Below, piece by piece: positions 1 to 64,000 of a stretch of 64,000 nucleotides of DNA; the first letter of the stretch is position 1; the number at the start of each line of letters is the position of its first letter. The notes under the pieces were generated by a model. It saw only the letters and a program-made list of their open reading frames with translations, ran no database searches and was not told the origin of the DNA. The DNA is from Alkalimarinus coralli (GTDB taxonomy: Bacteria > Pseudomonadota > Gammaproteobacteria > Pseudomonadales > Oleiphilaceae): positions 2,792,001-2,856,000 of the forward strand of contig NZ_CP096016.1 of the NCBI RefSeq assembly GCF_023650515.1, given 5' to 3'. The position numbers and the translations under genes were made by a program.

Positions 1-1
1 A

Positions 2-655
2 CACGCAATCTCCGAAGAAATTCCAATGGATGCGCCTGACTGGGAAAAACAAACCGAAGAGGGGGATATTGTTATTTTCACCCGCCCTCACCCAGGCTCA
101 AGCTTTAAGGCGTTTAAAGCAGTCACCGTGATTGATGCACCTCTTAGTAATGTCATGGCCGTAATGGCCAACCCCCTCTCATGTATGGAGTGGGTATTAG
201 GCTGCACCGTCGCCAACTCATTTGATGAAACAAGTTTTAATGATCGTTACGCATACTCGGTCAACGATATGCCCTGGCCATTCAAAGACCGGGACTATGT
301 GCTGCACATCAAAACAACCAGCGATCCGGCAAGCGGCAAAATTTTGATGCACATGAACGCAGCCAAAAACAAAAAAGAAATAAACGACGAGCTGGAGAGG
401 GTCGACGTTGCACAAACGGTTTATACATTTGAAGCACTCAAAGAAAACAAAACAAAAATGGTCTGGCTGCAGCACACAGAACCTGGTGGAGTCTTGCCCG
501 GCTGGCTGGTCAACTCCCTGATCGTTGATATCCCCGTCAAGTCACTTCAGCAGCTGGAAAAAGTTGCACAACAACCCAAGTATCAAGACGCGAATATTCT
601 GTTTGACCAGCAAGGCATAATTAACGGTGTTGACTCCAAATTAACACGCCAGTAG
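2..655 (+). CDS. START-domain lipid-binding protein (5' end missing)
   Basis: The reading frame is open to the left edge of the window (HAISEEIP precedes the first Met at 26), so the gene almost certainly starts upstream and is 5'-partial here. The 217 visible residues form a START/SRPBCC-type helix-grip domain: a WV.GC substrate-pocket region, DMPWPFKDRDYV (a hallmark of START proteins) and a C-terminal amphipathic helix after PGWLVNSLIVDIPVKSL. START domains bind hydrophobic ligands such as sterols, phospholipids or fatty acids. Bacterial members commonly carry a signal peptide, which here would lie outside the window. No neighbour suggests the ligand. Family call is solid; substrate is unknown. 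Confidence 0.85.
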   Translation, partial: HAISEEIPMDAPDWEKQTEEGDIVIFTRPHPGSSFKAFKAVTVIDAPLSNVMAVMANPLSCMEWVLGCTVANSFDETSFNDRYAYSVNDMPWPFKDRDYVLHIKTTSDPASGKILMHMNAAKNKKEINDELERVDVAQTVYTFEALKENKTKMVWLQHTEPGGVLPGWLVNSLIVDIPVKSLQQLEKVAQQPKYQDANILFDQQGIINGVDSKLTRQ

Positions 656-740
656 GTCACCTAAGGCTGTGTTGCCACTTCTAAAATACAGGTTGCGGGG
701 GTAAAATGCGTAAAACTGGAATAGTGAAAAGGAACCCGCA

Positions 741-1205
741 ATGACTCTTGTCGCGCGCGACATAATGACCCCCCATGTAAAATCCGTCCCTCAATCATGG
801 ACCATGCAAAAATTCGCTAAATTCTTGTCAGATAACGAGATTAGCGGAAGCCCCGTGATTGATGATGAGGGTGAAGTAATCGGCATTGCCACGCTTAAGG
901 ATATCGCAGATTTTCATTTGAATAACGTTTCAAGTGAACACGAAAAGAAGATGACCGACGAAGAGCTGAAAGAAGCTCGTCGCCTAAGGCAGTTTATTTT
1001 TGAAGAGATGATAAAAGTCCCCGTCGAGGTGCGCGACATCATGACGCCGATTGTATTCTCTGTGGAAGAAGATGCACCAATACCTGAAATCGCAGAAATA
1101 ATGATGGACGAACACCTGCACCGAATATTCGTTATTCATGCAGGTGAGGTCACCGGAATTATCACAACCTACGATCTGTTGAAAATAATCGCTGACGCTC
1201 AATAG
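741..1205 (+). CDS. Tandem CBS-domain protein
   Basis: The protein has 154 residues made of two CBS motifs, roughly residues 5-65 and 95-152. Each opens with the typical V.DIMTP element (ARDIMTPHV and VRDIMTPIV) and ends with G.V.GI.T..DL. A charged helix (about 66-92) separates them. CBS pairs (Bateman modules) bind adenine nucleotides such as AMP, ATP or SAM and act as energy or redox sensors. Nothing else is attached, so this is a stand-alone CBS protein. A good Shine-Dalgarno (aaaggaa) sits 8 bases before the ATG. Partner protein unknown. Confidence 0.9.
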   Translation: MTLVARDIMTPHVKSVPQSWTMQKFAKFLSDNEISGSPVIDDEGEVIGIATLKDIADFHLNNVSSEHEKKMTDEELKEARRLRQFIFEEMIKVPVEVRDIMTPIVFSVEEDAPIPEIAEIMMDEHLHRIFVIHAGEVTGIITTYDLLKIIADAQ

Positions 1206-1271
1206 CTAAATTCTGTACAATACGGGCCTTCACTTCATTGCAGCTAAATTGATACAGGACGCAACACCGCC

Positions 1272-1940
1272 GTGAGATGCTTGACCCAACGACTCAGAGC
1301 CATTGACGACAACGAAAAAGCGGCTAGGCGGCAATCTATTTTAGACGCAGCAAAAGCACTGTATCTTGCCAATACAAGCGGCTTACCTTCAGTCATCAGT
1401 ATTGCCCGCAAGGCAGGACTTGCCAAAGGAACCGTCTATCTCTACTTCAAAACCAAGGAAGAGATATTCCTGGCGATGCTATCAGAAGATTATGAAACAC
1501 TGATGGTCGAAGTGATTAAACTGCTTGATGCTCCTGCATCCCCTGACGAATTAGTAGAGCAACTACTGAGCACACTGATTAACTTTCTTGATAACAACCC
1601 TCTATTCATGCCATTAGCCAGCATGGCAAGTCCGGTACTTGAGCAGAATGTCGATATCGAAATCGTGGGCGAATTCAAGCTTATGTTGATAGACAAGATC
1701 GACTTGATTGATGAGCTATTTATCAAAGCCTTTCCACAATTTCCAAAAGGCCAATGCGGGAGCCTGCTACTTCATACCAACGCCCTTATTTTAGGGTTAT
1801 GGCAGATGCAAAACTGGCCGGAGAAACTAAAACCATTGCAACAGCAGTACCCGTTCAATACGGTAATACCTGACTTCAAGAAAGACCTGGCGCTATCGTT
1901 AAAAAACCTCTGGAAAGGCGCACTCAGTAACCAAGCGTAA
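1272..1940 (+). CDS. TetR/AcrR family transcriptional regulator
   Basis: The N-terminal helix-turn-helix spans about residues 16-62 (RRQSILDAAKALY, then ISIARKAGLAKGTVYLYFKTKEEIF), the classic TetR recognition pattern. The C-terminal 150 residues are the variable ligand/dimer domain. The frame opens at a GTG (1272); no in-frame ATG precedes the HTH, so GTG is the most likely start. TetR proteins are usually repressors released by small hydrophobic ligands. The gene is not next to an efflux pump, and the START-domain gene lies two genes upstream on the same strand, so its target cannot be read from context. Confidence 0.9.
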   Translation: MRCLTQRLRAIDDNEKAARRQSILDAAKALYLANTSGLPSVISIARKAGLAKGTVYLYFKTKEEIFLAMLSEDYETLMVEVIKLLDAPASPDELVEQLLSTLINFLDNNPLFMPLASMASPVLEQNVDIEIVGEFKLMLIDKIDLIDELFIKAFPQFPKGQCGSLLLHTNALILGLWQMQNWPEKLKPLQQQYPFNTVIPDFKKDLALSLKNLWKGALSNQA

Positions 1941-2106
1941 CCTGGGTTCATCACAAAACACTTCCCTACTTATATATTTTTTGTAATTATTGCCACTGCA
2001 TACTAATTTTAATAAAGGGACATACTCTTTTATTAGAAGCGACAGACGGTGCTCACATAACCCCACTAGCAAAATCCAGAGTTTTGCTCAAAGAGGTATT
2101 TATTGC

Positions 2107-3489
2107 ATGGCAGTAAGCAGAAATAAAAAGAAAGCATATGTACTCGATACTAACGTCCTCATTCACGACCCCAGCGCCATCCTAAACTTTGAAGAGCATC
2201 AAGTCATTATCCCGATGACCGTGCTTGAAGAGCTTGATAAATTAAAAGCAGTCAAACAATCTATCGCCGCAGATTGCAGGCAAGCCATTCGGATGATCGA
2301 CCAGCTGCTTGGCAATGCAACACCTAATCAGATTGAAAAAGGTGTTCCTATTAAGCGCTCTGAAAAATCTGAACCACTGGGTACCATTTCAATTTTGATG
2401 AACCCGATTGACGGAAAAGGCCCTCACCTTCCTGAACACCTTAACGACAACAAAATAATCAATAGTCTCGCTGACCTTCAATCACTCCACAAAAGCCGCG
2501 AAATTATCCTCGTCAGCAAAGATATCAATATGCGACTGAAAGCCCGTGGTTTTGGCGTCGAAGCACAAGACTACCATAACGACCAACTGGTTGATGATGT
2601 TGAACTGCTCCCTTCAGGCTATACCGAGTTTAAAAACTCATTCTGGGATAACATCGACAAAGTCGAAACCATCCAGCGTGAAGGCGTCACCGAGCATATT
2701 CTTAAACGCGAAGGCCCGCTTGAAGCACTTCATATCAATGAGTTTGTAATAGACGAACAGGGGTTTATTGGTAAAGTAACTGATCTGGATGATGAGAAAG
2801 TCGTGCTTGAAGATATGCATCACGACGACCTCATGCAACAGGAGGCCTGGGGGCTGATACCAAGAGACATCTATCAAGCCGTTGCCCTGCACTTATTGCT
2901 GTCGCCAGAGATTCACCTTGTTAACCTTACAGGCGCGGCCGGCTCTGGAAAAACCATACTGGCGCTGGCCGCTGCAATTGAAATGACCGTTGCGAGCAAA
3001 CTGTATAAACGTATTATTGCCACCCGCAGTGTGCAAGGACTGGATGAAGATATTGGTTTTTTACCTGGCACAGAGACCGAAAAAATGGAACCCTGGTTAG
3101 GTGCTATAACCGACAACCTGGAAGCGCTCCATCAGGATGATGAGAACACCCATGGCAGCGTTGAGTACATACTTGATAAAGTGCCACTGCAGTTTAAGTC
3201 ATTAAACTATATCCGGGGGCGCAGCTTTCAATACAGTTTGATACTTATTGATGAGTCCCAAAACCTGACACCACACCAGATAAAGACAATTATTACGCGA
3301 GCTGGCACAGGGAGTAAAGTCATCTGCCTTGGTAACCTTGCGCAGATCGATACCCCCTATTTAAGCCCCTTGAGTTCAGGGCTCACCTATATGACAGAAC
3401 GTTTTAAGCGTTTTAAACATGGTGGCCACATTCACCTCAAAGGCGTCCCAAGATCAATACTGGCGGAGTTTGCCGAAGCTAACCTTTAA
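2107..3489 (+). CDS. PIN-PhoH family ATPase (PhoH2-like)
   Basis: The protein has two parts. An N-terminal PIN nuclease domain (about residues 12-160) carries YVLDTNVLIHDP and the acidic residues typical of PIN. A C-terminal PhoH ATPase domain (about 240-455) has a Walker A GAAGSGKT and a Walker B ILIDESQN. Such PhoH2/YlaK-type proteins are described as RNA helicase-ribonucleases. The start at ATG 2107 is chosen because aaagaggt lies just upstream and the family begins near here; the frame is open back to 1990 but the extra 39 residues are unlike the family. It stands alone between a TetR gene and a convergent LysR gene. Confidence 0.93.
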   Translation: MAVSRNKKKAYVLDTNVLIHDPSAILNFEEHQVIIPMTVLEELDKLKAVKQSIAADCRQAIRMIDQLLGNATPNQIEKGVPIKRSEKSEPLGTISILMNPIDGKGPHLPEHLNDNKIINSLADLQSLHKSREIILVSKDINMRLKARGFGVEAQDYHNDQLVDDVELLPSGYTEFKNSFWDNIDKVETIQREGVTEHILKREGPLEALHINEFVIDEQGFIGKVTDLDDEKVVLEDMHHDDLMQQEAWGLIPRDIYQAVALHLLLSPEIHLVNLTGAAGSGKTILALAAAIEMTVASKLYKRIIATRSVQGLDEDIGFLPGTETEKMEPWLGAITDNLEALHQDDENTHGSVEYILDKVPLQFKSLNYIRGRSFQYSLILIDESQNLTPHQIKTIITRAGTGSKVICLGNLAQIDTPYLSPLSSGLTYMTERFKRFKHGGHIHLKGVPRSILAEFAEANL

Positions 3490-3568
3490 ACACTCAGCTG
3501 CAAGTTCGACGAACGCGCTTGCAGCCACCTTTCTCTCTTCAGTTACCCCATTCTGCTCCCCAGGCTTT

Positions 3569-4414
3569 TTATATGAACCATCGAGCATCTTCGTTGGCTA
3601 ACAACCGAAGCCCGGTTAACGCCTTCTTCAAACTCCCCGTCATCTCTCCTTGGCGATAGACCAAGTAGACCGGATGAGTAAATTCGGGGGCATCAGGTAC
3701 CCGCTCCAAAATTCCGCGTTCGATATATTGCTTAACTACCCGAGTGCGAAAGTAGCCATTCCCTCCCTTTTGCAACATAACCTGAAGCGCCAAAGGCCCC
3801 AAACTAAATGAATAGGTGGTCTGCCTGGGCTGAGGTAAGGCCGCATCAAATTGTGAGCGGAATGCAGGCCCCCAATCGACAAATAGATCAGGCATTGGAT
3901 TCTCAATAGAGCGAACATGAATTAGCTTCTCTTCCATCAACTGCTCGACGACAAACCCGGAATAGTAGTTTGGCTGATGGACAATAATGGCATCAAGACT
4001 ATTGTTACTGAGCTTTTCTATCAGGTTTTCAGGGTCTGCTACTTCGGTATGCAGTGCAATATTCGTGACATGACTCTGTATCCATAATACCCAGTTGACC
4101 ACAACAGGCGTCCACAAACTGGTTTCACCTCCGATACACAGTCGAGTATCGACCCCTGAGGGGAGTTTCATCTCTAGCTGGGCTCTATCCCAAACCTGAA
4201 CCAGAGAGGTTGCATATCCTACAAATCGCTCACCATCTGGCGTCAATTTCGCACCGGAACGATTACGAATAAACAATTTACAACCGAGTTTTGACTCAAG
4301 ACTGCTTATTCTCGCTGTAACCGCCGTTTGCGTAACATGTAGCCGCTCAGCCGCCTCAAGAAAACTCCCCGCACTCATTATTTCAAGAAAGGTTCGCGCC
4401 AGTTCAACATCCAT
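3569..4414 (-). CDS. LysR family transcriptional regulator
   Basis: The 281-residue protein has an N-terminal winged HTH (ELARTFLEIMSAGSFLEAAE, then LHVTQTAVTARISSLE and LGCKLFIRN) and a C-terminal periplasmic-binding-like effector domain. ATG 4414 is preferred over an upstream GTG at 4423 because family members begin MDVELARTFLE. It is divergent from the HPP-family gene, with a 190-bp AT-rich intergenic region, the usual arrangement for a LysR regulator and its target. The inducer is not evident from the sequence. Confidence 0.92.
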   Translation of the reverse strand: MDVELARTFLEIMSAGSFLEAAERLHVTQTAVTARISSLESKLGCKLFIRNRSGAKLTPDGERFVGYATSLVQVWDRAQLEMKLPSGVDTRLCIGGETSLWTPVVVNWVLWIQSHVTNIALHTEVADPENLIEKLSNNSLDAIIVHQPNYYSGFVVEQLMEEKLIHVRSIENPMPDLFVDWGPAFRSQFDAALPQPRQTTYSFSLGPLALQVMLQKGGNGYFRTRVVKQYIERGILERVPDAPEFTHPVYLVYRQGEMTGSLKKALTGLRLLANEDARWFI

Positions 4415-4603
4415 AACGTTCACTACTCGTTAATATCAATATTATTGCATTATTAAGCTAAATATATTCATTATACAACGATTAATATCAGCTATAGACT
4501 CCAAGCTTGTCACTAAAGCGCATTAATTTGGTGCATGCACCAGCGAGCAGCATCATCAGTGCCACCCTATTCATTGAGTGTCGGGCCAGGTATCCACATC
4601 AGC

Positions 4604-5584
4604 ATGTATAAGTATTGGTTAAGAGAGATCTCATTGGCGCTAGGGATTGAGCAAAACACCACCTCTCATCAGGAAAAATTGCTCTCATCTTTAGGCGGAT
4701 TATTGGGCATTGCCGTTGTTTATAGCTTGTCAATCAGCACAGACAACAGCATCTCTTCGGTCTTTATTGTCGCCTCAATGGGAGCCTCTGCCGTGCTTAT
4801 GTTTGCAGTACCTCATGGCGCTTTGTCACAACCATGGCCAGTTGTGGGAGGGCACACACTGTCTGCTGCCATTGGTGTGTTCTGCTTCCAGTCTTTTAGT
4901 CATACCGCGGTAGCAAGTGCCTGTGCTGTAAGTCTGGCGATTCTGGCCATGTATTACCTCAGGTGTCTTCATCCGCCCGGTGGGGCAACCGCCCTATTGG
5001 CCGTCATTGGGGGCGAGCCTATACACAGCATGGGATACAGTTTTGTAGTCACCCCTATTTTGACCAACGTAATGCTGCTTGTATTAGCGGCAGTCGTGTT
5101 TAATAGCCTGTTTAAATGGCGAAGTTATCCTGCTCACGGCCTCAGTAAATCGCAACGCCTGAAAGCGCATAAGCGCTCCCGCAGAACCCATGGGCTAACA
5201 CAAGAGGACTTTGTTACAGCACTGCAACAACTGGACTCGTTCATTGATGTGACTGCAGAAGACCTGAGTGAAATATTTGAACAAGCAATGCAGCATACTC
5301 GCAGGGCAGATACCACTACCACACCCGACTCAATAGTCGAAGGCCATCACTATAGTAACGGGCAGCTCGGAATTAACTGGTCGGTTCGCCTGGTCACGGG
5401 AGTATCAAGACGGCGCATCTACTACAAGGTAGTCGGAGGCCAAGACTGTGGCAAAAGCTCAAACTGCTCACGCAACGAGTTTTCTATCTGGGCACGATAT
5501 AGAGTCATCCCGCACAACCAGCACTGGGTACGGGACGTATTTGACCAACCTAAGGGGGGCGCTACACCATGCAAGACCTTGTAA
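4604..5584 (+). CDS. HPP-family integral membrane protein
   Basis: About residues 20-175 contain four or five transmembrane segments and the family signature CLHPPGGATAL after a conserved SMGASAVL segment. HPP proteins of cyanobacteria and plastids have been linked to nitrite uptake, so ion transport is a reasonable inference but unproven here. The C-terminal 130 residues are soluble and do not look like the CBS pair found in many HPP proteins; they include an E/D-rich helix and a basic WSVRLVTGVSRRRIYYKVVGG stretch. The frame starts at ATG 4535, but ATG 4604 removes a poorly conserved leader. The last 16 bases overlap the next gene, implying translational coupling. Confidence 0.82.
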   Translation: MYKYWLREISLALGIEQNTTSHQEKLLSSLGGLLGIAVVYSLSISTDNSISSVFIVASMGASAVLMFAVPHGALSQPWPVVGGHTLSAAIGVFCFQSFSHTAVASACAVSLAILAMYYLRCLHPPGGATALLAVIGGEPIHSMGYSFVVTPILTNVMLLVLAAVVFNSLFKWRSYPAHGLSKSQRLKAHKRSRRTHGLTQEDFVTALQQLDSFIDVTAEDLSEIFEQAMQHTRRADTTTTPDSIVEGHHYSNGQLGINWSVRLVTGVSRRRIYYKVVGGQDCGKSSNCSRNEFSIWARYRVIPHNQHWVRDVFDQPKGGATPCKTL

Positions 5585-6345
5585 ACCCTTTTGATACAAC
5601 CATGTCATTAAAGATAAATTGCGCCAATACCAAGCAATTAGTTACTTGGCCAGATGGATTGCCAAACCAGCTAAAACAGAGCCTCAACGAAAATGGTACC
5701 TGTAGAGTGTTTCAAAAAGGCGACCCTGTATCTGAACTCATGCACAGCTCGGGTTCAATTTGTGTCGTTGTAAGTGGTGCCGTGAAAGCTCAAGTCTGCG
5801 ATGCTGATGGAACGGTAACCGTTCTTGGTTTTTATCTTCAGGGCGACCTGCTGGGGTTTGATAGTTCAGCAATGGGCGATATGCCTTATGAAGCCATAGC
5901 ACTTTGCACCACTCGCTTGTTCATACTCCCGATGGATAAGTACTGGCAACTATCAGAACAGCCTTTGGTATTGGCAAAATACCATACGGCCTTAATGGGA
6001 CGGGCACTGCGTGAAGCTAACCGCCGAACAGCACTGATTGGCAATTTTGACTCAGACCAGAAGCTGGCTTATTTCCTGCTCAATATTGCAGCACGAATGC
6101 ACCATCAAAATTACGCCAGATATCATTTTAATTTACCGATGTCTCGCGTAGAAATGAGCCAGTACCTGTTCGTCACAGCAGAGACAATTAGCCGAACATT
6201 AACCCGCTTTCAATCTTGTGGTTATTTAACGGTCAAGCGAACTGAAATCCATATCATCGAACCCCAGTCGCTCCTGGCTTTGTTATATAAACAGCCTGCC
6301 CCATCTTACATGATGACAGATCACCTGCAATCCAAAGCCCTTTAG
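5569..6345 (+). CDS. Crp/Fnr family transcriptional regulator (no Fe-S cysteines)
   Basis: The 258-residue protein has a cyclic-nucleotide-binding-type beta-barrel (about 35-145, with FQKGDPVSELMHSSGSICVVVSGAVKA and GFYLQGDLLGFDS) followed by a dimer helix and a winged HTH with the Crp/Fnr recognition helix FVTAETISRTLTRFQSCGYL. It lacks the N-terminal CxxC cluster that Fnr uses for an iron-sulfur centre, unlike the second Crp/Fnr protein of this window at 62401. It overlaps the HPP gene by 16 bases, so the two are probably one operon and the regulator may respond to whatever HPP transports. Confidence 0.9.
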   Translation: MQDLVNPFDTTMSLKINCANTKQLVTWPDGLPNQLKQSLNENGTCRVFQKGDPVSELMHSSGSICVVVSGAVKAQVCDADGTVTVLGFYLQGDLLGFDSSAMGDMPYEAIALCTTRLFILPMDKYWQLSEQPLVLAKYHTALMGRALREANRRTALIGNFDSDQKLAYFLLNIAARMHHQNYARYHFNLPMSRVEMSQYLFVTAETISRTLTRFQSCGYLTVKRTEIHIIEPQSLLALLYKQPAPSYMMTDHLQSKAL

Positions 6346-6963
6346 CCCTAAGCCAATATCACGGCAAGCCATCACCTCAACACGCCGTAATAACAAAAAC
6401 TGTCGCGAGGCAGGCCTTTGGCGAGAGGTACTGCGTCATAGTCACGGTGTGAGTTGCATCATAACTCTGGAAAGTCTCAATTCTTAATGTTCTCACTGAA
6501 GACCAGCGATGCCGTCTTCAACTTGAGCTTCAACACACCTTATTTACACCCTAGCTGGCCGAAAAAAGACCCAAAAACACTCTAATTTGAAAAAAACAAA
6601 CCAAATATGTTCGTTATTAAACATACGGCACCCATTATCGAATTATGGCACAGAAGAACCACTTAACTATTGGTACATATGTACCCTGAGAATGGCTATC
6701 ACGACTTTTTTAGTTGTCAGCTCAGCCAATATCGCCCCTTTAAAATTCCATTATCGTTCACCCCATAACAACTAAAAAAGATACAACCTCATAATAAGAA
6801 TAACAAAATTCTATTCCACATCTGATGGATAGAAACATTGAAAAAGCCGACGCAAAGGTAAGACCGTTTTAAGTAGTGATTATTTAGGTTACAGCTGTAA
6901 CTTTAATTTCAAACTCGGAATGGTCGGACAAGATAGTCAATATGGATATTGGAGGCATAAGCA
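6346..6963. other. 618-bp intergenic region
   Basis: No convincing gene is seen. A 62-codon open frame at 6587-6775 has no ribosome binding site and no recognisable features. The end of the region carries ggaggc 8 bases before the ATG at 6964, so the promoter for the following three-gene cluster should lie here, but no clear -35/-10 pair stands out. Confidence 0.5.
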
Positions 6964-8094
6964 ATGACCCCATACGCAGGAAAAAATCAGCGTGTATTCG
7001 CCTGCATAGCATTTACCCTGATCAGTACCGCCAGTCAAGCTGAACTAAAGCCATTGGAAGAAAATGACCTTCGCTCAATTACAGGTCAGTCTGCAATACA
7101 ATATTCAGCCACCGACATCAGTTACGACCTCGATCACCTGGTAGGTGTTGAGTTTAGCAAGAAAGAAGGCATTGGCTTTAATCGTACAGAAAAACGCTCA
7201 GTCTCTGAACATGTCGATGCGACCGTTCACCGCCTGCAAATAAACGGTGACGGAGAGTTTCATGCATTTGCGGAAGAACTAACCCTCGGCGACTACGGCG
7301 GCACGAACAACTCAATTTACAAAGACGACAATGGCCAGGGAGTACCCGATATCGCACTACGCAATTTTGGCTTTGGGGAGTCGGCTGAGAAACCTTTCTA
7401 TATTGAAGATCCCTATATTGAAATACAGCAGCAACACCACGCCGATGGTAGCAAATCATTTAGAGGGTTCCGTATTGGCTTTGGTAAAGCGGAAGGACAC
7501 ACGCCTGTTTCAATTGACTCCATTTCAGGTTACATCCCGACATTAAGTGTGCTGGCAGAAACCGGCGGCCTGATAAGAGCCCAGGTATATGGCAGTGGAA
7601 CAAAAGACAGCTTTGGCAATATTATCGGAGATACGCCAGACGGAACCGGTAACTATGCACAAACACCCGCCCCCGGTGTGCGCCAATGTAACGGCATCTG
7701 GTGCGCTAACACCCCGAATAACGTTCAACTAACAGGCAATACGGCCCTAGGGCAAAGCAAGGGCGGTAAAGAGATAAACCTTGAACACATAGAAAGCCTG
7801 GACTTTCATAATGTTGAAAACTTTTACATATCACTCACTCAGGGTGGAGGTAATTCATTCGTCAATAGTGATGGATCGGTAAACGGAGCTAAGTGGTCAC
7901 AGCATTTGAGTGGCATTATTCCTTCGAACAGACCTGACCTTCCGGGTTGGAATCTGGCGATCCCTTTCAATGATCCTCAAAATACAACGGCAGGTTATGT
8001 AGAAGCCCATACAGATATTGCAGCCTCTCTTAGCCAGATACTATTTGCCACTGGGGACAATAATCCACGCCAACAATACCAGCCTATATTTTAA
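6964..8094 (+). CDS. Secreted DUF6160-like protein, paralogue 1
   Basis: A Sec signal peptide (cleavage about ASQA|ELKP, residue 26) is followed at once by PLEENDLRSITGQSA, a motif shared with the next two genes (consensus ELxxVxGQ). The rest (376 residues in total) is rich in Gly, Asn, Asp and short beta-like stretches, with no catalytic signature. The N-terminal pattern resembles DUF6160 proteins of Pseudomonas and the FilA proteins of the Acinetobacter putative fil pilus system, but this is recalled family knowledge, not a search result. The ribosome binding site is strong (ggaggc). Likely periplasmic or exported; function unknown. Confidence 0.75.
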   Translation: MTPYAGKNQRVFACIAFTLISTASQAELKPLEENDLRSITGQSAIQYSATDISYDLDHLVGVEFSKKEGIGFNRTEKRSVSEHVDATVHRLQINGDGEFHAFAEELTLGDYGGTNNSIYKDDNGQGVPDIALRNFGFGESAEKPFYIEDPYIEIQQQHHADGSKSFRGFRIGFGKAEGHTPVSIDSISGYIPTLSVLAETGGLIRAQVYGSGTKDSFGNIIGDTPDGTGNYAQTPAPGVRQCNGIWCANTPNNVQLTGNTALGQSKGGKEINLEHIESLDFHNVENFYISLTQGGGNSFVNSDGSVNGAKWSQHLSGIIPSNRPDLPGWNLAIPFNDPQNTTAGYVEAHTDIAASLSQILFATGDNNPRQQYQPIF

Positions 8095-8117
8095 GTCGGC
8101 ATAAGAGGTTGTAGACG

Positions 8118-9140
8118 ATGAAATCATCAATAACTAAAACACTCATTATGCTCGCAGGCACTATTCCGTGGCTGCCTGCAAATGCACTGGAAGCGCTATC
8201 AGATGAGCAGTTAAGCAGTGTGAATGGCCAGGGAAAGTTCAACTTCGCCTTTGAGAATATAAAGTTTAACGGCGAAGCGATAGACGGAGTGGCAGAAGCG
8301 GGCAGCTTCAACACGGTTGCAGCCGATGGCTCCAGCCTTAACCGAAAGAACTTCCAGTTTTCAGCAGACAGCATCGGCACCCGCTCATCGCCACTGAGCA
8401 CTAGCACCGTGCGCCTGGATCCATCTGTTAACAGCATTTCTGACGGAGATGTCACAAAGAACGGCACTTCGCTTGCCGAGCAGGACTTTTTAAGAATAGA
8501 CCTGCCTGATCGTTCTGGCTGGAACAATGTTGACCTGCAATATGATGCCGTTTATGGAAATACGCCAGACCCAGACCCTGGCAATCCAAATATTGCCGCT
8601 GGCGGCACACCTTCAGATCACCTGAATTTTGGCCGAGTCACCATTGATAACATTGCCATCACCGGCAGTCTGGATATCAGTGGTATTCCTCAAGGCTATA
8701 AGATTGAAAGTGTGTTGCTGGATGATGGCAGTCGAGGGGCCAGCTCGCGCGAAGGTTTCTTGCTTAACGTTAACATCGATGAACTCTCTATCGATCAGTG
8801 GTTATTTGAAACGGAGCAACCCGATGGGGTATTTGATGCAGATAGAGATATGGTTCTTAAGGATTTCAGCCTTACAAACCTGCACTTGAAGTCCGCAACA
8901 ATTGAGACAACATCAAAAGGTTATCGTATCGCCTATTCCGACCCGCAACCCTTTACTAAAGCGTCCGGTTTAATCATTAAGTCTGGTGGCGGCTTTCCTG
9001 ACGTTGAACACGCCGCTTATGATGCCAGCCGTCCCAAAGCCAATATAACGCTAACAACCCAAATGCCGCACGGCCAAATGAGCGAATCCCGAATACATGG
9101 GGTTACGCTGGATCATTTGGTATTCAACGTACGGAATTAA
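8118..9140 (+). CDS. Secreted DUF6160-like protein, paralogue 2
   Basis: This 340-residue protein has a Sec signal peptide ending about PANA (residue 23), then EALSDEQLSSVNGQGK, the same ELxxVxGQ element as its neighbours. The body is beta-rich and Asp/Ser/Gly-rich, with repeated short I.N.A..G.L.I segments (for example VTIDNIAITGSLDI). It starts 23 bases after gene 1 stops, with an agagg ribosome binding site, so it belongs to the same operon. The C-terminal part ends in alternating hydrophobic residues (LDHLVFNVRN), as in many outer-surface beta proteins. No function can be assigned. Confidence 0.72.
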   Translation: MKSSITKTLIMLAGTIPWLPANALEALSDEQLSSVNGQGKFNFAFENIKFNGEAIDGVAEAGSFNTVAADGSSLNRKNFQFSADSIGTRSSPLSTSTVRLDPSVNSISDGDVTKNGTSLAEQDFLRIDLPDRSGWNNVDLQYDAVYGNTPDPDPGNPNIAAGGTPSDHLNFGRVTIDNIAITGSLDISGIPQGYKIESVLLDDGSRGASSREGFLLNVNIDELSIDQWLFETEQPDGVFDADRDMVLKDFSLTNLHLKSATIETTSKGYRIAYSDPQPFTKASGLIIKSGGGFPDVEHAAYDASRPKANITLTTQMPHGQMSESRIHGVTLDHLVFNVRN

Positions 9141-9173
9141 AGAGTCATCGGGCTAAACGGTTTAAAGGAAAAT

Positions 9174-9704
9174 ATGATGAAGATAAAACGCTTACTATAC
9201 GCCGTCAGCGGCCTTGCCATAGGCAGTATTTCGCTAATATCCAATGCAGAAATGGTTGGGTTAGAGGAAAACGAGCTTTCAAAGGTGTCGGGGCAGTCGG
9301 GACTATCTATTGAAATTCCCCACCTTAGAGTCAATGCCCATGGCAGTGGCAGTATTGATAACCCCAACACCCCCGCCGATGAAAGTGACGGTCGACGAAC
9401 CAAAGGTTATAAGCTTGACTATGTTACTCGTGATCATAATGGAGGTAATGAGGCGCACTACTTCGTTGATGAAGTCTCTTTGGCCGTTGATATTACCGGC
9501 GCAATCACACTGGATATTGAAGGAGACGGCACACTGGTGATAGGTCTCCCTGAGCGTATCAATTACGTAGGCGACGGCTACAGTGCAAAAGGCATTTATC
9601 TGAACGACACAGGCAATACTGCCAGCGGCGGGCACATGCTGAACGAAATTAGCATCCAGGGAAATTATAATACTGGCGGAACCATCTCAATATGGGGTGA
9701 ATAA
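9174..9704 (+). CDS. Secreted DUF6160-like protein, paralogue 3
   Basis: This is the shortest of the three (176 residues): signal peptide to about ISNA (residue 25), then LEENELSKVSGQSGLSIEI, the best match to the shared motif and the closest to typical DUF6160 openings. The remaining region is beta-rich. It starts 33 bases after gene 2 with an aaagga site and is convergent with moeB. Three different-length paralogues in a row suggest co-expressed subunits of one extracytoplasmic structure; that is inference. Confidence 0.75.
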   Translation: MMKIKRLLYAVSGLAIGSISLISNAEMVGLEENELSKVSGQSGLSIEIPHLRVNAHGSGSIDNPNTPADESDGRRTKGYKLDYVTRDHNGGNEAHYFVDEVSLAVDITGAITLDIEGDGTLVIGLPERINYVGDGYSAKGIYLNDTGNTASGGHMLNEISIQGNYNTGGTISIWGE

Positions 9705-9731
9705 TGCTGCCTGAGCGCGGGCTCAGCGAGA

Positions 9732-10508
9732 CTATGCGTCAGAAGAGCACACTTTGCACAGAGGGTCTTTTTTCAGTCGCATGGTTCGCCATTCCATCGT
9801 CATCGCATCCAGGATGAGTAACTTTCCAATAAGGGCCTGCCCCATCCCAGAAATAAGCTTCACCACCTCCATCGCTTGAACAGAGCCGATAATACCAACC
9901 AGTGGAGCCATAACGCCTGCCTCAGAACAGGTCAGCTGCTCTTCTGATATATCTGAATACAAACATTGGTAACAAGGTGCATCGCCATTGCGCACATCAA
10001 ACACTGAAACCTGGCCTTCCATTCGTATTGCCGCCCCTGAAACCAGTGGAGTTTTGCTGCGAACGCAGGCTGCATTAATCGCAAACCTGGAAGAGAAGTT
10101 ATCTGTCGCATCAACAACAACATCAGCTTCAGTAACCGCTTCAAGCAGCCGTTCACCCTCCAGCCGCGCTGCCTGAGCAATAACATTCGTATCGGGGTTA
10201 ATTTGAGCAATGGTTTCTTTAGCAGAGTCTACTTTCTTGTTGCCAATGCCTGCGAGCGTGTGAACAATTTGTCGCTGAAGGTTCGAAAGATCGACTTCAT
10301 CAAAATCAACCAAGTGCAGCGTACCGACACCCGCAGCCGCTAAGTATAACGCAACAGGTGAGCCTAGCCCTCCCATACCGATAACCAGAACGCGACTGGT
10401 CGCTAAACGAGACTGCCCGGCAATATCAAATGCAGGTAGCATAATTTGACGGCTATAACGCAATAGCTGCTCATCATTAAACTCATAGCTATCATCGCCT
10501 GATGTCAT
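9732..10508 (-). CDS. moeB: Molybdopterin-synthase adenylyltransferase (MoeB/ThiF/HesA family)
   Basis: The E1-like fold shows RYSRQIMLP near the N-terminus, the ATP-binding GMGGLGSP, the DFDEVDLSNLQRQ segment, VDATDNFSSR, and two zinc CxxC pairs (CYQC and CKVC). It activates the C-terminal glycine of a ubiquitin-like sulfur carrier (MoaD or ThiS) by adenylation. Location after prmC in the hemA-prfA-prmC-moeB order is the pseudomonad arrangement, which favours MoeB over ThiF. No Cys-thiolase rhodanese domain is attached. Confidence 0.9.
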   Translation of the reverse strand: MTSGDDSYEFNDEQLLRYSRQIMLPAFDIAGQSRLATSRVLVIGMGGLGSPVALYLAAAGVGTLHLVDFDEVDLSNLQRQIVHTLAGIGNKKVDSAKETIAQINPDTNVIAQAARLEGERLLEAVTEADVVVDATDNFSSRFAINAACVRSKTPLVSGAAIRMEGQVSVFDVRNGDAPCYQCLYSDISEEQLTCSEAGVMAPLVGIIGSVQAMEVVKLISGMGQALIGKLLILDAMTMEWRTMRLKKDPLCKVCSSDA

Positions 10509-10536
10509 ACCTCACCTCCTGATAGTTGCAGTCAAT

Positions 10537-11373
10537 TTACAGCCCAGGCCAACGCCCGATAGTGACACGATCATTTCCCGATAAATCCTGGTAGCTTGAT
10601 ACGTCAGTATAGCCGTATCCTTTAAAGATTCTGCGCACTTCAGCAGCTTGCTCAAACCCGTGCTCGATCATTAACCAGCCATTAGCCGTTAAACACTCAC
10701 TCGACTGCTTGGCAATATCAACAATGTCTGACAGCCCATTCTGCTCTGCCACCAGTGCAGACAACGGCTCAAACCTGACATCACCTTCTCGCAAATGAGG
10801 GTCTGTGCTCGCAATATAAGGGGGGTTACTCACCACTAAATCAACACTGCGGGGCGGTATACCATCACACCACGAGCCTACTTTAAAGCCAACCCTCTCT
10901 AGCCGATTAAGGCTGGCATTTTCTTTGGCAAGGGAAACAGCCTCTTCTGACTGATCAATGCCTGTGAGCATCCAGTGTTTTCGCTCAGATGCCAAGGCCA
11001 AGGCAATTGCTCCCGTCCCAGTCCCTAAATCAACAACATTAAGGGGGCTATCAGGCATAACTTCCAGCGCGACTTCTACCAACCGCTCAGTATCAGGCCG
11101 GGGAATCAACGTGGATTGGTCTACTTTTAATGACAGTGACCAGAACTCCCTGACGCCCGTCAGGTAAGCGACCGGCTCACCTTTCTGACGACGTTCAAGT
11201 AACGCATAAAACGCTGACAACTGTTGCTCATCAAGCGTTTTTTCCGGCCATGTAAAAAGATAGGTTCTGTCTTTGTTTAAAACGTGGCAGAGCAAAACCT
11301 CTTTATCTAACGCAGGCGTTTCTGATTCAGGCAACTCTGACTGTCGAAGTACATCAGCAATAGATACAGACAT
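10537..11373 (-). CDS. prmC: Peptide chain release factor N5-glutamine methyltransferase
   Basis: PrmC (HemK) methylates the Gln of the GGQ motif in release factors RF1 and RF2 using SAM. The 278 residues include a helical N-terminal release-factor-binding domain (about 1-80), SAM motif I VVDLGTGTGAIALALA, and the active-site NPPY (VVSNPPYIAS). Its ATG overlaps the last base of prfA, its substrate's gene, so the two are translationally coupled. Confidence 0.96.
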   Translation of the reverse strand: MSVSIADVLRQSELPESETPALDKEVLLCHVLNKDRTYLFTWPEKTLDEQQLSAFYALLERRQKGEPVAYLTGVREFWSLSLKVDQSTLIPRPDTERLVEVALEVMPDSPLNVVDLGTGTGAIALALASERKHWMLTGIDQSEEAVSLAKENASLNRLERVGFKVGSWCDGIPPRSVDLVVSNPPYIASTDPHLREGDVRFEPLSALVAEQNGLSDIVDIAKQSSECLTANGWLMIEHGFEQAAEVRRIFKGYGYTDVSSYQDLSGNDRVTIGRWPGL

Positions 11374-12458
11374 TACTCTTCGCTTAGAGACGCAAGAAGA
11401 TCCGCCTGATACTCCTGCAACAGAGGCTCTATAATCGGATCCAAATCACCCTCTGTAACCTCTGCCAACTTGTACAGCGTTAAGTTGATACGGTGGTCTG
11501 TAATACGCCCTTGAGGGTAGTTATATGTTCTGATTCGCTCTGAACGATCACCACTTCCTACCAGGCTTTTACGGGCATCAGCCTGCTCTTTTGCCGCGGC
11601 ATCTTGCTGCGATGAATTAAGCTTGGCTTGTAGCAGGGACATCGCTCTTGCCTTGTTTTTATGCTGGGAGCGCTCATCCTGGCACTCAACGACAATACCG
11701 CTAGGCAGGTGAGTGATTCGAATTGCAGAATCCGTTTTGTTGACGTGCTGACCACCCGCACCCGATGCCCTGAAGGTGTCTATTCTGAGATCACCCTTAT
11801 TAATATCGATCTCTTCAAGGGAGTCTGCTTCTGGCATTACAGCGACGGTACACGCCGAAGTATGGATACGGCCTTGCGACTCGGTTTCTGGCACTCGCTG
11901 AACACGGTGAGCCCCTGATTCAAACTTTAACTGGCCGTAAACGCCATCCCCCACCAGGCGGGTAATAATTTCACGATAACCGCCATGCTCACCCAGGCTT
12001 TCGCTTATTACTTCAACTTTCCAGCGCTGGCGCTCTGCATAACGGGAGTACATCCTAAATAGATCACCTGCAAATATCGCCGCTTCATCCCCCCCCGTGC
12101 CTGCTCTAATTTCAAGAAACACGTTGTGGGTGTCATTAGGGTCTTTAGGAAGTAACAGTTTTTGCAGTTCAGATTCAAGTGACTCTTTACGCGCTTCGGC
12201 ATCAGCCAACTCTTCCTTCGCCATTTCGCGCATATCAGCGTCGCCATCCTGAAGTAGCATATTGGCTTCTTCAATGTCATCGTCAACTTGCTGATAGTCA
12301 GCAAAACACTTAACAACAGGCTCTAATTCAGAGTACTCTTTGGACAGATCTCTGTACTTATTCTGGTCTGCAATCACATCCGGGTCACTTAACAGTGCGC
12401 CAATCTCTTCGTAGCGTTCACTAATGTTATCCAGTTTTGCAACTATTGATGCTTTCAT
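11373..12458 (-). CDS. prfA: Peptide chain release factor 1
   Basis: RF1 reads UAA and UAG stop codons and triggers peptide release. The 361-residue protein has the usual length, the coiled-coil N-terminus, the decoding domain, and the catalytic loop [16 protein letters not shown] containing GGQ. It lies in the conserved hemA-prfA-prmC cluster, but here a 362-bp gap containing a 16-bp repeat array separates it from hemA, so it may have its own promoter. Confidence 0.97.
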
Positions 12459-12820
12459 TTTGGTTTTTTTACCATAATTCCGTTAAATTTAGCGCAGTTT
12501 GGCGATACTACAGTTTGACAGTGCTGCAGCCTGGTATTGCTGCAGCTTGGTATTACTACAACGTGGTATTACTGCAACCTGTCAAGAAAAGGCGCCGAAC
12601 TCAATTAAGGTATAGCAGGCCCAACTAAGGCCTATCAAACTTAATGTCGTATTGTTTTAGCAAGCTTGATTGACCGCGAAAATTCCACCGTAACATCTAT
12701 TCGCGCCCAAAAGCTCTAGTAACCCAGTGGCCGTATTCTATATGAATAAGAGATAAATATTCATGTATAAGCAATAAAATTTGCCCATCAGAGCGATATC
12801 GGTACCGTTGGGATAAAAGG
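12459..12820. other. hemA-prfA intergenic region (362 bp)
   Basis: The stretch between hemA and prfA, both on the minus strand, holds no gene. It carries five degenerate 16-bp tandem units next to prfA (listed separately). The remaining 240 bp up to hemA show no clear terminator or other structure. Confidence 0.6.
12501..12580. repeat. Five tandem 16-bp degenerate repeats
   Basis: Reading in steps of 16 from 12501 gives ggcgatactacagttt, gacagtgctgcagcct, ggtattgctgcagctt, ggtattactacaacgt and ggtattactgcaacct. The last three share ggtattRctRcaRc; the first two are more diverged. The array ends 43 bases upstream of the prfA start codon (in transcription sense). The period equals that of the larger array at 20355-20610. 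Confidence 0.8.
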
Positions 12821-14107
12821 TTAACGCTTATCAGTGGAAGCGGTGTCGGCCTTCGAAGTAGGTAGTTCAAACAACTCTCTAAGCCAGTCCGTCACCTCTA
12901 CTCGCCCCTCTGCTGAGGCTTTGCGAACCTGAACGGTAGGGCTATGTATAATTTTGTTGGTCAGCCCTCTTGCCAACCCTTTCAACACGGCTTCAGGGTC
13001 ACCACCATTGCGAATAACTTTAAGTGCTTTCTCAACCTCTGTATCTCGAATATCCTCGACCTGACCTCTAAACTGCTTCAAAGTGCTGGTCGCAGAGAGC
13101 GCTCGTATCTGAAACATAAACTCGGCTGCGCCACTTTCAACAAGATGCTCAGCTTCCCGTGCAGCCCCTTCGCGCGACTTTACGTTTTCGTCTATAACCT
13201 GCTTTAAGTCATCAACTGTATAAAGGTATACATCTTCAAGCTCGCTAACCTGAGGCTCTATATCTCGTGGCACCGCAATATCGACCATAAAAATAGGTCG
13301 GTGTTTTCTCATTTTTAACGCTCTTTCTACCGCACCCTTGCCCAGAATAGGCAATTGGCTGGCAGTGGAAGCGATAACTATGTCTGCATAAGGGAGGCGG
13401 TCCGGGATGTCAGAGAGTAGAATCGCATCGCCCTGTATTTCCTGAGCCAATTCTTGAGCTCTCGACAGTGTTCGGTTAGCAACAGTAATATCACGCACAC
13501 CCGCTTCTTTGAGATGCCTGGCCACCAGTTCAACCGTTCTACCCGCCCCAATTAGCAACGCTCTATTGCTGCTCATATCCGAGAAAAGGTGGTTCGCCAG
13601 ATGAACGGCAGCGTAAGCAACGGAGACAGGGTTTTCGCCAATGGCTGTATCGGTTCTTACTCGTTTGGCAACCGAGAAAGTCTGCTCAAAGAGCCTTCCC
13701 AGTTCCCCCCCCACTGTTTCAGCTTCACGAGCAGTTGCATAGGCCGACTTTAACTGCCCTAGAATCTGCGGTTCTCCCAAGACTAAAGAATCAAGACCGC
13801 TGGCGACCTTCATCATATGCCGGGCGGCGTCTTCATCCCAGTGAACATAACTGCATGACTCAAGCTCACCGAATTTAAGGTCGTGGTAATCTCCCAACCA
13901 CTCAAGCAGGGCACGACTTCCCTCAAGCTCTGTTGCACAATAAAGCTCAGTACGATTACAGGTTGATAAGATAGCAACCTCACTCACGGCAGATACCTTT
14001 TGCGCTTCCTGGAGTGCAGACACTATCCTCTCGGGCGAAAAGGCAACCTTCTCGCGCACTGCAACCGAGGCAGTTTTATGATTGATACCTAACGCCAGCA
14101 ACGCCAT
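12821..14107 (-). CDS. hemA: Glutamyl-tRNA reductase
   Basis: HemA reduces Glu-tRNA(Glu) with NADPH to glutamate-1-semialdehyde, the first committed step of C5 heme synthesis. The protein (428 residues) has ALGINHKTA at the start, the catalytic Cys in [11 protein letters not shown] (about residue 50), the NADPH-binding [16 protein letters not shown], and the C-terminal dimerisation helices. Length is normal for the family. It is divergent from the TPR-lipoprotein gene, as in Pseudomonas. Confidence 0.97.
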
Positions 14108-14437
14108 ATAATCTGAAAAACCTATACTTGAGTTTAAAAGCTCGCATTTTACAGGGCGTTCGACAATAAGGCCACTGAACCCTGCGTCACGGTTGTGAAT
14201 ATTTACTGTCGGTAATGATTACTCATAATAGACAAGCGCGTCAGAGGATAGAGAAAACGTCTAATCCATTCCTTGATCAAAGCCAATAAATACAGCAATT
14301 CAAAGCGAACCTGTCAGAGCAGCAGGCAGTCACCATAGAAAAAAGTTACAGTCACTTAATTTTTCATTATCAGAGTAGGCTTATTTTTTTTCTTGTGTCA
14401 TCATAAAGCCTGACAATTGCTGCGAATAAATAACAAA
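14108..14437. other. hemA / TPR-lipoprotein divergent promoter region (330 bp)
   Basis: AT-rich region between divergent genes, so it should carry promoters in both directions. I see no clear operator, repeat or RNA gene in it. Confidence 0.5.
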
Positions 14438-16243
14438 ATGAAATTCAGTGTACACAATATTCTTCGACTGATATCTCCAGTCTTTTTGATAGCGCTTGCC
14501 TCTGGCTGCTCCTTGCAGTCTCTTAATTCACAAGCAAAAATAGATGACACCCCCAAAACACCTTCTGAGTTAGTTGCTAACCAAATCCCTCCTGCAGACC
14601 CTGTTATCGAATATGCAGAGTTTGACTCAGAGACCATGTATGCCCTGCTAACAGCAGAAATAGCCGCGCAACGAGGCCGCTATGACATTACTTTACTTAA
14701 CTATGTGCAGCAGGCACGCACAACCAAAGATCTCGCAATCATCAAGCGGGCATTCAGAATCGCCCAATATCTAAAAGCCAGCAATGCTCAACTTCAGCTT
14801 TCAAAAGTATGGGCAGAAGTTGAGCCAAATGATATTGAAGCAAACCAATTAGCCGCTTTTCATCACGCCCGCAACAAAAAGTATGAAGAAGCCATGGGCT
14901 ATATGGAGAACATTATAGAGCTGGAAGGTAATGCCGATCTGGACAGGCTAGCCGCACACGCAAAAACATTACCGGCAGAAGAACAACAGACACTGTTAAA
15001 TCTCTACACATCGTTATACGAACGCCACCCTGAGAACAAAGAGGTCATCTACAGCCTCGCCGTCATGCAAAAAAATACAGGTCATACGGATGATGCTATT
15101 GCCACCCTGGCCCCACTCTTACAGCAAGAACCTGAATTCGAACCCGCCATATTGCTTCAAGCCGGGCTTTTATATGACCAGAAGAAATTGGAAGAAGCCA
15201 CCGAATACCTGAAAGAAAAAACTGAAGAGTTCCCCGAAAACCGAAAAATGGGAACGCTTTACGGCCGACTATTAATTGATAACAAACAACTGGACGAGGC
15301 ACAGGACGTCTTCAAGGAGCTAATGGAGAGATTTCCCGACGTTGCAGGATTAAGACTCTCGTATGCTTTAGTTTCACTTGAAAATAAAGACGAAGCCGAA
15401 GCCATTGAGCAGTTCAACATCCTCCTGGAAGCCCAACAACACACAAACGAATCACACTTTTATCTTGGCAGAATTGCCGATAGCAGAAAAGAGCCCGCTA
15501 AAGCGATTCAACATTACTTAAGCGTTGAAAGCGGAACCCACTTTTATTCAGCCATATCCAGAGCCAGTTTTTTAATGGCAGAAGAAGGCCGCCTGGATGA
15601 GGCCCTGATTGGGCTGGAAAAACTCAGAAAGGCAGCCCCTGATCAGGCGGAAAATTTTTGGCTGATTGAAGCAAACTTGCTGCTGGATATTAACGAAGAA
15701 GACCTGGCTCTAGGCTCAATCAATATCGCTCTCATGGACTTTCCCAACAACGCCAAACTCCTTTACTCAAGGTCCATGCTATTGGATAAAGCGGGGCGAC
15801 TTGAAGAGATGGAAGCCGACCTGAGAACAATCATTGCGGCAGAGCCTAATAATGCGGTTGCGCTTAACGCGCTTGGTTATACGCTCGCCGACAAAACAAC
15901 CCGAGTGATGGAAGCCTATGACCTCATCACTAAGGCCTACGCGCTAAACCCGGACAACCCAGCCATATTAGATAGCATGGGGTGGGTCTATTACCGAATG
16001 GGCAATCTGGAAAAAGCGCTTGAATACTTAAATCTTGCCTACGCTCAATTCCCTGACCCAGAGGTGGCAGCCCACCTGGGGGAGGTTCTGTGGCAGAGTG
16101 GCGAAAAAGATAAAGCACTGACTCTTTGGAAAGAGTCTCTTAAGGTGTCCCAAGCCAAAGAGAGCAAAAGCACTATTGTTCAAGACACGATGAAACGGCT
16201 CGGCGTATCGCTGGACGACGCTCCGGCAAACGCTCAGCAATAG
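14438..16243 (+). CDS. TPR-repeat outer-membrane lipoprotein
   Basis: A lipoprotein signal ends in the lipobox LASGC (Cys about residue 24 from ATG 14438). It is followed by some 570 residues of helical repeats; the later ones match TPR well (ALNALGYTLADKT, AILDSMGWVYYRMGNLEKALEYLNLAY). TPR lipoproteins in this genomic position, divergent from hemA and upstream of lolB, are conserved in pseudomonads. They are thought to act as scaffolds at the outer membrane. ATG 14438 is chosen over a TTG at 14417 because it gives a compact signal peptide. It lies 31 bp before lolB, probably one transcript. Confidence 0.85.
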   Translation: MKFSVHNILRLISPVFLIALASGCSLQSLNSQAKIDDTPKTPSELVANQIPPADPVIEYAEFDSETMYALLTAEIAAQRGRYDITLLNYVQQARTTKDLAIIKRAFRIAQYLKASNAQLQLSKVWAEVEPNDIEANQLAAFHHARNKKYEEAMGYMENIIELEGNADLDRLAAHAKTLPAEEQQTLLNLYTSLYERHPENKEVIYSLAVMQKNTGHTDDAIATLAPLLQQEPEFEPAILLQAGLLYDQKKLEEATEYLKEKTEEFPENRKMGTLYGRLLIDNKQLDEAQDVFKELMERFPDVAGLRLSYALVSLENKDEAEAIEQFNILLEAQQHTNESHFYLGRIADSRKEPAKAIQHYLSVESGTHFYSAISRASFLMAEEGRLDEALIGLEKLRKAAPDQAENFWLIEANLLLDINEEDLALGSINIALMDFPNNAKLLYSRSMLLDKAGRLEEMEADLRTIIAAEPNNAVALNALGYTLADKTTRVMEAYDLITKAYALNPDNPAILDSMGWVYYRMGNLEKALEYLNLAYAQFPDPEVAAHLGEVLWQSGEKDKALTLWKESLKVSQAKESKSTIVQDTMKRLGVSLDDAPANAQQ

Positions 16244-16274
16244 TCGCCCAACCCACACAACAAAGCAGCATTAC

Positions 16275-16919
16275 ATGAATAGCTCAACACGCTCAGGCAA
16301 GCACATTATTTGGATTAAAGGTGCGCTGCTTCTACTACTCCTGCAAGGTTGCGCCAGTACCATTGAAACACCGTTAACGCTGACAGAACCCGTCAACTGG
16401 CGAGAAACAGTGGCGGCAGTATCCGCCATCGATAGCTGGGAGATTTCAGGAAAGATTGGAGTTAGAGTGCCTGAGCGAATTGACAGTGCCGTCATTAACA
16501 GCTGGAAACAAAAAGAAGCCCAATTCACTATCGACCTCTCTTCAACCATTTTCGGTCTAGGGGCCACCCGCATAGAAGGCAACCCAAACTACATTTCAAT
16601 GACCGAGTCCGGCGAAGAACCTGTAATATCTCGACATCCAAGACAATTAATACAACAACACATAGGCTGGCCCTTGCCAATAGAGCAACTCAGATACTGG
16701 GTCAAAGGAATACCCGCGCCCGTCCAGTCACCTGACGACAAAGTAGAAGAGCTAAAGTTTGATAGTCAGGGGCAGCTCTCTCAGCTGGTTCAGAACGGGT
16801 GGCAAGTCAACTATTCAAAATACACCCCATCTCGCAGTGTCAGCCTGCCTGGAAAAGTGGTTCTGCGACAGCAACAGGTCAAAATAACCGTTATCATTAA
16901 CGATTGGCAATTAAACTAA
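16275..16919 (+). CDS. lolB: Outer-membrane lipoprotein insertase LolB
   Basis: LolB receives lipoproteins from periplasmic LolA and inserts them in the outer membrane; it is itself a lipoprotein. The sequence shows a signal ending LLLQGC (lipobox), then WEISGKIGVR, IFGLGATRIEG, and a GWPLPIEQLRYWVKG segment characteristic of LolB. Length (214) is typical. It sits 7 bp before ispE, as in many Gammaproteobacteria. Confidence 0.94.
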   Translation: MNSSTRSGKHIIWIKGALLLLLLQGCASTIETPLTLTEPVNWRETVAAVSAIDSWEISGKIGVRVPERIDSAVINSWKQKEAQFTIDLSSTIFGLGATRIEGNPNYISMTESGEEPVISRHPRQLIQQHIGWPLPIEQLRYWVKGIPAPVQSPDDKVEELKFDSQGQLSQLVQNGWQVNYSKYTPSRSVSLPGKVVLRQQQVKITVIINDWQLN

Positions 16920-16926
16920 ATACGAC

Positions 16927-17778
16927 ATGCAACAAAAAACGATCTCCCTGCCCGCGCCAGCCAAACTAAATCTATTTCTTCATATCAACGGTAGACGAAA
17001 AGACGGCTATCACGAACTTCAAACACTATTTCAGTTTATTGATCGCAGTGACATATTGCATTTCACCCCAACAGCTAAACACACCATCCAAATAACGCCC
17101 GAAATTGACGGTGTCAGTCTTGAAGACAACCTTATATACAAAGCGGCAAGCCTGCTTTTACCCTACAGACAAAACCCTTGTGGTATTTTGATTAACCTTG
17201 AAAAGAATCTACCAATGGGCGGAGGCCTTGGCGGGGGAAGCTCCGATGCGGCGACAACACTTGTTGCACTTAACCAGCTATGGCAGTGCGATCTTACAAC
17301 AGAGCAGCTAACAAAACTGGGATTAACCCTGGGCGCAGATGTGCCAATATTCATTAGCGGCCATGCAGCCTGGGCAGAAGGCGTAGGCGAACTATTTACA
17401 CCCGCCAACCCAATTGAGCATTGGTACATCGTCCTCACACCCGACTGCCATGTCGATACCGGTGAAATTTTTTCTCACCAACGCTTGACAAGAGACACGC
17501 CAAAGATGAAAATAGCGCCCGCTCTTGAGGGAGAAGTCAAGAACTTCCAAAATGATTGCGAGGCGATTGTTAGCGAACTTTACCCAGAGGTAAACGAAGC
17601 TATTCAGACACTCAATCAACACGGTAGATCAAGACTAACCGGAACAGGTGCTTGTGTATTTGCGGCATTTGAGTCTAGAGAACAAGCTGAATCAGCCTTC
17701 TCGAAGCTTCCTAAAAGCATTAAAGGTTTCATAAGTAAAGGACTCAACTCCTCCCCCTTATATGTTGAGACCAATTAA
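16927..17778 (+). CDS. ispE: 4-diphosphocytidyl-2-C-methyl-D-erythritol kinase
   Basis: IspE phosphorylates CDP-ME in the MEP pathway of isoprenoid synthesis. The GHMP-kinase signature is present: PAPAKLNLFLHI at the N-terminus, the glycine-rich ATP loop PMGGGLGGGSSDAATTL, and RLTGTGACVFAAF at the C-terminus. The protein has 283 residues, normal for the family. It is followed directly by tRNA(Gln) and prs, the standard pseudomonad order. Confidence 0.96.
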   Translation: MQQKTISLPAPAKLNLFLHINGRRKDGYHELQTLFQFIDRSDILHFTPTAKHTIQITPEIDGVSLEDNLIYKAASLLLPYRQNPCGILINLEKNLPMGGGLGGGSSDAATTLVALNQLWQCDLTTEQLTKLGLTLGADVPIFISGHAAWAEGVGELFTPANPIEHWYIVLTPDCHVDTGEIFSHQRLTRDTPKMKIAPALEGEVKNFQNDCEAIVSELYPEVNEAIQTLNQHGRSRLTGTGACVFAAFESREQAESAFSKLPKSIKGFISKGLNSSPLYVETN

Positions 17779-17816
17779 AACTGAAGAAACTTAAAGAGTA
17801 TCATAAATGATATTAC

Positions 17817-17891
17817 TGGGGTGTCGCCAAGCGGTAAGGCAACGGGTTTTGATCCCGTCATGCGTTGGTTCGAATCCAGCCACCCCAGCCA
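17817..17891 (+). tRNA. tRNA-Gln (anticodon TTG)
   Basis: The 75-nt sequence folds as a cloverleaf: acceptor strands TGGGGTG and CACCCCA, anticodon arm acggg-ttttgat-cccgt with TTG at 17849-17851, and T-loop GGTTCGAATCC. The CCA end is encoded. It is very close to the E. coli tRNA-Gln sequence and lies between ispE and prs, the usual place in this group. Confidence 0.97.
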
Positions 17892-17945
17892 TTATTCCAC
17901 CTCCTCCTCATACTATATTCGATAATTATCCTGAAGGTATTCGTC

Positions 17946-18890
17946 GTGTCTAAGTTAATGGTATTTACTGGTAACGCTAACCCGAAACTGGCCGCTCAAG
18001 TCGTTGAGGCTCTCCACATCCCAATGGGTAATGCAGTCGTTGAAAAGTTTAGCGATGGCGAAATCTCAGTAGAAATCAATGAAAACGTTCGAGGAAGAGA
18101 CGTATTCATCATTCAACCAACCTGCTACCCAACCAATGACAACATCATGGAGCTTATCGTAATGGCAGATGCCTTGCGTAGAGCCTCTGCCACCCGAATC
18201 ACAGCAGTTGTCCCCTACTTTGGTTACGCCAGACAAGATCGCCGGGTTCGCTCCAAGCGAGTTGCGATTAGTGCAAAAGTGGTTGCAGACATGATGACCG
18301 GCGTTGGTATTGACCGACTTTTAACCGTAGACCTTCACGCCGACCAGATTCAGGGTTTCTTCGATATTCCCGTTGACAACATTTACGCCACTCCTGTTCT
18401 GGTTGATGATATCGAGCGCACCAACTACGAAAACTTTATGGTGGTATCTCCCGATGTTGGCGGTGTTGTGCGTGCAAGAGCAATGGCCAAGCGTCTGAAC
18501 GATGTCGACCTTGCCATCATCGACAAGCGCCGACCTAAAGCCAATGTTTCACAGGTTATGCACATCATTGGTGACGTAGAAGGCAAAACCTGCTTACTGA
18601 TTGATGATATCGTAGACACAGCAGGCACACTATGCAAAGCCGCCGAAGCACTTAAAGAACACGGCGCAGAGAGGGTTGTTGCCTATATTACTCACCCGGT
18701 ACTCTCAGGCCCGGCAATAGAGAACATCAGCTCATCCAACCTTGATGAGTTAGTGGTAGCAGATACAATTCCACTTAGTGACAAAGCGCTGAAATGTGGT
18801 AAAATCCGCCCCCTTTCGATGGCTAGCTTATTAGCGGAGTCAATCCGAAGAATTTGTAACGAAGAATCTATCAGCGCGATGTTTGACTGA
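17946..18890 (+). CDS. prs: Ribose-phosphate pyrophosphokinase (PRPP synthase)
   Basis: Prs makes PRPP from ribose-5-phosphate and ATP, feeding purine, pyrimidine, His, Trp and NAD synthesis. Key elements are present: [39 protein letters not shown], and the PRPP-binding [13 protein letters not shown] 17946 is chosen as start ([14 protein letters not shown]), preceded by gaagg and matching the family N-terminus; the frame is open further upstream only through the tRNA gene. Gives 314 residues, the normal size. Confidence 0.96.
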
Positions 18891-18899
18891 TCACGCGCC

Positions 18900-18993
18900 T
18901 TACGACAGATGCGCACCAATAAGCTGTCGTAAAGAAAGAGAGTCGTATTATTGATAGCGAGCTTCCTACGGGAAGCTCGTTGTCGTATTAGCC
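18900..18993 (+). promoter_or_regulatory. Stem-loops between prs and rplY
   Basis: Two perfect hairpins follow prs: ttacgacag (18900-18908) with ctgtcgtaa (18924-18932), and gagcttcc-tacg-ggaagctc (18959-18978). A further short ggcagc/gctgcc stem lies near 18994-19009. The decamer-like gtcgtatta also occurs twice, around 18943 and 18982. None has a long U-run, so they may serve as prs mRNA ends or an rplY leader rather than simple terminators. Confidence 0.55.
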
Positions 18994-19084
18994 GGCAGCT
19001 CTGGCTGCCATTTGAAACACCCATACTGTCGATCTGGTCGCAAGGTCGCAGTAGAGGTTTATTTTATAAATTGAGGAATAACAA

Positions 19085-19723
19085 ATGACTGATGCATTTG
19101 TAGTTAACGCAGAAGTTCGTTCAGACAAGGGGAAAGGTGCGAGCCGCCGCCTTCGTCGTTTAGAGAACTTAGTTCCAGCCATCATTTACGGTGGAGATAA
19201 AGAGCCAGTATCTTTAACGCTAAAGCACAACGAGATTATTAAGTCGTTGGAAAATGAAGCGTTCTACTCTCACATTTTGACCATCAACGTTGGCGGCAAA
19301 GAAGAGAGCGCAATCCTTAAAGATCTTCAGCGTCACCCTGCTCGTGACGAGATTCTACATGCTGATTTCTTGCGTGTAAGTAAAAACCAGCCTATCAACG
19401 TACACGTTCCACTACACTTCACTAACGAAGAATCTTGTGTGGGCGTTAAAATGGAAGGTGGCGCAATATTCCACCAGGCAACAGATGTTGAAATCACCTG
19501 CTTGCCGGGCGATCTTCCAGAGTACATCGAAGTTGACATGGCTGACGTTCACGTAGAAAGCATTGTCCACCTTTCAGACCTTGTACTACCTAAAGGTGTT
19601 ACTATTGCAGCGCTTCAGCAAGGCGAAGACCACGACCTTCCTGTTGCAGCAGTACACAAGCCTAAGGGCGAGAAAGCTGCATCTGAAGATGAAGAAGCAT
19701 CAGAGGAAGCAGGCGAAGAATAA
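19085..19723 (+). CDS. rplY: 50S ribosomal protein L25/general stress protein Ctc
   Basis: L25 binds 5S rRNA. This is the long (212-residue) Ctc/TL5 form: an N-terminal L25 domain (about 1-95, with [22 protein letters not shown]) and a C-terminal beta domain (to about 190) ending in an acidic tail. A clear gagg ribosome binding site precedes the ATG. It lies between prs and pth, as in other Gammaproteobacteria. Confidence 0.96.
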
Positions 19724-19757
19724 GCCTTCTTACTCCTTAGCAAGAGAGCCTCAGATC

Positions 19758-20345
19758 GTGCCAGATAACATTCGCCTAATCGTTGGCCTGGGTAACCCAG
19801 GCCGTGAATATGAGAATACCCGGCATAATGCTGGGGCTCTTTTCGTTGAAGACCTTGCTAAAAATTCGGGCAGCTCGCTCAGGCCAGAAAGAAAGTACCA
19901 CGGCTTATACAGCAAAATTAACCTTCATGGTCACGACTTACATCTTTTAAACCCCACCACATTCATGAACCGAAGCGGTTTAGCGGTTAATGCCATTTGC
20001 CAGTTCTTCAAAATCAAACCTGAAGAAGTGCTTGTCGCTCACGATGAACTGGATATTCCGTGTGGAACACTAAAGCTAAAACAAGGTGGAGGTCATGGCG
20101 GACATAACGGGTTAAGGGACATCATTAGTCATTTTGGTGGCAACAAACAGTTTTATAGACTTCGCTTGGGCATAGACCACCCAGGTAGTAGCGAACGAGT
20201 CACCGGCCATGTTCTTGGCAAGATCGGAAAGCAAGAAACCGAGCAACTCAATGCGGTCTTTGATGAAGTCAACCGGGTGCTGCCTGAAATTATCGATGGA
20301 AATTGGCAAAAGGCAATGAACCGCCTTCATGCATTCAAAGCATAG
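19758..20345 (+). CDS. pth: Peptidyl-tRNA hydrolase
   Basis: Pth cleaves peptidyl-tRNAs released during aborted translation. Signature residues are visible: VGLGNPGREYENTRHNAG with the catalytic His in RHNAG, NPTTFMNRSG, and HDELDIPCGTLKLKQGGGHGGHNGLRDI. GTG 19758 is chosen as start because the family begins near VPDNIRLIVGLGNPG; the frame stays open further upstream over the rplY 3' end but without similarity. 195 residues. Confidence 0.96.
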   Translation: MPDNIRLIVGLGNPGREYENTRHNAGALFVEDLAKNSGSSLRPERKYHGLYSKINLHGHDLHLLNPTTFMNRSGLAVNAICQFFKIKPEEVLVAHDELDIPCGTLKLKQGGGHGGHNGLRDIISHFGGNKQFYRLRLGIDHPGSSERVTGHVLGKIGKQETEQLNAVFDEVNRVLPEIIDGNWQKAMNRLHAFKA

Positions 20346-20354
20346 CCCCTTAAT

Positions 20355-20610
20355 ACTACAGCCCCTCAAAACTACAGCTACTCAATCCTTCACCCACTCA
20401 ATACTTCGCCAACTCAATACGACACCATCTCATAGCTATCCTGCCCAACACTATACCTCATCGAAACTATGCCTCATCGAAACTATACCTCATCGAAACT
20501 ATGCCTCACCGAAACTATACCTCATCGAAACTATACCTCATCGAAACTATACCTCATCGAAACTATGCCTCATCGAAACTATACCTCATCAAAACCACAC
20601 CTCCTGAACC
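20355..20610. repeat. 16 consecutive 16-bp tandem units, nine nearly identical
   Basis: Reading in exact 16-base steps from 20355 gives sixteen in-register units. Units 7-15 (20451-20594) are ctatacctcatcgaaa or variants differing at one or two positions (A/G at position 5; one caccg; one caaaa). Units 1-6 and unit 16 are progressively diverged (actacagcccctcaaa, actacagctactcaat, ccttcacccactcaat, acttcgccaactcaat and so on) but keep the period. The array fills the gap between pth and ychF. It has no spacers, so it is not a CRISPR. Confidence 0.92.
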
Positions 20611-20779
20611 CTCGCTCCCTTCAAAAAGTCACACTAAAAGTACATCCAGCAGCTTAAGCAGAGCGATGGCAGCTAATAGCTAGCGCACCTTCCTAGACAA
20701 CAATGCCCCATTTATTTGCTACTTTACAGCAGGTATAATGTCGCCTCTTTTTTATACACGCTTGTCAGAGATTAAGTCT

Positions 20780-21871
20780 ATGGGTTTCAAATGTGGCATT
20801 GTCGGCCTACCAAATGTAGGTAAATCGACACTATTTAACGCACTTACCAAAGCAGGTATTGGCGCAGAAAACTTCCCTTTCTGTACCATCGAACCTAACG
20901 CCGGCGTTGTTCCTATGCCTGACCCTCGACTAGAAAAGCTAAGCGCTATAGTCAACCCTGAGCGTGTAATCCCCACCACCATGGAGTTTGTTGATATTGC
21001 CGGCCTTGTTGCAGGCGCTTCCAAAGGCGAAGGGCTTGGCAACCAGTTTTTGGCCAACATTCGGGAAACGGATGCCATCGCACACGTGGTTCGTTGCTTT
21101 GACGATGAAAATGTTATTCACGTCGCGTCAAAAATTGATCCCGCAGCCGATATCGATGTCATTAACACTGAACTCGCACTCTCCGACCTTGATAGCGTAG
21201 AAAAAGCGATTAAGCGCATCGGCCGCATAGCCAAAGGCGGCGACAAAACAGCCAAAGCACAAATTGAAATTTTGGAAAAGCTACTGCCGCACCTTAATGA
21301 AGCCAAACCTGTTCGTACCGCTGGCCTAACAGATGATGAGTTAGCACTACTTCAAGAGCTGCACCTACTGACCATCAAACCGACCATGTACATTGCCAAT
21401 GTTGATGAAGATGGCTTCGAGAACAACCCACACCTCGATACGGTCAAAGCCATTGCCGCAGAAGAGAACGCTGTTGTTGTGCCTATCTGCAATAAGCTCG
21501 AAGCAGAAATAGCAGAGCTTGATGACGAAGAGAAAGAAGAGTTCCTGGCCGACCTCGGTATGGAAGAAGCGGGGCTAGACCGGGTCATTCGAGCAGGGTA
21601 CGCACTACTTGGGCTCCAGACCTACTTTACTGCAGGTGTAAAAGAAGTAAGAGCTTGGACTGTGCCGGTCGGCGCTACGGCCCCACAAGCGGCAGGCGTT
21701 ATTCATACCGACTTCGAAAAAGGCTTTATTCGCGCGGAAGTCACCTCCTATGACAACTTCATTCAATACAATGGAGAACAAGGCGCAAAAGAAGCAGGCA
21801 AATGGGGGCTAGAAGGCAAAGACTATATCGTTAAAGACGGCGATGTCATGCACTTCCGCTTCAATGTCTAA
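20780..21871 (+). CDS. ychF: Ribosome-binding ATPase YchF
   Basis: YchF is an Obg-family P-loop protein that prefers ATP and binds the ribosome. Sequence features: G1 [11 protein letters not shown], a G3-like [20 protein letters not shown], a NxxE-type G4 region (CNKLEAE) and a C-terminal TGS domain (about residues 280-363). ATG 20780 is chosen, giving 363 residues, the standard length. It closes the conserved prs-rplY-pth-ychF run and lies immediately left of the provirus. Confidence 0.96.
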
Positions 21872-21916
21872 TTAATCGTGAATAATCACAACTTGTTGTA
21901 GATTCATGAGTTTGGG

Positions 21917-21933
21917 GGGTTGACATCCCCCTT
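21917..21933. repeat. attL core: 17-bp direct repeat, left copy
   Basis: gggttgacatccccctt occurs here, 46 bp after ychF and 83 bp before the integrase stop codon, and again at 33380-33396 just before tRNA(Met). The two copies bracket every virus-like gene in the window. Confidence 0.85.
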
Positions 21934-22012
21934 TAATACTAGCCGGCGTTATTAATAAACACTTGTTTTACAGGTGTTTTTTCATTTCTATAGCCACCAT
22001 AAATAGGCCAAC

Positions 22013-22031
22013 TGACTACATACTGTCTACA
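22013..22031. repeat. Candidate left integrase arm-type site pair
   Basis: TGACTACA (22013-22020) and TGTCTACA (22024-22031) lie 11 bp apart, over the 3' end of the integrase gene. The same pair with the same spacing, TGTCTACA x2, lies at 33270-33288 near the other end of the provirus, in the same orientation. Confidence 0.6.
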
Positions 22032-23014
22032 CCCTGTAACGGATTTAACCGCAATGCGGCTTCCAGGTGGTCTGGTGCCAGGTGCGCATAGCGCATGGTC
22101 ATTGTGATACTGGAATGCCCTAATATTCGCTGCAACGTCAGAATATTTCCCCCGTTAATCATAAAGTAACTGGCAAATGTATGCCTGAGAACGTGCGCGG
22201 CTTGCCCCTTGGGTAGCTTGATCGACGTTTTAGACAACGCATAGAGAAACGCACTATGCGCCTCCTCAAACCCTTTATACTCTTTGAAATGTGCGGTTAT
22301 CTCACTGTACAACGACTCATTAATCGGTATTGAGCGATTTTTAGAATTCTTGGTATCAACAAACGTGATTAAGCCAGGCTTAACATGTTGAGGCCGTAGC
22401 TGTTCACCCTCACCCCATCGCGCACCAGTCGCCAAGCTGATTTTTGTTATTAGCAGAACATGGGGGTTTCGGGTGGTCGTGCGGATGGTTTGCAGCAGCT
22501 CGGTTATTTGCTCCGGGTCCAGGTAAGACAGCTCGGTTTGAACGATGCGAAACGGACGAACCGGCTTTAGAGGGTTTTCATAGTCAATAACCTGTGTTCG
22601 ATGCAGTTCGTTATACACGGCATTGATATAACCCAGCTCATTATTGCAGGTTTTAGCGGTCGTTCCTGCCCCTCTCCGGGCACTTCGATAATTCGTATAG
22701 GTTTGAGGCTTAAGGTCTTTCGCAACAGGCTCCCCCATTGCTTCACATGCCAGGTACAGCTTTTTCTTACGGCGCTCACCATCTTTGAGGTGCTGACCGT
22801 GGGCTGTGTACCAAAGTTTAACCAGGTCACGCAAAGTGCGCCTATCGGCGGGGGCCGGTGTCCAGTCTTTGTCGGTGTGAGCCTTGTTGAGAATATAGCG
22901 CTGAAAACGCTGCGCCTCGGTTTGGGTGGTGAACCATTTACGGATCCGTTTACCGTTTCGCCCCCAGGGCCATACGTCAACTTTCCATTTGTCACCATCC
23001 TTTTTGACCGTCAT
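22016..23014 (-). CDS. int: Tyrosine-type integrase of the provirus
   Basis: The protein has 332 residues: an N-terminal arm-binding/SAM-like region (about 1-165) and a catalytic domain. Catalytic residues are visible: Arg in ATGARWGEGEQL, Lys in VDTKNSKNR, HxxR in HVLRHTFASYF, His in LGHSSI and the nucleophile Tyr in MTMRYAHL. All are intact. It lies at the left end, reading toward attL, as expected for a site-specific recombinase that acts at the 17-bp repeat. It is 1 base from the toxin gene and may share its transcript. Confidence 0.94.
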   Translation of the reverse strand: MTVKKDGDKWKVDVWPWGRNGKRIRKWFTTQTEAQRFQRYILNKAHTDKDWTPAPADRRTLRDLVKLWYTAHGQHLKDGERRKKKLYLACEAMGEPVAKDLKPQTYTNYRSARRGAGTTAKTCNNELGYINAVYNELHRTQVIDYENPLKPVRPFRIVQTELSYLDPEQITELLQTIRTTTRNPHVLLITKISLATGARWGEGEQLRPQHVKPGLITFVDTKNSKNRSIPINESLYSEITAHFKEYKGFEEAHSAFLYALSKTSIKLPKGQAAHVLRHTFASYFMINGGNILTLQRILGHSSITMTMRYAHLAPDHLEAALRLNPLQGVDSM

Positions 23015-23337
23015 TACTTAATAATCTTCAAATCTGCCTTGCGGCGCTGTTTGGCGTCTCGGTAAAAGTTTTCATGCGGCCCAAGATACATTAGATAGAC
23101 TTCAAGTGCTTTATCATTGAAGTGATACCCTAGTAGTATCTGGCTATCTTCAAGGCTGAATTTGTGCACCCTAAGGTGCTGTAAGTCGCCTTTCTTTTGT
23201 TGGCCTATTTTTGGGTTTTTTATTATCTCTTCAATTTCGTTATCTACGACCTCTTGGTTATCATCGCTCAGGCGATCATAAACCCTATCAAAGGTGCGTG
23301 TGGTATAGACTTCAATTTCTGTCTTTTCGTCTGACAT
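23014..23337 (-). CDS. RelE/ParE-type toxin
   Basis: The 107-residue basic protein matches the RelE/ParE superfamily shape: VYTTRTFDRVYDRL, then LRVHKFSL..SQILLGYHF, a beta-sheet core, and a charged C-terminus HENFYRDAKQRRKADLKIIK. Members are mRNA interferases or gyrase poisons; which type cannot be told. It overlaps the antitoxin gene by 26 bases and ends at the integrase start, so all three form one operon. Confidence 0.8.
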   Translation of the reverse strand: MSDEKTEIEVYTTRTFDRVYDRLSDDNQEVVDNEIEEIIKNPKIGQQKKGDLQHLRVHKFSLEDSQILLGYHFNDKALEVYLMYLGPHENFYRDAKQRRKADLKIIK

Positions 23338-23542
23338 ACTTTTTAACCCGACCTGCTTTTATTTCTGCCTCGGCGACCAATACATCACTTACAAACTCAT
23401 AGGATAAGTCCGGGTTCTCTTCCATTACTCGCCCTATTTTTGCCCAGTGCTCTATTTGTTTGGGTATGGTTCGATTGCTTGCTGAGGCGTAAACCTCAGC
23501 GTCTGCCATTAAATCATCTGACAGTCTGATACTTGTAGCCAT
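23312..23542 (-). CDS. Ribbon-helix-helix antitoxin
   Basis: The 76-residue protein starts with MATSIRLSDDLMADAEVYA, a short beta strand plus helix typical of RHH antitoxins, followed by KQIEHWAKIGRVMEENPDLSYEF and a basic tail. The start at 23542 is chosen for its ggag ribosome binding site; a longer frame to 23605 adds an unlikely leader. It precedes the toxin and overlaps it, the standard antitoxin-toxin order. Confidence 0.8.
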   Translation of the reverse strand: MATSIRLSDDLMADAEVYASASNRTIPKQIEHWAKIGRVMEENPDLSYEFVSDVLVAEAEIKAGRVKKYVRRKDRN

Positions 23543-23662
23543 TTTGGAACTCCATTTAACTTGCATTACAACTACTGTGCAGTTAATTGTAGCAAAATGC
23601 CGCAAATTATTACTATATATATTTTACGCAATGCAGCTTAAAGACCATTAACGAGCAAATTA

Positions 23663-23854
23663 TTAAAAATATCCGAGAACAAAACCAAACAGGGCATAGT
23701 AAGCACACATCAGCAAAATTCTTCTGTTATTGATGTTATTTACCTTGTCCCATGCCTCACAATAACCTTTGTTATAACCAAACGAGTAATAGTCGTTTTG
23801 AAGGTGTTCTAGTAACTTCTCTGCATTTGATTCTATGGTTTGGTCGTTGCTCAT
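23663..23854 (-). CDS. Small provirus protein with C-terminal membrane segment
   Basis: 63 residues from ATG 23854 (tggag just upstream) with a hydrophilic N-terminus and a hydrophobic end (LLMCAYYALFGFVLGYF) that is probably a membrane anchor. The frame is also open to an ATG at 23866. Not recognised; part of the leftward accessory genes. Confidence 0.55.
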   Translation of the reverse strand: MSNDQTIESNAEKLLEHLQNDYYSFGYNKGYCEAWDKVNNINNRRILLMCAYYALFGFVLGYF

Positions 23855-23893
23855 ATTAGGCTCCATAACTCTAAAAGGAGGCCACTATAGCAC

Positions 23894-24151
23894 TCATCCA
23901 GGTGGCAAGTGTAAGCTAGCAATATATTTAACAACGCCAAAAGCAGCTGTTCCCATTACACTAAAAATTAAGACGTAGTCTTTTAACCTAGCCCCTCTAA
24001 TCTCTTTAATATCCTGCTTAAATTCCCCGCAATTACTTTTTAAATTATCAATATCCTTCTCAATATTTGAAACTTTTTTATCCAGCTTCACGACTTTAGG
24101 AGATAAGTCTTCTAATTCTTTTGAATTTATATAAATGCCGATGCGCTTCAT
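23894..24151 (-). CDS. Small coiled-coil protein with membrane segment
   Basis: 85 residues: a heptad-rich region (about 15-45, VVKLDKKVSNIEKDIDNL), a short basic stretch and one membrane segment (YVLIFSVMGTAAFGVVKYIA). The layout resembles small phage membrane-associated accessory or exclusion proteins, but no family is recognised. Its ATG overlaps the stop of the upstream gene. Confidence 0.6.
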   Translation of the reverse strand: MKRIGIYINSKELEDLSPKVVKLDKKVSNIEKDIDNLKSNCGEFKQDIKEIRGARLKDYVLIFSVMGTAAFGVVKYIASLHLPPG

Positions 24152-24432
24152 GTTCCATCCTTATATCTTGGTTCAAACCCTTCCAGAAGCTCTTTGGCAA
24201 GGTCGAACTTAAACGACATTACATAGGCGCAGCGGCCGCAAATGATTTCAAAATTCATCTTGTCATTTCGTTCTCCGTCAGCTTGAAACAATCCATCGTT
24301 ATTACACATAGGGCATTCAAAATCATCGCCTTTTACGGTTCTTACATACTGTCCAAATTTCTCAATCATTACCGGCTCCCATGGGTCTATGTCAGCCGGT
24401 ATCTTATCTTGTTCGTATATCTCTTCACTCAT
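24148..24432 (-). CDS. Zinc-ribbon-like small protein
   Basis: 94 residues with two metal-binding pairs, FECPMCNNDG and IICGRCAYV, that probably hold zinc. The N-terminus is acidic. It overlaps the next gene by 4 bases. Function unknown; a regulatory or nucleic-acid-binding role is only a guess. Confidence 0.6.
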   Translation of the reverse strand: MSEEIYEQDKIPADIDPWEPVMIEKFGQYVRTVKGDDFECPMCNNDGLFQADGERNDKMNFEIICGRCAYVMSFKFDLAKELLEGFEPRYKDGT

Positions 24433-24490
24433 TTATTTCTCCAAATCTCCAAAATTTTTGCCGATATCGAATAACCTTCCCGGGTGGGCT

Positions 24491-24763
24491 TTAGCCGTTG
24501 CTTAACTTCCGTTGCTCCTCAATCTCAGGGCTGATCTGCCCTGCTTCCGGTGCGACCTCGTCGGTCATTAGCCAGAGCGTGTACTTTTTAAAGCGATCGC
24601 TTTTTGTAATTTTCTCAAGCTCAATACCATTCGGTGTTCGCCTTCCTGTTTCATATTTTTTAATTGCAGATATTGAAAGACCCGCCTCTTCGCTAAATTC
24701 TTTCTGAGTTAACTCCTCTGCCTTCCTGATAATTTTTATTTTTTCACACATATTCATTGACAA
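24491..24763 (-). CDS. XRE-family (CI-like) repressor
   Basis: 90 residues with a Cro/CI helix-turn-helix at about 8-62: KIKIIRKAEELTQKEFSEEA, then GLSISAIKKYETGRRTPNG. A short C-terminal tail follows. It is divergent from the early rightward gene at 24852, with GTTCC-type palindromes in between, the layout of a lysogeny switch. It is short for a classical CI and lacks a peptidase domain, so release would not be by RecA-stimulated self-cleavage. Confidence 0.8.
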   Translation of the reverse strand: MSMNMCEKIKIIRKAEELTQKEFSEEAGLSISAIKKYETGRRTPNGIELEKITKSDRFKKYTLWLMTDEVAPEAGQISPEIEEQRKLSNG

Positions 24764-24764
24764 G

Positions 24765-24810
24765 GTTCCACTTGTACTCCTATCATTACCTTAATTGTTC
24801 CATTCGGAAC
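24765..24810. promoter_or_regulatory. Candidate repressor operators
   Basis: A perfect palindrome GTTCC-ATTC-GGAAC lies at 24797-24810, and a similar but imperfect GTTCC-ACTT-GTACT at 24765-24778, 32 bp (about three helical turns) apart. Both lie between the divergent repressor and the early gene, immediately upstream of the repressor start codon. Confidence 0.6.
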
Positions 24811-24851
24811 ATTTAAGACCTTTTAAGACGCAAAACCTTAGGATAGTAACA

Positions 24852-25073
24852 ATGAATAGCCCAGTTTTGTATATCGATACGCCATATTTATCGATCGATG
24901 AATACGCCAGGCGGGCCGGTTTGTCCGCTGAACAGGTTCGTTCGAGAATCAAAAAGGCCATGATTCCGTCGATTGTGCTGGCCTCAGAACCCGGCAAACG
25001 TGGCGCCATCATGGTGAATAACGCTTTGCTGATTAAGGAAGCCATGGAACAAGAGGGTTGGAGAGATGAGTAA
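24852..25073 (+). CDS. Small DNA-binding protein (Cro/excisionase-like)
   Basis: 73 residues from ATG 24852. LSIDEYARRAGLSAEQVRSRIKKAMIPSI looks like a winged or MerR/AlpA-type helix-turn-helix, as in excisionases and Cro-like regulators. It is the first rightward gene opposite the repressor. Whether it is Cro, Xis or both is open. It overlaps the next gene by 8 bases. Confidence 0.65.
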   Translation: MNSPVLYIDTPYLSIDEYARRAGLSAEQVRSRIKKAMIPSIVLASEPGKRGAIMVNNALLIKEAMEQEGWRDE

Positions 25074-25275
25074 GGAAGACCAAAGAAAGCTTGTTGAAGC
25101 CGCTACGACCATTGGTGCCATAGCTGAGTGCAATTGCCACTACACCGAAGGTTTAGCCAGAAAGATTGCCGCTACCGGTAAAAGCGTGGGCGATCTGACC
25201 GTGGCCGAGTTGATGAACATCGATGTGGATTACGCACAAGAGTACAACGATATGCTGCCCACACTGGGGCGATAG
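25066..25275 (+). CDS. Small hypothetical early protein
   Basis: 69 residues, mostly helical and acidic (SVGDLTVAELMNIDVDYAQEYND), with Cys at CNCH. It overlaps the upstream gene, so it is translated with it. Not recognised. Confidence 0.55.
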   Translation: MSKEDQRKLVEAATTIGAIAECNCHYTEGLARKIAATGKSVGDLTVAELMNIDVDYAQEYNDMLPTLGR

Positions 25276-25368
25276 CCATTTACAACAACCATTACTTTAG
25301 CAGTAGCAGGAACCACTGCATTAACACCAGGGAACGGGGAGAAAAGAAGAGCATAAGGTAAGTAGTCT

Positions 25369-25539
25369 ATGTCCCGTGAAGAAGAAATCGTCAGCAGTGC
25401 AATTATTGCTAAACAGCTTTTAATGAAATTGCGTTACTGTGACGACCCTTTGACCCGTGAAGCCCTGTCTGAATATGCCATGCAAATGGTAGGGCACATA
25501 ATTGAACACCTTGAAGCCACTACAAACCTAAACGATTAG
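25369..25539 (+). CDS. Small hypothetical early protein
   Basis: A 56-residue frame beginning MSREEEIVSSAIIAKQLL and ending EATTNLND, predicted all-helical, with aaggtaag upstream of the ATG. It fits exactly between its neighbours and stops 10 bases before the Rep gene. Not recognised. Confidence 0.5.
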   Translation: MSREEEIVSSAIIAKQLLMKLRYCDDPLTREALSEYAMQMVGHIIEHLEATTNLND

Positions 25540-25548
25540 GGGTAGCTA

Positions 25549-26241
25549 GTGAGTTCAGCAACCATCAGCGGTAACCGGTGCGGGCATGACAAGAATGACC
25601 TTAAGGTATTTCGTGAGCACCGTAACGGCTTTATCAATGAAACCCAGAAGACCATCAGACTATGGGCTTCTAACCCTTTCCGCTATTTAAGATCGGCCCG
25701 CACCCAACGACTTCAAAAAGCAAAACGCCAGGTTAGAAGCGAACGCCGTGAAGCGGTGGCCTCGGTGTTATGTTACATGATGAGTTATTCCAACTTTGCC
25801 ACTCTTCATCTGGGCGTGGTGGATGAAGGTACCGGTAAGTTTGTGCGCTTTGGTTGCCAGCATATGGCCGACAAGACCGGCCTTTCGTTATCCCGCATCT
25901 GGCAAGCCTTGAGTGATATCAGGAAATGGGGCTATGCCAATACCATTCGCAAGTCAGAACGTGATACAGAGGGCGAGCTAGTGCACACCGTGGCGGTTCG
26001 TTCGATCTCTGTTAAGTTGTTCCATGAGCTGGGCCTGTTTACCAAATTCCAGAAGTTCCAGGAGAAGGCCCGTAAGAAACTAAAGAAAAAGCTCAACGCC
26101 ATTCAAAACCGCATCAGCAGAGAGACATTTACATCCTACATGCGCGACATAGCCGCCGCTGAGGGGCTTGATAGCCCTGATGACCACCGAAACTACCTTA
26201 AACAACTCGCACAATCCCTCAAGCCTCAGTGTACTAACTGA
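25549..26241 (+). CDS. Putative plasmid-type replication initiator
   Basis: 230 residues from a GTG. The middle has a winged-helix pattern (FGCQHMADKTGLSLSRIWQ, then ALSDIRKWGYANTI) and the C-terminus is strongly basic (EKARKKLKKKLNAIQNRIS). This resembles RepA initiators of the IncFII type more than the rolling-circle P12 of PM2; no HUH or Tyr-based nickase motif is visible. It is directly upstream of a hairpin-rich non-coding stretch that could be its origin. Function is inferred. Confidence 0.5.
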   Translation: MSSATISGNRCGHDKNDLKVFREHRNGFINETQKTIRLWASNPFRYLRSARTQRLQKAKRQVRSERREAVASVLCYMMSYSNFATLHLGVVDEGTGKFVRFGCQHMADKTGLSLSRIWQALSDIRKWGYANTIRKSERDTEGELVHTVAVRSISVKLFHELGLFTKFQKFQEKARKKLKKKLNAIQNRISRETFTSYMRDIAAAEGLDSPDDHRNYLKQLAQSLKPQCTN

Positions 26242-26823
26242 CTTACTGGCTCGGTCTACCGAGAGGCTGGACTGTACCTGAAAGTATTTAAGCGCTGCTT
26301 TGCACCCTATAACTTACGCTTTGCCCTACTTGTTAGGGCTTTTTTTTGCCTGGCATTTATGGTGCCGCCTCACTTTCCTGAGTTATACACAATTAAGTCT
26401 TTGTCGCTTTTATGCGGTATGCCCCGTTTATTTATTAACAGTTAAGTCTTAGCCCGATAATGGATAGGTCTATGACTAAACACTACGTGAAAATTACTAC
26501 GTAATATAAAGGCCTACGGCCTAAGAATGCCTCGACAAGTCGAGAAGTTCTTTTCACTCAAGCGCCGTTTGGCTTATCCGTGCCTAAAGTTCAAATTCTG
26601 GGGCCTCTGGAGCCTGTAAGGGCTTTATTAACCACCGCAAGCGGTGGAATTCCATATCTGATTCAAAATCGCGCTGTTGCGCCGTGAGAGCGCATACCAC
26701 TAGCCAGCCCTGTGCAGCGGCTTATGCCCTTCGGGCTTTTGATAGTGCAAAACTATAAGAATTTGCTTTTTGATAGCCTGTATGAATAATCAGCTGTGTA
26801 TTTATCCATAGGAGTATGCAGTC
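26242..26823. other. Hairpin-rich non-coding region, candidate replication origin
   Basis: 582 bp without a gene inside an otherwise packed provirus. It holds a terminator (26323-26347) and a series of short perfect hairpins: attac-tac-gtaat (26495-26507), aggcc-tac-ggcct (26510-26522), ctcgac-aa-gtcgag (26531-26544), ccaccgc-aa-gcggtgg (26632-26647) and gccc-ttc-gggc followed by four T (26726-26740). Position just after Rep suggests an origin, a packaging signal or a structured RNA. Confidence 0.55.
26323..26347 (+). terminator. Rho-independent terminator after rep
   Basis: Stem gcccta / tagggc with loop cttgt, followed by eight T. It lies 80 bp after the Rep stop codon and closes the early rightward transcript. 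Confidence 0.85.
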
Positions 26824-26985
26824 ATGGACAATCAGTTTTTAATCGAACGGACTCAAAAGTTAATTGAGCGTGCAGATGCGTTTAAGCACCCCATGCTTCC
26901 CAAAGAAGCGAAAGAGGTGATAACCGAGGCGGCTCGGTTGTTAGGTGAACTGGCAACCAGAGAGGTGACTCGTGGCGAAGCGTGA
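26824..26985 (+). CDS. Small hypothetical protein, first of the late cluster
   Basis: 53 residues beginning MDNQFLIERTQKLIERADAF, helical and charged, with aggag upstream. Its end overlaps the next gene by 14 bases. Not recognised. Confidence 0.55.
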   Translation: MDNQFLIERTQKLIERADAFKHPMLPKEAKEVITEAARLLGELATREVTRGEA

Positions 26986-27394
26986 TAACCCGGTGCTGGG
27001 CACCATTCAATGTGACGGTTGCGGCGGTACGGCATCCGTTCATCAGGCCAGACGCGGTTCTGGCCGGTTCCTTTATACCCGTTGCGGTGAGTGTGGTGCA
27101 GACCAGCGAACCGGAAAAGCGGTTCAAACCCGGTTGTACAACCAAACAGAATGGCGCGCCGGCGCGGATCCGGTTAAGCCACCCAATGTGGCTGAAAAGT
27201 CGGTTGTAGAACCGAGCGAACCTAGTAAACATGGGGGGTCTGGCGATATCGGCGGATCCGGTTGTACAACCGAAAACGAACCGGACACAACCGAGATTGA
27301 ACCGGCCGAACAACCGGCAACAACCAAGAAAAAATGGGCACCACTGGCATTTTTGGGAATGGTAGCGGCGGGCTTACTGGCATTTGCCAGCTAA
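26972..27394 (+). CDS. Zinc-ribbon protein with C-terminal membrane anchor
   Basis: 140 residues from a GTG (start AKRDNPVLGTIQCDGCGG). The N-terminus has CDGC and CGEC pairs; the middle is a low-complexity Glu/Pro/Thr linker; the end is a membrane segment (WAPLAFLGMVAAGLLAFAS). The linker region has a repeated ccggttgtacaacc-like DNA element. Probably a virion membrane or assembly protein; not assigned. Confidence 0.6.
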   Translation: MAKRDNPVLGTIQCDGCGGTASVHQARRGSGRFLYTRCGECGADQRTGKAVQTRLYNQTEWRAGADPVKPPNVAEKSVVEPSEPSKHGGSGDIGGSGCTTENEPDTTEIEPAEQPATTKKKWAPLAFLGMVAAGLLAFAS

Positions 27395-27419
27395 TTAACC
27401 AGGTTAAGGAACCTATAGC

Positions 27420-27875
27420 ATGAGTGACGTAGTAGAACTGGATGCAGTTGAAGAAAATGAAGAGTTCGGGCTGGATGATCTGATCGAGGCCGAAAGCGTT
27501 GAAGCCGCTAACCAGGCACAGGCCGAAAATGAACCCTCGGTTGATGAGTTGGAACGTGCCCGGGCGTTTGCTGAAAAGTTAAACGGGGGCTTTCTGTGGG
27601 GTGTTGATCGGTTCGTTTGTCCATCGGCCAATATTGATGAGTTGATTGACCGGGAAGCAGGAACCGAGGCGTTAACCCCTTTGGCGCTGGAAATGGGCGG
27701 CACCATGCCCCCTTGGTTAGCCGAAGCACTCAAGAAATATGACCCGTACATCAAAGCGGGAACCTATATGGGTGTGACGATCTGGACGGCTCAGCAGATC
27801 GAAAAGCAAATTCAGGCCGCAAATGAAGAGCAAAAACCGGAACGCCCCGGGGAGACAATCAATGGCGAGGAATGA
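27420..27875 (+). CDS. Hypothetical acidic late protein
   Basis: 151 residues with a strongly acidic N-terminal third and a more hydrophobic part (EMGGTMPPWLAEALKKYDPYIKAGTYMGVTIWTAQQIEKQI). It precedes and overlaps the packaging ATPase by 14 bases, so it is translated with it and may help packaging or assembly. Not recognised. Confidence 0.6.
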   Translation: MSDVVELDAVEENEEFGLDDLIEAESVEAANQAQAENEPSVDELERARAFAEKLNGGFLWGVDRFVCPSANIDELIDREAGTEALTPLALEMGGTMPPWLAEALKKYDPYIKAGTYMGVTIWTAQQIEKQIQAANEEQKPERPGETINGEE

Positions 27876-28524
27876 AGATAGTTCTTTGCCGCTTCGCCAT
27901 GTGTTTGTGACCGCGAAGACCGGTGGCGGTAAATCGCAAGCCATGCGAAACGTAGTGGTACCCAGGCGGGGCGTTCGCGCTCTGTTCTGGGATGTTGACA
28001 ACGACCACTATTGCACGCGGTTTGATAACAAGGGCAAGTTTTTAAAAGCGGTTCAAGCTGCCGTTAAAAGTGGTAAGCCCTTTCGGCTGGGGTGGAATGG
28101 TGAAGATGATCAGGATACGTTTACATGGTTCTGCGAAGTAGTTTGGCGGGTACTGGATGGCGATTTTGATACTTACATCGTTCTCGAAGAGCTGGCCGAT
28201 CTCGAAATGGGCCAGAAAACCTTGCCGGGGCTGGGCAAGTTACAGAAACGTGCTCGAAAGTACGGTGGTATTGTGGTGTCCAATACCCAGCGGGTTCAGG
28301 AAATACCGAAATCGCTGATTACACAGGCCCATAAGGTCTATATCGGGTTGCAGTCGGCCCATGATGCCAAGTACATCGAACGAGTGCTTGGGATTCCGGC
28401 TAACCAGGTGGAAGCCCTTAAGCCGCTGGAGTTCTTCACCAAAAATGGCGAGACCTGGGAAAAAGTTAAAATTCCCTACAAGGCCTACGGTGAAAAGAGC
28501 CGAAAACGTAACCAATTTGCTTGA
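27862..28524 (+). CDS. Genome-packaging ATPase (PM2 P9-like, FtsK/HerA superfamily)
   Basis: 220 residues with Walker A VTAKTGGGKS (about residues 16-25), a FWDVDNDHYC segment, Walker B YIVLEELADL with the catalytic Glu, and an SNTQRVQEI sensor-like stretch. This is the A32/HerA-type packaging ATPase of viruses with double jelly-roll capsids; size is like PM2 P9. ATG 27862 is chosen for its ggggag site. It is two genes before the capsid gene, as in PM2. Confidence 0.85.
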   Translation: MARNEDSSLPLRHVFVTAKTGGGKSQAMRNVVVPRRGVRALFWDVDNDHYCTRFDNKGKFLKAVQAAVKSGKPFRLGWNGEDDQDTFTWFCEVVWRVLDGDFDTYIVLEELADLEMGQKTLPGLGKLQKRARKYGGIVVSNTQRVQEIPKSLITQAHKVYIGLQSAHDAKYIERVLGIPANQVEALKPLEFFTKNGETWEKVKIPYKAYGEKSRKRNQFA

Positions 28525-28535
28525 TTATTACGTTA

Positions 28536-28570
28536 AGGAACGTGATTTTTTACGTTCCTGATCTTTTTTT
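28536..28570 (+). terminator. Terminator between packaging ATPase and capsid genes
   Basis: Stem aggaacgt / acgttcct with a gatttttt loop, then gatcttttttt. It ends the ATPase transcript, so the capsid block probably has its own promoter in 28571-28660. Confidence 0.8.
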
Positions 28571-28679
28571 AATCTAATTTGAACCTATAGGTTCCCCCTC
28601 TTTACCGTTTCGGTTCTCCCTCGATACAACTAAAAACCTACGTTAAACAGCGTATTTTTTAATTGATTGAGAGGACTAC

Positions 28680-28826
28680 ATGAACACTGTAGACAAAGTA
28701 AAACGTAACATCGATTGGAAGATGGTGACCTCAATGGTTGTCGGTTCTATCGTTGTTGGTGTGCTGGTTGTTGGCGCACGAAAAGCGGGCTTAGGCTCTG
28801 TTGCCACTGTTGTAAAAGGGGGCTAA
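28680..28826 (+). CDS. Small virion membrane protein
   Basis: 48 residues beginning MNTVDKVKRNIDWKMV, then one membrane segment (SMVVGSIVVGVLVVGA) and a short basic/Gly tail. A strong gagagg site precedes it. It stops one base before the capsid ATG. Single-span proteins of this size are typical internal-membrane proteins of PM2-like virions. Confidence 0.7.
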   Translation: MNTVDKVKRNIDWKMVTSMVVGSIVVGVLVVGARKAGLGSVATVVKGG

Positions 28827-29624
28827 ATGTCACGTTCATTTGAAAGACTATCGCAACCTAATAACGTTGTGGCCGGTGGTCGTGTGACTCAACACTGCCC
28901 GCTTGGATTGTCGTATGATTCGATAATTTTTAAATTAACGAATGTAACGCCGGTACAAATGAAGAACTTGAAAGTTCTAACAGGTGCCAAGGCTCAATGG
29001 GATGTTAAAGACGGCGGTGTTATTGCTGACATTAACAGCTATTACCAGCGTGATGAGTCAACCGGCTTTTTGACGTTGTGGTTCTATCGGCCTGAAATGT
29101 CGACGGAAGAGGAACGAGCCTTGACCAGTATGGGCACACTCGACATTCCGTCATTGACTGTTCAGTTTGATCTTGACGGGGCAGTTACTGACCCGGCTAT
29201 TGAAACGTACGCTATTCGTCGAGCAGCGGCCCCAATGGGGCTAATCACTAAGTTGCGTGAATTCCCCACCACGTTTGCAACCAGTGGCAGGCAGGATATT
29301 GATAATATCCCACGCGGTGCGCGTATTACCGCGTTTCACTTGTTTAAAGATGATGTGAGCGAAGTAGAGCTTGAGATCAACAACGGTGCTGGCTCTGGTA
29401 AAGTGGTTGAGTTTCCTAAAGACTTACTTGAAGCCGTTCAAAAACAGCATGGCCGCACGCCGCTTACTGCTAAAGCGACCCATGTTGATATGAATTTGCT
29501 AGGTAAGTTGAAGCAGTACATGCCAACAGCCCACTTAAAAGACATGCGTCTGAAGCCAACGATTGATTCTTCCGGGGCGTTAACAACCCTGGTTGAATAT
29601 ATCGACGGATTCCAAGGCATATAG
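28827..29624 (+). CDS. Major capsid protein, PM2 P2-like double jelly roll
   Basis: 265 residues, close to the 269 of PM2 P2. From memory of P2, several elements align in order: RSF..L....NV.AG near the start, P.GL.Y..I, VTP.Q.KN..V, F.RPEM, then ALTSMGTLDI, the FDLDGA segment, NIPRGARITAFHLFK, and LKDMRLKPTIDSSGALTTLVEY near the end. P2 trimers form the capsid around a membrane. This is the strongest marker for the provirus type. No search was run. Confidence 0.87.
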   Translation: MSRSFERLSQPNNVVAGGRVTQHCPLGLSYDSIIFKLTNVTPVQMKNLKVLTGAKAQWDVKDGGVIADINSYYQRDESTGFLTLWFYRPEMSTEEERALTSMGTLDIPSLTVQFDLDGAVTDPAIETYAIRRAAAPMGLITKLREFPTTFATSGRQDIDNIPRGARITAFHLFKDDVSEVELEINNGAGSGKVVEFPKDLLEAVQKQHGRTPLTAKATHVDMNLLGKLKQYMPTAHLKDMRLKPTIDSSGALTTLVEYIDGFQGI

Positions 29625-29635
29625 GAGGGTTCTCC

Positions 29636-29959
29636 ATGTCTCAAACAAGTGGATTCTTTGAAAACTTCGGGGGCATTGGTGACGCGTTTGAAACGCTCGC
29701 CGGTGTTTACCTGGAGCATGAAAGAATTAAATCGGGCAACGTATCAGGAGCGGCCGCCCAAGATCAGGCAGAGTTGATCGGAACGCCATCAAGCATTGAT
29801 CAAAACGTCAACGCTCACCCGGCATCACCTGAACAGATAGAAAATGGTTTGGCTAGTGGTGAATCGGTAAATGTCTTTGGTACGCCGGTAAATAAAACGG
29901 TGCTGATGGTTACGGGGGCCGTTCTAGGCGTGATATTTCTGGCTAAGGTGATGAAATGA
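29636..29959 (+). CDS. Virion membrane-associated protein
   Basis: 107 residues with a soluble N-terminal part (FENFGGIGDAFETLAGVYLEHE), a flexible middle and a C-terminal membrane segment (VLMVTGAVLGVIFLAKVMK). An aggaggg ribosome binding site precedes it. It overlaps the next gene by 4 bases (ATGA). Position right after the capsid gene suggests a structural protein. Confidence 0.7.
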   Translation: MSQTSGFFENFGGIGDAFETLAGVYLEHERIKSGNVSGAAAQDQAELIGTPSSIDQNVNAHPASPEQIENGLASGESVNVFGTPVNKTVLMVTGAVLGVIFLAKVMK

Positions 29960-30159
29960 TTCCAACTATGTCGGGCGGCGCGGGAGGAATAGACCTCAGC
30001 GGTGGGCCTGCCACTTCTGGAAATGGTGACTATGGGGCTAATTTTGGGAGTACATTCAATTTTGCCCCACCTCCTGTAACCGTAGGGGGCACCAGTATAC
30101 CAGCCTGGCTAATTGTCGCCGGTGTGGTGGGGGTCTTTTACCTGGTTAAACGCAAATGA
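29956..30159 (+). CDS. Small Gly-rich virion membrane protein
   Basis: 67 residues: a Gly/Ser/Pro-rich N-terminus (TMSGGAGGIDLSGGPATSG) and one membrane segment near the end (AWLIVAGVVGVFYLVKRK). ATGA overlaps couple it to the genes on both sides. Confidence 0.68.
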   Translation: MIPTMSGGAGGIDLSGGPATSGNGDYGANFGSTFNFAPPPVTVGGTSIPAWLIVAGVVGVFYLVKRK

Positions 30160-30536
30160 GGCAAATTGCATGGTGCCCAGAAGCTGAAAACGGTTTAGCC
30201 AGGGCGGCGGGTTCGCCCGCTGTTCTTGAAGCCGTCAAACGTGAAGTACTCAACGGTGAAGGTCAGCTTTGGCAGTTTGACCAGCCTGATTCTTGCGGTT
30301 ATGTCGTGACCAGGGTTGAAGAAACTAAGCCTAGCGGAATGTTGGAGTTAGTCATTGTGTTGGGTGAAGGCTGCGGGGCCAAGCGAGTAATTAAGTCTTT
30401 TATGAAGGTGGCGAAAGATTACGGTATTGAGTCAATGAGGACGCACATAAAGCGCCCCGGGCTAAAAAGAATTTATGAAAGATTGGGCTGGTCTCAGTCT
30501 GAGATAGTGATGAGGTTTAATTGCAATGGGAAGTAA
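30156..30536 (+). CDS. GNAT-fold-like phage protein
   Basis: 126 residues. The segment YVVTRVEE, then LELVIVLGEGCGAKRVIKSFMKVAKDYGIESMRTHIKRPGLKRIYERLGW resembles the acetyltransferase-like proteins found in many phage structural clusters. No enzyme activity is known for these. It overlaps both neighbours. Confidence 0.6.
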   Translation: MRQIAWCPEAENGLARAAGSPAVLEAVKREVLNGEGQLWQFDQPDSCGYVVTRVEETKPSGMLELVIVLGEGCGAKRVIKSFMKVAKDYGIESMRTHIKRPGLKRIYERLGWSQSEIVMRFNCNGK

Positions 30537-31278
30537 ATCAAAGAGTTCCCAGTCAACCGTTAATAAGCAGAATTATTTTAACAATATTGATTATGGTAAC
30601 GGTGGTGGTGGCAGTGGATTTGCCAAAAATGTGAACATGTCTGAATCGTCAATGGGTGATATATCCATTGTCTCAACGGATCATGGAGCTATGCAGGCGG
30701 CAGCGGCTGTCAGTGCTCATGCTGTTAATGCCAATGGCGCTATTGCAGATAGCGCGATCAATCTGGCTGATAGTTTGGGAACTGAGGTCATCGATGCCGC
30801 TGGCAATTTGGCGGTTGAGTCATTTGATTTATCGAGAGACTTTGGCGGCTACCTTGAAAGGTCGGCAGGTCAGGTTATAGACCTTGTTCAAAATGAAGCG
30901 GACGAAAACAGAGAGTTCGCGATGCATTCAACCGCAGAAGTTGGAAAAGCCTATCAGGCGGCTAATAGCTCAATATTAGCGCTATCGAGAGATCATTCCA
31001 GCAATTTAGATGCAGCTTATAGCCAGGCAAATCAGGCTATTTCTGATATCTCAGAGCGATCAATATCAGAATATGCTTATCTGGCAGAATCCACTAATGA
31101 TCAGATTAACCAGGCAAATATTCAGGCGCAATCTATGAGCGGCAAAGCGATGGATTATGTTTTCCAGAGCACTAAGGATGCAACTGAGCGAAATACTGAC
31201 ACGATGGTTAAGTGGGGAATGGGCGGCGCTGTTGCGGTGGTTGGCTTTATGGCCCTTGCGATGATGAGAGCGGCATAA
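30526..31278 (+). CDS. Coiled-coil membrane-anchored virion protein
   Basis: 250 residues: a Ser/Asn/Gly-rich N-terminus (GNGGGGSGFAKN), a long Ala/Ser/Gln helix-forming region (about 50-215) with repeated short A..A/I motifs, and a C-terminal membrane segment (WGMGGAVAVVGFMALAMM). It could span from capsid to membrane or be an ejection protein. The stop shares one base with the next ATG (TAATG). Confidence 0.65.
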   Translation: MGSKSKSSQSTVNKQNYFNNIDYGNGGGGSGFAKNVNMSESSMGDISIVSTDHGAMQAAAAVSAHAVNANGAIADSAINLADSLGTEVIDAAGNLAVESFDLSRDFGGYLERSAGQVIDLVQNEADENREFAMHSTAEVGKAYQAANSSILALSRDHSSNLDAAYSQANQAISDISERSISEYAYLAESTNDQINQANIQAQSMSGKAMDYVFQSTKDATERNTDTMVKWGMGGAVAVVGFMALAMMRAA

Positions 31279-31838
31279 TGAATCTATTTGATATTGATTT
31301 GAAAGCAGGCATTGGGAATCACAACGCCATCCGGGGCCGGTATTTTCGGATTATTACCGGAACCGGGCGGATGACATTGAGAACATCTACTGGCCATAGC
31401 TCAGATATTATGGCGGGTATCGGTGTTGATGTTGCCGCTAATGGGGCACCGTTTGAGTGGTTCGAATTGGTAAGCCCTGTTGATCAAACTGTAACGATCC
31501 TTGTGTCTGATCTTCCGTCTACGGACTCAAGATTATCAGGTGATATTGATATCAATGGGCTTCTTTCCGTAGCAGCGGTAGGCGGTAACTCAATAACAGA
31601 GTCGTCTGGAACTATCGCTAATAATGCAAGCGTTGAAATATTGACCGCTGATATCAATCGGATAGAGACGGTTGTTTATATCGATCAACCGGCGTTTGTC
31701 TCGGGTGCGAATCCTGCGAGTGCGGCCAGCTTTCCACTGCCAGCTGGATACCATACGTTCAAAAACACGGCTGCGGTTTATATGTTCAATAATTCCGGAG
31801 CAGTACTGAACTATAAAACGTTTGGAGATAGCAAATGA
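31278..31838 (+). CDS. Beta-rich virion protein (spike or vertex candidate)
   Basis: 186 residues from ATG 31278, rich in Gly, Thr, Ser and alternating hydrophobics (GRYFRIITGTGRMTLRTS, TVTILVSDLPS), typical of small jelly-roll or spike proteins. The frame is open upstream to 31212 but that part overlaps the previous gene. Could be the receptor-binding spike, analogous in role to PM2 P1; inferred from position and composition only. Confidence 0.6.
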   Translation: MNLFDIDLKAGIGNHNAIRGRYFRIITGTGRMTLRTSTGHSSDIMAGIGVDVAANGAPFEWFELVSPVDQTVTILVSDLPSTDSRLSGDIDINGLLSVAAVGGNSITESSGTIANNASVEILTADINRIETVVYIDQPAFVSGANPASAASFPLPAGYHTFKNTAAVYMFNNSGAVLNYKTFGDSK

Positions 31839-32098
31839 TAGTTGGGCAAAATCCTAGTCCGATAAAAAGCGTTCAGCGCGGTACCGTCTCCGGGGCCGGG
31901 GTTGTAAATATATCAAGCGTTGATGTTTCAAAGTCGATTCTAATATTGAACGGGCGCGGCTATGGTATTACGTATCAGCAAAATTACTACGGTATTGGTG
32001 GTGGCTGGACGGGAGTATTGTCAACAAGCACGATAACGATTGATTGTGATGCAACGATACAAGCTGGCGCGACATGGCAGGTGATTGAATATGTCTAA
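31835..32098 (+). CDS. Small beta-rich virion protein
   Basis: 87 residues, all-beta composition (VQRGTVSGAGVVNISSVDV, then STSTITIDCDATIQAGATWQVIEY), like short tail or capsid decoration proteins. ATGA overlap with the previous gene. Confidence 0.62.
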   Translation: MIVGQNPSPIKSVQRGTVSGAGVVNISSVDVSKSILILNGRGYGITYQQNYYGIGGGWTGVLSTSTITIDCDATIQAGATWQVIEYV

Positions 32099-32282
32099 TT
32101 TTTACGCACAAATTAATGACGAAAAAATTTGTATCGGGGTTTCTCAGTTGTCTAGTGCTGTTGAGCACCCTCAAATGATATCGCTTGATAGTTATGATGA
32201 AAGTATTCTTGGAAAAAAGCGATATTACAAACAATGGCGAGAGGTGGACAGTGAAGGTAACGTTCTACCTGACGATAGCTAG
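32091..32282 (+). CDS. Small hypothetical phage protein
   Basis: 63 residues from ATG 32091 (MSNFYAQINDEKICIGVSQL), with a tyrosine-rich acidic C-terminus ending WREVDSEGNVLPDDS. Such short proteins often follow fibre or spike genes in phages. Overlaps both neighbours. Confidence 0.5.
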   Translation: MSNFYAQINDEKICIGVSQLSSAVEHPQMISLDSYDESILGKKRYYKQWREVDSEGNVLPDDS

Positions 32283-32712
32283 TGTGGTTTTCTGGATGAT
32301 GAGCAAAAAACAACTACCACGGGGGATTCGCAACAATAACCCTGGGAATATTGAAAACAACGGTATTGCATGGAACGGATTGTCAGATACGCAAACTGAT
32401 AGCCGGTTTTATCAGTTTAATGATGCGAGATATGGCATTCGGGCAATTGCACGTATTATCAAAACCTATAGCAGCAAATACGGTTTAAACACCGTACGCG
32501 GCATTATCAACCGTTGGGCACCACCTCATGAGAATGATACCGGGGCGTATGTTGATCATGTGGCGGCTGTTGTTGGTGTTGACCCTGACCAGTTGGTTGA
32601 TGTGCATAACGAAACGGTCATGACCGCACTGGTTACGACGATCATACAGCATGAAAACGGGGTACAACCCTATGACCAGTCATTGATTCAAGAAGGGGTC
32701 ATGATGGCATGA
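32251..32712 (+). CDS. Virion-associated peptidoglycan hydrolase
   Basis: 153 residues from GTG 32251 (gagagg upstream): an N-terminal membrane segment (VTFYLTIASVVFWMM) and then LPRGIRNNNPGNIE, followed by DARYGIRAIARIIKTY and AYVDHVAAVVGVDP. The RGIRNNNPGNIE pattern marks structural proteins and lysins of many tailless and tailed phages. It probably opens the cell wall during entry or exit. The frame is open to ATG 32185, but that start overlaps the previous gene more and adds no similarity. Confidence 0.7.
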   Translation: MKVTFYLTIASVVFWMMSKKQLPRGIRNNNPGNIENNGIAWNGLSDTQTDSRFYQFNDARYGIRAIARIIKTYSSKYGLNTVRGIINRWAPPHENDTGAYVDHVAAVVGVDPDQLVDVHNETVMTALVTTIIQHENGVQPYDQSLIQEGVMMA

Positions 32713-32942
32713 AAACCCAACACTTTTTAATTCTGGTTGGTGTTGGTGTAGCCGGTGCCTGGTACATGAAAAACAAAACCGTTGAAGCGGTGGGGGATGT
32801 GGCAGAGGCTATTAACCCGGTTAACCAGGAAAACATTTTTTACGGTGTTGCCAATGCCATCACACAAAAACTGACCGGTGACGAACACGACACGTTTGGA
32901 ACCTGGTTGTATGATTTTTTTAATCCTAATCAGGAGTTTTAA
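32709..32942 (+). CDS. Small virion membrane protein
   Basis: 77 residues with an N-terminal membrane segment (HFLILVGVGVAGAWYM) and a soluble tail ending FFNPNQEF. ATGA overlap with the lysin gene. Confidence 0.62.
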   Translation: MKTQHFLILVGVGVAGAWYMKNKTVEAVGDVAEAINPVNQENIFYGVANAITQKLTGDEHDTFGTWLYDFFNPNQEF

Positions 32943-32944
32943 CC

Positions 32945-33145
32945 ATGGAAAAGTTTTTATCCATTTTTAGCAGAGTCAAAGAACCTTCTACTATGGCAGG
33001 GTTGGGCTTGTTGCTCACGATTTTTGGTATACCAGGCGAAGTAGCCACTGCGGCAACCGAAGGGGTCATTCAAAGCATTGGCGGCGTTTTGGCTGTGTTG
33101 TCTGTAGTGATGCCCGAAGGTAAACCGGATGCCATTGAATCTTGA
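32945..33145 (+). CDS. Small hydrophobic protein (holin-like)
   Basis: 66 residues with two hydrophobic segments (MAGLGLLLTIFGIPGEVATAA and IQSIGGVLAVLSVVM). Size and two short membrane spans suggest a holin or a virion membrane protein; nothing in the sequence decides. Confidence 0.55.
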   Translation: MEKFLSIFSRVKEPSTMAGLGLLLTIFGIPGEVATAATEGVIQSIGGVLAVLSVVMPEGKPDAIES

Positions 33146-33269
33146 TTTAGGCGTTATCATTCAAGGGGCCATACTGGGCGCGATTGTCTGGCATGGCCGA
33201 ACCGTTAGCCAGCTACTAAAAACGGTTACCTTGCATGAGTGGAGATTGGGCAAATTGGAAGAAAAATAG
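33129..33269 (+). CDS. Small membrane protein at the right end of the provirus
   Basis: 46 residues (starts MPLNLDLGVIIQGAILGAIV, ends LHEWRLGKLEEK): one membrane segment followed by a charged amphipathic helix. It overlaps the previous gene by 17 bases and stops at the right arm-type repeats. Could be a lysis accessory protein; not assigned. Confidence 0.5.
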   Translation: MPLNLDLGVIIQGAILGAIVWHGRTVSQLLKTVTLHEWRLGKLEEK

Positions 33270-33288
33270 TGTCTACAAACTGTCTACA
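33270..33288. repeat. Candidate right integrase arm-type site pair
   Basis: TGTCTACA at 33270-33277 and again at 33281-33288, spaced 11 bp like the pair at 22013-22031 and in the same orientation. It lies 92 bp inside the right 17-bp core repeat. Confidence 0.6.
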
Positions 33289-33379
33289 TGCGGGAGCATT
33301 CAAGAACATTAGAGACGTATGACGAATAGATAAATAATTGTTATATATGTAACTAACTGTTTTACAAGGATGAAAAAAA

Positions 33380-33396
33380 GGGTTGACATCCCCCTT
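33380..33396. repeat. attR core: 17-bp direct repeat, right copy
   Basis: gggttgacatccccctt, identical to 21917-21933. It contains the TTGACA that serves as the -35 box of the tRNA(Met) promoter. Confidence 0.85.
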
Positions 33397-33411
33397 CAAA
33401 AACAACAAAAT
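33383..33411 (+). promoter_or_regulatory. tRNA(Met) promoter
   Basis: -35 TTGACA at 33383-33388, a 17-bp spacer, -10 CAAAAT at 33406-33411, then a GC-rich discriminator (acgcgcctc) as in stable-RNA promoters. The transcript would start about 10 bases before the tRNA. The -35 box is inside the provirus attachment repeat. Confidence 0.75.
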
Positions 33412-33429
33412 ACGCGCCTCAAATGTTGC

Positions 33430-33506
33430 GGCTACATAGCTCAGTTGGTTAGAGCACATCACTCATAATGATGGGGTCCCAGGTTCGAATCCCGGTGTAG
33501 CCACCA
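33430..33506 (+). tRNA. tRNA-Met (elongator, anticodon CAT)
   Basis: A 77-nt cloverleaf nearly identical to E. coli elongator tRNA-Met: GGCTACA acceptor, anticodon arm atcac-tcataat-gatgg with CAT, T-loop GGTTCGAATCC, encoded CCA. It is intact; the provirus lies upstream and does not disrupt it. Confidence 0.97.
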
Positions 33507-33973
33507 CTTTTTCATATCAATAAGATATGAAGCACCCAGAGCATCAGCTCAATCTCTCATCAGAATTTAGCACACAGTTTAGTACACTCTAAATATTGAT
33601 GGGTTTGTGGCTTTAAATAAGCTATCTTTTCGACTTTTCAGTACGTTTTTACAAAAAGTATTAAACATCAGGTCGATCTGAGGACGCCCCCTATCTTCAA
33701 GTTGCCATTAGAACCTTAAGTGCGCGGTATCACTCGCTCAGTAGTGAATAGTAACCTCCAAACCAGTCGTACATGATGCAATTTAATTGTTTAGTTACTA
33801 AACTGACATTTAGATTTTTGCGTTTCTTTAATGGGTATCTTGTTAAAAACGGTTACTTTTTTATGACGTGGTGCCTTGTTAAAAACGCGCATAAAAATCC
33901 GAAACTGTACATCCAAACTTAGTGCGTTTACCATAGGTAGATTAACCTACAGTCAATCAGATACACCTAGTCC
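33507..33973. other. 467-bp intergenic region after tRNA(Met)
   Basis: No gene is seen. A 13-bp direct repeat cttgttaaaaacg occurs at 33839-33851 and 33875-33887. Promoter for the next gene presumably lies near 33900-33960. Confidence 0.45.
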
Positions 33974-34756
33974 ATGAAAGTACTGTTTGCGTTACTGGTC
34001 ATTTCCTGCCTCTTTCCGAATCACTCGATTGCTGAGCGCCTAACATTTGTGGCTGAAAACTACACTCACTTTGAGTTCGAAGAAAATGGGAAAATCCAAG
34101 GTTTCACAGTAGATATTCTAAAAGCGATACTCGCTAAAACCAAGCACACAGGTAGTTTCAATATACATCCTTGGGCACGCGCTGAGCGAGAATCTCTGCG
34201 AGCAGCCAACACAGTCATCCATACGTTAACGCGCTCAGAAGAGAGAGAAGACAACTATCATTGGTTAGGGCCTATTGCACCAAGAAAAGTGTTCTTTTAT
34301 AAGGCAAGACGTAGAAATGACATCTCAATCAAAACGCTAAACGATGCTAAAGCGTTTAAAACTGCCGTCATTAGAGGCCAGGCTATTACCAAATTTCTAT
34401 TGAAAAATGGCTTTAAAGCTGACAAGCATCTAATTATAGTAAACGGCGATAAACAGCGCTTTGATCTATTAAGATATGGTCGTATAGACCTGATTGTGTT
34501 TGTGGAGCCTGTCTTAAATTGGAGAATGGCCAAGCTGAACGACCCCAATCTTAAATTGGAGAAAGCTTTTTTGATTGATGACAGCAAATCCTATTATGTG
34601 GGATTTAACAAAGAGACATCACCAAAAATAGTGGCTGATTTTAGATCTGTATATGAAGAAATGAAGCACGATGGGAGCATCGCCCAACTGCAATGTAAGT
34701 ATATGAAGCAGTGCGAAGTCACGCCTTCAACAAATAAAGGGATCGGTGACGAATGA
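33974..34756 (+). CDS. Periplasmic solute-binding protein (SBP_bac_3 type)
   Basis: 260 residues with a Sec signal (cut about SIAE, residue 20) and the small type 3 solute-binding fold: LTFVAENYTHFEFEENGKIQGFTVDILKAIL at the start, WARAERE and a LIRYGRIDLIVFVEP-like segment. Proteins of this type often act alone as amino-acid or small-molecule sensors; no ABC permease or ATPase is nearby, so transport is not supported. A second, related gene follows at 34991 but is interrupted. Confidence 0.82.
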   Translation: MKVLFALLVISCLFPNHSIAERLTFVAENYTHFEFEENGKIQGFTVDILKAILAKTKHTGSFNIHPWARAERESLRAANTVIHTLTRSEEREDNYHWLGPIAPRKVFFYKARRRNDISIKTLNDAKAFKTAVIRGQAITKFLLKNGFKADKHLIIVNGDKQRFDLLRYGRIDLIVFVEPVLNWRMAKLNDPNLKLEKAFLIDDSKSYYVGFNKETSPKIVADFRSVYEEMKHDGSIAQLQCKYMKQCEVTPSTNKGIGDE

Positions 34757-35473
34757 CACTTACTTAAGCAGTAATTTGTAGAGTTAAATAATGGCTCTAT
34801 ACGGTGGGAGCTCGTTAATTTTAACTCTCCAACAGCAGTCAGTGACTATAGAGCGGTTTGTGAGAGCCCTCTTACCTGCGACTCAACAAGTCTCCCTACC
34901 AACCCAAACCAGCCAACAATAGTCTACACTTAAAGAGCTATACAAAAGATTCGCCACTAATCGCCTTAGGCGTACCGATAAGTCAGTTCAATGAAAAAAC
35001 TGTTTTTGATTTTCGCTGTTCTAATTGCTACCAGCAACACTTCACTGGCTAAGCCTCCTTGTGAACTTTCAATGACATACAAGGATGTAGGCAAACCGGA
35101 CTATATGGCCCCATCGCCCAATAACAGCGGATTGTATAAGGCACTTTATTCAGAAGCCGCCAAGAGAGTCGGCTGCAAGTTAGTAATCAAACGCTTCCCC
35201 AAGAAGCGAACCTTAAGACAGCTTCAATCAGGCAAGATAGATATTTATCCAAGCACCGGGTTTGATGAGAAACGTTCGCTATTCCTGTTTTACACCCCAA
35301 ATGGTTTGTTCAGGGATGAAACATACTACGGTTTAACACCTTTGAGTGTCTCTCATTTGGAAAGCATTGGAGAGATAAAAAACCATGGGCTCACATGGAT
35401 CATTGAGGCGGGTAGAACAACGGTCGAGAAGGCAAAACGACAACAACTTCCTTATCAGGCGCTAGTTGGCTTA

Positions 35474-37350
35474 ATCGGGATAGGGAGACACCTCACGATG
35501 CCTCTCCCCCCACACCACCAGGCATACGGATCACGTACCATGGCGGTTCGGTTGATTGAGTTATTTGCGATCAACAAGTTCCGGTATACCCACTGCCACA
35601 AAGTACTTCGTTGGCAGTGCGTATCTTAACGCCGGACTCCCACTCAAACGCCACGGGCCATGCGCTGACTTCGCCGTGTTCCAGGCTAGCCATCTATCTA
35701 TACCCCGTTTTCTTAACTGCCGGTAGCCTGATCGTCCCCATTGCTTCCAAAGATAGCATCTTAACTTCCTCCGTACCCATTTAGCTAGGTCTAATAAAGG
35801 AGACTTTACTTCCGCTATACCAAAGTAAGCCTTCCAGCCCCGCATGTACGCCGAAAGTTCTTTGTAGATTGCTTCTATGGAACGCCCACGGGTTCGCTTG
35901 GTTATTTGACGGACTCGATACTTAAAACGTTGTATTGACTCGTCGCTCACCTTTCGCTTTCTTCGTCGGCTAAACGTTAATCCCAGGAATGAGCGATTCC
36001 AAGGTCGATCAACTGCACTCTTTTCACTGTTTACTTTGAGCTTTAGCCGGTTTGATAAGTAGCGTGTGACCGAGGCCAACACGCGCTCGCCTGAACGAGC
36101 ACTCTTCACATAGATGTTACAATCGTCCGCGTAGCGCACGAACCTGTGCCCTCTCGCTTCGAGCTCTTTATCAAATTCATCCAGGAGCACATTCGCTAAC
36201 AGTGGTGAAAGGGGGCCTCCTTGGGGCGTACCCTCTGAAGCTGGAACCCAAACGTCTCCGCTTAGTGCTCCTGCCTTTAGGAAGCTATTGATCAGCTTAA
36301 GAACACGCTTATCTTGGGTTCGGCGTTTAATCAGGCTCATCAGCTTGTCATGGTTCACTCTGTCGAAGAACTTCTCCAGATCCATGTCCACCGTCCACTT
36401 ATACCCTTCATTGATGAAGTGTTGCGATTGACGGATAGCCTGATGGGCCGACTTGCCCGGTCTAAAACCATAGCTAAAATGGGAGAAGCTTCCGTCCCAC
36501 TCTGCTTGTAAGACCTGGAGCAATGCCTGTTGGATTAAGCGATCTAGTACCGTTGGTATACCCAATTTCCGAACACCGCCTTTGGGCTTGGGTATTTCTA
36601 CCTGTCTGACCGGTTGTGGCCGGTAGTTACCTTCCAGAAGTTGTTGATGAATCTTGGGCCAGTGTTGATTGACAAAGGCGGTCAGGTCGTCAACGGTCAT
36701 CCCGTCTATCCCCGCGCTTCCTTTGTTGCGTTTGACTTGACGGAAAGCACGTTGGAGGTTTTCACGTTCCAGCACCCGTTCCATCAGTTGATCATTGATA
36801 ACCGGAGCGTCTTCTTTGAATAACCCAACCTGGGTTTCATCCTGTTCGGATGCCATACCTAGATCCATTGTTTCAATAACTACTCTCTTCATTTAAACCC
36901 GATAAAGGGCACCGTTCGGGCCTTCCCTTAGACATTCACTTCTGGAAAAAAAAATCCAGCCGAGTAATCACCGGTACTATGCCCTCTGCTGACTTCTCCT
37001 GTGCGGTCGGGGTCAATTGCTCGACCCTCAGCGGTTTTCAGCTGCACGCAGCGTCCCAGCGCAACATCAGGAGACCTCCCAGGGTAAGACACTTAACTTT
37101 CCTCGCGTAGACGCCCAATTTATAAAACGTATCCCGATTGCAGATGGAGGGCTTAATGGTCACGTGCCCACTGGCCCCGAATACGTCACACCTCTTATTG
37201 GGTTCTTGTTCATCGCCCCGCGAATTTGCCTTGAGCTTCCTTCAGACCGCCCCTCACGAGTTGGCCCTTGCCCTTTGGCTAACCTTCGGCTCTGCGAATA
37301 CCTGGTATCGGGACTTTCACCCAACTAGTTAAGTGCCATGCCTGGCACAC
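35474..37350 (-). mobile_element. Group II intron with maturase ORF, antisense to host gene
   Basis: On the minus strand the element begins GTGTGCCAGGCATGGC (5' consensus GTGYG) and ends TATCCCGAT. A domain V-like sequence CCGCCATGGTACGTGATCC, then GTATGCCTGGTGGTGTGG, lies just after the maturase stop. The 5' region contains TGGGTGAAAGTCCCGATAC and GAAGTCAGCAGAGG, both common in bacterial group II introns. The ends are fixed by the host frame: removal of exactly 35474-37350 (1877 nt) restores one open frame. Confidence 0.88.
35561..36892 (-). CDS. ltrA: Group II intron reverse transcriptase/maturase
   Basis: 443 residues. The RT domain (about 70-290) shows GSAGIDGM, IPKPKGGVRKLGIPTVLDRL, FSYGFRPGKSAHQAI, SEGTPQGGPLSPLLANVLLDE and the catalytic RYADDC (about residue 250). 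A maturase X/GIIM domain (about 310-400, AYMRGWKAYFG) follows. There is no HNH endonuclease zinc motif at the C-terminus, so it is an endonuclease-minus intron that probably targets single-stranded DNA at forks. All key residues are intact, so it may still be mobile. Confidence 0.94.
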   Translation of the reverse strand: MKRVVIETMDLGMASEQDETQVGLFKEDAPVINDQLMERVLERENLQRAFRQVKRNKGSAGIDGMTVDDLTAFVNQHWPKIHQQLLEGNYRPQPVRQVEIPKPKGGVRKLGIPTVLDRLIQQALLQVLQAEWDGSFSHFSYGFRPGKSAHQAIRQSQHFINEGYKWTVDMDLEKFFDRVNHDKLMSLIKRRTQDKRVLKLINSFLKAGALSGDVWVPASEGTPQGGPLSPLLANVLLDEFDKELEARGHRFVRYADDCNIYVKSARSGERVLASVTRYLSNRLKLKVNSEKSAVDRPWNRSFLGLTFSRRRKRKVSDESIQRFKYRVRQITKRTRGRSIEAIYKELSAYMRGWKAYFGIAEVKSPLLDLAKWVRRKLRCYLWKQWGRSGYRQLRKRGIDRWLAWNTAKSAHGPWRLSGSPALRYALPTKYFVAVGIPELVDRK

Positions 37351-37843
37351 ACGCCCTCAAAGGCCATAAAAATGATCAGCTGGGGTCGCAATGTGTTTTA
37401 CCAAATCGATACGCAGGACTATAACCGATATTTAGAGAAAGAAGGCGCGAGTGATTTAACTCACCTCAACATTCAAACGCATAAGCATTGCTGCCCGCGT
37501 AAGTCCCAAAAGCTCTATGCGGGCATATCACGCTTTTCCCCCATCTACAAAGAGCAGCCCAACCCCCACTATAACCCGGCCATGCCTCTTTCCCCAGAGA
37601 ACTTTCCTGTACAGTTGGTACCGGACTCTATCGCCCACCAGCTGTCGTTAGCGCTTGAGGATATATACAGCAGCGGAATGCTTGACCAATTATTAAGCCA
37701 GTACAATATTCAATAGAGATTCTGTCTGACCTATTTTCAATATAGAGAACTCAACGTATCTATTTAGAGCGCCACGCTGATTGAACTTTGGCTTGCCCTG
37801 CCTGTCCTTTAGTTAATCTACCTTCGAAGTTTGAGAGTATCAA

Positions 37844-38467
37844 ATGTTAGACGCGAAACCTGTTGAAGTAACGCTCTACCGTTGGGCTGGAGCATGGGGG
37901 CCTTTTAAGGTCAAAATTCCCTGTGGTGAATGCTCGCTCACTGCCGATGTCATTCAAGACACCCTAGACACAGAGTTAGGCGGGATTCTAGTCAAGCTTG
38001 AACTTCGTGACTGGCTGTCAGAGTGGTGGAAGCCACTTGTTAAAGGGGGTTGGCACGCCCCCATTGTGATGGTTGAAGGAAGAGTGATAAGTCAGGGGGC
38101 CGCATTAAACCGAGGCGTACTGACTCAAGCGGTCATTGAAGCATTTGCCCATAAGAACGCCCCTACTGGCAACCATCTGTTTGGTAAAGGCACCTGCCCC
38201 CACTGTGCGAGAGCTAAACACTATTTGGACAATGCCAACATTGAGTACAACTATCATGACGTTATAAAAAACCCTAAAGATCTTTATGAAATGCTCGCGA
38301 GGGTAAAACCCATTGTCGGCCCTAAAACCCCGATAACCGTCCCCCAAATATGGCTTGATGGTCGCTACGTTGGCGGCGCAGATGAGTTAGGCAAGCGAGT
38401 ACACCAAACAGTAGAGCCGAATACAGACCGAGGGCGGTGTTCTATATCGCCAGAAAAGCAGTCATAA
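37844..38467 (+). CDS. Two-domain thioredoxin-fold/glutaredoxin protein
   Basis: 207 residues. The C-terminal half (about 105-190) is a glutaredoxin: active site GTCPHCARAKHYLD, then TVPQIWLDGRYVGGADEL with the cis-Pro and glutathione-binding GG. The N-terminal half (about 5-95) looks like a second, diverged thioredoxin fold with a CGEC pair (KIPCGECSLTADV) and APIVMVEGRVISQG. Glutaredoxins reduce disulfides with glutathione. The fused, unusual N-terminal domain suggests a specialised substrate. No signal peptide, so cytoplasmic. Confidence 0.82.
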   Translation: MLDAKPVEVTLYRWAGAWGPFKVKIPCGECSLTADVIQDTLDTELGGILVKLELRDWLSEWWKPLVKGGWHAPIVMVEGRVISQGAALNRGVLTQAVIEAFAHKNAPTGNHLFGKGTCPHCARAKHYLDNANIEYNYHDVIKNPKDLYEMLARVKPIVGPKTPITVPQIWLDGRYVGGADELGKRVHQTVEPNTDRGRCSISPEKQS

Positions 38468-38627
38468 TCTCAGCGCTATAACGGGGTTTCTTCTAATGAG
38501 ATGTATCCCCCAAGCACAGAGATTACAAATATTTTAGATAATATAAGCCGTTTGAATATATTCCTCTTCCCGTTATTTTGTAATAATCCTGGCACTCTTG
38601 TTCACACCTTTAGCCTCGGAACCCTGC

Positions 38628-39710
38628 ATGAACCTCGGATCAAATAAGCTGTCCAGACGTGCCTTTATTACCACCGGCTCGGGCATTGCGCTAGCTACAT
38701 TAGGCCTTTCTACATTAAGCGTCTCTGCATTTGGCCAAACCGCTTCAGAGCCATCAAACGAAGCAAATTCATTGCGCTTTCTTATTGATCGCAACACCTC
38801 TTTCGAGCTATCGAACAACAATAGAGTAAAGCTGGAACGCGCTGTCTATGACTTTATGAAAACCCATTACAACGGCATCACGCTACAGTTTTGGAATCAA
38901 CCCTTTGAACAAATAGACTTTGAGAAGCGTCTAACCAATATTATCTATTGGATTAACAAAGCCATCGCACACCACCAAGCGCTCTATCCGGTCGACCCCA
39001 TTTGGGTGCTTTCACAGATTAAGGCTGAGTCACTGTTCTGTGAGTTCGCGTTATCCCGCTCTCTAGCCGCCGGTATTTGCCAGTTTATGCCTTACACAGC
39101 CCGCGCGGGGCACCAAATGATCGTCGCTGGCGACCTCCCCGAACATCACCTGGCCCCCTATAAAAAGCCGGAACTCGCAAACTCGCTTCGACAGTACGAT
39201 ACGCTCATAAAAGAGCGGAATAACTATATAAAGAGCAATAAAAGCGCAAAGTTCTTTAATTTAAGAAAAGCGCTGGATTTCATGGTGCAGGGTAAGTCCG
39301 GCGCTATAGAAGCAGAAAAGCAACTGAAGTATCTGGAAGGGCTTAAGGAGATCAACCAAAACATTACCGAAGCAAAAGAGAACTATACTCACTATTTGGA
39401 AACCAACATTAATGAGCTAGGCAAGCGGGATCTGTTTGGTGAAATAGAGTTCTTCAACCAGTTTGATGAACGCTTCACCTATAAAAAGCCCATTTTTGCC
39501 ATGGTAAAAATGCTGGCGAATGCATTAAGAGTTAGAAACGGAAATATTCTTGCAGCTTCTGCTGCCTATAATGCAGGGCTTTCGAGAACATGGACAAGCG
39601 AGCCTATCTATACCCAGTATGGCTTGATGCCAGCATATGAAGAGACCAGCCTCTATGTCAGCAAGATTATCGCAAACTATGAAGAAATATCTCAGCGCTA
39701 CTACTCTTGA
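38628..39710 (+). CDS. Tat-exported lytic transglycosylase (SLT-like)
   Basis: 360 residues from ATG 38628. The N-terminus has a twin-arginine signal (KLSRRAFITTGSGIALATLG). The catalytic domain shows QIKAESLFCEFALSRSLAAGICQFMP (Glu of KAES as the likely catalytic residue) and later ILAASAAYNAGLSRTW, the SLT-family AYNAG motif. Between them is a long helical insertion (about 190-290). It cleaves peptidoglycan glycan strands. Use of Tat rather than Sec is unusual for this family. An upstream ATG (38598) would hide the Tat signal. Confidence 0.83.
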   Translation: MNLGSNKLSRRAFITTGSGIALATLGLSTLSVSAFGQTASEPSNEANSLRFLIDRNTSFELSNNNRVKLERAVYDFMKTHYNGITLQFWNQPFEQIDFEKRLTNIIYWINKAIAHHQALYPVDPIWVLSQIKAESLFCEFALSRSLAAGICQFMPYTARAGHQMIVAGDLPEHHLAPYKKPELANSLRQYDTLIKERNNYIKSNKSAKFFNLRKALDFMVQGKSGAIEAEKQLKYLEGLKEINQNITEAKENYTHYLETNINELGKRDLFGEIEFFNQFDERFTYKKPIFAMVKMLANALRVRNGNILAASAAYNAGLSRTWTSEPIYTQYGLMPAYEETSLYVSKIIANYEEISQRYYS

Positions 39711-39762
39711 ACTCTACATAACAGATGAACGCTACATAATGTCTGAACGCTACATCACACCT
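39709..39762. repeat. Three tandem 18-bp repeats
   Basis: gaactctacataacagat, gaacgctacataatgtct and gaacgctacatcacacct follow one another, starting on the last two bases of the transglycosylase stop codon. Core is gaacKctacatMa. Confidence 0.7.
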
Positions 39763-39901
39763 GAGGTTAGGGGTCTGCTTAGTCGTCACTATAATTAATC
39801 GGCGCGAAACACGGTTATTCGCCTACACTAGAGTGTAATCAACGTAACAGAATAAAAAGAACGAAAGACCAAACTGGACGCCAAAAAACACGGATTTATC
39901 T

Positions 39902-41653
39902 ATGTCAGCCTTAAGCCAAATATGCATTGCGATTACAATGACTCTGATCTCTGCTGCCTGCTTCGCATCTCAGCCAGTGCCTGAGGCACGAGACCCGGAG
40001 GCAGCAACAGGAATCCAGCAAAAGTCTGCAGTGACCGCTGAGCAATTCATGGTATCAGCGGCAAACCCTTACGCCGTGAATGCAGGCTACCGAGTTCTCG
40101 CAGAAGGTGGTAGCGCTGTTGATGCCGTTATCGCAGTGCAAATGGTTTTGACACTAGTGGAGCCCCAGTCTTCGGGCATTGGGGGAGGCGCATTTCTCCT
40201 CCACTGGGATAAGCCCAGCAGGAAACTGACCAGTTGGGATGGTCGGGAAAAAGCCCCATCAGCGGCGACCAGCGATTTATTTCTTGATGATAAAGGCCAG
40301 CCCATGGACTGGTGGGAGGCACTGGCAGGCGGCCGTTCAGTTGGTGCCCCTGGTGTTATCGCAATGCTGGCCGAGGCCCATAAAAAGCATGGAAAACTCC
40401 CCTGGAGTTCTCTATTTAAAGAAGCAATCGAATTATCTGAAAATGGCTTTAAGGTCTCGGAGCGATTACACCTGCTTATTGCCAACAATACCAACCCGGC
40501 ATTAGGTCGATATGAAACAGCGAAGTCATATTTCTTTCCTAACGGACAACCACTGCAAACAGGCGCACTACTCCGCAACCCTAAGCTCGCAAACACGTTC
40601 AAAAAAATAGCGACACTAGGCCCCAAGGGGTTTTATACCGGCGACATCGCCAAGCAGATCGTAGCAGCCGTTCAAGGAGCCCATGACAACCCCGGCTTAC
40701 TAACCGAGAAAGATCTCATCGCTTATCAGGCTAAAGAGCGCCCCCCCGTCTGCGCGCCTTATCGCCAATACAAACTGTGCGGCATGGGGCCTCCAACCTC
40801 AGGGGGGATTACCGTGTTGCAGATTATGTCACTACTTGAGCCCTATAAGCTCAAGCAATACTCACCGATGGACTTGAACGCAATACACCTGTTTAGCCAG
40901 GCATCCAGACTTGCGTATGCAGATAGAGACTACTATATCGCTGATAGTGACTTTGTTAAGGTGCCGGTATCAGGTTTGCTCAATCTGGATTATCTAAAAG
41001 AGCGCTCTGCGGTGATCGACAAACAGCAAGACATGGGTTCAGCCTCAGCCGGAAAAATCCCCGGCCCCCCCCCATTTTCGAAGGGGAAAACCCTCGCGCA
41101 ACCATCCACCTCTCATATATCTATCGTCGATGCATCAGGCAACGCGGTATCCATGACAACCAGCATTGAAATGGCATTCGGTTCAACACTGATGGTGGAA
41201 GGGTTTCTTCTCAATAATCAATTGACCGATTTTTCATTCCGTAGCGAAAAAAATGGCCAAGCCGTTGCCAACAAAGTGGAAGGCAATAAGAGGCCCCGTA
41301 GCTCAATGTCTCCTATGATGGTATTCGATGAGCATGATCAGCTAATAATGGTTATAGGCTCCCCTGGCGGCAGCCGAATCATCAACTACGTCGCCAAGGC
41401 AATTATAGGCGTTCTGGATTGGGGGCTCGATATTCAACAAGCCATCGACCTGCCAAACATAACCAACCGAAACGGCACGACAGACCTTGAAGCGGGTACA
41501 GCACTTTCCAAGTTCAAATCCCCTCTTGAAAGCAAAGGGCACAACGTTAATATTCGCGATCTCAATAGTGGTCTGCACGGTATAGTAGTCACGTCAACAG
41601 GGCTAATGGGTGGTGCCGATTCTCGCAGGGAAGGCACCGTAAAAGGGAAATAG
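39902..41653 (+). CDS. ggt: Gamma-glutamyltransferase
   Basis: Ggt is a periplasmic N-terminal nucleophile enzyme that hydrolyses or transfers the gamma-glutamyl group of glutathione. 583 residues: Sec signal (ISAACFAS), then NPYAVNAGYRVLAEGGSAVDA, GIGGGAFLLHWD, DGREKAP, and the self-cleavage site with nucleophile Thr in PSTSHISIVD (about residue 403), followed by FLLNNQLTDFS and the oxyanion region RPRSSMSPMM and GSPGGSRI. All expected motifs are intact. A glutathione link with the glutaredoxin two genes upstream is possible. Confidence 0.94.
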   Translation: MSALSQICIAITMTLISAACFASQPVPEARDPEAATGIQQKSAVTAEQFMVSAANPYAVNAGYRVLAEGGSAVDAVIAVQMVLTLVEPQSSGIGGGAFLLHWDKPSRKLTSWDGREKAPSAATSDLFLDDKGQPMDWWEALAGGRSVGAPGVIAMLAEAHKKHGKLPWSSLFKEAIELSENGFKVSERLHLLIANNTNPALGRYETAKSYFFPNGQPLQTGALLRNPKLANTFKKIATLGPKGFYTGDIAKQIVAAVQGAHDNPGLLTEKDLIAYQAKERPPVCAPYRQYKLCGMGPPTSGGITVLQIMSLLEPYKLKQYSPMDLNAIHLFSQASRLAYADRDYYIADSDFVKVPVSGLLNLDYLKERSAVIDKQQDMGSASAGKIPGPPPFSKGKTLAQPSTSHISIVDASGNAVSMTTSIEMAFGSTLMVEGFLLNNQLTDFSFRSEKNGQAVANKVEGNKRPRSSMSPMMVFDEHDQLIMVIGSPGGSRIINYVAKAIIGVLDWGLDIQQAIDLPNITNRNGTTDLEAGTALSKFKSPLESKGHNVNIRDLNSGLHGIVVTSTGLMGGADSRREGTVKGK

Positions 41654-42037
41654 TTAACAGCAGATCGCCGAAAGTCATTGTGTTCAATTGTTACATTGGG
41701 CAACGTAACCAACCTCGATTGAAATTTATAGCGTATCTATTTCGAAAAATAGCACGAAATGAAAATAGCGCTGTCCCTGCGCTACTCCAAGTATAGCCTG
41801 AAACAGTTATATCAGACAAAAAGTAGCTATATATCAATAAGCTAAACGAAAAAGCCTACAATCAAATGCCCGCTTATTCTTGCTTTTCCCTGCCAAAATC
41901 ATGCGTTTACATAGTCGCGACTCGCCATTAAGTCAACACAAAATATCACCAGATACAAATTCTAGGTTGAACATACTAGCATTCTTAACTATATTGCTCA
42001 CTTTATAAACTTAACCAACCCCAGAGTCACTATATCC
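41654..42037. other. 384-bp intergenic region after ggt
   Basis: No gene. Two short perfect hairpins are visible: ctattt-cgaa-aaatag (about 41735-41750) and tagcgc-tgtccct-gcgcta (41766-41784). Neither has a U-run. Nothing else stands out. Confidence 0.45.
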
Positions 42038-42379
42038 ATGCCTGAAAACATCACAATCGATCTGATTGAAAAGCTCGAAGAGATCACAAAAGACGATGAG
42101 ATTAAGAAGTTAAAAAAGCTGTTATTGGCCGCTGATCAAAAAGCGAACGCAGCAGAAAAAAAAGCTGACAAAGCAAGCCGAGCGACAGCAGAATCAAACA
42201 AGCTTCTTGAACGTTCGAAGAGCCAGCTTGCAGAACAACGTAAAAAGAACAAAACACTTCAATCTGCTTATAACCAATTGAAGCAGACAAGCGATCAAAA
42301 CAAGCAAAAGCTTGATAACGCACTTAAGAATATTGAAGAGCTTGAAGCTGCGGCAAGCAGTGACAGTAACGACGAGTAA
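42038..42379 (+). CDS. Small coiled-coil protein
   Basis: 113 residues, almost entirely helix-forming and charged, with heptad patterning from about residue 18 to 105 (KKLLLAADQKANAAEKKADKA, then LLERSKSQLAEQRKKNKTLQSAY) and an acidic Ser/Asp tail. No signal peptide. Family not recognised. Stands alone. Confidence 0.7.
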   Translation: MPENITIDLIEKLEEITKDDEIKKLKKLLLAADQKANAAEKKADKASRATAESNKLLERSKSQLAEQRKKNKTLQSAYNQLKQTSDQNKQKLDNALKNIEELEAAASSDSNDE

Positions 42380-42539
42380 GTTGCTACTGGCCATCACGTT
42401 TAATTGTTTAGTATTAAGTCGCTATTCCTCTCTTACCCTCTATCACCATGAGGGCCGCAGGTTTATGGATATCAAATAGTTACTTCACTGAAAGATTTAT
42501 TCTGTTCAAATATTAACTTAACAAAAGACAGACCTCCCC

Positions 42540-43421
42540 ATGCGATGGCCTCACTTCATGATTATTCAATGTCTGCTGATCTTTGTGATTGGTGCCGTTG
42601 CTTATGCCCACAAAGATAAACTGATTGTTCTTAAAAAGCCTCCCGAGTCTTTAGCTCAATGGTATAAACCGGAAAACAAGCGACAAGTATGGCTACATAC
42701 CATGTTTAGTTTACGCCGGGAGATGCAGGCAGTACGGTATTATATTGAAAAAAACCAAAGCGATATTGCTAGCACCAAGGGCAATACGGATAGCCTGGAG
42801 AAGTGGTCCAATAAACTCAGTGAGCATTACCTGAAAATAGCCAAAATGGTTCCAGAGTGGTCCAGAAAACTTGAGATTGGCGCGATCAACCAGCTACAGG
42901 CAGACATAAAAAACCAGCAGTATGGCCAAGCATTAAATCACCTGGAAACAATTCGCCAAAGCTGCGACTCGTGTCATTCGGACTATCGAACAGTCACTGC
43001 ATTGAAGTTCCGGGCACCCGACTTTTCATCTATCAATATATCCCCGTCCGTTTCATTCAACACCCATATGGCAGAGCTAACCGAACAGGTTAATCAGGTT
43101 AAGATTTTTTCTGAAGATGGCATGAAAGAACCTGCGCTAGCGTCATTCTCAGCACTTAAAAATGGCTTAACTGTGATGGGTGAAGTGTGCTCAGACTGTC
43201 ACAAAAAAGACACCAAGGTGTATCCGGGAGATGCGATCACCCAGACCATGAATAGTCTTGAAGAGAGTTTGAAAAGCGGCACAACAAAAGACCAGGGCAG
43301 ATACTTGGGCACACTGGCAGTACAGGCATGTGCTCGCTGTCATGGCACCCATAGACTAACCTACGATATGAAGAGCGGCATTTCAAATCAGCCAACATGG
43401 CTTGAGCTGATAAAACACTAA
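42540..43421 (+). CDS. Triheme c-type cytochrome
   Basis: 293 residues. The N-terminus is a signal peptide or anchor (FMIIQCLLIFVIGAVAYA). Three CxxCH heme sites are present: CDSCH (about residue 144), CSDCH (about 220) and CARCH (about 264). The first two each close a helical segment of about 100 residues, as in cytochrome c' type four-helix bundles, so this may be two cytochrome c'-like domains with an extra heme near the end. Role in electron transfer is certain in outline, but partner and acceptor are not. Confidence 0.85.
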   Translation: MRWPHFMIIQCLLIFVIGAVAYAHKDKLIVLKKPPESLAQWYKPENKRQVWLHTMFSLRREMQAVRYYIEKNQSDIASTKGNTDSLEKWSNKLSEHYLKIAKMVPEWSRKLEIGAINQLQADIKNQQYGQALNHLETIRQSCDSCHSDYRTVTALKFRAPDFSSINISPSVSFNTHMAELTEQVNQVKIFSEDGMKEPALASFSALKNGLTVMGEVCSDCHKKDTKVYPGDAITQTMNSLEESLKSGTTKDQGRYLGTLAVQACARCHGTHRLTYDMKSGISNQPTWLELIKH

Positions 43422-43444
43422 CCCCCAGGGGAGTGTTTTATCAG
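43407..43444 (+). terminator. Strong stem-loop at the cytochrome stop codon
   Basis: A perfect 13-bp stem, ctgataaaacact / agtgttttatcag, with a 12-nt loop, overlaps the stop codon of the cytochrome gene. No U-run follows, but the stem is long enough to end or protect the transcript. Confidence 0.7.
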
Positions 43445-43588
43445 AGCCCCTGTTAACAGCTGCCATACTCTCTGCATTGCACGCCAGTTCCTGTTATCCT
43501 ATTGACGTAATTAAAACTGACACGCATTGGCGCACCGTTACATTGTCAGCACCAGCCAATAGCAAGAGTGAGAAAACAAGAGAAACCA

Positions 43589-43759
43589 ATGTCTAAAGTG
43601 ACCGTAAAGTTTGAGTACGAAAAAGAGACCAAGAACAGCGTACGCTACAAAGAAACACCTCAGGAAGGCTCTGCACCTATTGTGGGCTCGCTATACGTGC
43701 AAAAGTGGTTTGCCGGAGCGACTAAACATATTGAAATCACCATTGATAAGAAAGATTGA
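43589..43759 (+). CDS. Small hypothetical protein
   Basis: 56 residues from ATG 43589 (MSKVTVKFEYEKETKNSVRY), beta-rich, ending HIEITIDKKD. The pattern VKFEYEKETKNSVRYKE, with LYVQKWF, recurs in small uncharacterised gammaproteobacterial proteins. It lies 16 bp before the next gene, likely the same operon. Confidence 0.7.
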   Translation: MSKVTVKFEYEKETKNSVRYKETPQEGSAPIVGSLYVQKWFAGATKHIEITIDKKD

Positions 43760-43775
43760 TAACGGATAACGCCAC

Positions 43776-44024
43776 ATGCCCGAGATAAAATTTTCAAAGG
43801 AAGAAAAGCACCATTTAATCAACAAAGTTCAGCGCTACTTTCAAGACGAGTTAGACCACGAAATTGGGCAATTTGAAGCAGACTTTTTGCTGGATTTTTT
43901 CGCAAAGGAGTTAGGTGCGTTCTATTACAATCAAGGGTTACGCGACGCTCAGACAGTTTTGGTGAGTAAGCTCGATACCATTAGTGACGCAATCTATGAG
44001 ATTGAACAACCCACTTCATTTTAA
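43776..44024 (+). CDS. DUF2164 family protein
   Basis: 82 residues, acidic and helical: FSKEEKHHLINKVQRYFQDELDHEIGQFEADFLLDFF, then LGAFYYNQGLRDAQ. This matches the DUF2164 pattern (conserved ELG.FYYN.G). Function unknown. Lies 11 bp before the DUF1439 gene. Confidence 0.82.
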   Translation: MPEIKFSKEEKHHLINKVQRYFQDELDHEIGQFEADFLLDFFAKELGAFYYNQGLRDAQTVLVSKLDTISDAIYEIEQPTSF

Positions 44025-44035
44025 AGGTTGGCCGT

Positions 44036-44584
44036 ATGAAAGCTTTTGTACTTGTCATTGCAACACTTTTTTTAAGCAGCTGTGCCTCAATGGGCAGCTA
44101 TACAGTCTCGGAGTCTCAGCTTGAGTCTTACTTTCAAAACGCGGTTAAACAGTTTGATCATGAACAGTTGAAGGCGGGCTCACCACTCAGCCTAGAACTC
44201 AACGATATTGATATAGCCGTTGGTCCTGATAACAGGGACGTTGTTCAATTGGCATTAGAAGGCAAGATAGCCATCAATGCTGTATTAATGGAATTGCCAG
44301 TTGATGTGTCAGTAAGTATTGAAGGTGCCCCCGTATATATCAGCAAAGATAACGCAATATACATTCGACGGCTAAAGCTGCTCGATAGCAGCGTAGACTC
44401 AATGTTTTTCAAGGGTAATAGTAAGCTGGTCACTGATAATGTTATGGGCGTACTGGCAAAACTGCTGGAAACCGTCCCGGTTTACCGTCTGGACCAATCC
44501 GACTTTACACAGAGAGTTATTTCGACCATACCGGCCGATATCAAAGTAGGAAAAGGAAAGCTGATATTTGTACCCAGCGAATAA
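44036..44584 (+). CDS. DUF1439 (YceB-like) lipoprotein
   Basis: 182 residues with a lipoprotein signal (LFLSSCAS, lipobox Cys about residue 16). The rest is a beta/helix lipid-binding-like domain of the YceB/DUF1439 type (VSESQLESYFQNAV, then LNDIDIAVGPDNRD). Expected in the periplasm, anchored to a membrane. Convergent with the GGDEF-EAL gene. Confidence 0.85.
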   Translation: MKAFVLVIATLFLSSCASMGSYTVSESQLESYFQNAVKQFDHEQLKAGSPLSLELNDIDIAVGPDNRDVVQLALEGKIAINAVLMELPVDVSVSIEGAPVYISKDNAIYIRRLKLLDSSVDSMFFKGNSKLVTDNVMGVLAKLLETVPVYRLDQSDFTQRVISTIPADIKVGKGKLIFVPSE

Positions 44585-44599
44585 CCGCCGCAGGCGAGT

Positions 44600-46786
44600 C
44601 TATTGATCCAGCTTGTTTTTATCGTTCAAAGACTTTATTTGTCGGTACGACTTAACCAATGAACTCACAGACAAGGGTTTATAAAACAAGTAACCTTGTA
44701 CAAAGTGAACCTGACGGCAGCGAAGAAAATCAAACTGCTCGGCAGTCTCAACCCCTTCCGCGATCACATCAATATTCAGCTCATGAGCCAGGTTAATAAC
44801 CGACGAGGTGATAGCCTGGCTTTCTCGATCCACTTGAAGCCCTTGTATAAACGAACGGTCAATTTTTAAATAATCTACTGGCAACTGACGCAAATAATTA
44901 AGTGACGAAAACCCAGTTCCAAAGTCATCAAGCGCAATCGTAACGCCGAGTTTTCTAATATTCTCTATTAGCGAAATAACCGTATTCAAGTCTTCAAGAA
45001 AACAACTTTCAGTTATCTCCAACTCCAACAATGGAGCAGGAAAATTAGTTTCAGTCAGCGTCTTCGTGAGTATTTTATAAAAGTCAGGGTGCTTTAATTG
45101 TTTAGCTGAGATATTTACCGCGATGCAGGCCCTCTTATTCTCGCCCAATAGATCGACACCTATTCTGCATGCCTGTTGCAACACCCAGGAGCCAATAGGG
45201 ATAATAAGCCCGGAGTCCTCAGCAATCGCAATAAAGTCTGCCGGATGCAGCAAACCATGAACCGGGTGCTGCCAGCGAATCAACGCTTCTACCCGAACCT
45301 CCTCTTCTCCCGATATGCTGATTTGAGGCTGAAGATGAAGCACAAACTCTTGCCTGTCTACCGCATCAATCAGCTCCCTTTCCCGCTGTAACTTATGGGG
45401 AATATTGCACTCCATAGACGGGTCATAAAAACGCGACTGACCTTTACCCAACTCTTTGGCGGCGTACATTGCCAAGTCGGCCTGCCTGACCAACAGGGTG
45501 GGGTCAAACTGCTTTTCGAATTGAGTGGTAATACCAATACTGGCAGACATCAAAATCGACTGCCCATTTACAAATAGCGGCTCATGGATTGATGCTAACA
45601 ATCGATCAGCAACAATACTTAGCTGGTTGACATCTTCGATATAGCGCACCAGCACAACAAATTCGTCCCCCCCCAAATGCGCAACAAAGTCATGATGCTT
45701 AACACAGCGAGAGATTCTCGACGCGATTGCGCTCAGTAAAAAGTCACCTGCCTGATGCCCTAAACTATCATTTACACGTTTAAAGTAATCCAGATCGATA
45801 TACATCAGCCCTATGCCGTATTCACCGGCCAGGCCAGCCTCCGCTACATTATTAATGTGCCGCCAAAAGTGCCTTCGGTTGGGAAGATGAGTAGTAAAAT
45901 CGTAGCCGCCATCCCCTCCTCCTGCGGCGTCCATATTTCGAAACTCACTGATATCATTGGCTACACAAACATAATGGGAAACACTGCCATCATCATCTTT
46001 AATAGGGCCTATTGTAAGGCGAACCCAACGATCAAGCCCGCCTGAACTCTTGCTTTCAAATTCACCCTCCCAATACGAGCCATTCTCGATGACCCGTTTC
46101 AGCTCAGGGTACTGTTTCTCAGCCTCACTGATCCACTGATCCAACAGCGATACGCGTTTCAGATCCGCCTCATCGCTTATTTGATAAATGTCTATCAGCG
46201 CTTTGTTAATGACTTCAATCTGACCACCGGGCTGACATATCATCACTGCAGAGGTATGACCCTTGACACTTTCAGCCACACTTTGGATCGAGGTATCCTG
46301 CAATATATGTCGCTCTATTTCGCTCTGTAGCTCGCGCTGACGTTGGTTGAGTTCTGATGCCAGCTTTTCATTTAACAAAGCGATATCACGCGCTTTTTGA
46401 TACACACCATGACGTTCAGAAAATGAGGCCGTGTGGTTTTCGATGAGCAAAACAGCCTGACCATCAAGCTGACATGCCCTGGCTTCTAATTGATGTTCAT
46501 AGCCAAACGGGTCTGTTTCAGTCCATATTCCTGAGCGAACGGACTCTGCATCTGTAGTCTCCCATACCGTGTCTGCATCAATTAAAAAGTTCTCTATGAA
46601 CGGGAATGCAGCACACAAAGACGCACTGTCAATCTCTGCGCTGTTCTTCGGTAAATCGCAGGCAAGTAACTCTAAAAGGCTTCTGAACCATATGCATTGG
46701 TTGTTGATTAGCTGAAAAAAACCTTCTTCCTTTCTAACCAGCACCACAACGCCAAGTTCTTCAACGACTCCATCCAAAATACTCAT
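44600..46786 (-). CDS. PAS-GGDEF-EAL c-di-GMP enzyme
   Basis: 728 residues, no membrane segment: an N-terminal sensor-like region (about 1-130), a coiled coil (about 135-165), a PAS domain with PAC tail (about 165-285), GGDEF (about 300-460, intact AHLGGDEFVVL) and EAL (about 475-720, intact VEALIRW, DDFGTGFSSLNYL and ETAEQ). Both catalytic signatures are complete, so it could make and degrade c-di-GMP. Its ATG overlaps the GTPase stop by 4 bases (ATGA), making it a likely output of the GTPase operon. Confidence 0.93.
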   Translation of the reverse strand: MSILDGVVEELGVVVLVRKEEGFFQLINNQCIWFRSLLELLACDLPKNSAEIDSASLCAAFPFIENFLIDADTVWETTDAESVRSGIWTETDPFGYEHQLEARACQLDGQAVLLIENHTASFSERHGVYQKARDIALLNEKLASELNQRQRELQSEIERHILQDTSIQSVAESVKGHTSAVMICQPGGQIEVINKALIDIYQISDEADLKRVSLLDQWISEAEKQYPELKRVIENGSYWEGEFESKSSGGLDRWVRLTIGPIKDDDGSVSHYVCVANDISEFRNMDAAGGGDGGYDFTTHLPNRRHFWRHINNVAEAGLAGEYGIGLMYIDLDYFKRVNDSLGHQAGDFLLSAIASRISRCVKHHDFVAHLGGDEFVVLVRYIEDVNQLSIVADRLLASIHEPLFVNGQSILMSASIGITTQFEKQFDPTLLVRQADLAMYAAKELGKGQSRFYDPSMECNIPHKLQRERELIDAVDRQEFVLHLQPQISISGEEEVRVEALIRWQHPVHGLLHPADFIAIAEDSGLIIPIGSWVLQQACRIGVDLLGENKRACIAVNISAKQLKHPDFYKILTKTLTETNFPAPLLELEITESCFLEDLNTVISLIENIRKLGVTIALDDFGTGFSSLNYLRQLPVDYLKIDRSFIQGLQVDRESQAITSSVINLAHELNIDVIAEGVETAEQFDFLRCRQVHFVQGYLFYKPLSVSSLVKSYRQIKSLNDKNKLDQ

Positions 46787-47301
46787 GTCGATTCGGGCAC
46801 TCCTGACCCAAGCCCCATTTTTTCAACGATCGTATCAAATGCCAATTCAACATTGTGGCCGGTTTTGGCACTTGTCTTAATGAGAGTAATCCCAAGCTTT
46901 TCTATTCCCTTCATATCCGAGTCACCTAACTTCCACTCATAGGTCAGGTCACTCTTGTTTAATAGCCCTACAACAGGTACACCGGGTAACTGCTCAGCAA
47001 GCAACTTCGATAGCTCTTCCGCCATATCAACGCTTGCTGGCCGCGTCCCATCCAGTACCAACAAAACCCCTGAAGCCCCCCTAAGATAGCTGGGTTTAAG
47101 CTCGGTAAACACATCAACCCCTTCGATATCCCAAATCATCAGCTGTACTTGGCCATCGTATGCATCCACTGTTTTTTTAGAGATTTTCACGCCGATCGTG
47201 GTAAGGTATGTATCGCTAAAAATACTTTCAACATAGCGACGTACCAAGCTCGTTTTGCCAACGGCAAACGGGCCTACCATGCAAACTTTTTTAGCGATCA
47301 T
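46783..47301 (-). CDS. Ras-like small GTPase (Rab/Arf-type, prokaryotic)
   Basis: 172 residues from ATG 47301. All five G motifs are present: G1 GPFAVGKTS, G2 Thr in YLTTIGV, G3 WDIEG (WDTAG in eukaryotic Rab), G4 NKSD and G5 TSAK. No lipid-modification Cys is at the end. Bacterial Ras-like GTPases such as MglA set cell polarity with roadblock-type partners. It overlaps both neighbours by 4 bases (ATGA), so it is made together with the OmpA-domain protein upstream and the c-di-GMP enzyme downstream. Confidence 0.93.
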   Translation of the reverse strand: MIAKKVCMVGPFAVGKTSLVRRYVESIFSDTYLTTIGVKISKKTVDAYDGQVQLMIWDIEGVDVFTELKPSYLRGASGVLLVLDGTRPASVDMAEELSKLLAEQLPGVPVVGLLNKSDLTYEWKLGDSDMKGIEKLGITLIKTSAKTGHNVELAFDTIVEKMGLGSGVPEST

Positions 47302-49256
47302 TTTACCCACCACGAATCTCCTGGGTTAACGTCCTTTTCATCACCTTTTCCGGTAGGCGTGTCAGCACTCTGAGCCTGATTCGGTTGCCTTGTTTTATCT
47401 GAATACAGAACCTGAAGCGTTACTCTTCGCTGAGCCTGATCCGACACCACATCCAAATCAATATTGCCTACCCCCCAGGCAACAATAATATCAGACGACA
47501 CAGCATTATCAGTCAGTATAGTCCTTATACTGTCTGCTCGCTGTTGGCTCACGGTATTATTTCCAAACGAAGATCCCGAGCGATCCGCAAAGCCCATAAC
47601 GATAATCTGCAAATCGCGGATCCTCTCTGCGGCAGCAATGGTTTCCATCTCGTTGATGGCTGCAACAACCCCGGGTACTTTCAACACTTCATCTTCAGAT
47701 AACCTGGACTCATTCGGTTCAAAATAGAACACTGTGCTCTGCACCTTCTCGACCAGTTGCTTGAATTTTTCCAGTTCTGTTTCCGTTTCAAGAACAGTAA
47801 GACCACTGAAGTCAGCCTCTTCATAATAGCTATTTAACACCTCGCTATTCATCAGCCGCTGACGTGTTGCTTCACTGACGTCCCCCTTAATACTCAGAGA
47901 CTCACCCTGCGCAATAATGCTGACCTCCTCTCCTTCGGCAAGCAGGGAGTTTGTCATTGCCTCAACATCGATCACTGGTTTTTCCGACACCTTCTCAACC
48001 TGCTTTACCTCGGGTTTAGGCAATGGCCCCATGTGGACAACGGTCGCATCAATCAACACGGCTACACCTTTACCTTCACCTACACCTTCACCTTCACCTT
48101 CACCTTCACCTTTTAGTAGATTGTCGCGAAGAGTCGATGCAGGTCGTGACTCTGGGCTACGTAGCGCCTTGACATAGAGTTGATCGTTTTCACGCTTGCT
48201 CGATAGCACAGTATATCCCGGCTCGCGGCTAATCAGTTCCTCTGCTTTTTGGTATCGACTTTGGATACGCCAGCTTTCAATACTGTTTGCAACAAGGTAA
48301 GCGGCGACGCACAGCAATAATATCAGTGCCAACCAAGGCTTTTTCTTTTCTTTCTGTTCAACCTTCTGGGTTAGCAGGCATTCTGACAGGATCGGAGTGG
48401 TCTCATCAAATTCCGCGCGATCCCCCTCAAAGTGAACCAATTGATGGTCAAATTGCGCATGAACCGTCTCAATTGTGGTATTGGCTTTCAGGGCTAACTC
48501 ATCAGAGGCCGAACCTCTGACGGCAACGGCCAGAACAGCATGAGGCCCTACCAAAAGGTGGAGTTCCAGGTCTCCGAATCGAATGCGTTCAAGTGTTTCT
48601 TTTCCCGCAGAGAACGAGTCAGAAACAAAGTCACTGATTGCGGTCAGCATGCTTGATACCAGCTCAGGGTCTTGTGTTTCCACCTCAGATGCGGTGACAG
48701 AGTTTAACAATAGACCGGTTTCCCGATGTACCAGCAAAACTTGCTCAACACGGTATTCAACCGTCTGCAGCAAAACATATTGCGCATATGGCATGCCTGC
48801 GCGCCAGGCACGCACTCGCCAATTAAGCGAACCAAGGGTTAAGCTCTGTTCGAGCAGGGTATTCAGTGACTGGACCATTTCAGCCAGCGCTGAGGCAACC
48901 GCTTTACGAATTGCAGGCCCTATAATAGGAAATAAAATATTGGTAATACGGGTAGGGTTTTGTTCGATCGATTGCTCAATTGCTTTGTCGACAACAGGCG
49001 ACAAAGCCTCACCCAAATCTGTTTGGGTGCTGAGCCTAACCGCTTTCGGTAGCACCTCTGAAACGCGTTCAGCATCTTCTTCTTTGGTGATATAGCGATT
49101 CAATGCAGAAGAGTACTCCTCCCCCAATAACAACCGCCGCAATTTCAGGTAGTTGTTATCTGGCTCCGTTTCTTCCTCCGAGCTCTCAGCGTAACCTTTG
49201 TCTATTTCGCCAATAGACGTTTTGCCTTGAGATTCTGACATATCAGCTGGGTTCAC
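47298..49256 (-). CDS. Transmembrane OmpA-domain protein with possible roadblock-like region
   Basis: 652 residues from GTG 49256 (ATG 49241 is an alternative). Cytoplasmic part: a LRRLLLGEE helix (about 37-46), helical stretches, and a region about 165-285 (VEQVLLVHRETGLLLNSVTA, then LELHLLVGPHAVLAVAVRG) that resembles roadblock/LC7 or longin folds. One membrane segment (about 306-326). Then a low-complexity GEGEGEGEGVGEGKG stretch and a C-terminal OmpA peptidoglycan-binding domain (about 515-635; GFADRSG and SQQRADSI). The design links a cytoplasmic GTPase to the cell wall. The roadblock call is inference. Confidence 0.8.
   Translation of the reverse strand: MNPADMSESQGKTSIGEIDKGYAESSEEETEPDNNYLKLRRLLLGEEYSSALNRYITKEEDAERVSEVLPKAVRLSTQTDLGEALSPVVDKAIEQSIEQNPTRITNILFPIIGPAIRKAVASALAEMVQSLNTLLEQSLTLGSLNWRVRAWRAGMPYAQYVLLQTVEYRVEQVLLVHRETGLLLNSVTASEVETQDPELVSSMLTAISDFVSDSFSAGKETLERIRFGDLELHLLVGPHAVLAVAVRGSASDELALKANTTIETVHAQFDHQLVHFEGDRAEFDETTPILSECLLTQKVEQKEKKKPWLALILLLCVAAYLVANSIESWRIQSRYQKAEELISREPGYTVLSSKRENDQLYVKALRSPESRPASTLRDNLLKGEGEGEGEGVGEGKGVAVLIDATVVHMGPLPKPEVKQVEKVSEKPVIDVEAMTNSLLAEGEEVSIIAQGESLSIKGDVSEATRQRLMNSEVLNSYYEEADFSGLTVLETETELEKFKQLVEKVQSTVFYFEPNESRLSEDEVLKVPGVVAAINEMETIAAAERIRDLQIIVMGFADRSGSSFGNNTVSQQRADSIRTILTDNAVSSDIIVAWGVGNIDLDVVSDQAQRRVTLQVLYSDKTRQPNQAQSADTPTGKGDEKDVNPGDSWWVK
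48066..48113. repeat. Hexanucleotide repeat inside the OmpA-domain gene
   Basis: Eight 6-bp units of accttY type on the plus strand (accttt, accttc, acctac, then accttc four times, accttt) encode the Gly-Glu repeat after the membrane segment. Unit gain or loss would keep the frame. Confidence 0.85.
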
Positions 49257-49797
49257 CTTCCAGGCTATTCGCCATGTTTACCAGCAGCTCTGCAAGCGTC
49301 TTTCTATCAGTTTTTCTGTCAGACAAGTCTCCCTTAGCACTGCCCAGCTTTTCAAGCACGTCTTTGTATTTTCCTTCCATATCTGCAGCAAGCTTTTCTG
49401 CTTCAGAGAAAAGTTGCGCCTCGAGCGAATCCTGCGCGGCAACAGTCTGCTTTTGGAATGCGTCCAGGTCTTGCTGCAACGTCGAAATTTCGCCCTCTAA
49501 TAAGGCATCTCGATTTTGCGCTTCTTCATTTAACTTGGTGACATGCGCCGACAAATCATCCAACCTGTCAGTTAAATGAGTTTTCAATTCTTTAATTGAG
49601 CGAGTAATTTGCCGATCCATTTCTGCAAACTGCTTTTCATTATGGTCACTCAAGTTTTCAATGGTTTGTCGAACTTCTGCGACCTGCTGACCAAACAGTA
49701 GCTGTTGAATTTCCCTGAGTTGGGCTTGCGGATCCATGATATCTGGAGACACGTCAGCACTTTTTTTATTGCTTTTTTTTGTAGTAGAAGCACTCAT
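49243..49797 (-). CDS. Coiled-coil protein, first gene of the GTPase operon
   Basis: 184 residues: a Lys/Ser-rich start, then LREIQQLLFGQQVAEVRQTI, a long coiled coil (about 50-165) and a short end. The LREIQQLLFG helix resembles LRRLLLGEE at the start of the next protein, hinting at a shared docking element. It overlaps the OmpA-domain gene by 14 bases. No signal peptide or membrane segment; cytoplasmic scaffold is the likely role. Confidence 0.72.
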   Translation of the reverse strand: MSASTTKKSNKKSADVSPDIMDPQAQLREIQQLLFGQQVAEVRQTIENLSDHNEKQFAEMDRQITRSIKELKTHLTDRLDDLSAHVTKLNEEAQNRDALLEGEISTLQQDLDAFQKQTVAAQDSLEAQLFSEAEKLAADMEGKYKDVLEKLGSAKGDLSDRKTDRKTLAELLVNMANSLEGEPS

Positions 49798-49849
49798 TTG
49801 CTTACTTTACTCCTTCAAATTAAACAAGATTCTGACGCGGCCGGTAGAC

Positions 49850-50017
49850 ATGCCACTCCCTCGACATACACGATATTTGGCACAAGCAGCACAACAAACC
49901 GTGTTCGACCAATACTTCGATCACTACATCTATCAATACAATGAGGGGGAAGGAGGCAACATTGAAGCCGCATTTCCTGATGCTAAGCTTAAGTATAGCC
50001 AATACTCAGAAATGTGA
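49850..50017 (+). CDS. Doubtful small open frame
   Basis: 55 residues (MPLPRHTRYLAQAAQQTVFD to the end KYSQYSEM) in the gap between two minus-strand genes. Composition looks protein-like, but there is no clear ribosome binding site and no family is recognised. It may be a remnant. Confidence 0.3.
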   Translation: MPLPRHTRYLAQAAQQTVFDQYFDHYIYQYNEGEGGNIEAAFPDAKLKYSQYSEM

Positions 50018-50098
50018 AGGGAGGGAGAGCAACATTTATACAGCCCCGCAAAGATTTAGCGAATAACGAGTAGCCTCATACGACAAGAACTGTTTTAA

Positions 50099-52717
50099 CT
50101 AGTCAGCGTTGAGAATTCGCGCGATAGACCTGATATTGCTGTGTGACTCTTTTTCAAGCCAGCTCAGAAAGGCCTCTTCAGGCATTGGCCGCCCGATATG
50201 ATAACCTTGAGCCACATCACATCCCAGCTTTTGGAGCTGCAGCATGGTTTCCTGATCTTCTATGCCTTCCGCCACAACCGTTAGCCCCAGGGTATGAGCC
50301 AGATTAACCGTCATTTCAACAATCTTCTGGTTCTGTGGGTTTTGCAACATATCAGAGACAAAAGAGCGGTCTATTTTTAACTCATCAACGGGTAGTTGGT
50401 TTAGGTATGAGAGCGATGAGTAACCGGTACCAAAGTCATCAATGCTGAGTTTAATACCCAACGCACTGAGGCTATTAAGAACGCTCAGCGCTTTATCCGG
50501 GTTATCCATCATCGTTGTTTCTGTCATCTCAAACACGATTCTTTCAGGCGCGACACCATATTCAAGCAGCTGATCCAATGTATTTTTGACAAAGTTAATT
50601 TCAACTATATTTTTGGCTGAAATATTCACCGAGAGCTGAATGTTATGCCCCAGCCCCTGAAACTTTTTGTCATATTGCAGCACTTTTTCAACCACCCATG
50701 CAGTCAACGGCCTGATCAAGCCAGACTGCTCAGCGAGAGGAATAAACTCATCAGGCCTGACAAACCCGTGCACATCATGACTCCAGCGAATAAGTGCCTC
50801 AGCCCCCACCACTTTTGATGTCGATAAGTCGATCTGTGGCTGAAGGAACAGTGCCAGTTTGTCGTTCTCTATGGCCTTTGACAGGTCGCCCATCAGAGAT
50901 AGTCGACGGGTGCTGTAATAGTTCTGATCCGGTGAGTAAGTGGTTATCTTTTGTGATGCCTTTTTTGAATTTTCAAGCGCGATAGTCGCGTGTTGCGCTA
51001 AAGCATCCAGATCCTGCCCATGAATAGGGAACAACGCAATACCTGCAATCGCATCAATATCAATAAACATGCCCTCATGCTCGATAGGCTTTTTCATAAC
51101 GCTCAAAAGTTTTTCAGCGACATAGTTCGGGGCCTGCGTGTCTGAACTCATTTCAACCAGTACGCCAAAGCTAACCCCATCAAGAACCGATAGAAAATGG
51201 AAATAGTCATCCGTTCTATCGACAGGTAAAACATGATCTACCCGCCCCGCCTCATGCGCCAAACGGTCAGAGGCTCTGATTAGTAGAAGATCAGCATTAC
51301 TTTTACCCAGCGTTTTGTTTATTTCGTGGAAGCGGTTAAAGTGAATGACAACCAACCCAAACGATTTAACGCCACCACCGGGTTCGGTCTTTAAATCTTC
51401 GATGCGCTTATACAGTGACGTACTATTGGGCAGAGAGGTGAGTGAGTCATAACTTGCACGTTCCAGCAGTCGCTTCTCCGCCTGTTGCCACTTTAATATT
51501 GTCTGATGCTTTGACTCCAACGCTTCATATTTCAACATTCTGTCTACTTTAATTCGCTGTGCCAGCCCTAAAGAGAGCAGAATAACCTCTGCTGCTGAGC
51601 CAAACTGCATCGCGCTTTCGGTAAAAAAGTTAGTTGGAACCATTCCGAATACGCTCGACAAGTAGATTAAAATGCCACTCAGAAAAAAGGACCATGCGAT
51701 TAAAAAGTAAGGGGCTGTCGGGCTACCTCGCTTCAGCGTTTTTAAGCCAGTAGCAATCAACACAAGCGAAAAGAGTGCGGCAATAGAGCCAGACATCTTT
51801 GGAAAACTGACATCGACAAAAACAACCCCAATAAACACTGCGGCCGCCGATATAAATGTTAGGCCAACAATGAACTTATCAAACGTTGGGGTGAGTTTTC
51901 TGGTTCCTAAAAAGGAGCGGGAAAACTGCAGCGCGCCAAAAACGGCGAATACGCTAAAAATTAGCAGCGCGTGCTGGTTTAAACTCTCGTTACCGGGCCA
52001 GAATAGTTGAAACCCCAGCCCATTTAGGAACAATACCGTTCCCAGTAACCCAACCAGATACATCACATAAAAAATGTATGTAGGGTCTTTCACTGAAACA
52101 TAGAGAAACAGGTTATACAGTGTTAGCGCCAACAAGATCCCGCAAAATATGCCCCAGCCATAAGAGCTTAATGTTTCCTCTTCGAAATAAACCTGTGCAG
52201 GCCATAAACTCAAAGGAATTTGTATGGAGCTATCTGACGCAACCTTTAACCATATCTCATATTCGGTATTACCGATGTTCTTTAGCGGGTAAGCAAAGTT
52301 CCGGTAGTGAAGAGGCCGGGAACTAAAAGGCTGGCTCGTGCCAGTTTTTATATGCTTAACCCCTTCTGCTGTTCGAATATAAAAATCAATATGCTCGAGT
52401 GGAGCGTAGTCTAGCGAGACAACCCAGTTCTCAACGTCTGCAATGGCGTCGGAAAACACGAACGACGCTCTAACCCAGTACACCGAATCACTAAAACCAA
52501 AGTTCAGCGTCCCCTCTGCGTTTTCTTTCATCTGTCCTTGGCGGTGCAGTTCAGTCAACTCATCAAATGTTAACGTGCCTGTCGCGTCTTCGTAATAGGA
52601 AAGATGAACATTGAGGGGTACTCGCTGGTCGGCAGTTGAAACAACAAAGGCGTACGCAGGAAATGAAACAAAACAGATAACCCATCCTAAGCACAGGTTA
52701 CGCAACAATACATTCAT
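50099..52717 (-). CDS. 7TMR-DISM sensor with degenerate GGDEF and intact EAL
   Basis: 872 residues: signal peptide (to about 24), a periplasmic 7TMR-DISMED2 domain (about 30-170), seven membrane spans (about 185-400), a short coiled coil, GGDEF (about 430-590) and EAL (about 605-855). The GGDEF motif is replaced by DGVSFGVL, so it should not make c-di-GMP. EAL is intact (AEALIRW, DDFGTGYSSLSYL, KIDRSFV), so the protein is probably a phosphodiesterase controlled by an external ligand. Separate from the GTPase operon by 300 bp but on the same strand. Confidence 0.92.
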   Translation of the reverse strand: MNVLLRNLCLGWVICFVSFPAYAFVVSTADQRVPLNVHLSYYEDATGTLTFDELTELHRQGQMKENAEGTLNFGFSDSVYWVRASFVFSDAIADVENWVVSLDYAPLEHIDFYIRTAEGVKHIKTGTSQPFSSRPLHYRNFAYPLKNIGNTEYEIWLKVASDSSIQIPLSLWPAQVYFEEETLSSYGWGIFCGILLALTLYNLFLYVSVKDPTYIFYVMYLVGLLGTVLFLNGLGFQLFWPGNESLNQHALLIFSVFAVFGALQFSRSFLGTRKLTPTFDKFIVGLTFISAAAVFIGVVFVDVSFPKMSGSIAALFSLVLIATGLKTLKRGSPTAPYFLIAWSFFLSGILIYLSSVFGMVPTNFFTESAMQFGSAAEVILLSLGLAQRIKVDRMLKYEALESKHQTILKWQQAEKRLLERASYDSLTSLPNSTSLYKRIEDLKTEPGGGVKSFGLVVIHFNRFHEINKTLGKSNADLLLIRASDRLAHEAGRVDHVLPVDRTDDYFHFLSVLDGVSFGVLVEMSSDTQAPNYVAEKLLSVMKKPIEHEGMFIDIDAIAGIALFPIHGQDLDALAQHATIALENSKKASQKITTYSPDQNYYSTRRLSLMGDLSKAIENDKLALFLQPQIDLSTSKVVGAEALIRWSHDVHGFVRPDEFIPLAEQSGLIRPLTAWVVEKVLQYDKKFQGLGHNIQLSVNISAKNIVEINFVKNTLDQLLEYGVAPERIVFEMTETTMMDNPDKALSVLNSLSALGIKLSIDDFGTGYSSLSYLNQLPVDELKIDRSFVSDMLQNPQNQKIVEMTVNLAHTLGLTVVAEGIEDQETMLQLQKLGCDVAQGYHIGRPMPEEAFLSWLEKESHSNIRSIARILNAD

Positions 52718-52922
52718 GTTTGGGGTATAGGTTACATTTTAGTGTGTTATTAGTTCACGCCTGTAGAAAAAAAAACAATTCAGGCGAATATTCAATCTGT
52801 TACACTGAATTATAGAGCTATTTTCTAGAAAAGATGCCCTAATTAATGAAAAAATAGAAACAGTGTCACGGATGGCCTCTTTTTTGAGACGGAACGCAGT
52901 AACAATTATTCCAAAGTAGAAG

Positions 52923-54320
52923 ATGTATCCCATGAATAGTCTAAGGAAAGAAGAAAGAAAAGAAGAGCGGCATAACATTTATTTGCCATTGGTGCTGGAG
53001 TCTAACGGGTCTCGTATCGTGGCACGCTCCCGAAACCTGTCTACCGGCGGCGCAAGCATCTCTTTGGTTGACCCGGTTAATACTGAAGATATTGATGTAC
53101 AGGGCTCGGTAACCATCAGAACGCGAACTGGCAATATAAAGACCTCGTATGAGATCACCTATCGGAAAGAAAATACTATAGGTATTCGTTTTTCTGATAT
53201 TTCAACGCCAAACATTGAAGCAATCAACCACTCTTTAAATGACAAGCCAATAGGTGATCCTGTTGTGCTGGCCTCCAATGAAGATGAAAAACCTGAAGCG
53301 CTTAGAACACCTTGGGGCAATTTGAAGCGCCGCAGCTGGATTTTACTGAGAATAACTTCGATTCTCACCGCCAATTTATTCTGGCCAATTCTTAAAAAGG
53401 TCGTAAACCCAGAAGTTGTTTTCGCCGTATATGGAACCCGAGGTGATCAACGGGCCTATGTTCCTGACTGGTTTCGCCGCTTTTTCCCTCCCATCGCGGT
53501 TGCCGCTTACATAAAAGACAGATCCTCGCGGGGCGTGATGGTCTCTTCAGTCTATTCAGAAGAAGAGCTCGCATCTGACTCTGATAAAGTTCGAAAATAT
53601 ATTTCAGATTTGCAACGAGAGTTTCCAAACGTTAAACGTTTTGCACTCGTCGGAAGGCTCCCGGGCTTCAGCATGAAGGCAGGAATAGACATTGTTCCGC
53701 CACTTGTTGATGGCTCCTATGGTACCCGTTTTGCTATGAACGAGTCTGCCAATCAAATTGCACACAAACTCGGCGTGAATAGCAAAACTCAATCAATTGC
53801 GATACTCGGAGGGGCAGGAAGAATTGGAGCCAGCCTGATTGAGGATTTATGCCACAATTTTCAGTCAGTAATCGCAATAGACCCCCGTTATACGGAAGAA
53901 AAAACCACCATTATTAACGGGTCAAAAGTACTCTACACCAAACGAGGCGAGCGGCTGCGTGAAACCAAATTAATACTGGTGCTGACCGCAAGGGGTAACG
54001 ATATACTGCCGATGATCAACCATATGACACCAGGCACCATTGTGGCAGACGATACCCACCCATGCATTAAGCGCCCTGCCCGGGCACAGCTTAAAAAACA
54101 GGGTGTTGAACTATGGAAAACCGTCGTCACCAGTGATGATTACAATATGTATCCAAGAATGCCTAATTTCCATAACAACAACATACCGGGCTGCTTGCTT
54201 GAAGCGCTGGTATTAAACGCAACAGGAGACCAGGCACTCAGCTCTCCCCAGACATTCTTTGACGAAGCGAAGAAGTGCGGCTATAAGACACTATTAATTC
54301 GCCACCCGGATGACTCTTAA
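52923..54320 (+). CDS. PilZ domain fused to an NAD(P)-binding Rossmann protein
   Basis: 465 residues. N-terminal PilZ (about 8-115) has the c-di-GMP-binding RxxxR (R12-R16 in RKEER) and NLSTGG (N38, S40, G43). A hydrophobic stretch (about 143-155) follows. The C-terminal 300 residues include GGAGRIGASLIED (about 295), a dinucleotide-binding loop, and later IVADDTHPCIKRPA and PGCLLEALVL. The latter part resembles shikimate dehydrogenase or acyl-ACP reductase folds. Function unknown; a c-di-GMP-controlled oxidoreductase is the simplest reading. It is divergent from the 7TM GGDEF-EAL gene. Confidence 0.78.
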   Translation: MYPMNSLRKEERKEERHNIYLPLVLESNGSRIVARSRNLSTGGASISLVDPVNTEDIDVQGSVTIRTRTGNIKTSYEITYRKENTIGIRFSDISTPNIEAINHSLNDKPIGDPVVLASNEDEKPEALRTPWGNLKRRSWILLRITSILTANLFWPILKKVVNPEVVFAVYGTRGDQRAYVPDWFRRFFPPIAVAAYIKDRSSRGVMVSSVYSEEELASDSDKVRKYISDLQREFPNVKRFALVGRLPGFSMKAGIDIVPPLVDGSYGTRFAMNESANQIAHKLGVNSKTQSIAILGGAGRIGASLIEDLCHNFQSVIAIDPRYTEEKTTIINGSKVLYTKRGERLRETKLILVLTARGNDILPMINHMTPGTIVADDTHPCIKRPARAQLKKQGVELWKTVVTSDDYNMYPRMPNFHNNNIPGCLLEALVLNATGDQALSSPQTFFDEAKKCGYKTLLIRHPDDS

Positions 54321-54329
54321 GGAGCCTCT

Positions 54330-54833
54330 ATGCGCACCCTTTTGCTTTGTTTGATCTCAGCTCTCGTCTTCTCTTCATCTGTTCTGGCGGCTCCGCAAGC
54401 ACCAGACAGTGACCGGGGACTCATAAATATCAAAAGCCATCATGACGTAAATGCCACGGCAGATAGGCTTGTTGACGTTTTAGAAAAGAAAGGCATGACT
54501 ATTTTTGGTCGAATAAATCATTCAGAGGGTGCGCAGAAAGTTGGCTTGGTTTTGCCACCAACAGAGCTCGTGTTATTTGGCAATCCCAAAGTTGGAACGC
54601 CGCTTATGCAGTGTGGCCAGAGTTCAGCAATCGACCTGCCGCAAAAAGCACTAATCTGGGAAGACGACAAAAAGCAGGTCTGGTTTACCTACAATGATCC
54701 CGCTTATATCGCGAAACGCCATAGCATTGATAGGCATCGCATTGATGGGCATAGCATTGATGGGTGCAGTGAGATTATCAATAAAATAACCAAAGCCCTT
54801 GCAAACTTTGCTCAGGCAGCCACTAAACCTTGA
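54330..54833 (+). CDS. DUF302 periplasmic protein
   Basis: 167 residues with a Sec signal (SSVLAAP) and the DUF302 domain (VNATADRLVDVLEKKGMTIFGRINHSEGAQKVGL, then ELVLFGNPKVGTPLM and DLPQKALIWED). It starts 9 bp after the PilZ fusion, probably cotranscribed. A 15-bp unit is tandemly repeated near the end (54720-54764), giving HSIDRHRIDGHSIDG, an insertion not typical of the family. Confidence 0.88.
   Translation: MRTLLLCLISALVFSSSVLAAPQAPDSDRGLINIKSHHDVNATADRLVDVLEKKGMTIFGRINHSEGAQKVGLVLPPTELVLFGNPKVGTPLMQCGQSSAIDLPQKALIWEDDKKQVWFTYNDPAYIAKRHSIDRHRIDGHSIDGCSEIINKITKALANFAQAATKP
54720..54764. repeat. Three tandem 15-bp repeats in the DUF302 gene
   Basis: catagcattgatagg, catcgcattgatggg and catagcattgatggg, in frame, encoding a His-Ile-Asp repeat. 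Confidence 0.85.
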
Positions 54834-54904
54834 TAAAAGGCTCGGCCACTCTTATTTGTTCACAAAGAACCAGCCTCTTTTTTTTCAATAAGCGGGGCGC
54901 TCAA

Positions 54905-56014
54905 TTACAGCGTTGGCGTCAGCAACCGCTCGCCTTCCGAGAGCCCAGCTAATACCTGTACACGCCCGCCCTCCAAGGGTTTACCCAACCTTATAAAGCG
55001 ACGGACGCGTTGGCCATCTCTCTCCACCCATACCAGATTCAGTTGACCCACCTGAACCACCCAACTCTCAGGAATAACAACCATTTTCTCAACGCTCGAC
55101 GGAATTAACATGCGAGCGTACATACCCGGTAACAATGATTTTTCGTATTCGATTCTAACCTTAACCATAAAGCTACGTGACCCGGTATCTGCCGCTGGCA
55201 CAATCTCTTCAATCACCGCTGCAAGTTTTTTCTTAAGCGACGGAATGCTTACTTGAAGCGACTGGCCCACATTGAGCGATAGCGCCAGTTGCTCTCTAAC
55301 ATGAGCCTCAACCCTCAAAGATAATGGGTTGTATAGCGACAACAATGGAGTGCCTGGTGTAGCCGTATCGCCCGGCTCGGCAAAACGCTCCACCAGTCGA
55401 CCATCTATCGGTGCGCGAATATCAGTGTAGCCAAGTGCAATAGCGGCTTCCTGCTCCAGCTGACTGGCTCTCGCCAATTCCGCGACTAAAGCCTTATGGT
55501 TTGCCCGAGCCCGGTCTAAATCAGCCATGGCGACCAAGCGTTGATTACTCAACTTCTCTACTCGAACCAGGCTTTGCTCCGCTTCAGTCAAACGCGCTTT
55601 AATCGCCCTACTATGCTCTTTTGCTTGCTCTGCCTTGGCTTCCAGATCTGTTTTCTCTAGTGACACCAAGACTTGACCCTTTTTGACGCTATCGCCCGCC
55701 CGCGCATGAACATGGGTAATTCTTGCCAATAGCCGGGATGATACCAACGTCGCAAACTTGGCCTCGACCGAACCAGGAACAGGCTCAAAAACCGTAAGAC
55801 TCTGCTCTCGAACCAACATCACATTTTGGTGTTGACTGCGAGCATCTTCCAGGTCGTTCAACCCTGGACTAATTTTTTCGCCAAACAACCCCGCCATCCA
55901 GGTCACTATCAGCAATAAGACACTGACCGCCCCCAAAGGAGCCAACCATGCTTTAATACGGCCAGTTTTGATTAAAGCCTTTTGTTCAGGTGCTTTTTTA
56001 TCATTTTCGGGCAT
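54905..56014 (-). CDS. RND efflux membrane fusion protein
   Basis: 369 residues from ATG 56014. An N-terminal membrane segment (LAPLGAVSVLLLIVTWMAG) anchors it. Then the lipoyl-like half (HVHARAGDSVKKGQVLVSLE), a helical hairpin (about 125-190), ADIRAPIDGRLVERFAEPGD-type barrel sequence, and a C-terminal WVVQVGQLNLVWV segment. It bridges the RND pump and an outer-membrane channel. It overlaps the permease gene by 14 bases and follows it, whereas the fusion protein usually comes first. No outer-membrane factor is nearby. Confidence 0.92.
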   Translation of the reverse strand: MPENDKKAPEQKALIKTGRIKAWLAPLGAVSVLLLIVTWMAGLFGEKISPGLNDLEDARSQHQNVMLVREQSLTVFEPVPGSVEAKFATLVSSRLLARITHVHARAGDSVKKGQVLVSLEKTDLEAKAEQAKEHSRAIKARLTEAEQSLVRVEKLSNQRLVAMADLDRARANHKALVAELARASQLEQEAAIALGYTDIRAPIDGRLVERFAEPGDTATPGTPLLSLYNPLSLRVEAHVREQLALSLNVGQSLQVSIPSLKKKLAAVIEEIVPAADTGSRSFMVKVRIEYEKSLLPGMYARMLIPSSVEKMVVIPESWVVQVGQLNLVWVERDGQRVRRFIRLGKPLEGGRVQVLAGLSEGERLLTPTL

Positions 56015-59000
56015 AAAGTAACTCCCCTTCTTTTTTAACGGGTTTATCAAATACCAGTAGATAAACCACAGGTACAACAAGCAGGGTAAACACTGTAGAC
56101 GCGACAATGCCAAATATTATGGCGAGCGCCAAACCGCTGAAAACCGGGTCAAGAATAATCACCAGATTGCCTAACATTGTAGTTCCAGCTGTCAAAAGAA
56201 TAGGCCGGATGCGAATAGATACGGCCAGTATTAACGCCTCTTTCATGGGTAACCCATTAGCTCGCGCCTGGCTGATATATTCAATTAATATCAACGAGTT
56301 TCTGACAACGATACCTGCCAATGCAATCATGCCGATCATCGCTGTTGCCGTGAAAAGTACCGGTTCAGGTGCGCCGGCTATTTCTCGCTCACCGAACTGA
56401 TTTAGCAACCAGAAACCGGGCATAATACCGATAACCGTCAACGGTATGGCAGACATAATAATAAGTGAAAGGGCTGATGAGGCTGTCTGAGCGCGCAGCA
56501 CAAAAAAGATGGCCACCAATGCAAAAGCAAACGCCAGCCCCATATCTCGAAATACATCGACCGTAATCTTCCATTCGCCTTCTCCGCGCCAGCTAATATC
56601 TGTTCCTTCAGGTATAGTCCATAGGTCTCCCGCCCCACTGGTTAGATAGCTGCGCTGTTGCCAGTCAGAAGTGGGGAGTGATTGATCAGCAAAATCTGTT
56701 GCTTGTTTAGCAAAAGATTGATCTGCATTAACATCAGCAATAACTTCGGCAGGCGTTCGCCCCGATAGCTCTGCCGTCACATACACGACCGGTTTAAGGT
56801 CTTTTCTAAATATAACCTCATCCGCATTACCAGGTTCAAACTGCCCCAGCTCACCGATGGGAACAAGCGGTTGTGGGGCAATTTTAAGGCCTTGTGCGGT
56901 ACTGGATTGCACGACGCCCGAACGCCCACGCACCTGTAAACGCTCAAAGTCAGTTAGCGAGCTTCGTTCCTGAGGGTCCAGCCTCAAGACGATCGGCAGC
57001 GGCGAAGCGTCCATAGGTTGTCCTAGAAAACCGGCTAACAGGCCATTGTTAGCCATCGCCAAAGTGTTGCTGATATCGTCAGTAGAAACGCCTGAAAGCG
57101 CCGCTTTTTGCTTGTCAGCTATAAACCGTAAACGTTGACGAGGCACCTCAACGGTCGAATCAACATCAACAACAAAGGGTTCTCGCTGCAAGCGCTGCAT
57201 AAGCGCGATGGCGGCTGTTTTTTGCGTATCATAAGCGGTTAACGTATCACCATATATTTCAGCAACGATAGTGCTAAGCACAGGTGGCCCGGGAGGCACT
57301 TCAACCACTTTAATCTGCACGTCATTCTCTATCAAAGGGGCTAGCAGCGCTCGCAACCTGAGAACAACATCATGGGATTGATGCTCACGCTCAGTTTTAT
57401 CTACCAGCGTTAGTCGCAAGTCAGCCAGATTAGGGGCAGACCGTTGATAGTAACGCCTGACCATTCCGTTAAAGTCCATTGGTGATGAGTGGCCTACATA
57501 CGCGGCAATGGCACTAACCTCAGAGACCCGACTCACCTGTGCAGAGACTCGCCGAGCCATATCTGCGGTACTCTCAAGGCTGCTGCTCTCCGGCATATCA
57601 ATAAGAATCTGTATCTCATTTTTATTATCAAACGGAAGAAGTTTAAGAGGAACCATTCTCAGAACCGGTAGCAAAGCGGCCAAAATGAATAACACCAATA
57701 CCAGCCAAAGCGCCCATTTTGCTTTTCGTCGGCTATTCAATAGCGGCATGACACACCACCGATACCCCTTCAAAAGCACTGAATCAGGCTTGTCAGCAGC
57801 GACCGGGGGAGCTGTATCAGCACTGCTCGTTGACAGGAACTTGCTGGCCAGCCAAGGTGTAACAAAAAACGCCACCAATGTGCTGGCCAGCACACTAACG
57901 GGAACATTAAACGCCATGGGTGCCATATAAGGCCCCATCATCCCGGTAATAAACGCCAATGGTACAAATGCTAAAATAATCGTTAACGTAGACATCAACA
58001 GGGGAGAACGTATTTCAGAGACAGCGGCTACAATACGAGACTTAATATCTCCCTCCCCTGTTTTCATAAAACGAGAGATATTATCAACGCCGGTAATAGG
58101 GTCATCGACCAGTAAGCCCAACGAAAGGATCAGTGCAAACAGTGTCACGCGGTTAATGGTGTAACCAAATGCCATATCAAGCGCAAGGGTGATGCCATAG
58201 CAGATAGGGACAGCCAACCCGACGACCAGTGCAGAGCGCCAGCCAAGGAAAATGCCAATAAAGATCACAACGGTAGCAACAGCAAAACCGAGACTCGATA
58301 CGAGATTGTTGACTTTATCGTTCGCTGTGTCGCCATAATCTCTCATCACTTCGATATCGATCTCTGCGGGTAACAGCGTGCTTTTGAGATCGGCTATTGC
58401 CTGATGCACATCCGACGCGACCTGAACAGCATTACTGCCTTGCTGCTTGGCGACACTGATGCTCACCATTGGAAATCCGCTATGCGCTGCTTCGAAATGA
58501 ACATGTGCGGGGGCGAAGTCAATCCACGTATAGCCATCTGCTTCTGCTGGCCCATCAACAATGTCTGCAACGTCTTTTAACAAAATTGGCGTGCTATCAA
58601 TCACATTGACCACCAGGTTTTCCAGCTCTTCTGCCGTCGCAACAACGTCGCCACTTTCAAGCACAATTGATCGATTGTTATAAACCCACAGGCCTGCACT
58701 TTGAAGCACGTTGGACGCCTCAATCGCACTGACTATGTCGATAGGGGTTGTTTTTCTTGCGGCAAGACTTTCAGGTTTAATTAACACCCTGATGTTTCGT
58801 GGTCGGCCACCAACCACTTTTACTTCACTTGTAGAAGGGATTCCTTGTAGAAACGTAGATACATCTTCCGCAACTCGCCTCAATTCGTAGTCAGAGTACA
58901 GTGACGAGTCTCGGCTCCATAAAGCAAGAACCATAATCGGCACATCATCTACTTCTATAGGCTTCACCTGCCAATTTTTAACAACACCAGGGATATCTCC

Positions 59001-59360
59001 CTGATTTGAATAGAGCTTGTTATAGGTATTTAATATTGATTTTTCACGATCTTGCCCAACAAAAAAGCGAAGTGTTACCGCAGACTTGCCCGTCATAGAG
59101 CTAGAGTAGACATTTTCAACACCTGGAATCTGAGCCAGCAGCTTTTCCAAAGGCGTGGTCACTTGCCGTTCAACTTGTTTTGCACTCAGTCCGGGCACAT
59201 CGACAAGAACATCAACCATCGGAACCACTATCTGGGGTTCCTCTTCTCTTGGCATGAAGGTAAGCGCCAAACTCCCCATAACCAGAGATATCACAAAAAT
59301 AAAGAGCGGAGCCGCGCCCGTTAATGTAGACCTGACCAACTCGTCAACTGGATGCTTCAT
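56001..59360 (-). CDS. RND efflux permease
   Basis: 1119 residues with the twelve-span, two-repeat RND layout: APLFIFVISLVMG (TM1), PREEEPQI, VDVPGLSAKQVERQVTTPLE, the TM4 proton-relay LLVDDPITGVDN (both Asp retained) and TM10 GIVVRNSLILIEY. In AcrB the TM10 relay residue is Lys in AKNAI; here Arg is at the matching place. The family moves drugs, lipids or small molecules out using the proton gradient. The substrate is not evident. Paired with the membrane fusion gene downstream. Confidence 0.93.
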   Translation of the reverse strand: MKHPVDELVRSTLTGAAPLFIFVISLVMGSLALTFMPREEEPQIVVPMVDVLVDVPGLSAKQVERQVTTPLEKLLAQIPGVENVYSSSMTGKSAVTLRFFVGQDREKSILNTYNKLYSNQGDIPGVVKNWQVKPIEVDDVPIMVLALWSRDSSLYSDYELRRVAEDVSTFLQGIPSTSEVKVVGGRPRNIRVLIKPESLAARKTTPIDIVSAIEASNVLQSAGLWVYNNRSIVLESGDVVATAEELENLVVNVIDSTPILLKDVADIVDGPAEADGYTWIDFAPAHVHFEAAHSGFPMVSISVAKQQGSNAVQVASDVHQAIADLKSTLLPAEIDIEVMRDYGDTANDKVNNLVSSLGFAVATVVIFIGIFLGWRSALVVGLAVPICYGITLALDMAFGYTINRVTLFALILSLGLLVDDPITGVDNISRFMKTGEGDIKSRIVAAVSEIRSPLLMSTLTIILAFVPLAFITGMMGPYMAPMAFNVPVSVLASTLVAFFVTPWLASKFLSTSSADTAPPVAADKPDSVLLKGYRWCVMPLLNSRRKAKWALWLVLVLFILAALLPVLRMVPLKLLPFDNKNEIQILIDMPESSSLESTADMARRVSAQVSRVSEVSAIAAYVGHSSPMDFNGMVRRYYQRSAPNLADLRLTLVDKTEREHQSHDVVLRLRALLAPLIENDVQIKVVEVPPGPPVLSTIVAEIYGDTLTAYDTQKTAAIALMQRLQREPFVVDVDSTVEVPRQRLRFIADKQKAALSGVSTDDISNTLAMANNGLLAGFLGQPMDASPLPIVLRLDPQERSSLTDFERLQVRGRSGVVQSSTAQGLKIAPQPLVPIGELGQFEPGNADEVIFRKDLKPVVYVTAELSGRTPAEVIADVNADQSFAKQATDFADQSLPTSDWQQRSYLTSGAGDLWTIPEGTDISWRGEGEWKITVDVFRDMGLAFAFALVAIFFVLRAQTASSALSLIIMSAIPLTVIGIMPGFWLLNQFGEREIAGAPEPVLFTATAMIGMIALAGIVVRNSLILIEYISQARANGLPMKEALILAVSIRIRPILLTAGTTMLGNLVIILDPVFSGLALAIIFGIVASTVFTLLVVPVVYLLVFDKPVKKEGELLYARK

Positions 59361-59380
59361 AAGACCAATACACTAATAAA

Positions 59381-59420
59381 AACCATATATAATCACAAAC
59401 AACCATATATAACCATATAG
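59381..59420. promoter_or_regulatory. Repeated AT-rich element upstream of the RND operon
   Basis: aaccatatataa occurs at 59381-59392 and 59401-59412 (20 bp apart), followed by ccatatag. Two helical turns apart and just upstream of the permease start, it may be a regulator site. The remaining gap to fabB (to 59614) shows nothing else. Confidence 0.4.
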
Positions 59421-59614
59421 ATATACTAATATTCAAGCACTTCCTTAATCAACGGACTTAAATATCCGCCTCTCCCCTATTAGAGTCGCCCGATAGACAC
59501 TGCCATACCAATACATATTGCACTTAGCCTGCTAAATAGACTTTTGTCATATTTATTAATAGCAGTAAATTTGGCTAAAATAGGCGAATCACTTCATTGA
59601 TCTTGAGAAAACCA

Positions 59615-60832
59615 ATGCGAAGAGTTGTCGTTACAGGCATGGGAATTGTTTCATGCCTTGGAAACACTAAAGAAGACGTCCTAAAGAGCCTGAAAGAAGG
59701 CAGATCAGGCATTCGTTTTAATGAGTCGTATCATGAGAAAGGGTTCAAGAGCCAGATTTCAGGCTCTGTTGACATTGATAAGGCATCATTAATTGACCGG
59801 AAGTTGCTGCGGTTTATGGGCGACTCTTCTGCGTTTGCGTATATCGCCATGCAGCAGGCAATTCAGGATTCCGGCTTGTCAGCAGATCAGATATCCAACC
59901 CGAGAGTCGGATTAATAGCCGGGTCTGGCGGGGCATCCTGTGAGAACCAGGTAAATGCGGCTCAAATAATGGAAGCAAAAGGGGTTAAGCGAATCGGCCC
60001 TTATATGGTTCCCAGAGTTATGGCCAGTACAGTCTCGGCCTGTTTGGCTACCGCATTCAAAATAAAAGGGGTTAACTACTCAATATCGTCGGCGTGTGCA
60101 ACAAGCTCCCACTGTATTGGGCATGGTATGGAGCAGATACAGTCTGGCAAGCACGATATTATTTTTGCTGGCGGCGGCGAAGAAGAACACTGGACTCAAT
60201 CCATGCTGTTCGACGCAATGGGCGCACTCTCAACTAAATACAACGATGCACCTGAAACGGCTTCGCGCCCATTCGATGAAAGCCGTGACGGCTTTGTTAT
60301 TGCTGGCGGGGGTGGAATGCTGGTGCTCGAAGAACTGGAACATGCTAAAAAACGAGGCGCGCCTATTTATGCAGAGTTAGTAGGCTATGGTGCCTCGTCA
60401 GATGGATACGACATGGTGGCACCTTCTGGAGAAGGCGCAATACGCTGCATGCAAGAAGCATTGGCGACCGTCGATAGCCCCGTTGATTATATTAACGCGC
60501 ATGGCACCAGTACCCCGGTTGGAGACGTATCAGAACTGCGGGCGGTAAAGGCCGTTTTTGACAGCAATGTTCCCCCGGTATCTTCTACCAAGTCACTCTC
60601 CGGCCACTCGCTGGGTGCGGCTGGCGTTCATGAGGCGATTTATTCCCTGTTAATGCTTGAGCATGGGTTTATTGCAGCCACCGCCAATGTGACAAAATTG
60701 ACAGAGGAATCAGAGGGAATACCGGTGATTACCGGCAACGCGATAGAGCAAAAACTAAATACTGTCATGTCAAACAGCTTTGGCTTTGGCGGCACCAATG
60801 CAACGTTGGTATTTAGAAAAGTAAGCCACTAG
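59615..60832 (+). CDS. fabB: Beta-ketoacyl-ACP synthase I
   Basis: FabB elongates acyl-ACP and is needed for unsaturated fatty acids. 405 residues from ATG 59615 ([12 protein letters not shown], as in E. coli FabB); the frame also opens at a TTG (59597). Catalytic Cys in [10 protein letters not shown], His in [11 protein letters not shown] and His in [11 protein letters not shown] are intact. fabA, its usual partner, is not next to it here. Confidence 0.94.
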
Positions 60833-61132
60833 GCTTTATTCATCCATAGGGGGCAAGACATCCCCTATGGATGCTATTCCCTCCCCTGACTACGCGCCCA
60901 TTCCTGCCCCCCATTGATTTACCAACCACTTACCACACATTCTTTTTCCGAAAGAGACCTTTGCACGACGTTATGAGCGAAGTAGTCATGCAAAGGTTTC
61001 CAAAAATAGCACATCAATAGGTCTATTGATGCAAATCAACACCCCTATTACGTCGTTGAGTAGACTACAGTTTCCAGATTAGATGTTAGTGAGTATGCCA
61101 CCCTCGGGCGTTGAACAAATTTAGGAATAATA
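60833..61132. other. fabB-hemN-like intergenic region (300 bp)
   Basis: Holds, in order: a hairpin catccatagggg-caagacat-cccctatggatg (about 60841-60872) that may end fabB transcription; an inverted repeat cctttgcacgac / gtcatgcaaagg (60958-60996); a 9-bp palindrome catcaatag-gt-ctattgatg (61012-61031); and the FNR box with its promoter (next entry). Confidence 0.7.
61026..61066 (+). promoter_or_regulatory. FNR/Anr box and -10 element
   Basis: TTGAT-GCAA-ATCAA at 61026-61039 is a perfect FNR/Anr consensus. A -10-like tagact lies at 61061-61066. A start near 61073 would put the box at -41.5, the class II activation position. It lies upstream of the HemN-like gene and one gene away from the Anr regulator. 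Confidence 0.85.
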
Positions 61133-62245
61133 ATGGGATCTCCATTTGAGAAGATTACCCCAATAATAGCTGACCACCGAACACTACAGGATGTTTTTGG
61201 GGATAATGCATACCCAACAAGCCGCACTATGAGACAAATTTTTTCACACAAAGACTGGCTATTTTGCACAAATAGTTTCCGATATGACTCTCCGGACAAG
61301 CCAGGTCTATTCGTTGAAGACAGAGGGTTTAGTCTTCAGAGCTATACTGACATCATTACCAACAGCAACAGAACAAACTCTGAACTTGCATTAAGCTTGT
61401 CTATGCCGCTGCAAAATACGTTGTGCAGTTTTCCTAAGCAAAATAACAGCACCACAAGCAAAATCACCCCGGTTAGAAATTATATCGACCACCTGCTCCA
61501 TGAAGTTCGTTTACTGAGTGACCTAATCCCCAGAACTCGCCGCATTAATTATATTCACTGGCAGGGGGAGATTGCTCAACTGCTAAGCCCGGCAGAAATG
61601 ACAGAGATTATGTATTCGCTCAATAAAGCCTTTACGCTACAAAATGAACAAGAAGGCACCTATGTCATTGAACTGGAGAAAGTGCCTGCGGATGATGCAA
61701 TTATTGCGCTGATAAAAGGCTTGGGCTTTAACCATATTTGCCTCGGCACCCAGAACAGGGATCAAGGCCCTATTGATTTTGATTTTTTAGCCGACCAGGT
61801 AAAAATATTCAAGCAGTATGGCTTCAAAACGGTCAACGTACGATTTCTTACCAGACAACATGAGTCATGCGAACAGCTCAGTGAAAAACTGGAAGGGTTA
61901 ATTGGTATCGACCCGGATACCATTTACTTAATAGACGAAGAAGAGCGTCAATCAGTCCTTTCAGGCGTCGAAGCCGAAGAGACAACCACCTGTGACTGTC
62001 ATAAAGAGTTTGAAAACAGGCTTATTGAAGCAGGGTTCCAGAAACTGAATCATGTTAAATTCTCAAGGGACAATTCAGTGTCCAAGGGTATATCCGGTGA
62101 TTTAGTTGGCATAGGTTTAGGCGCGACCAGCCTAATTGAAAACTCGTTTTCTCATAACGTCGACCAGCTTGATCAGTACTACCAGAAACTACAAAGTGGT
62201 CAGCTGCCTTTTGGTTATGGAGGTTATATCCGCCCCAAGTACTAA
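61133..62245 (+). CDS. HemN-like protein without radical-SAM motifs (pseudoenzyme)
   Basis: 370 residues, shorter than HemN (about 457). Alignment by eye to E. coli HemN is clear: its PLCHKLCYFCGCN corresponds to PLQNTLCSFPKQN here, so only one of the cluster cysteines remains (C98), and the SAM-binding GGGTP after HW is replaced by QGEIA (IHWQGEIAQLLS). Downstream similarity continues (LGFNHICLGTQNRDQG, matching the HemN GVQDFN region). It cannot act as a coproporphyrinogen III dehydrogenase. It keeps HemN's usual place beside anr and has a perfect FNR box, so it is probably expressed under low oxygen. New role unknown. Confidence 0.8.
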   Translation: MGSPFEKITPIIADHRTLQDVFGDNAYPTSRTMRQIFSHKDWLFCTNSFRYDSPDKPGLFVEDRGFSLQSYTDIITNSNRTNSELALSLSMPLQNTLCSFPKQNNSTTSKITPVRNYIDHLLHEVRLLSDLIPRTRRINYIHWQGEIAQLLSPAEMTEIMYSLNKAFTLQNEQEGTYVIELEKVPADDAIIALIKGLGFNHICLGTQNRDQGPIDFDFLADQVKIFKQYGFKTVNVRFLTRQHESCEQLSEKLEGLIGIDPDTIYLIDEEERQSVLSGVEAEETTTCDCHKEFENRLIEAGFQKLNHVKFSRDNSVSKGISGDLVGIGLGATSLIENSFSHNVDQLDQYYQKLQSGQLPFGYGGYIRPKY

Positions 62246-62400
62246 CCCTTATTAGACTAAAGTATTAGTTCCTGCAATTTGCCTCCTTATCCTTCTATAT
62301 CTAGTAAGTTTATATGCTAGAATTGCCTCATCTATGTTCCAAAAAGCATAAAAATTGATTATCCTGATGGAATAAAAGCTATTAACCGAGTAAAGCGAAG

Positions 62401-63162
62401 ATGAGTGAGAAAATAGCAGCTATTGATCCGCAACCAGCAACAGGTATCCATCAGTCCTGCTTACAGTGCAGTCTGAGCAACCTGTGCATTCCAATTGCAG
62501 TTAACAAAGATGACATTGATCGCCTTGAAGACCTCATAAAACAAGGGAAGACGATCAACCGGGGAGATCATATTTTCAAGGAGCACTCCCCCTTTAAATC
62601 TTTATTTGCAGTTCGTAGCGGCGCAATTAAAACCTACTCAGTTACCGAAGATGGTGAAGAACAGGTAACCGGTTTTTACCTCCCTGGAGAGATAATTGGT
62701 CTCGATAGCACCAATACAGATTCGTACAGCTGTTCAGCAAAAGCACTTGAACGCGCCAGCGTCTGCGAAATTCCTTTCGGCCAACTCGAAACACTGGCTG
62801 CTAAAATCCCAACACTCCAGCACCACTTTTTTTCGCTGATGAGCAAAGAGATTCAGGGCAGTCGGCAACTCACCATGCTGCTTAGTAAAAACACCGCTGA
62901 AGAGAGAATAGCCTCCCTGTTACTAAGCCTTTCCAGCCGATTCAAGCTACGCAAGCTGTCCGGCACACAGTTCCGACTCCCTATGCCCCGAAATGATATT
63001 GGCAACTATTTGGGACTTGCTGTAGAAACAGTAAGCCGGGTATTTACCCGTTTCCAAAAAAGTGGGCTTATTTCAGTTCAGGGGCGAGAGGTCATTCTTG
63101 AAGATATGGATGCACTTGTAGATATCGTTAAAAATCACGGCAAGTGTATGAAAGGCGAATAA
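62401..63162 (+). CDS. anr: Oxygen-sensing regulator Anr/Fnr
   Basis: 253 residues. The N-terminal cluster Cys are in SCLQCSLSNLC, and the fourth in ASVCEIPF, as in E. coli Fnr, so a [4Fe-4S] oxygen sensor is expected. Next come the beta-barrel sensor (FYLPGEIIGLDS) and the HTH recognition helix LAVETVSRVFTRFQKSGL, whose E..SR residues read TTGAT. It is 155 bp after the HemN-like gene, the pseudomonad hemN-anr arrangement. Probably activates the FNR box at 61026. Confidence 0.94.
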   Translation: MSEKIAAIDPQPATGIHQSCLQCSLSNLCIPIAVNKDDIDRLEDLIKQGKTINRGDHIFKEHSPFKSLFAVRSGAIKTYSVTEDGEEQVTGFYLPGEIIGLDSTNTDSYSCSAKALERASVCEIPFGQLETLAAKIPTLQHHFFSLMSKEIQGSRQLTMLLSKNTAEERIASLLLSLSSRFKLRKLSGTQFRLPMPRNDIGNYLGLAVETVSRVFTRFQKSGLISVQGREVILEDMDALVDIVKNHGKCMKGE

Positions 63163-63182
63163 ATTCACACCTCCCCTCCCCG

Positions 63183-63208
63183 AAAAAGAGGCTTAATGCC
63201 TCTTTTTT
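63183..63208 (+). terminator. Rho-independent terminator after anr
   Basis: Stem aaaaagaggc / gcctcttttt with loop ttaat and a run of T, 20 bp after the anr stop codon. Confidence 0.9.
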
Positions 63209-63427
63209 TATATCTACTTATTAGTTACTCAAAACAACACAACAAAAAAATACCTCCTTATAGGTATCTTTAGTTAACTTGATTTATCTCATTTTATTTT
63301 CATTTCTCACACTTGCCACCAATAGCCGATATTATTTTATTGCGATATGTCAATTTAACAAAATTCACCATAGCTACACTGCGCCCATCACAACTTAATC
63401 ACTTCGAAACTCAATCAGGGTAGCTAT

Positions 63428-64000
63428 ATGTTAAAAAATGCATTAACTTCATCTCTTGTTGCTGGTTCACTATTAATTAGCCAATCTGCTTTTGCTTATG
63501 AAGCAGGAGATATTTTCATTAAAGGCGGTATCGCAACTGTCGATCCCCAAGAATCCAGCTCAGACATTGTTATAAATACCCCGGCTCTGGGCCCTGCCAC
63601 TGGTGCAAAAGTAGGCCTGAATTCTGATACCCAATTAGGATTAGTATTCAGCTATATGGCGACCGACAGAATCGGTATTGAGCTACTTGCTGCAACACCA
63701 TTCAAGCACGACATTTCTGGCGCTGGCGCAATCTCAGGCGTTGGAAAACTGGGTGACACCAAGCACCTTCCACCAACGCTCAGTGTGCAGTATTACCTGG
63801 CAGAGCCAGACGCAAAGTTCCAACCTTATGTTGGAGCCGGTATCAACTACACTATTTTCTTTGACGAAGGAACTACAGATACACTAACAAACTCAATTGG
63901 TGCATTGGCAGGCCTGACTGGTACGCCAGGTGTGGTAGCCACAAGCACCAAGCTTGATATTGATGACTCAATTGGCGCTTCGCTACAAGCGGGTTTTAAC
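63428..64000 (+). CDS. ompW: OmpW-family outer-membrane protein (3' end missing)
   Basis: The 191 visible codons run off the window. A Sec signal (LLISQSAFA|YEAGD) is followed by an OmpW/AlkL beta-barrel: AGDIFIKGGIATVDP, then GLVFSYMATDRIGIELLAATPFKHDI, LPPTLSVQYYL and FQPYVGAGINYT. OmpW proteins form small eight-stranded barrels for hydrophobic compounds. In E. coli ompW is Fnr-regulated; here only a weak half site (TTGAT in cttgatttatctcat, near 63280) is visible. Confidence 0.9.
   Translation, partial: MLKNALTSSLVAGSLLISQSAFAYEAGDIFIKGGIATVDPQESSSDIVINTPALGPATGAKVGLNSDTQLGLVFSYMATDRIGIELLAATPFKHDISGAGAISGVGKLGDTKHLPPTLSVQYYLAEPDAKFQPYVGAGINYTIFFDEGTTDTLTNSIGALAGLTGTPGVVATSTKLDIDDSIGASLQAGFN

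Follow-up and report, generated by a model that had tools for sequence, protein, structure and literature searches.

The window, i.e., the whole stretch of 64,000 nucleotides of Alkalimarinus coralli DNA analysed here, lies inside a host genome consisting of one contig of 4.83 Mb. Four consecutive ORFs were found on the minus strand in its ORF listing, at the positions where a model reading the letters alone (hereafter the original prediction) had placed an operon of four genes. From the first gene onwards, the genes and their features are:

49243..49797, minus strand: coiled-coil protein, first gene, 184 aa (ORF and Pfam scan)
49690..49719, minus strand: LREIQQLLFG helix motif of the coiled-coil protein, residues 27-36 (pattern test)
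47298..49256, minus strand: predicted longin-TM-OmpA protein, 652 aa from GTG 49256, an ATG at residue 6 being a possible start (ORF, Pfam, model)
49122..49142, minus strand: LRRLLLG motif of the longin protein, residues 39-45, common to the coiled-coil protein (pattern test)
48366..48755, minus strand: predicted longin-fold domain, residues 168-297, i.e., residues 139-268 of the model (structure model)
48279..48335, minus strand: predicted membrane span, residues 308-326 (hydrophobicity)
47430..47726, minus strand: OmpA domain of peptidoglycan-binding type, residues 511-609 (Pfam, 5.1e-10)
46783..47313, minus strand: Group 1 Rup-type small GTPase, 176 aa from GTG or 172 aa from ATG 47301
47116..47133, minus strand: G3 motif WDIEGV, with the Asp kept and Val at the position of Ras Gln61
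44600..46786, minus strand: output enzyme, 728 aa, with PAS-like N domain, PAS, GGDEF and EAL (ORF, Pfam, model)
46292..46786, minus strand: predicted PAS-like N domain and long helix, residues 1-165 (model, profile scan)
46397..46399, minus strand: codon of Gln130, a near-invariant Gln on the helix after the PAS-like core (58/60 rows)
45440..45904, minus strand: GGDEF domain, residues 295-449, motif intact (Pfam)
44675..45379, minus strand: EAL domain, residues 470-704, motif intact (Pfam)

Of the overlaps of 14, 4 and 4 bases announced between these genes, the last (GTPase and output genes, 4 bases) stands as given while the first two hinge on the choice of start codon. With GTG 49256 as the start of the OmpA gene, its overlap with the coiled-coil gene is 14 bases, which disappears with the in-frame ATG at residue 6; the OmpA and GTPase genes overlap by 4 bases from ATG 47301 or 16 bases from GTG 47313, immediately upstream of which lies AGGAG. 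Scans of the DNA for promoters (8 matches versus 7.8 in shuffles) and terminators (5 versus 4.9) gave no excess over chance.

The small GTPase consists of a single Ras domain of 172-176 aa (Pfam Ras, 8.4e-29), a size that fits the 150-240 aa rule for Group 1 Rup, and it contains the five G motifs that had been claimed for it, namely GPFAVGKT (G1), TTIGV (G2), WDIEG (G3), NKSD (G4) and SAK (G5). All matches listed in a PDB search (60 of 822) are Rab or Sec4 proteins. Among 80 Rups compared, 4 of the 84 loci having none at E < 1e-20, the Asp of G3 is kept without exception, and the position of Ras Gln61 is most commonly occupied by Glu (38/80), by Val in 11 and by Gln in only 2. Judged from its sequence, the window GTPase is Rab-like and devoid of the catalytic Gln. 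Its own genome contains a single match to it, namely itself, and 8 of 58 relatives, own genome counted, encode it.

It is close to certain that the locus is a Group 1 Rup signalling operon. The available part of the 2014 paper by Wuichet and Sogaard-Andersen (PMC4316618) describes the Group 1 "Rup" system as a coiled-coil protein, a protein with an unknown domain, a TM and OmpA, the Rup GTPase, and a c-di-GMP or kinase output, and both this four-part neighbourhood and the idea of a Gln supplied in trans are already found there. The window shares with that description all four genes, a G3 motif without Gln, the DUF-TM-OmpA architecture and an output N region with an invariant Gln; the system as such is consequently not new. 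In the literature searched, which leaves out most subscription journals, the name Rup for a GTPase or a family turned up, besides this paper, only in one from 2008 about families of stem-loop sequences, and experimental work on a Rup was not found.

The second gene encodes the membrane protein for which a roadblock/longin-like region at residues 165-285, one membrane span and a peptidoglycan-binding OmpA domain had been proposed. The span corresponds to a single hydrophobic stretch (residues 308-326), and the OmpA domain, of peptidoglycan-binding type (residues 511-609, 5.1e-10), carries the motifs GxAD..G and VSxxRA; both parts of the proposal stand. In 67 of 79 relatives (from the best 80 of 205 loci) the longin domain is likewise followed by a hydrophobic stretch, and OmpA was matched at E <= 0.01 in 72 of 80 aligned proteins (set A10, window included). 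An AlphaFold2 model, computed with 64 aligned proteins from the window and the loci as input, reached a mean pLDDT of 73.2, with lower confidence (57-69) at model residues 161-200. Longin folds follow the order beta-beta-alpha-beta-beta-beta-alpha-alpha, and the same order (strand, strand, helix, strands, helix, helix) runs through model residues 137-262. Longin and roadblock differ in that an extra C-terminal helix of the former replaces the N-terminal one (PMC10933270, available part); at the level of the model the predicted domain fits the longin, extra C-terminal helix included.

Structural comparison of the model using VIA-align returned Sec22b on top (Z 13.8, rmsd 2.6, 124 aligned), then VAMP7 (13.1), Ykt6 (12.8), AP subunits, TRAPP, a Lokiarchaeal longin (11.0) and Mon1-Ccz1, with MglB structures at Z 9.7 and 9.6, below the longins. 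Each of the 50 matches listed belongs to a longin- or roadblock-type protein or to a complex containing one, where the chain matched is presumably the longin/roadblock one. Foldseek gave a best E of 1.2e-5 for a chain in an AP sigma-subunit entry and 12 matches below 0.001. From these models, residues 168-297 likely adopt a longin fold, and the roadblock/longin-like region is upheld as a predicted fold of longin/roadblock type. At the sequence level, no Pfam family matched this domain of the window protein, and scans of single proteins gave sub-threshold scores for Intu_longin_3 (0.018), Sybindin (0.059), Robl_LC7 (0.074) and Fuz_longin_1 (0.13), and unrelated families scored better (0.0023). 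The best match of a PDB profile search was a roadblock protein at E 0.56, and hhalign against 16 roadblock rows was not significant (probability 1.8, E 0.027), its E value being close to those of the comparisons with the output domain (0.054) and Rup (0.36). Because this sequence link is not significant, homology to longins leans on fold and genetic context.

The enzyme encoded by the last gene had been described as a complete PAS-GGDEF-EAL protein acting on c-di-GMP, and these domains are indeed present with intact GGDEF and EAL motifs, an RxxD at the usual distance from the GGDEF domain being absent. Pfam matches begin at the second domain, except for a sub-threshold DUF2521 at residues 144-183. 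The model of residues 1-165 (pLDDT 91.7) consists of a domain whose predicted structure (residues 1-118) fits the PAS fold, followed by a helix at 119-164. Its structural matches are middling (Z 6.7 to 8.9 to PAS entries, 6 chains at Z >= 8), the best alignments being at Z 8.9 (rmsd 7.3, 143 aligned) and Z 8.0 (rmsd 3.3, 113 aligned); nearly all those listed are PAS-family entries, including LOV, PYP and phytochrome PAS, some of which we take to be such. Foldseek matched a LOV-PAS protein best (E 1.8e-4), with 2 matches below 0.001. The N region of the output is hence likely a PAS-like domain plus helix, as far as a predicted structure can indicate. Among relatives the effector part varies while the N domain stays: the 61 output proteins scanned bear GGDEF (26), EAL (26), HD_5 (17; presumably the HD-GYP type), HATPase_c (17) and, in one case, a sigma-54 activator. 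Within alignment A7, which comprises 60 of the 63 output matches (L103 8699-9115, L134 5280-5768 and L141 6065-7105 were left out), Gln130 is Gln in 58 rows; the two exceptions, L121 and L147, come from loci without rup. We infer that this residue equals the Gln displayed in figure 4A of PMC4316618.

The first protein matched only Pfam families of coiled-coil type, all below curated cut-offs. The helix LRxxxxLLxG, said by the original prediction to be common to the first two proteins, proved conserved: the pattern [LIVM][RKQ]x[LIVMF][LIVMF]xG was found in 78 of 82 coiled-coil proteins (mean of 1.5/82 in shuffled sequences) and 68 of 83 longin-type proteins (10.0/83 shuffled), against 33 of the 727 other ORFs from the same loci, some matches in longin proteins (e.g., L128) falling outside the N-terminus. 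A profile of the N-terminal motif of the longin protein detected 19 coiled-coil ORFs and 1 other ORF at E <= 1; since only 1 coiled-coil ORF remained at 0.01, the plain pattern test was preferred. The LRxLLxG helix is common to the coiled-coil and longin proteins in multiple phyla and may serve as a joint assembly helix of the two.

The longin domain of the membrane protein occurs in 31 of 369 genomes of the class and in 30 of 200 genomes of a phylum sample, three positives being common to both samples. Stretches encoding it amount to 205 among the named genomes, of which the best 80 by similarity, near relatives included, were kept; they come from Gammaproteobacteria, Cyanobacteria, Gemmatimonadota, Planctomycetota, Acidobacteria, Verrucomicrobia, Bacteroidota and others. 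Loci L017, L019, L020 and L021 were dropped as the same contigs as L081, L083, L087 and L091, set A8 left out three short matches and L095 (a second V. penaeicida genome), set A9 holds 101 chosen sequences, and the omission of L155, which has no longin ORF, left 79 loci for counting. A first survey had found the gene order kept in 6 of 7 matches outside the own genome. Conservation of the operon is confirmed across many phyla by these 79 loci (from the best 80 of 205): the coiled-coil gene lies directly upstream of the longin gene in 77, rup lies directly downstream in 71, and in the 1.5 kb that follow rup 56 loci encode an output bearing the N domain. Exceptions to the position of rup number eight; it is on the opposite strand in L105, L124 and L137, absent from L121, L130 and L147, and the cases of L100 and L129 are read as ORF-start artefacts. 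No output N domain was detected within 1.5 kb of rup in the other 23 loci, in some of which the contig ends there. By eye, a similar-looking gene can be seen in L099, L118 and L140, which are among these 23. Viral contigs searched with the 652-aa protein contained no relative. Natural fusions of the GTPase with longin or output were not seen in the loci; long ORFs such as those of L100 and L129, considered as fusions, cover part of the longin gene in a different reading frame and were discarded as the ORF-start artefacts mentioned.

Taken as a profile, the output N domain was found in 12 of the 369 genomes, all within the 31 which have the longin domain, at 13 places including the window, and rup adjoins it at each of the 13. 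This adjacency is not fully independent, since 58 of the 60 profile rows derive from domains beside rup and the profile contains the window and at least two other scanned genomes, as judged from identical stretches (L197 with L116, L198 with L160).

Neighbourhood could also result from co-transcription only, the four genes jointly serving envelope homeostasis and the GTPase having no control of the output. This would agree with L121 and L147, which lack rup in the locus and have the output gene after the longin gene; we hold it improbable given that the output N domain sits beside rup in 13 of 13 places (369 genomes, with profile rows mostly rup-adjacent) and that this adjacency holds although the effector part varies. 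Less probable still is the scheme of the original prediction, in which a polarity switch of MglA/MglB type steers local c-di-GMP for motility or attachment. In its favour, a Ras-like GTPase adjoins both a domain of roadblock/longin type and a c-di-GMP enzyme, and the structural matches include MglB (Z 9.7 and 9.6). MglA, however, has a G3 motif without the usual Asp (PMC4316618, available part) while that Asp is kept in the window as in 80/80 Rups, and a search for Robl_LC7 at E <= 0.001, which was positive in 3 of 14 control genomes, gave 0 matches in the genome that holds the window. Membership of the MglA/MglB family fails on these two counts. The predicted fold is moreover nearer to longins than to MglB and, unlike MglB, is part of a membrane protein bearing OmpA; outputs of relatives include kinases and one sigma-54 activator, and none of the results bears on polarity. 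What remains shared is a Ras-like GTPase coupled to a domain of the roadblock/longin superfamily. Steering of local c-di-GMP by the operon of the window remains plausible in itself, the outputs of relatives varying in type.

A stronger rival keeps the same components and swaps their roles: the longin domain would act as GAP, like MglB towards MglA, while the PAS-like domain would be a mere effector in which Gln130 has a structural role within a signalling helix. PAS domains pass signals on via the helix following their core, and Gln130 lies there, 11 residues from where the long helix begins; its function may therefore lie with the PAS domain and not with hydrolysis of GTP. MglB, whose fold is related, is itself a GAP (PMC6785124, available part). 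On the other hand, Gln130 is near-perfectly conserved while the GTPase lacks a Gln of its own, and among 60 outputs it is lost only in the two whose locus has no rup. We consider the swapped roles possible but rather unlikely. The loss of Gln where rup is lost was rejected as a clean test: L121 and L147 fit, but both genomes still carry rup at another site, next to a different kinase-like gene, and these close relatives count as one event at most.

The most likely mechanism, in our view, is that a wall-anchored longin platform loads a Rab-like GTPase which in turn switches a PAS-gated c-di-GMP enzyme. Via the LRxLLxG helix, the coiled-coil protein and the longin protein would form a wall-bound scaffold; the longin domain, probably as a pair, would dock the GTPase and control its nucleotide state, as do longin/roadblock platforms for Rab and MglA. 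Rup-GTP would then bind the output protein at its PAS-like domain, and Gln130 of that protein may help or complete GTP hydrolysis by Rup; since Gln130 would aid hydrolysis, we propose that binding of Rup and its switching off are coupled. Changes in the state of the envelope would thereby alter the c-di-GMP enzyme or, elsewhere, an HD-domain enzyme, a histidine kinase or a sigma-54 activator. We infer the order of these events and the direction of control. Taken as a whole, the best explanation, i.e., a Group 1 Rup operon with a longin-controlled Rup and Gln130 of the output acting in trans, has about an even chance of being correct. The generalisation that Group 1 Rup operons are a widespread bacterial form of Rab-longin switching, in which a wall-fixed longin loads the GTPase and the PAS domain resets it with a Gln in trans so that the effector is the GAP, falls somewhat short of that.

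Longin domains handle Rab GTPases in human cells. The eukaryotic and Asgard longin/roadblock platforms for Rab and Rag (TRAPP, Mon1-Ccz1, Ragulator) resemble the window by a longin fold beside a Rab-like GTPase and by membrane anchoring, a likeness at the level of fold; they differ from it in that the window system is bacterial, contained in one operon, probably anchored to the wall and endowed with a second-messenger or kinase output. Actinobacterial conservons (Cvn) are likewise four-gene cassettes of a small GTPase, a roadblock-type protein and a signalling enzyme, but with a GTPase of MglA type and an MglB homologue, and with the GTPase rather than the kinase posited as output (PMC4316618, available part).

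Compared with the available part of PMC4316618, our analysis adds the predicted longin assignment of a domain that was left unassigned there, a PAS-like assignment of the output N region together with its tight link to rup, conservation of the shared helix, and a wider range of outputs: typical ones were c-di-GMP fusions or histidine kinases, to which HD-domain and sigma-54 proteins can be joined, the former not being named in section 18 of that paper. Among the matches listed in searches of the accessible literature on bacterial or prokaryotic longins, or on longins with OmpA or c-di-GMP, no report links longins to Rup. Because "Longin/Roadblock" is already recorded from bacteria, as a single class, in the accessible part of a review from 2016, our claim is limited to the pairing of longin with Rup. 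A longin fold in the partner of Rup, if shown, would provide a concrete and testable regulator. If true, the Rab-longin pairing would exist in bacteria within one operon and a path would lead from the state of the cell wall to c-di-GMP via a GTPase, which would tie bacterial Rup systems to the Rab-longin logic debated for the origins of eukaryotes; in one Asgard archaeon, genes for GTPases and for longins are as a rule not in the same operon (PMC10933270, available part). A tree of the 80 Rups and one roadblock-linked GTPase, the sole usable outgroup, contains one very long branch and was set aside for that reason.

Three further genes lie close to the Group 1 Rup operon in the window:

42540-43421, plus strand: multi-haem cytochrome-like protein in which the CXXCH motif occurs several times
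50099-52717, minus strand: 7TMR-DISM-GGDEF-EAL protein, encoded on the operon's own strand some 300 bases upstream of it
52923-54320, plus strand: PilZ-domain protein (Pfam)

The PilZ-domain gene is divergent from the DISM-GGDEF-EAL gene and is another link to c-di-GMP close to the operon; the long C-terminal part of its product has no Pfam match. Of two same-genus genomes, L017 likewise has the 7TMR-DISM-GGDEF-EAL gene ahead of the operon, but in L018 it was not found. The multi-haem cytochrome-like gene is kept close to the operon in both.

To judge by eye, the outputs of seven loci (L115, L116, L138, L142 and L144-L146) apparently have the N domain (a PAS-like fold followed by a long helix) twice in tandem, in two slightly differing types that each end with a Q-containing helix. 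At locus L023, rup, the Rab-like small GTPase gene, is followed by a gene (7922-8317) for a stand-alone 131-aa protein resembling, by eye, the output N domain; the 438-aa longin protein of this genome has no OmpA part in the alignment. The gene next after rup in L098, from a Gemmatimonadota genome (8740-9582), resembles a PP2C-type phosphatase as judged by eye; no output N domain was detected in its product, which may represent an additional output type.

In two Deltaproteobacteria/Desulfobacterales MAGs (loci L170 and L171, in the same genomes as L124 and L137, respectively), rup and the coiled-coil gene are divergently oriented. The gene after rup encodes a protein that resembles, by eye, a PAS plus sigma-54 activator. 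In the genomes of L147 and L121, rup is located outside the operon (loci L164 and L165), between genes that look by eye like those of a response regulator and a kinase; the operon devoid of rup retains its output, in which the position of Gln130 is occupied by Lys.
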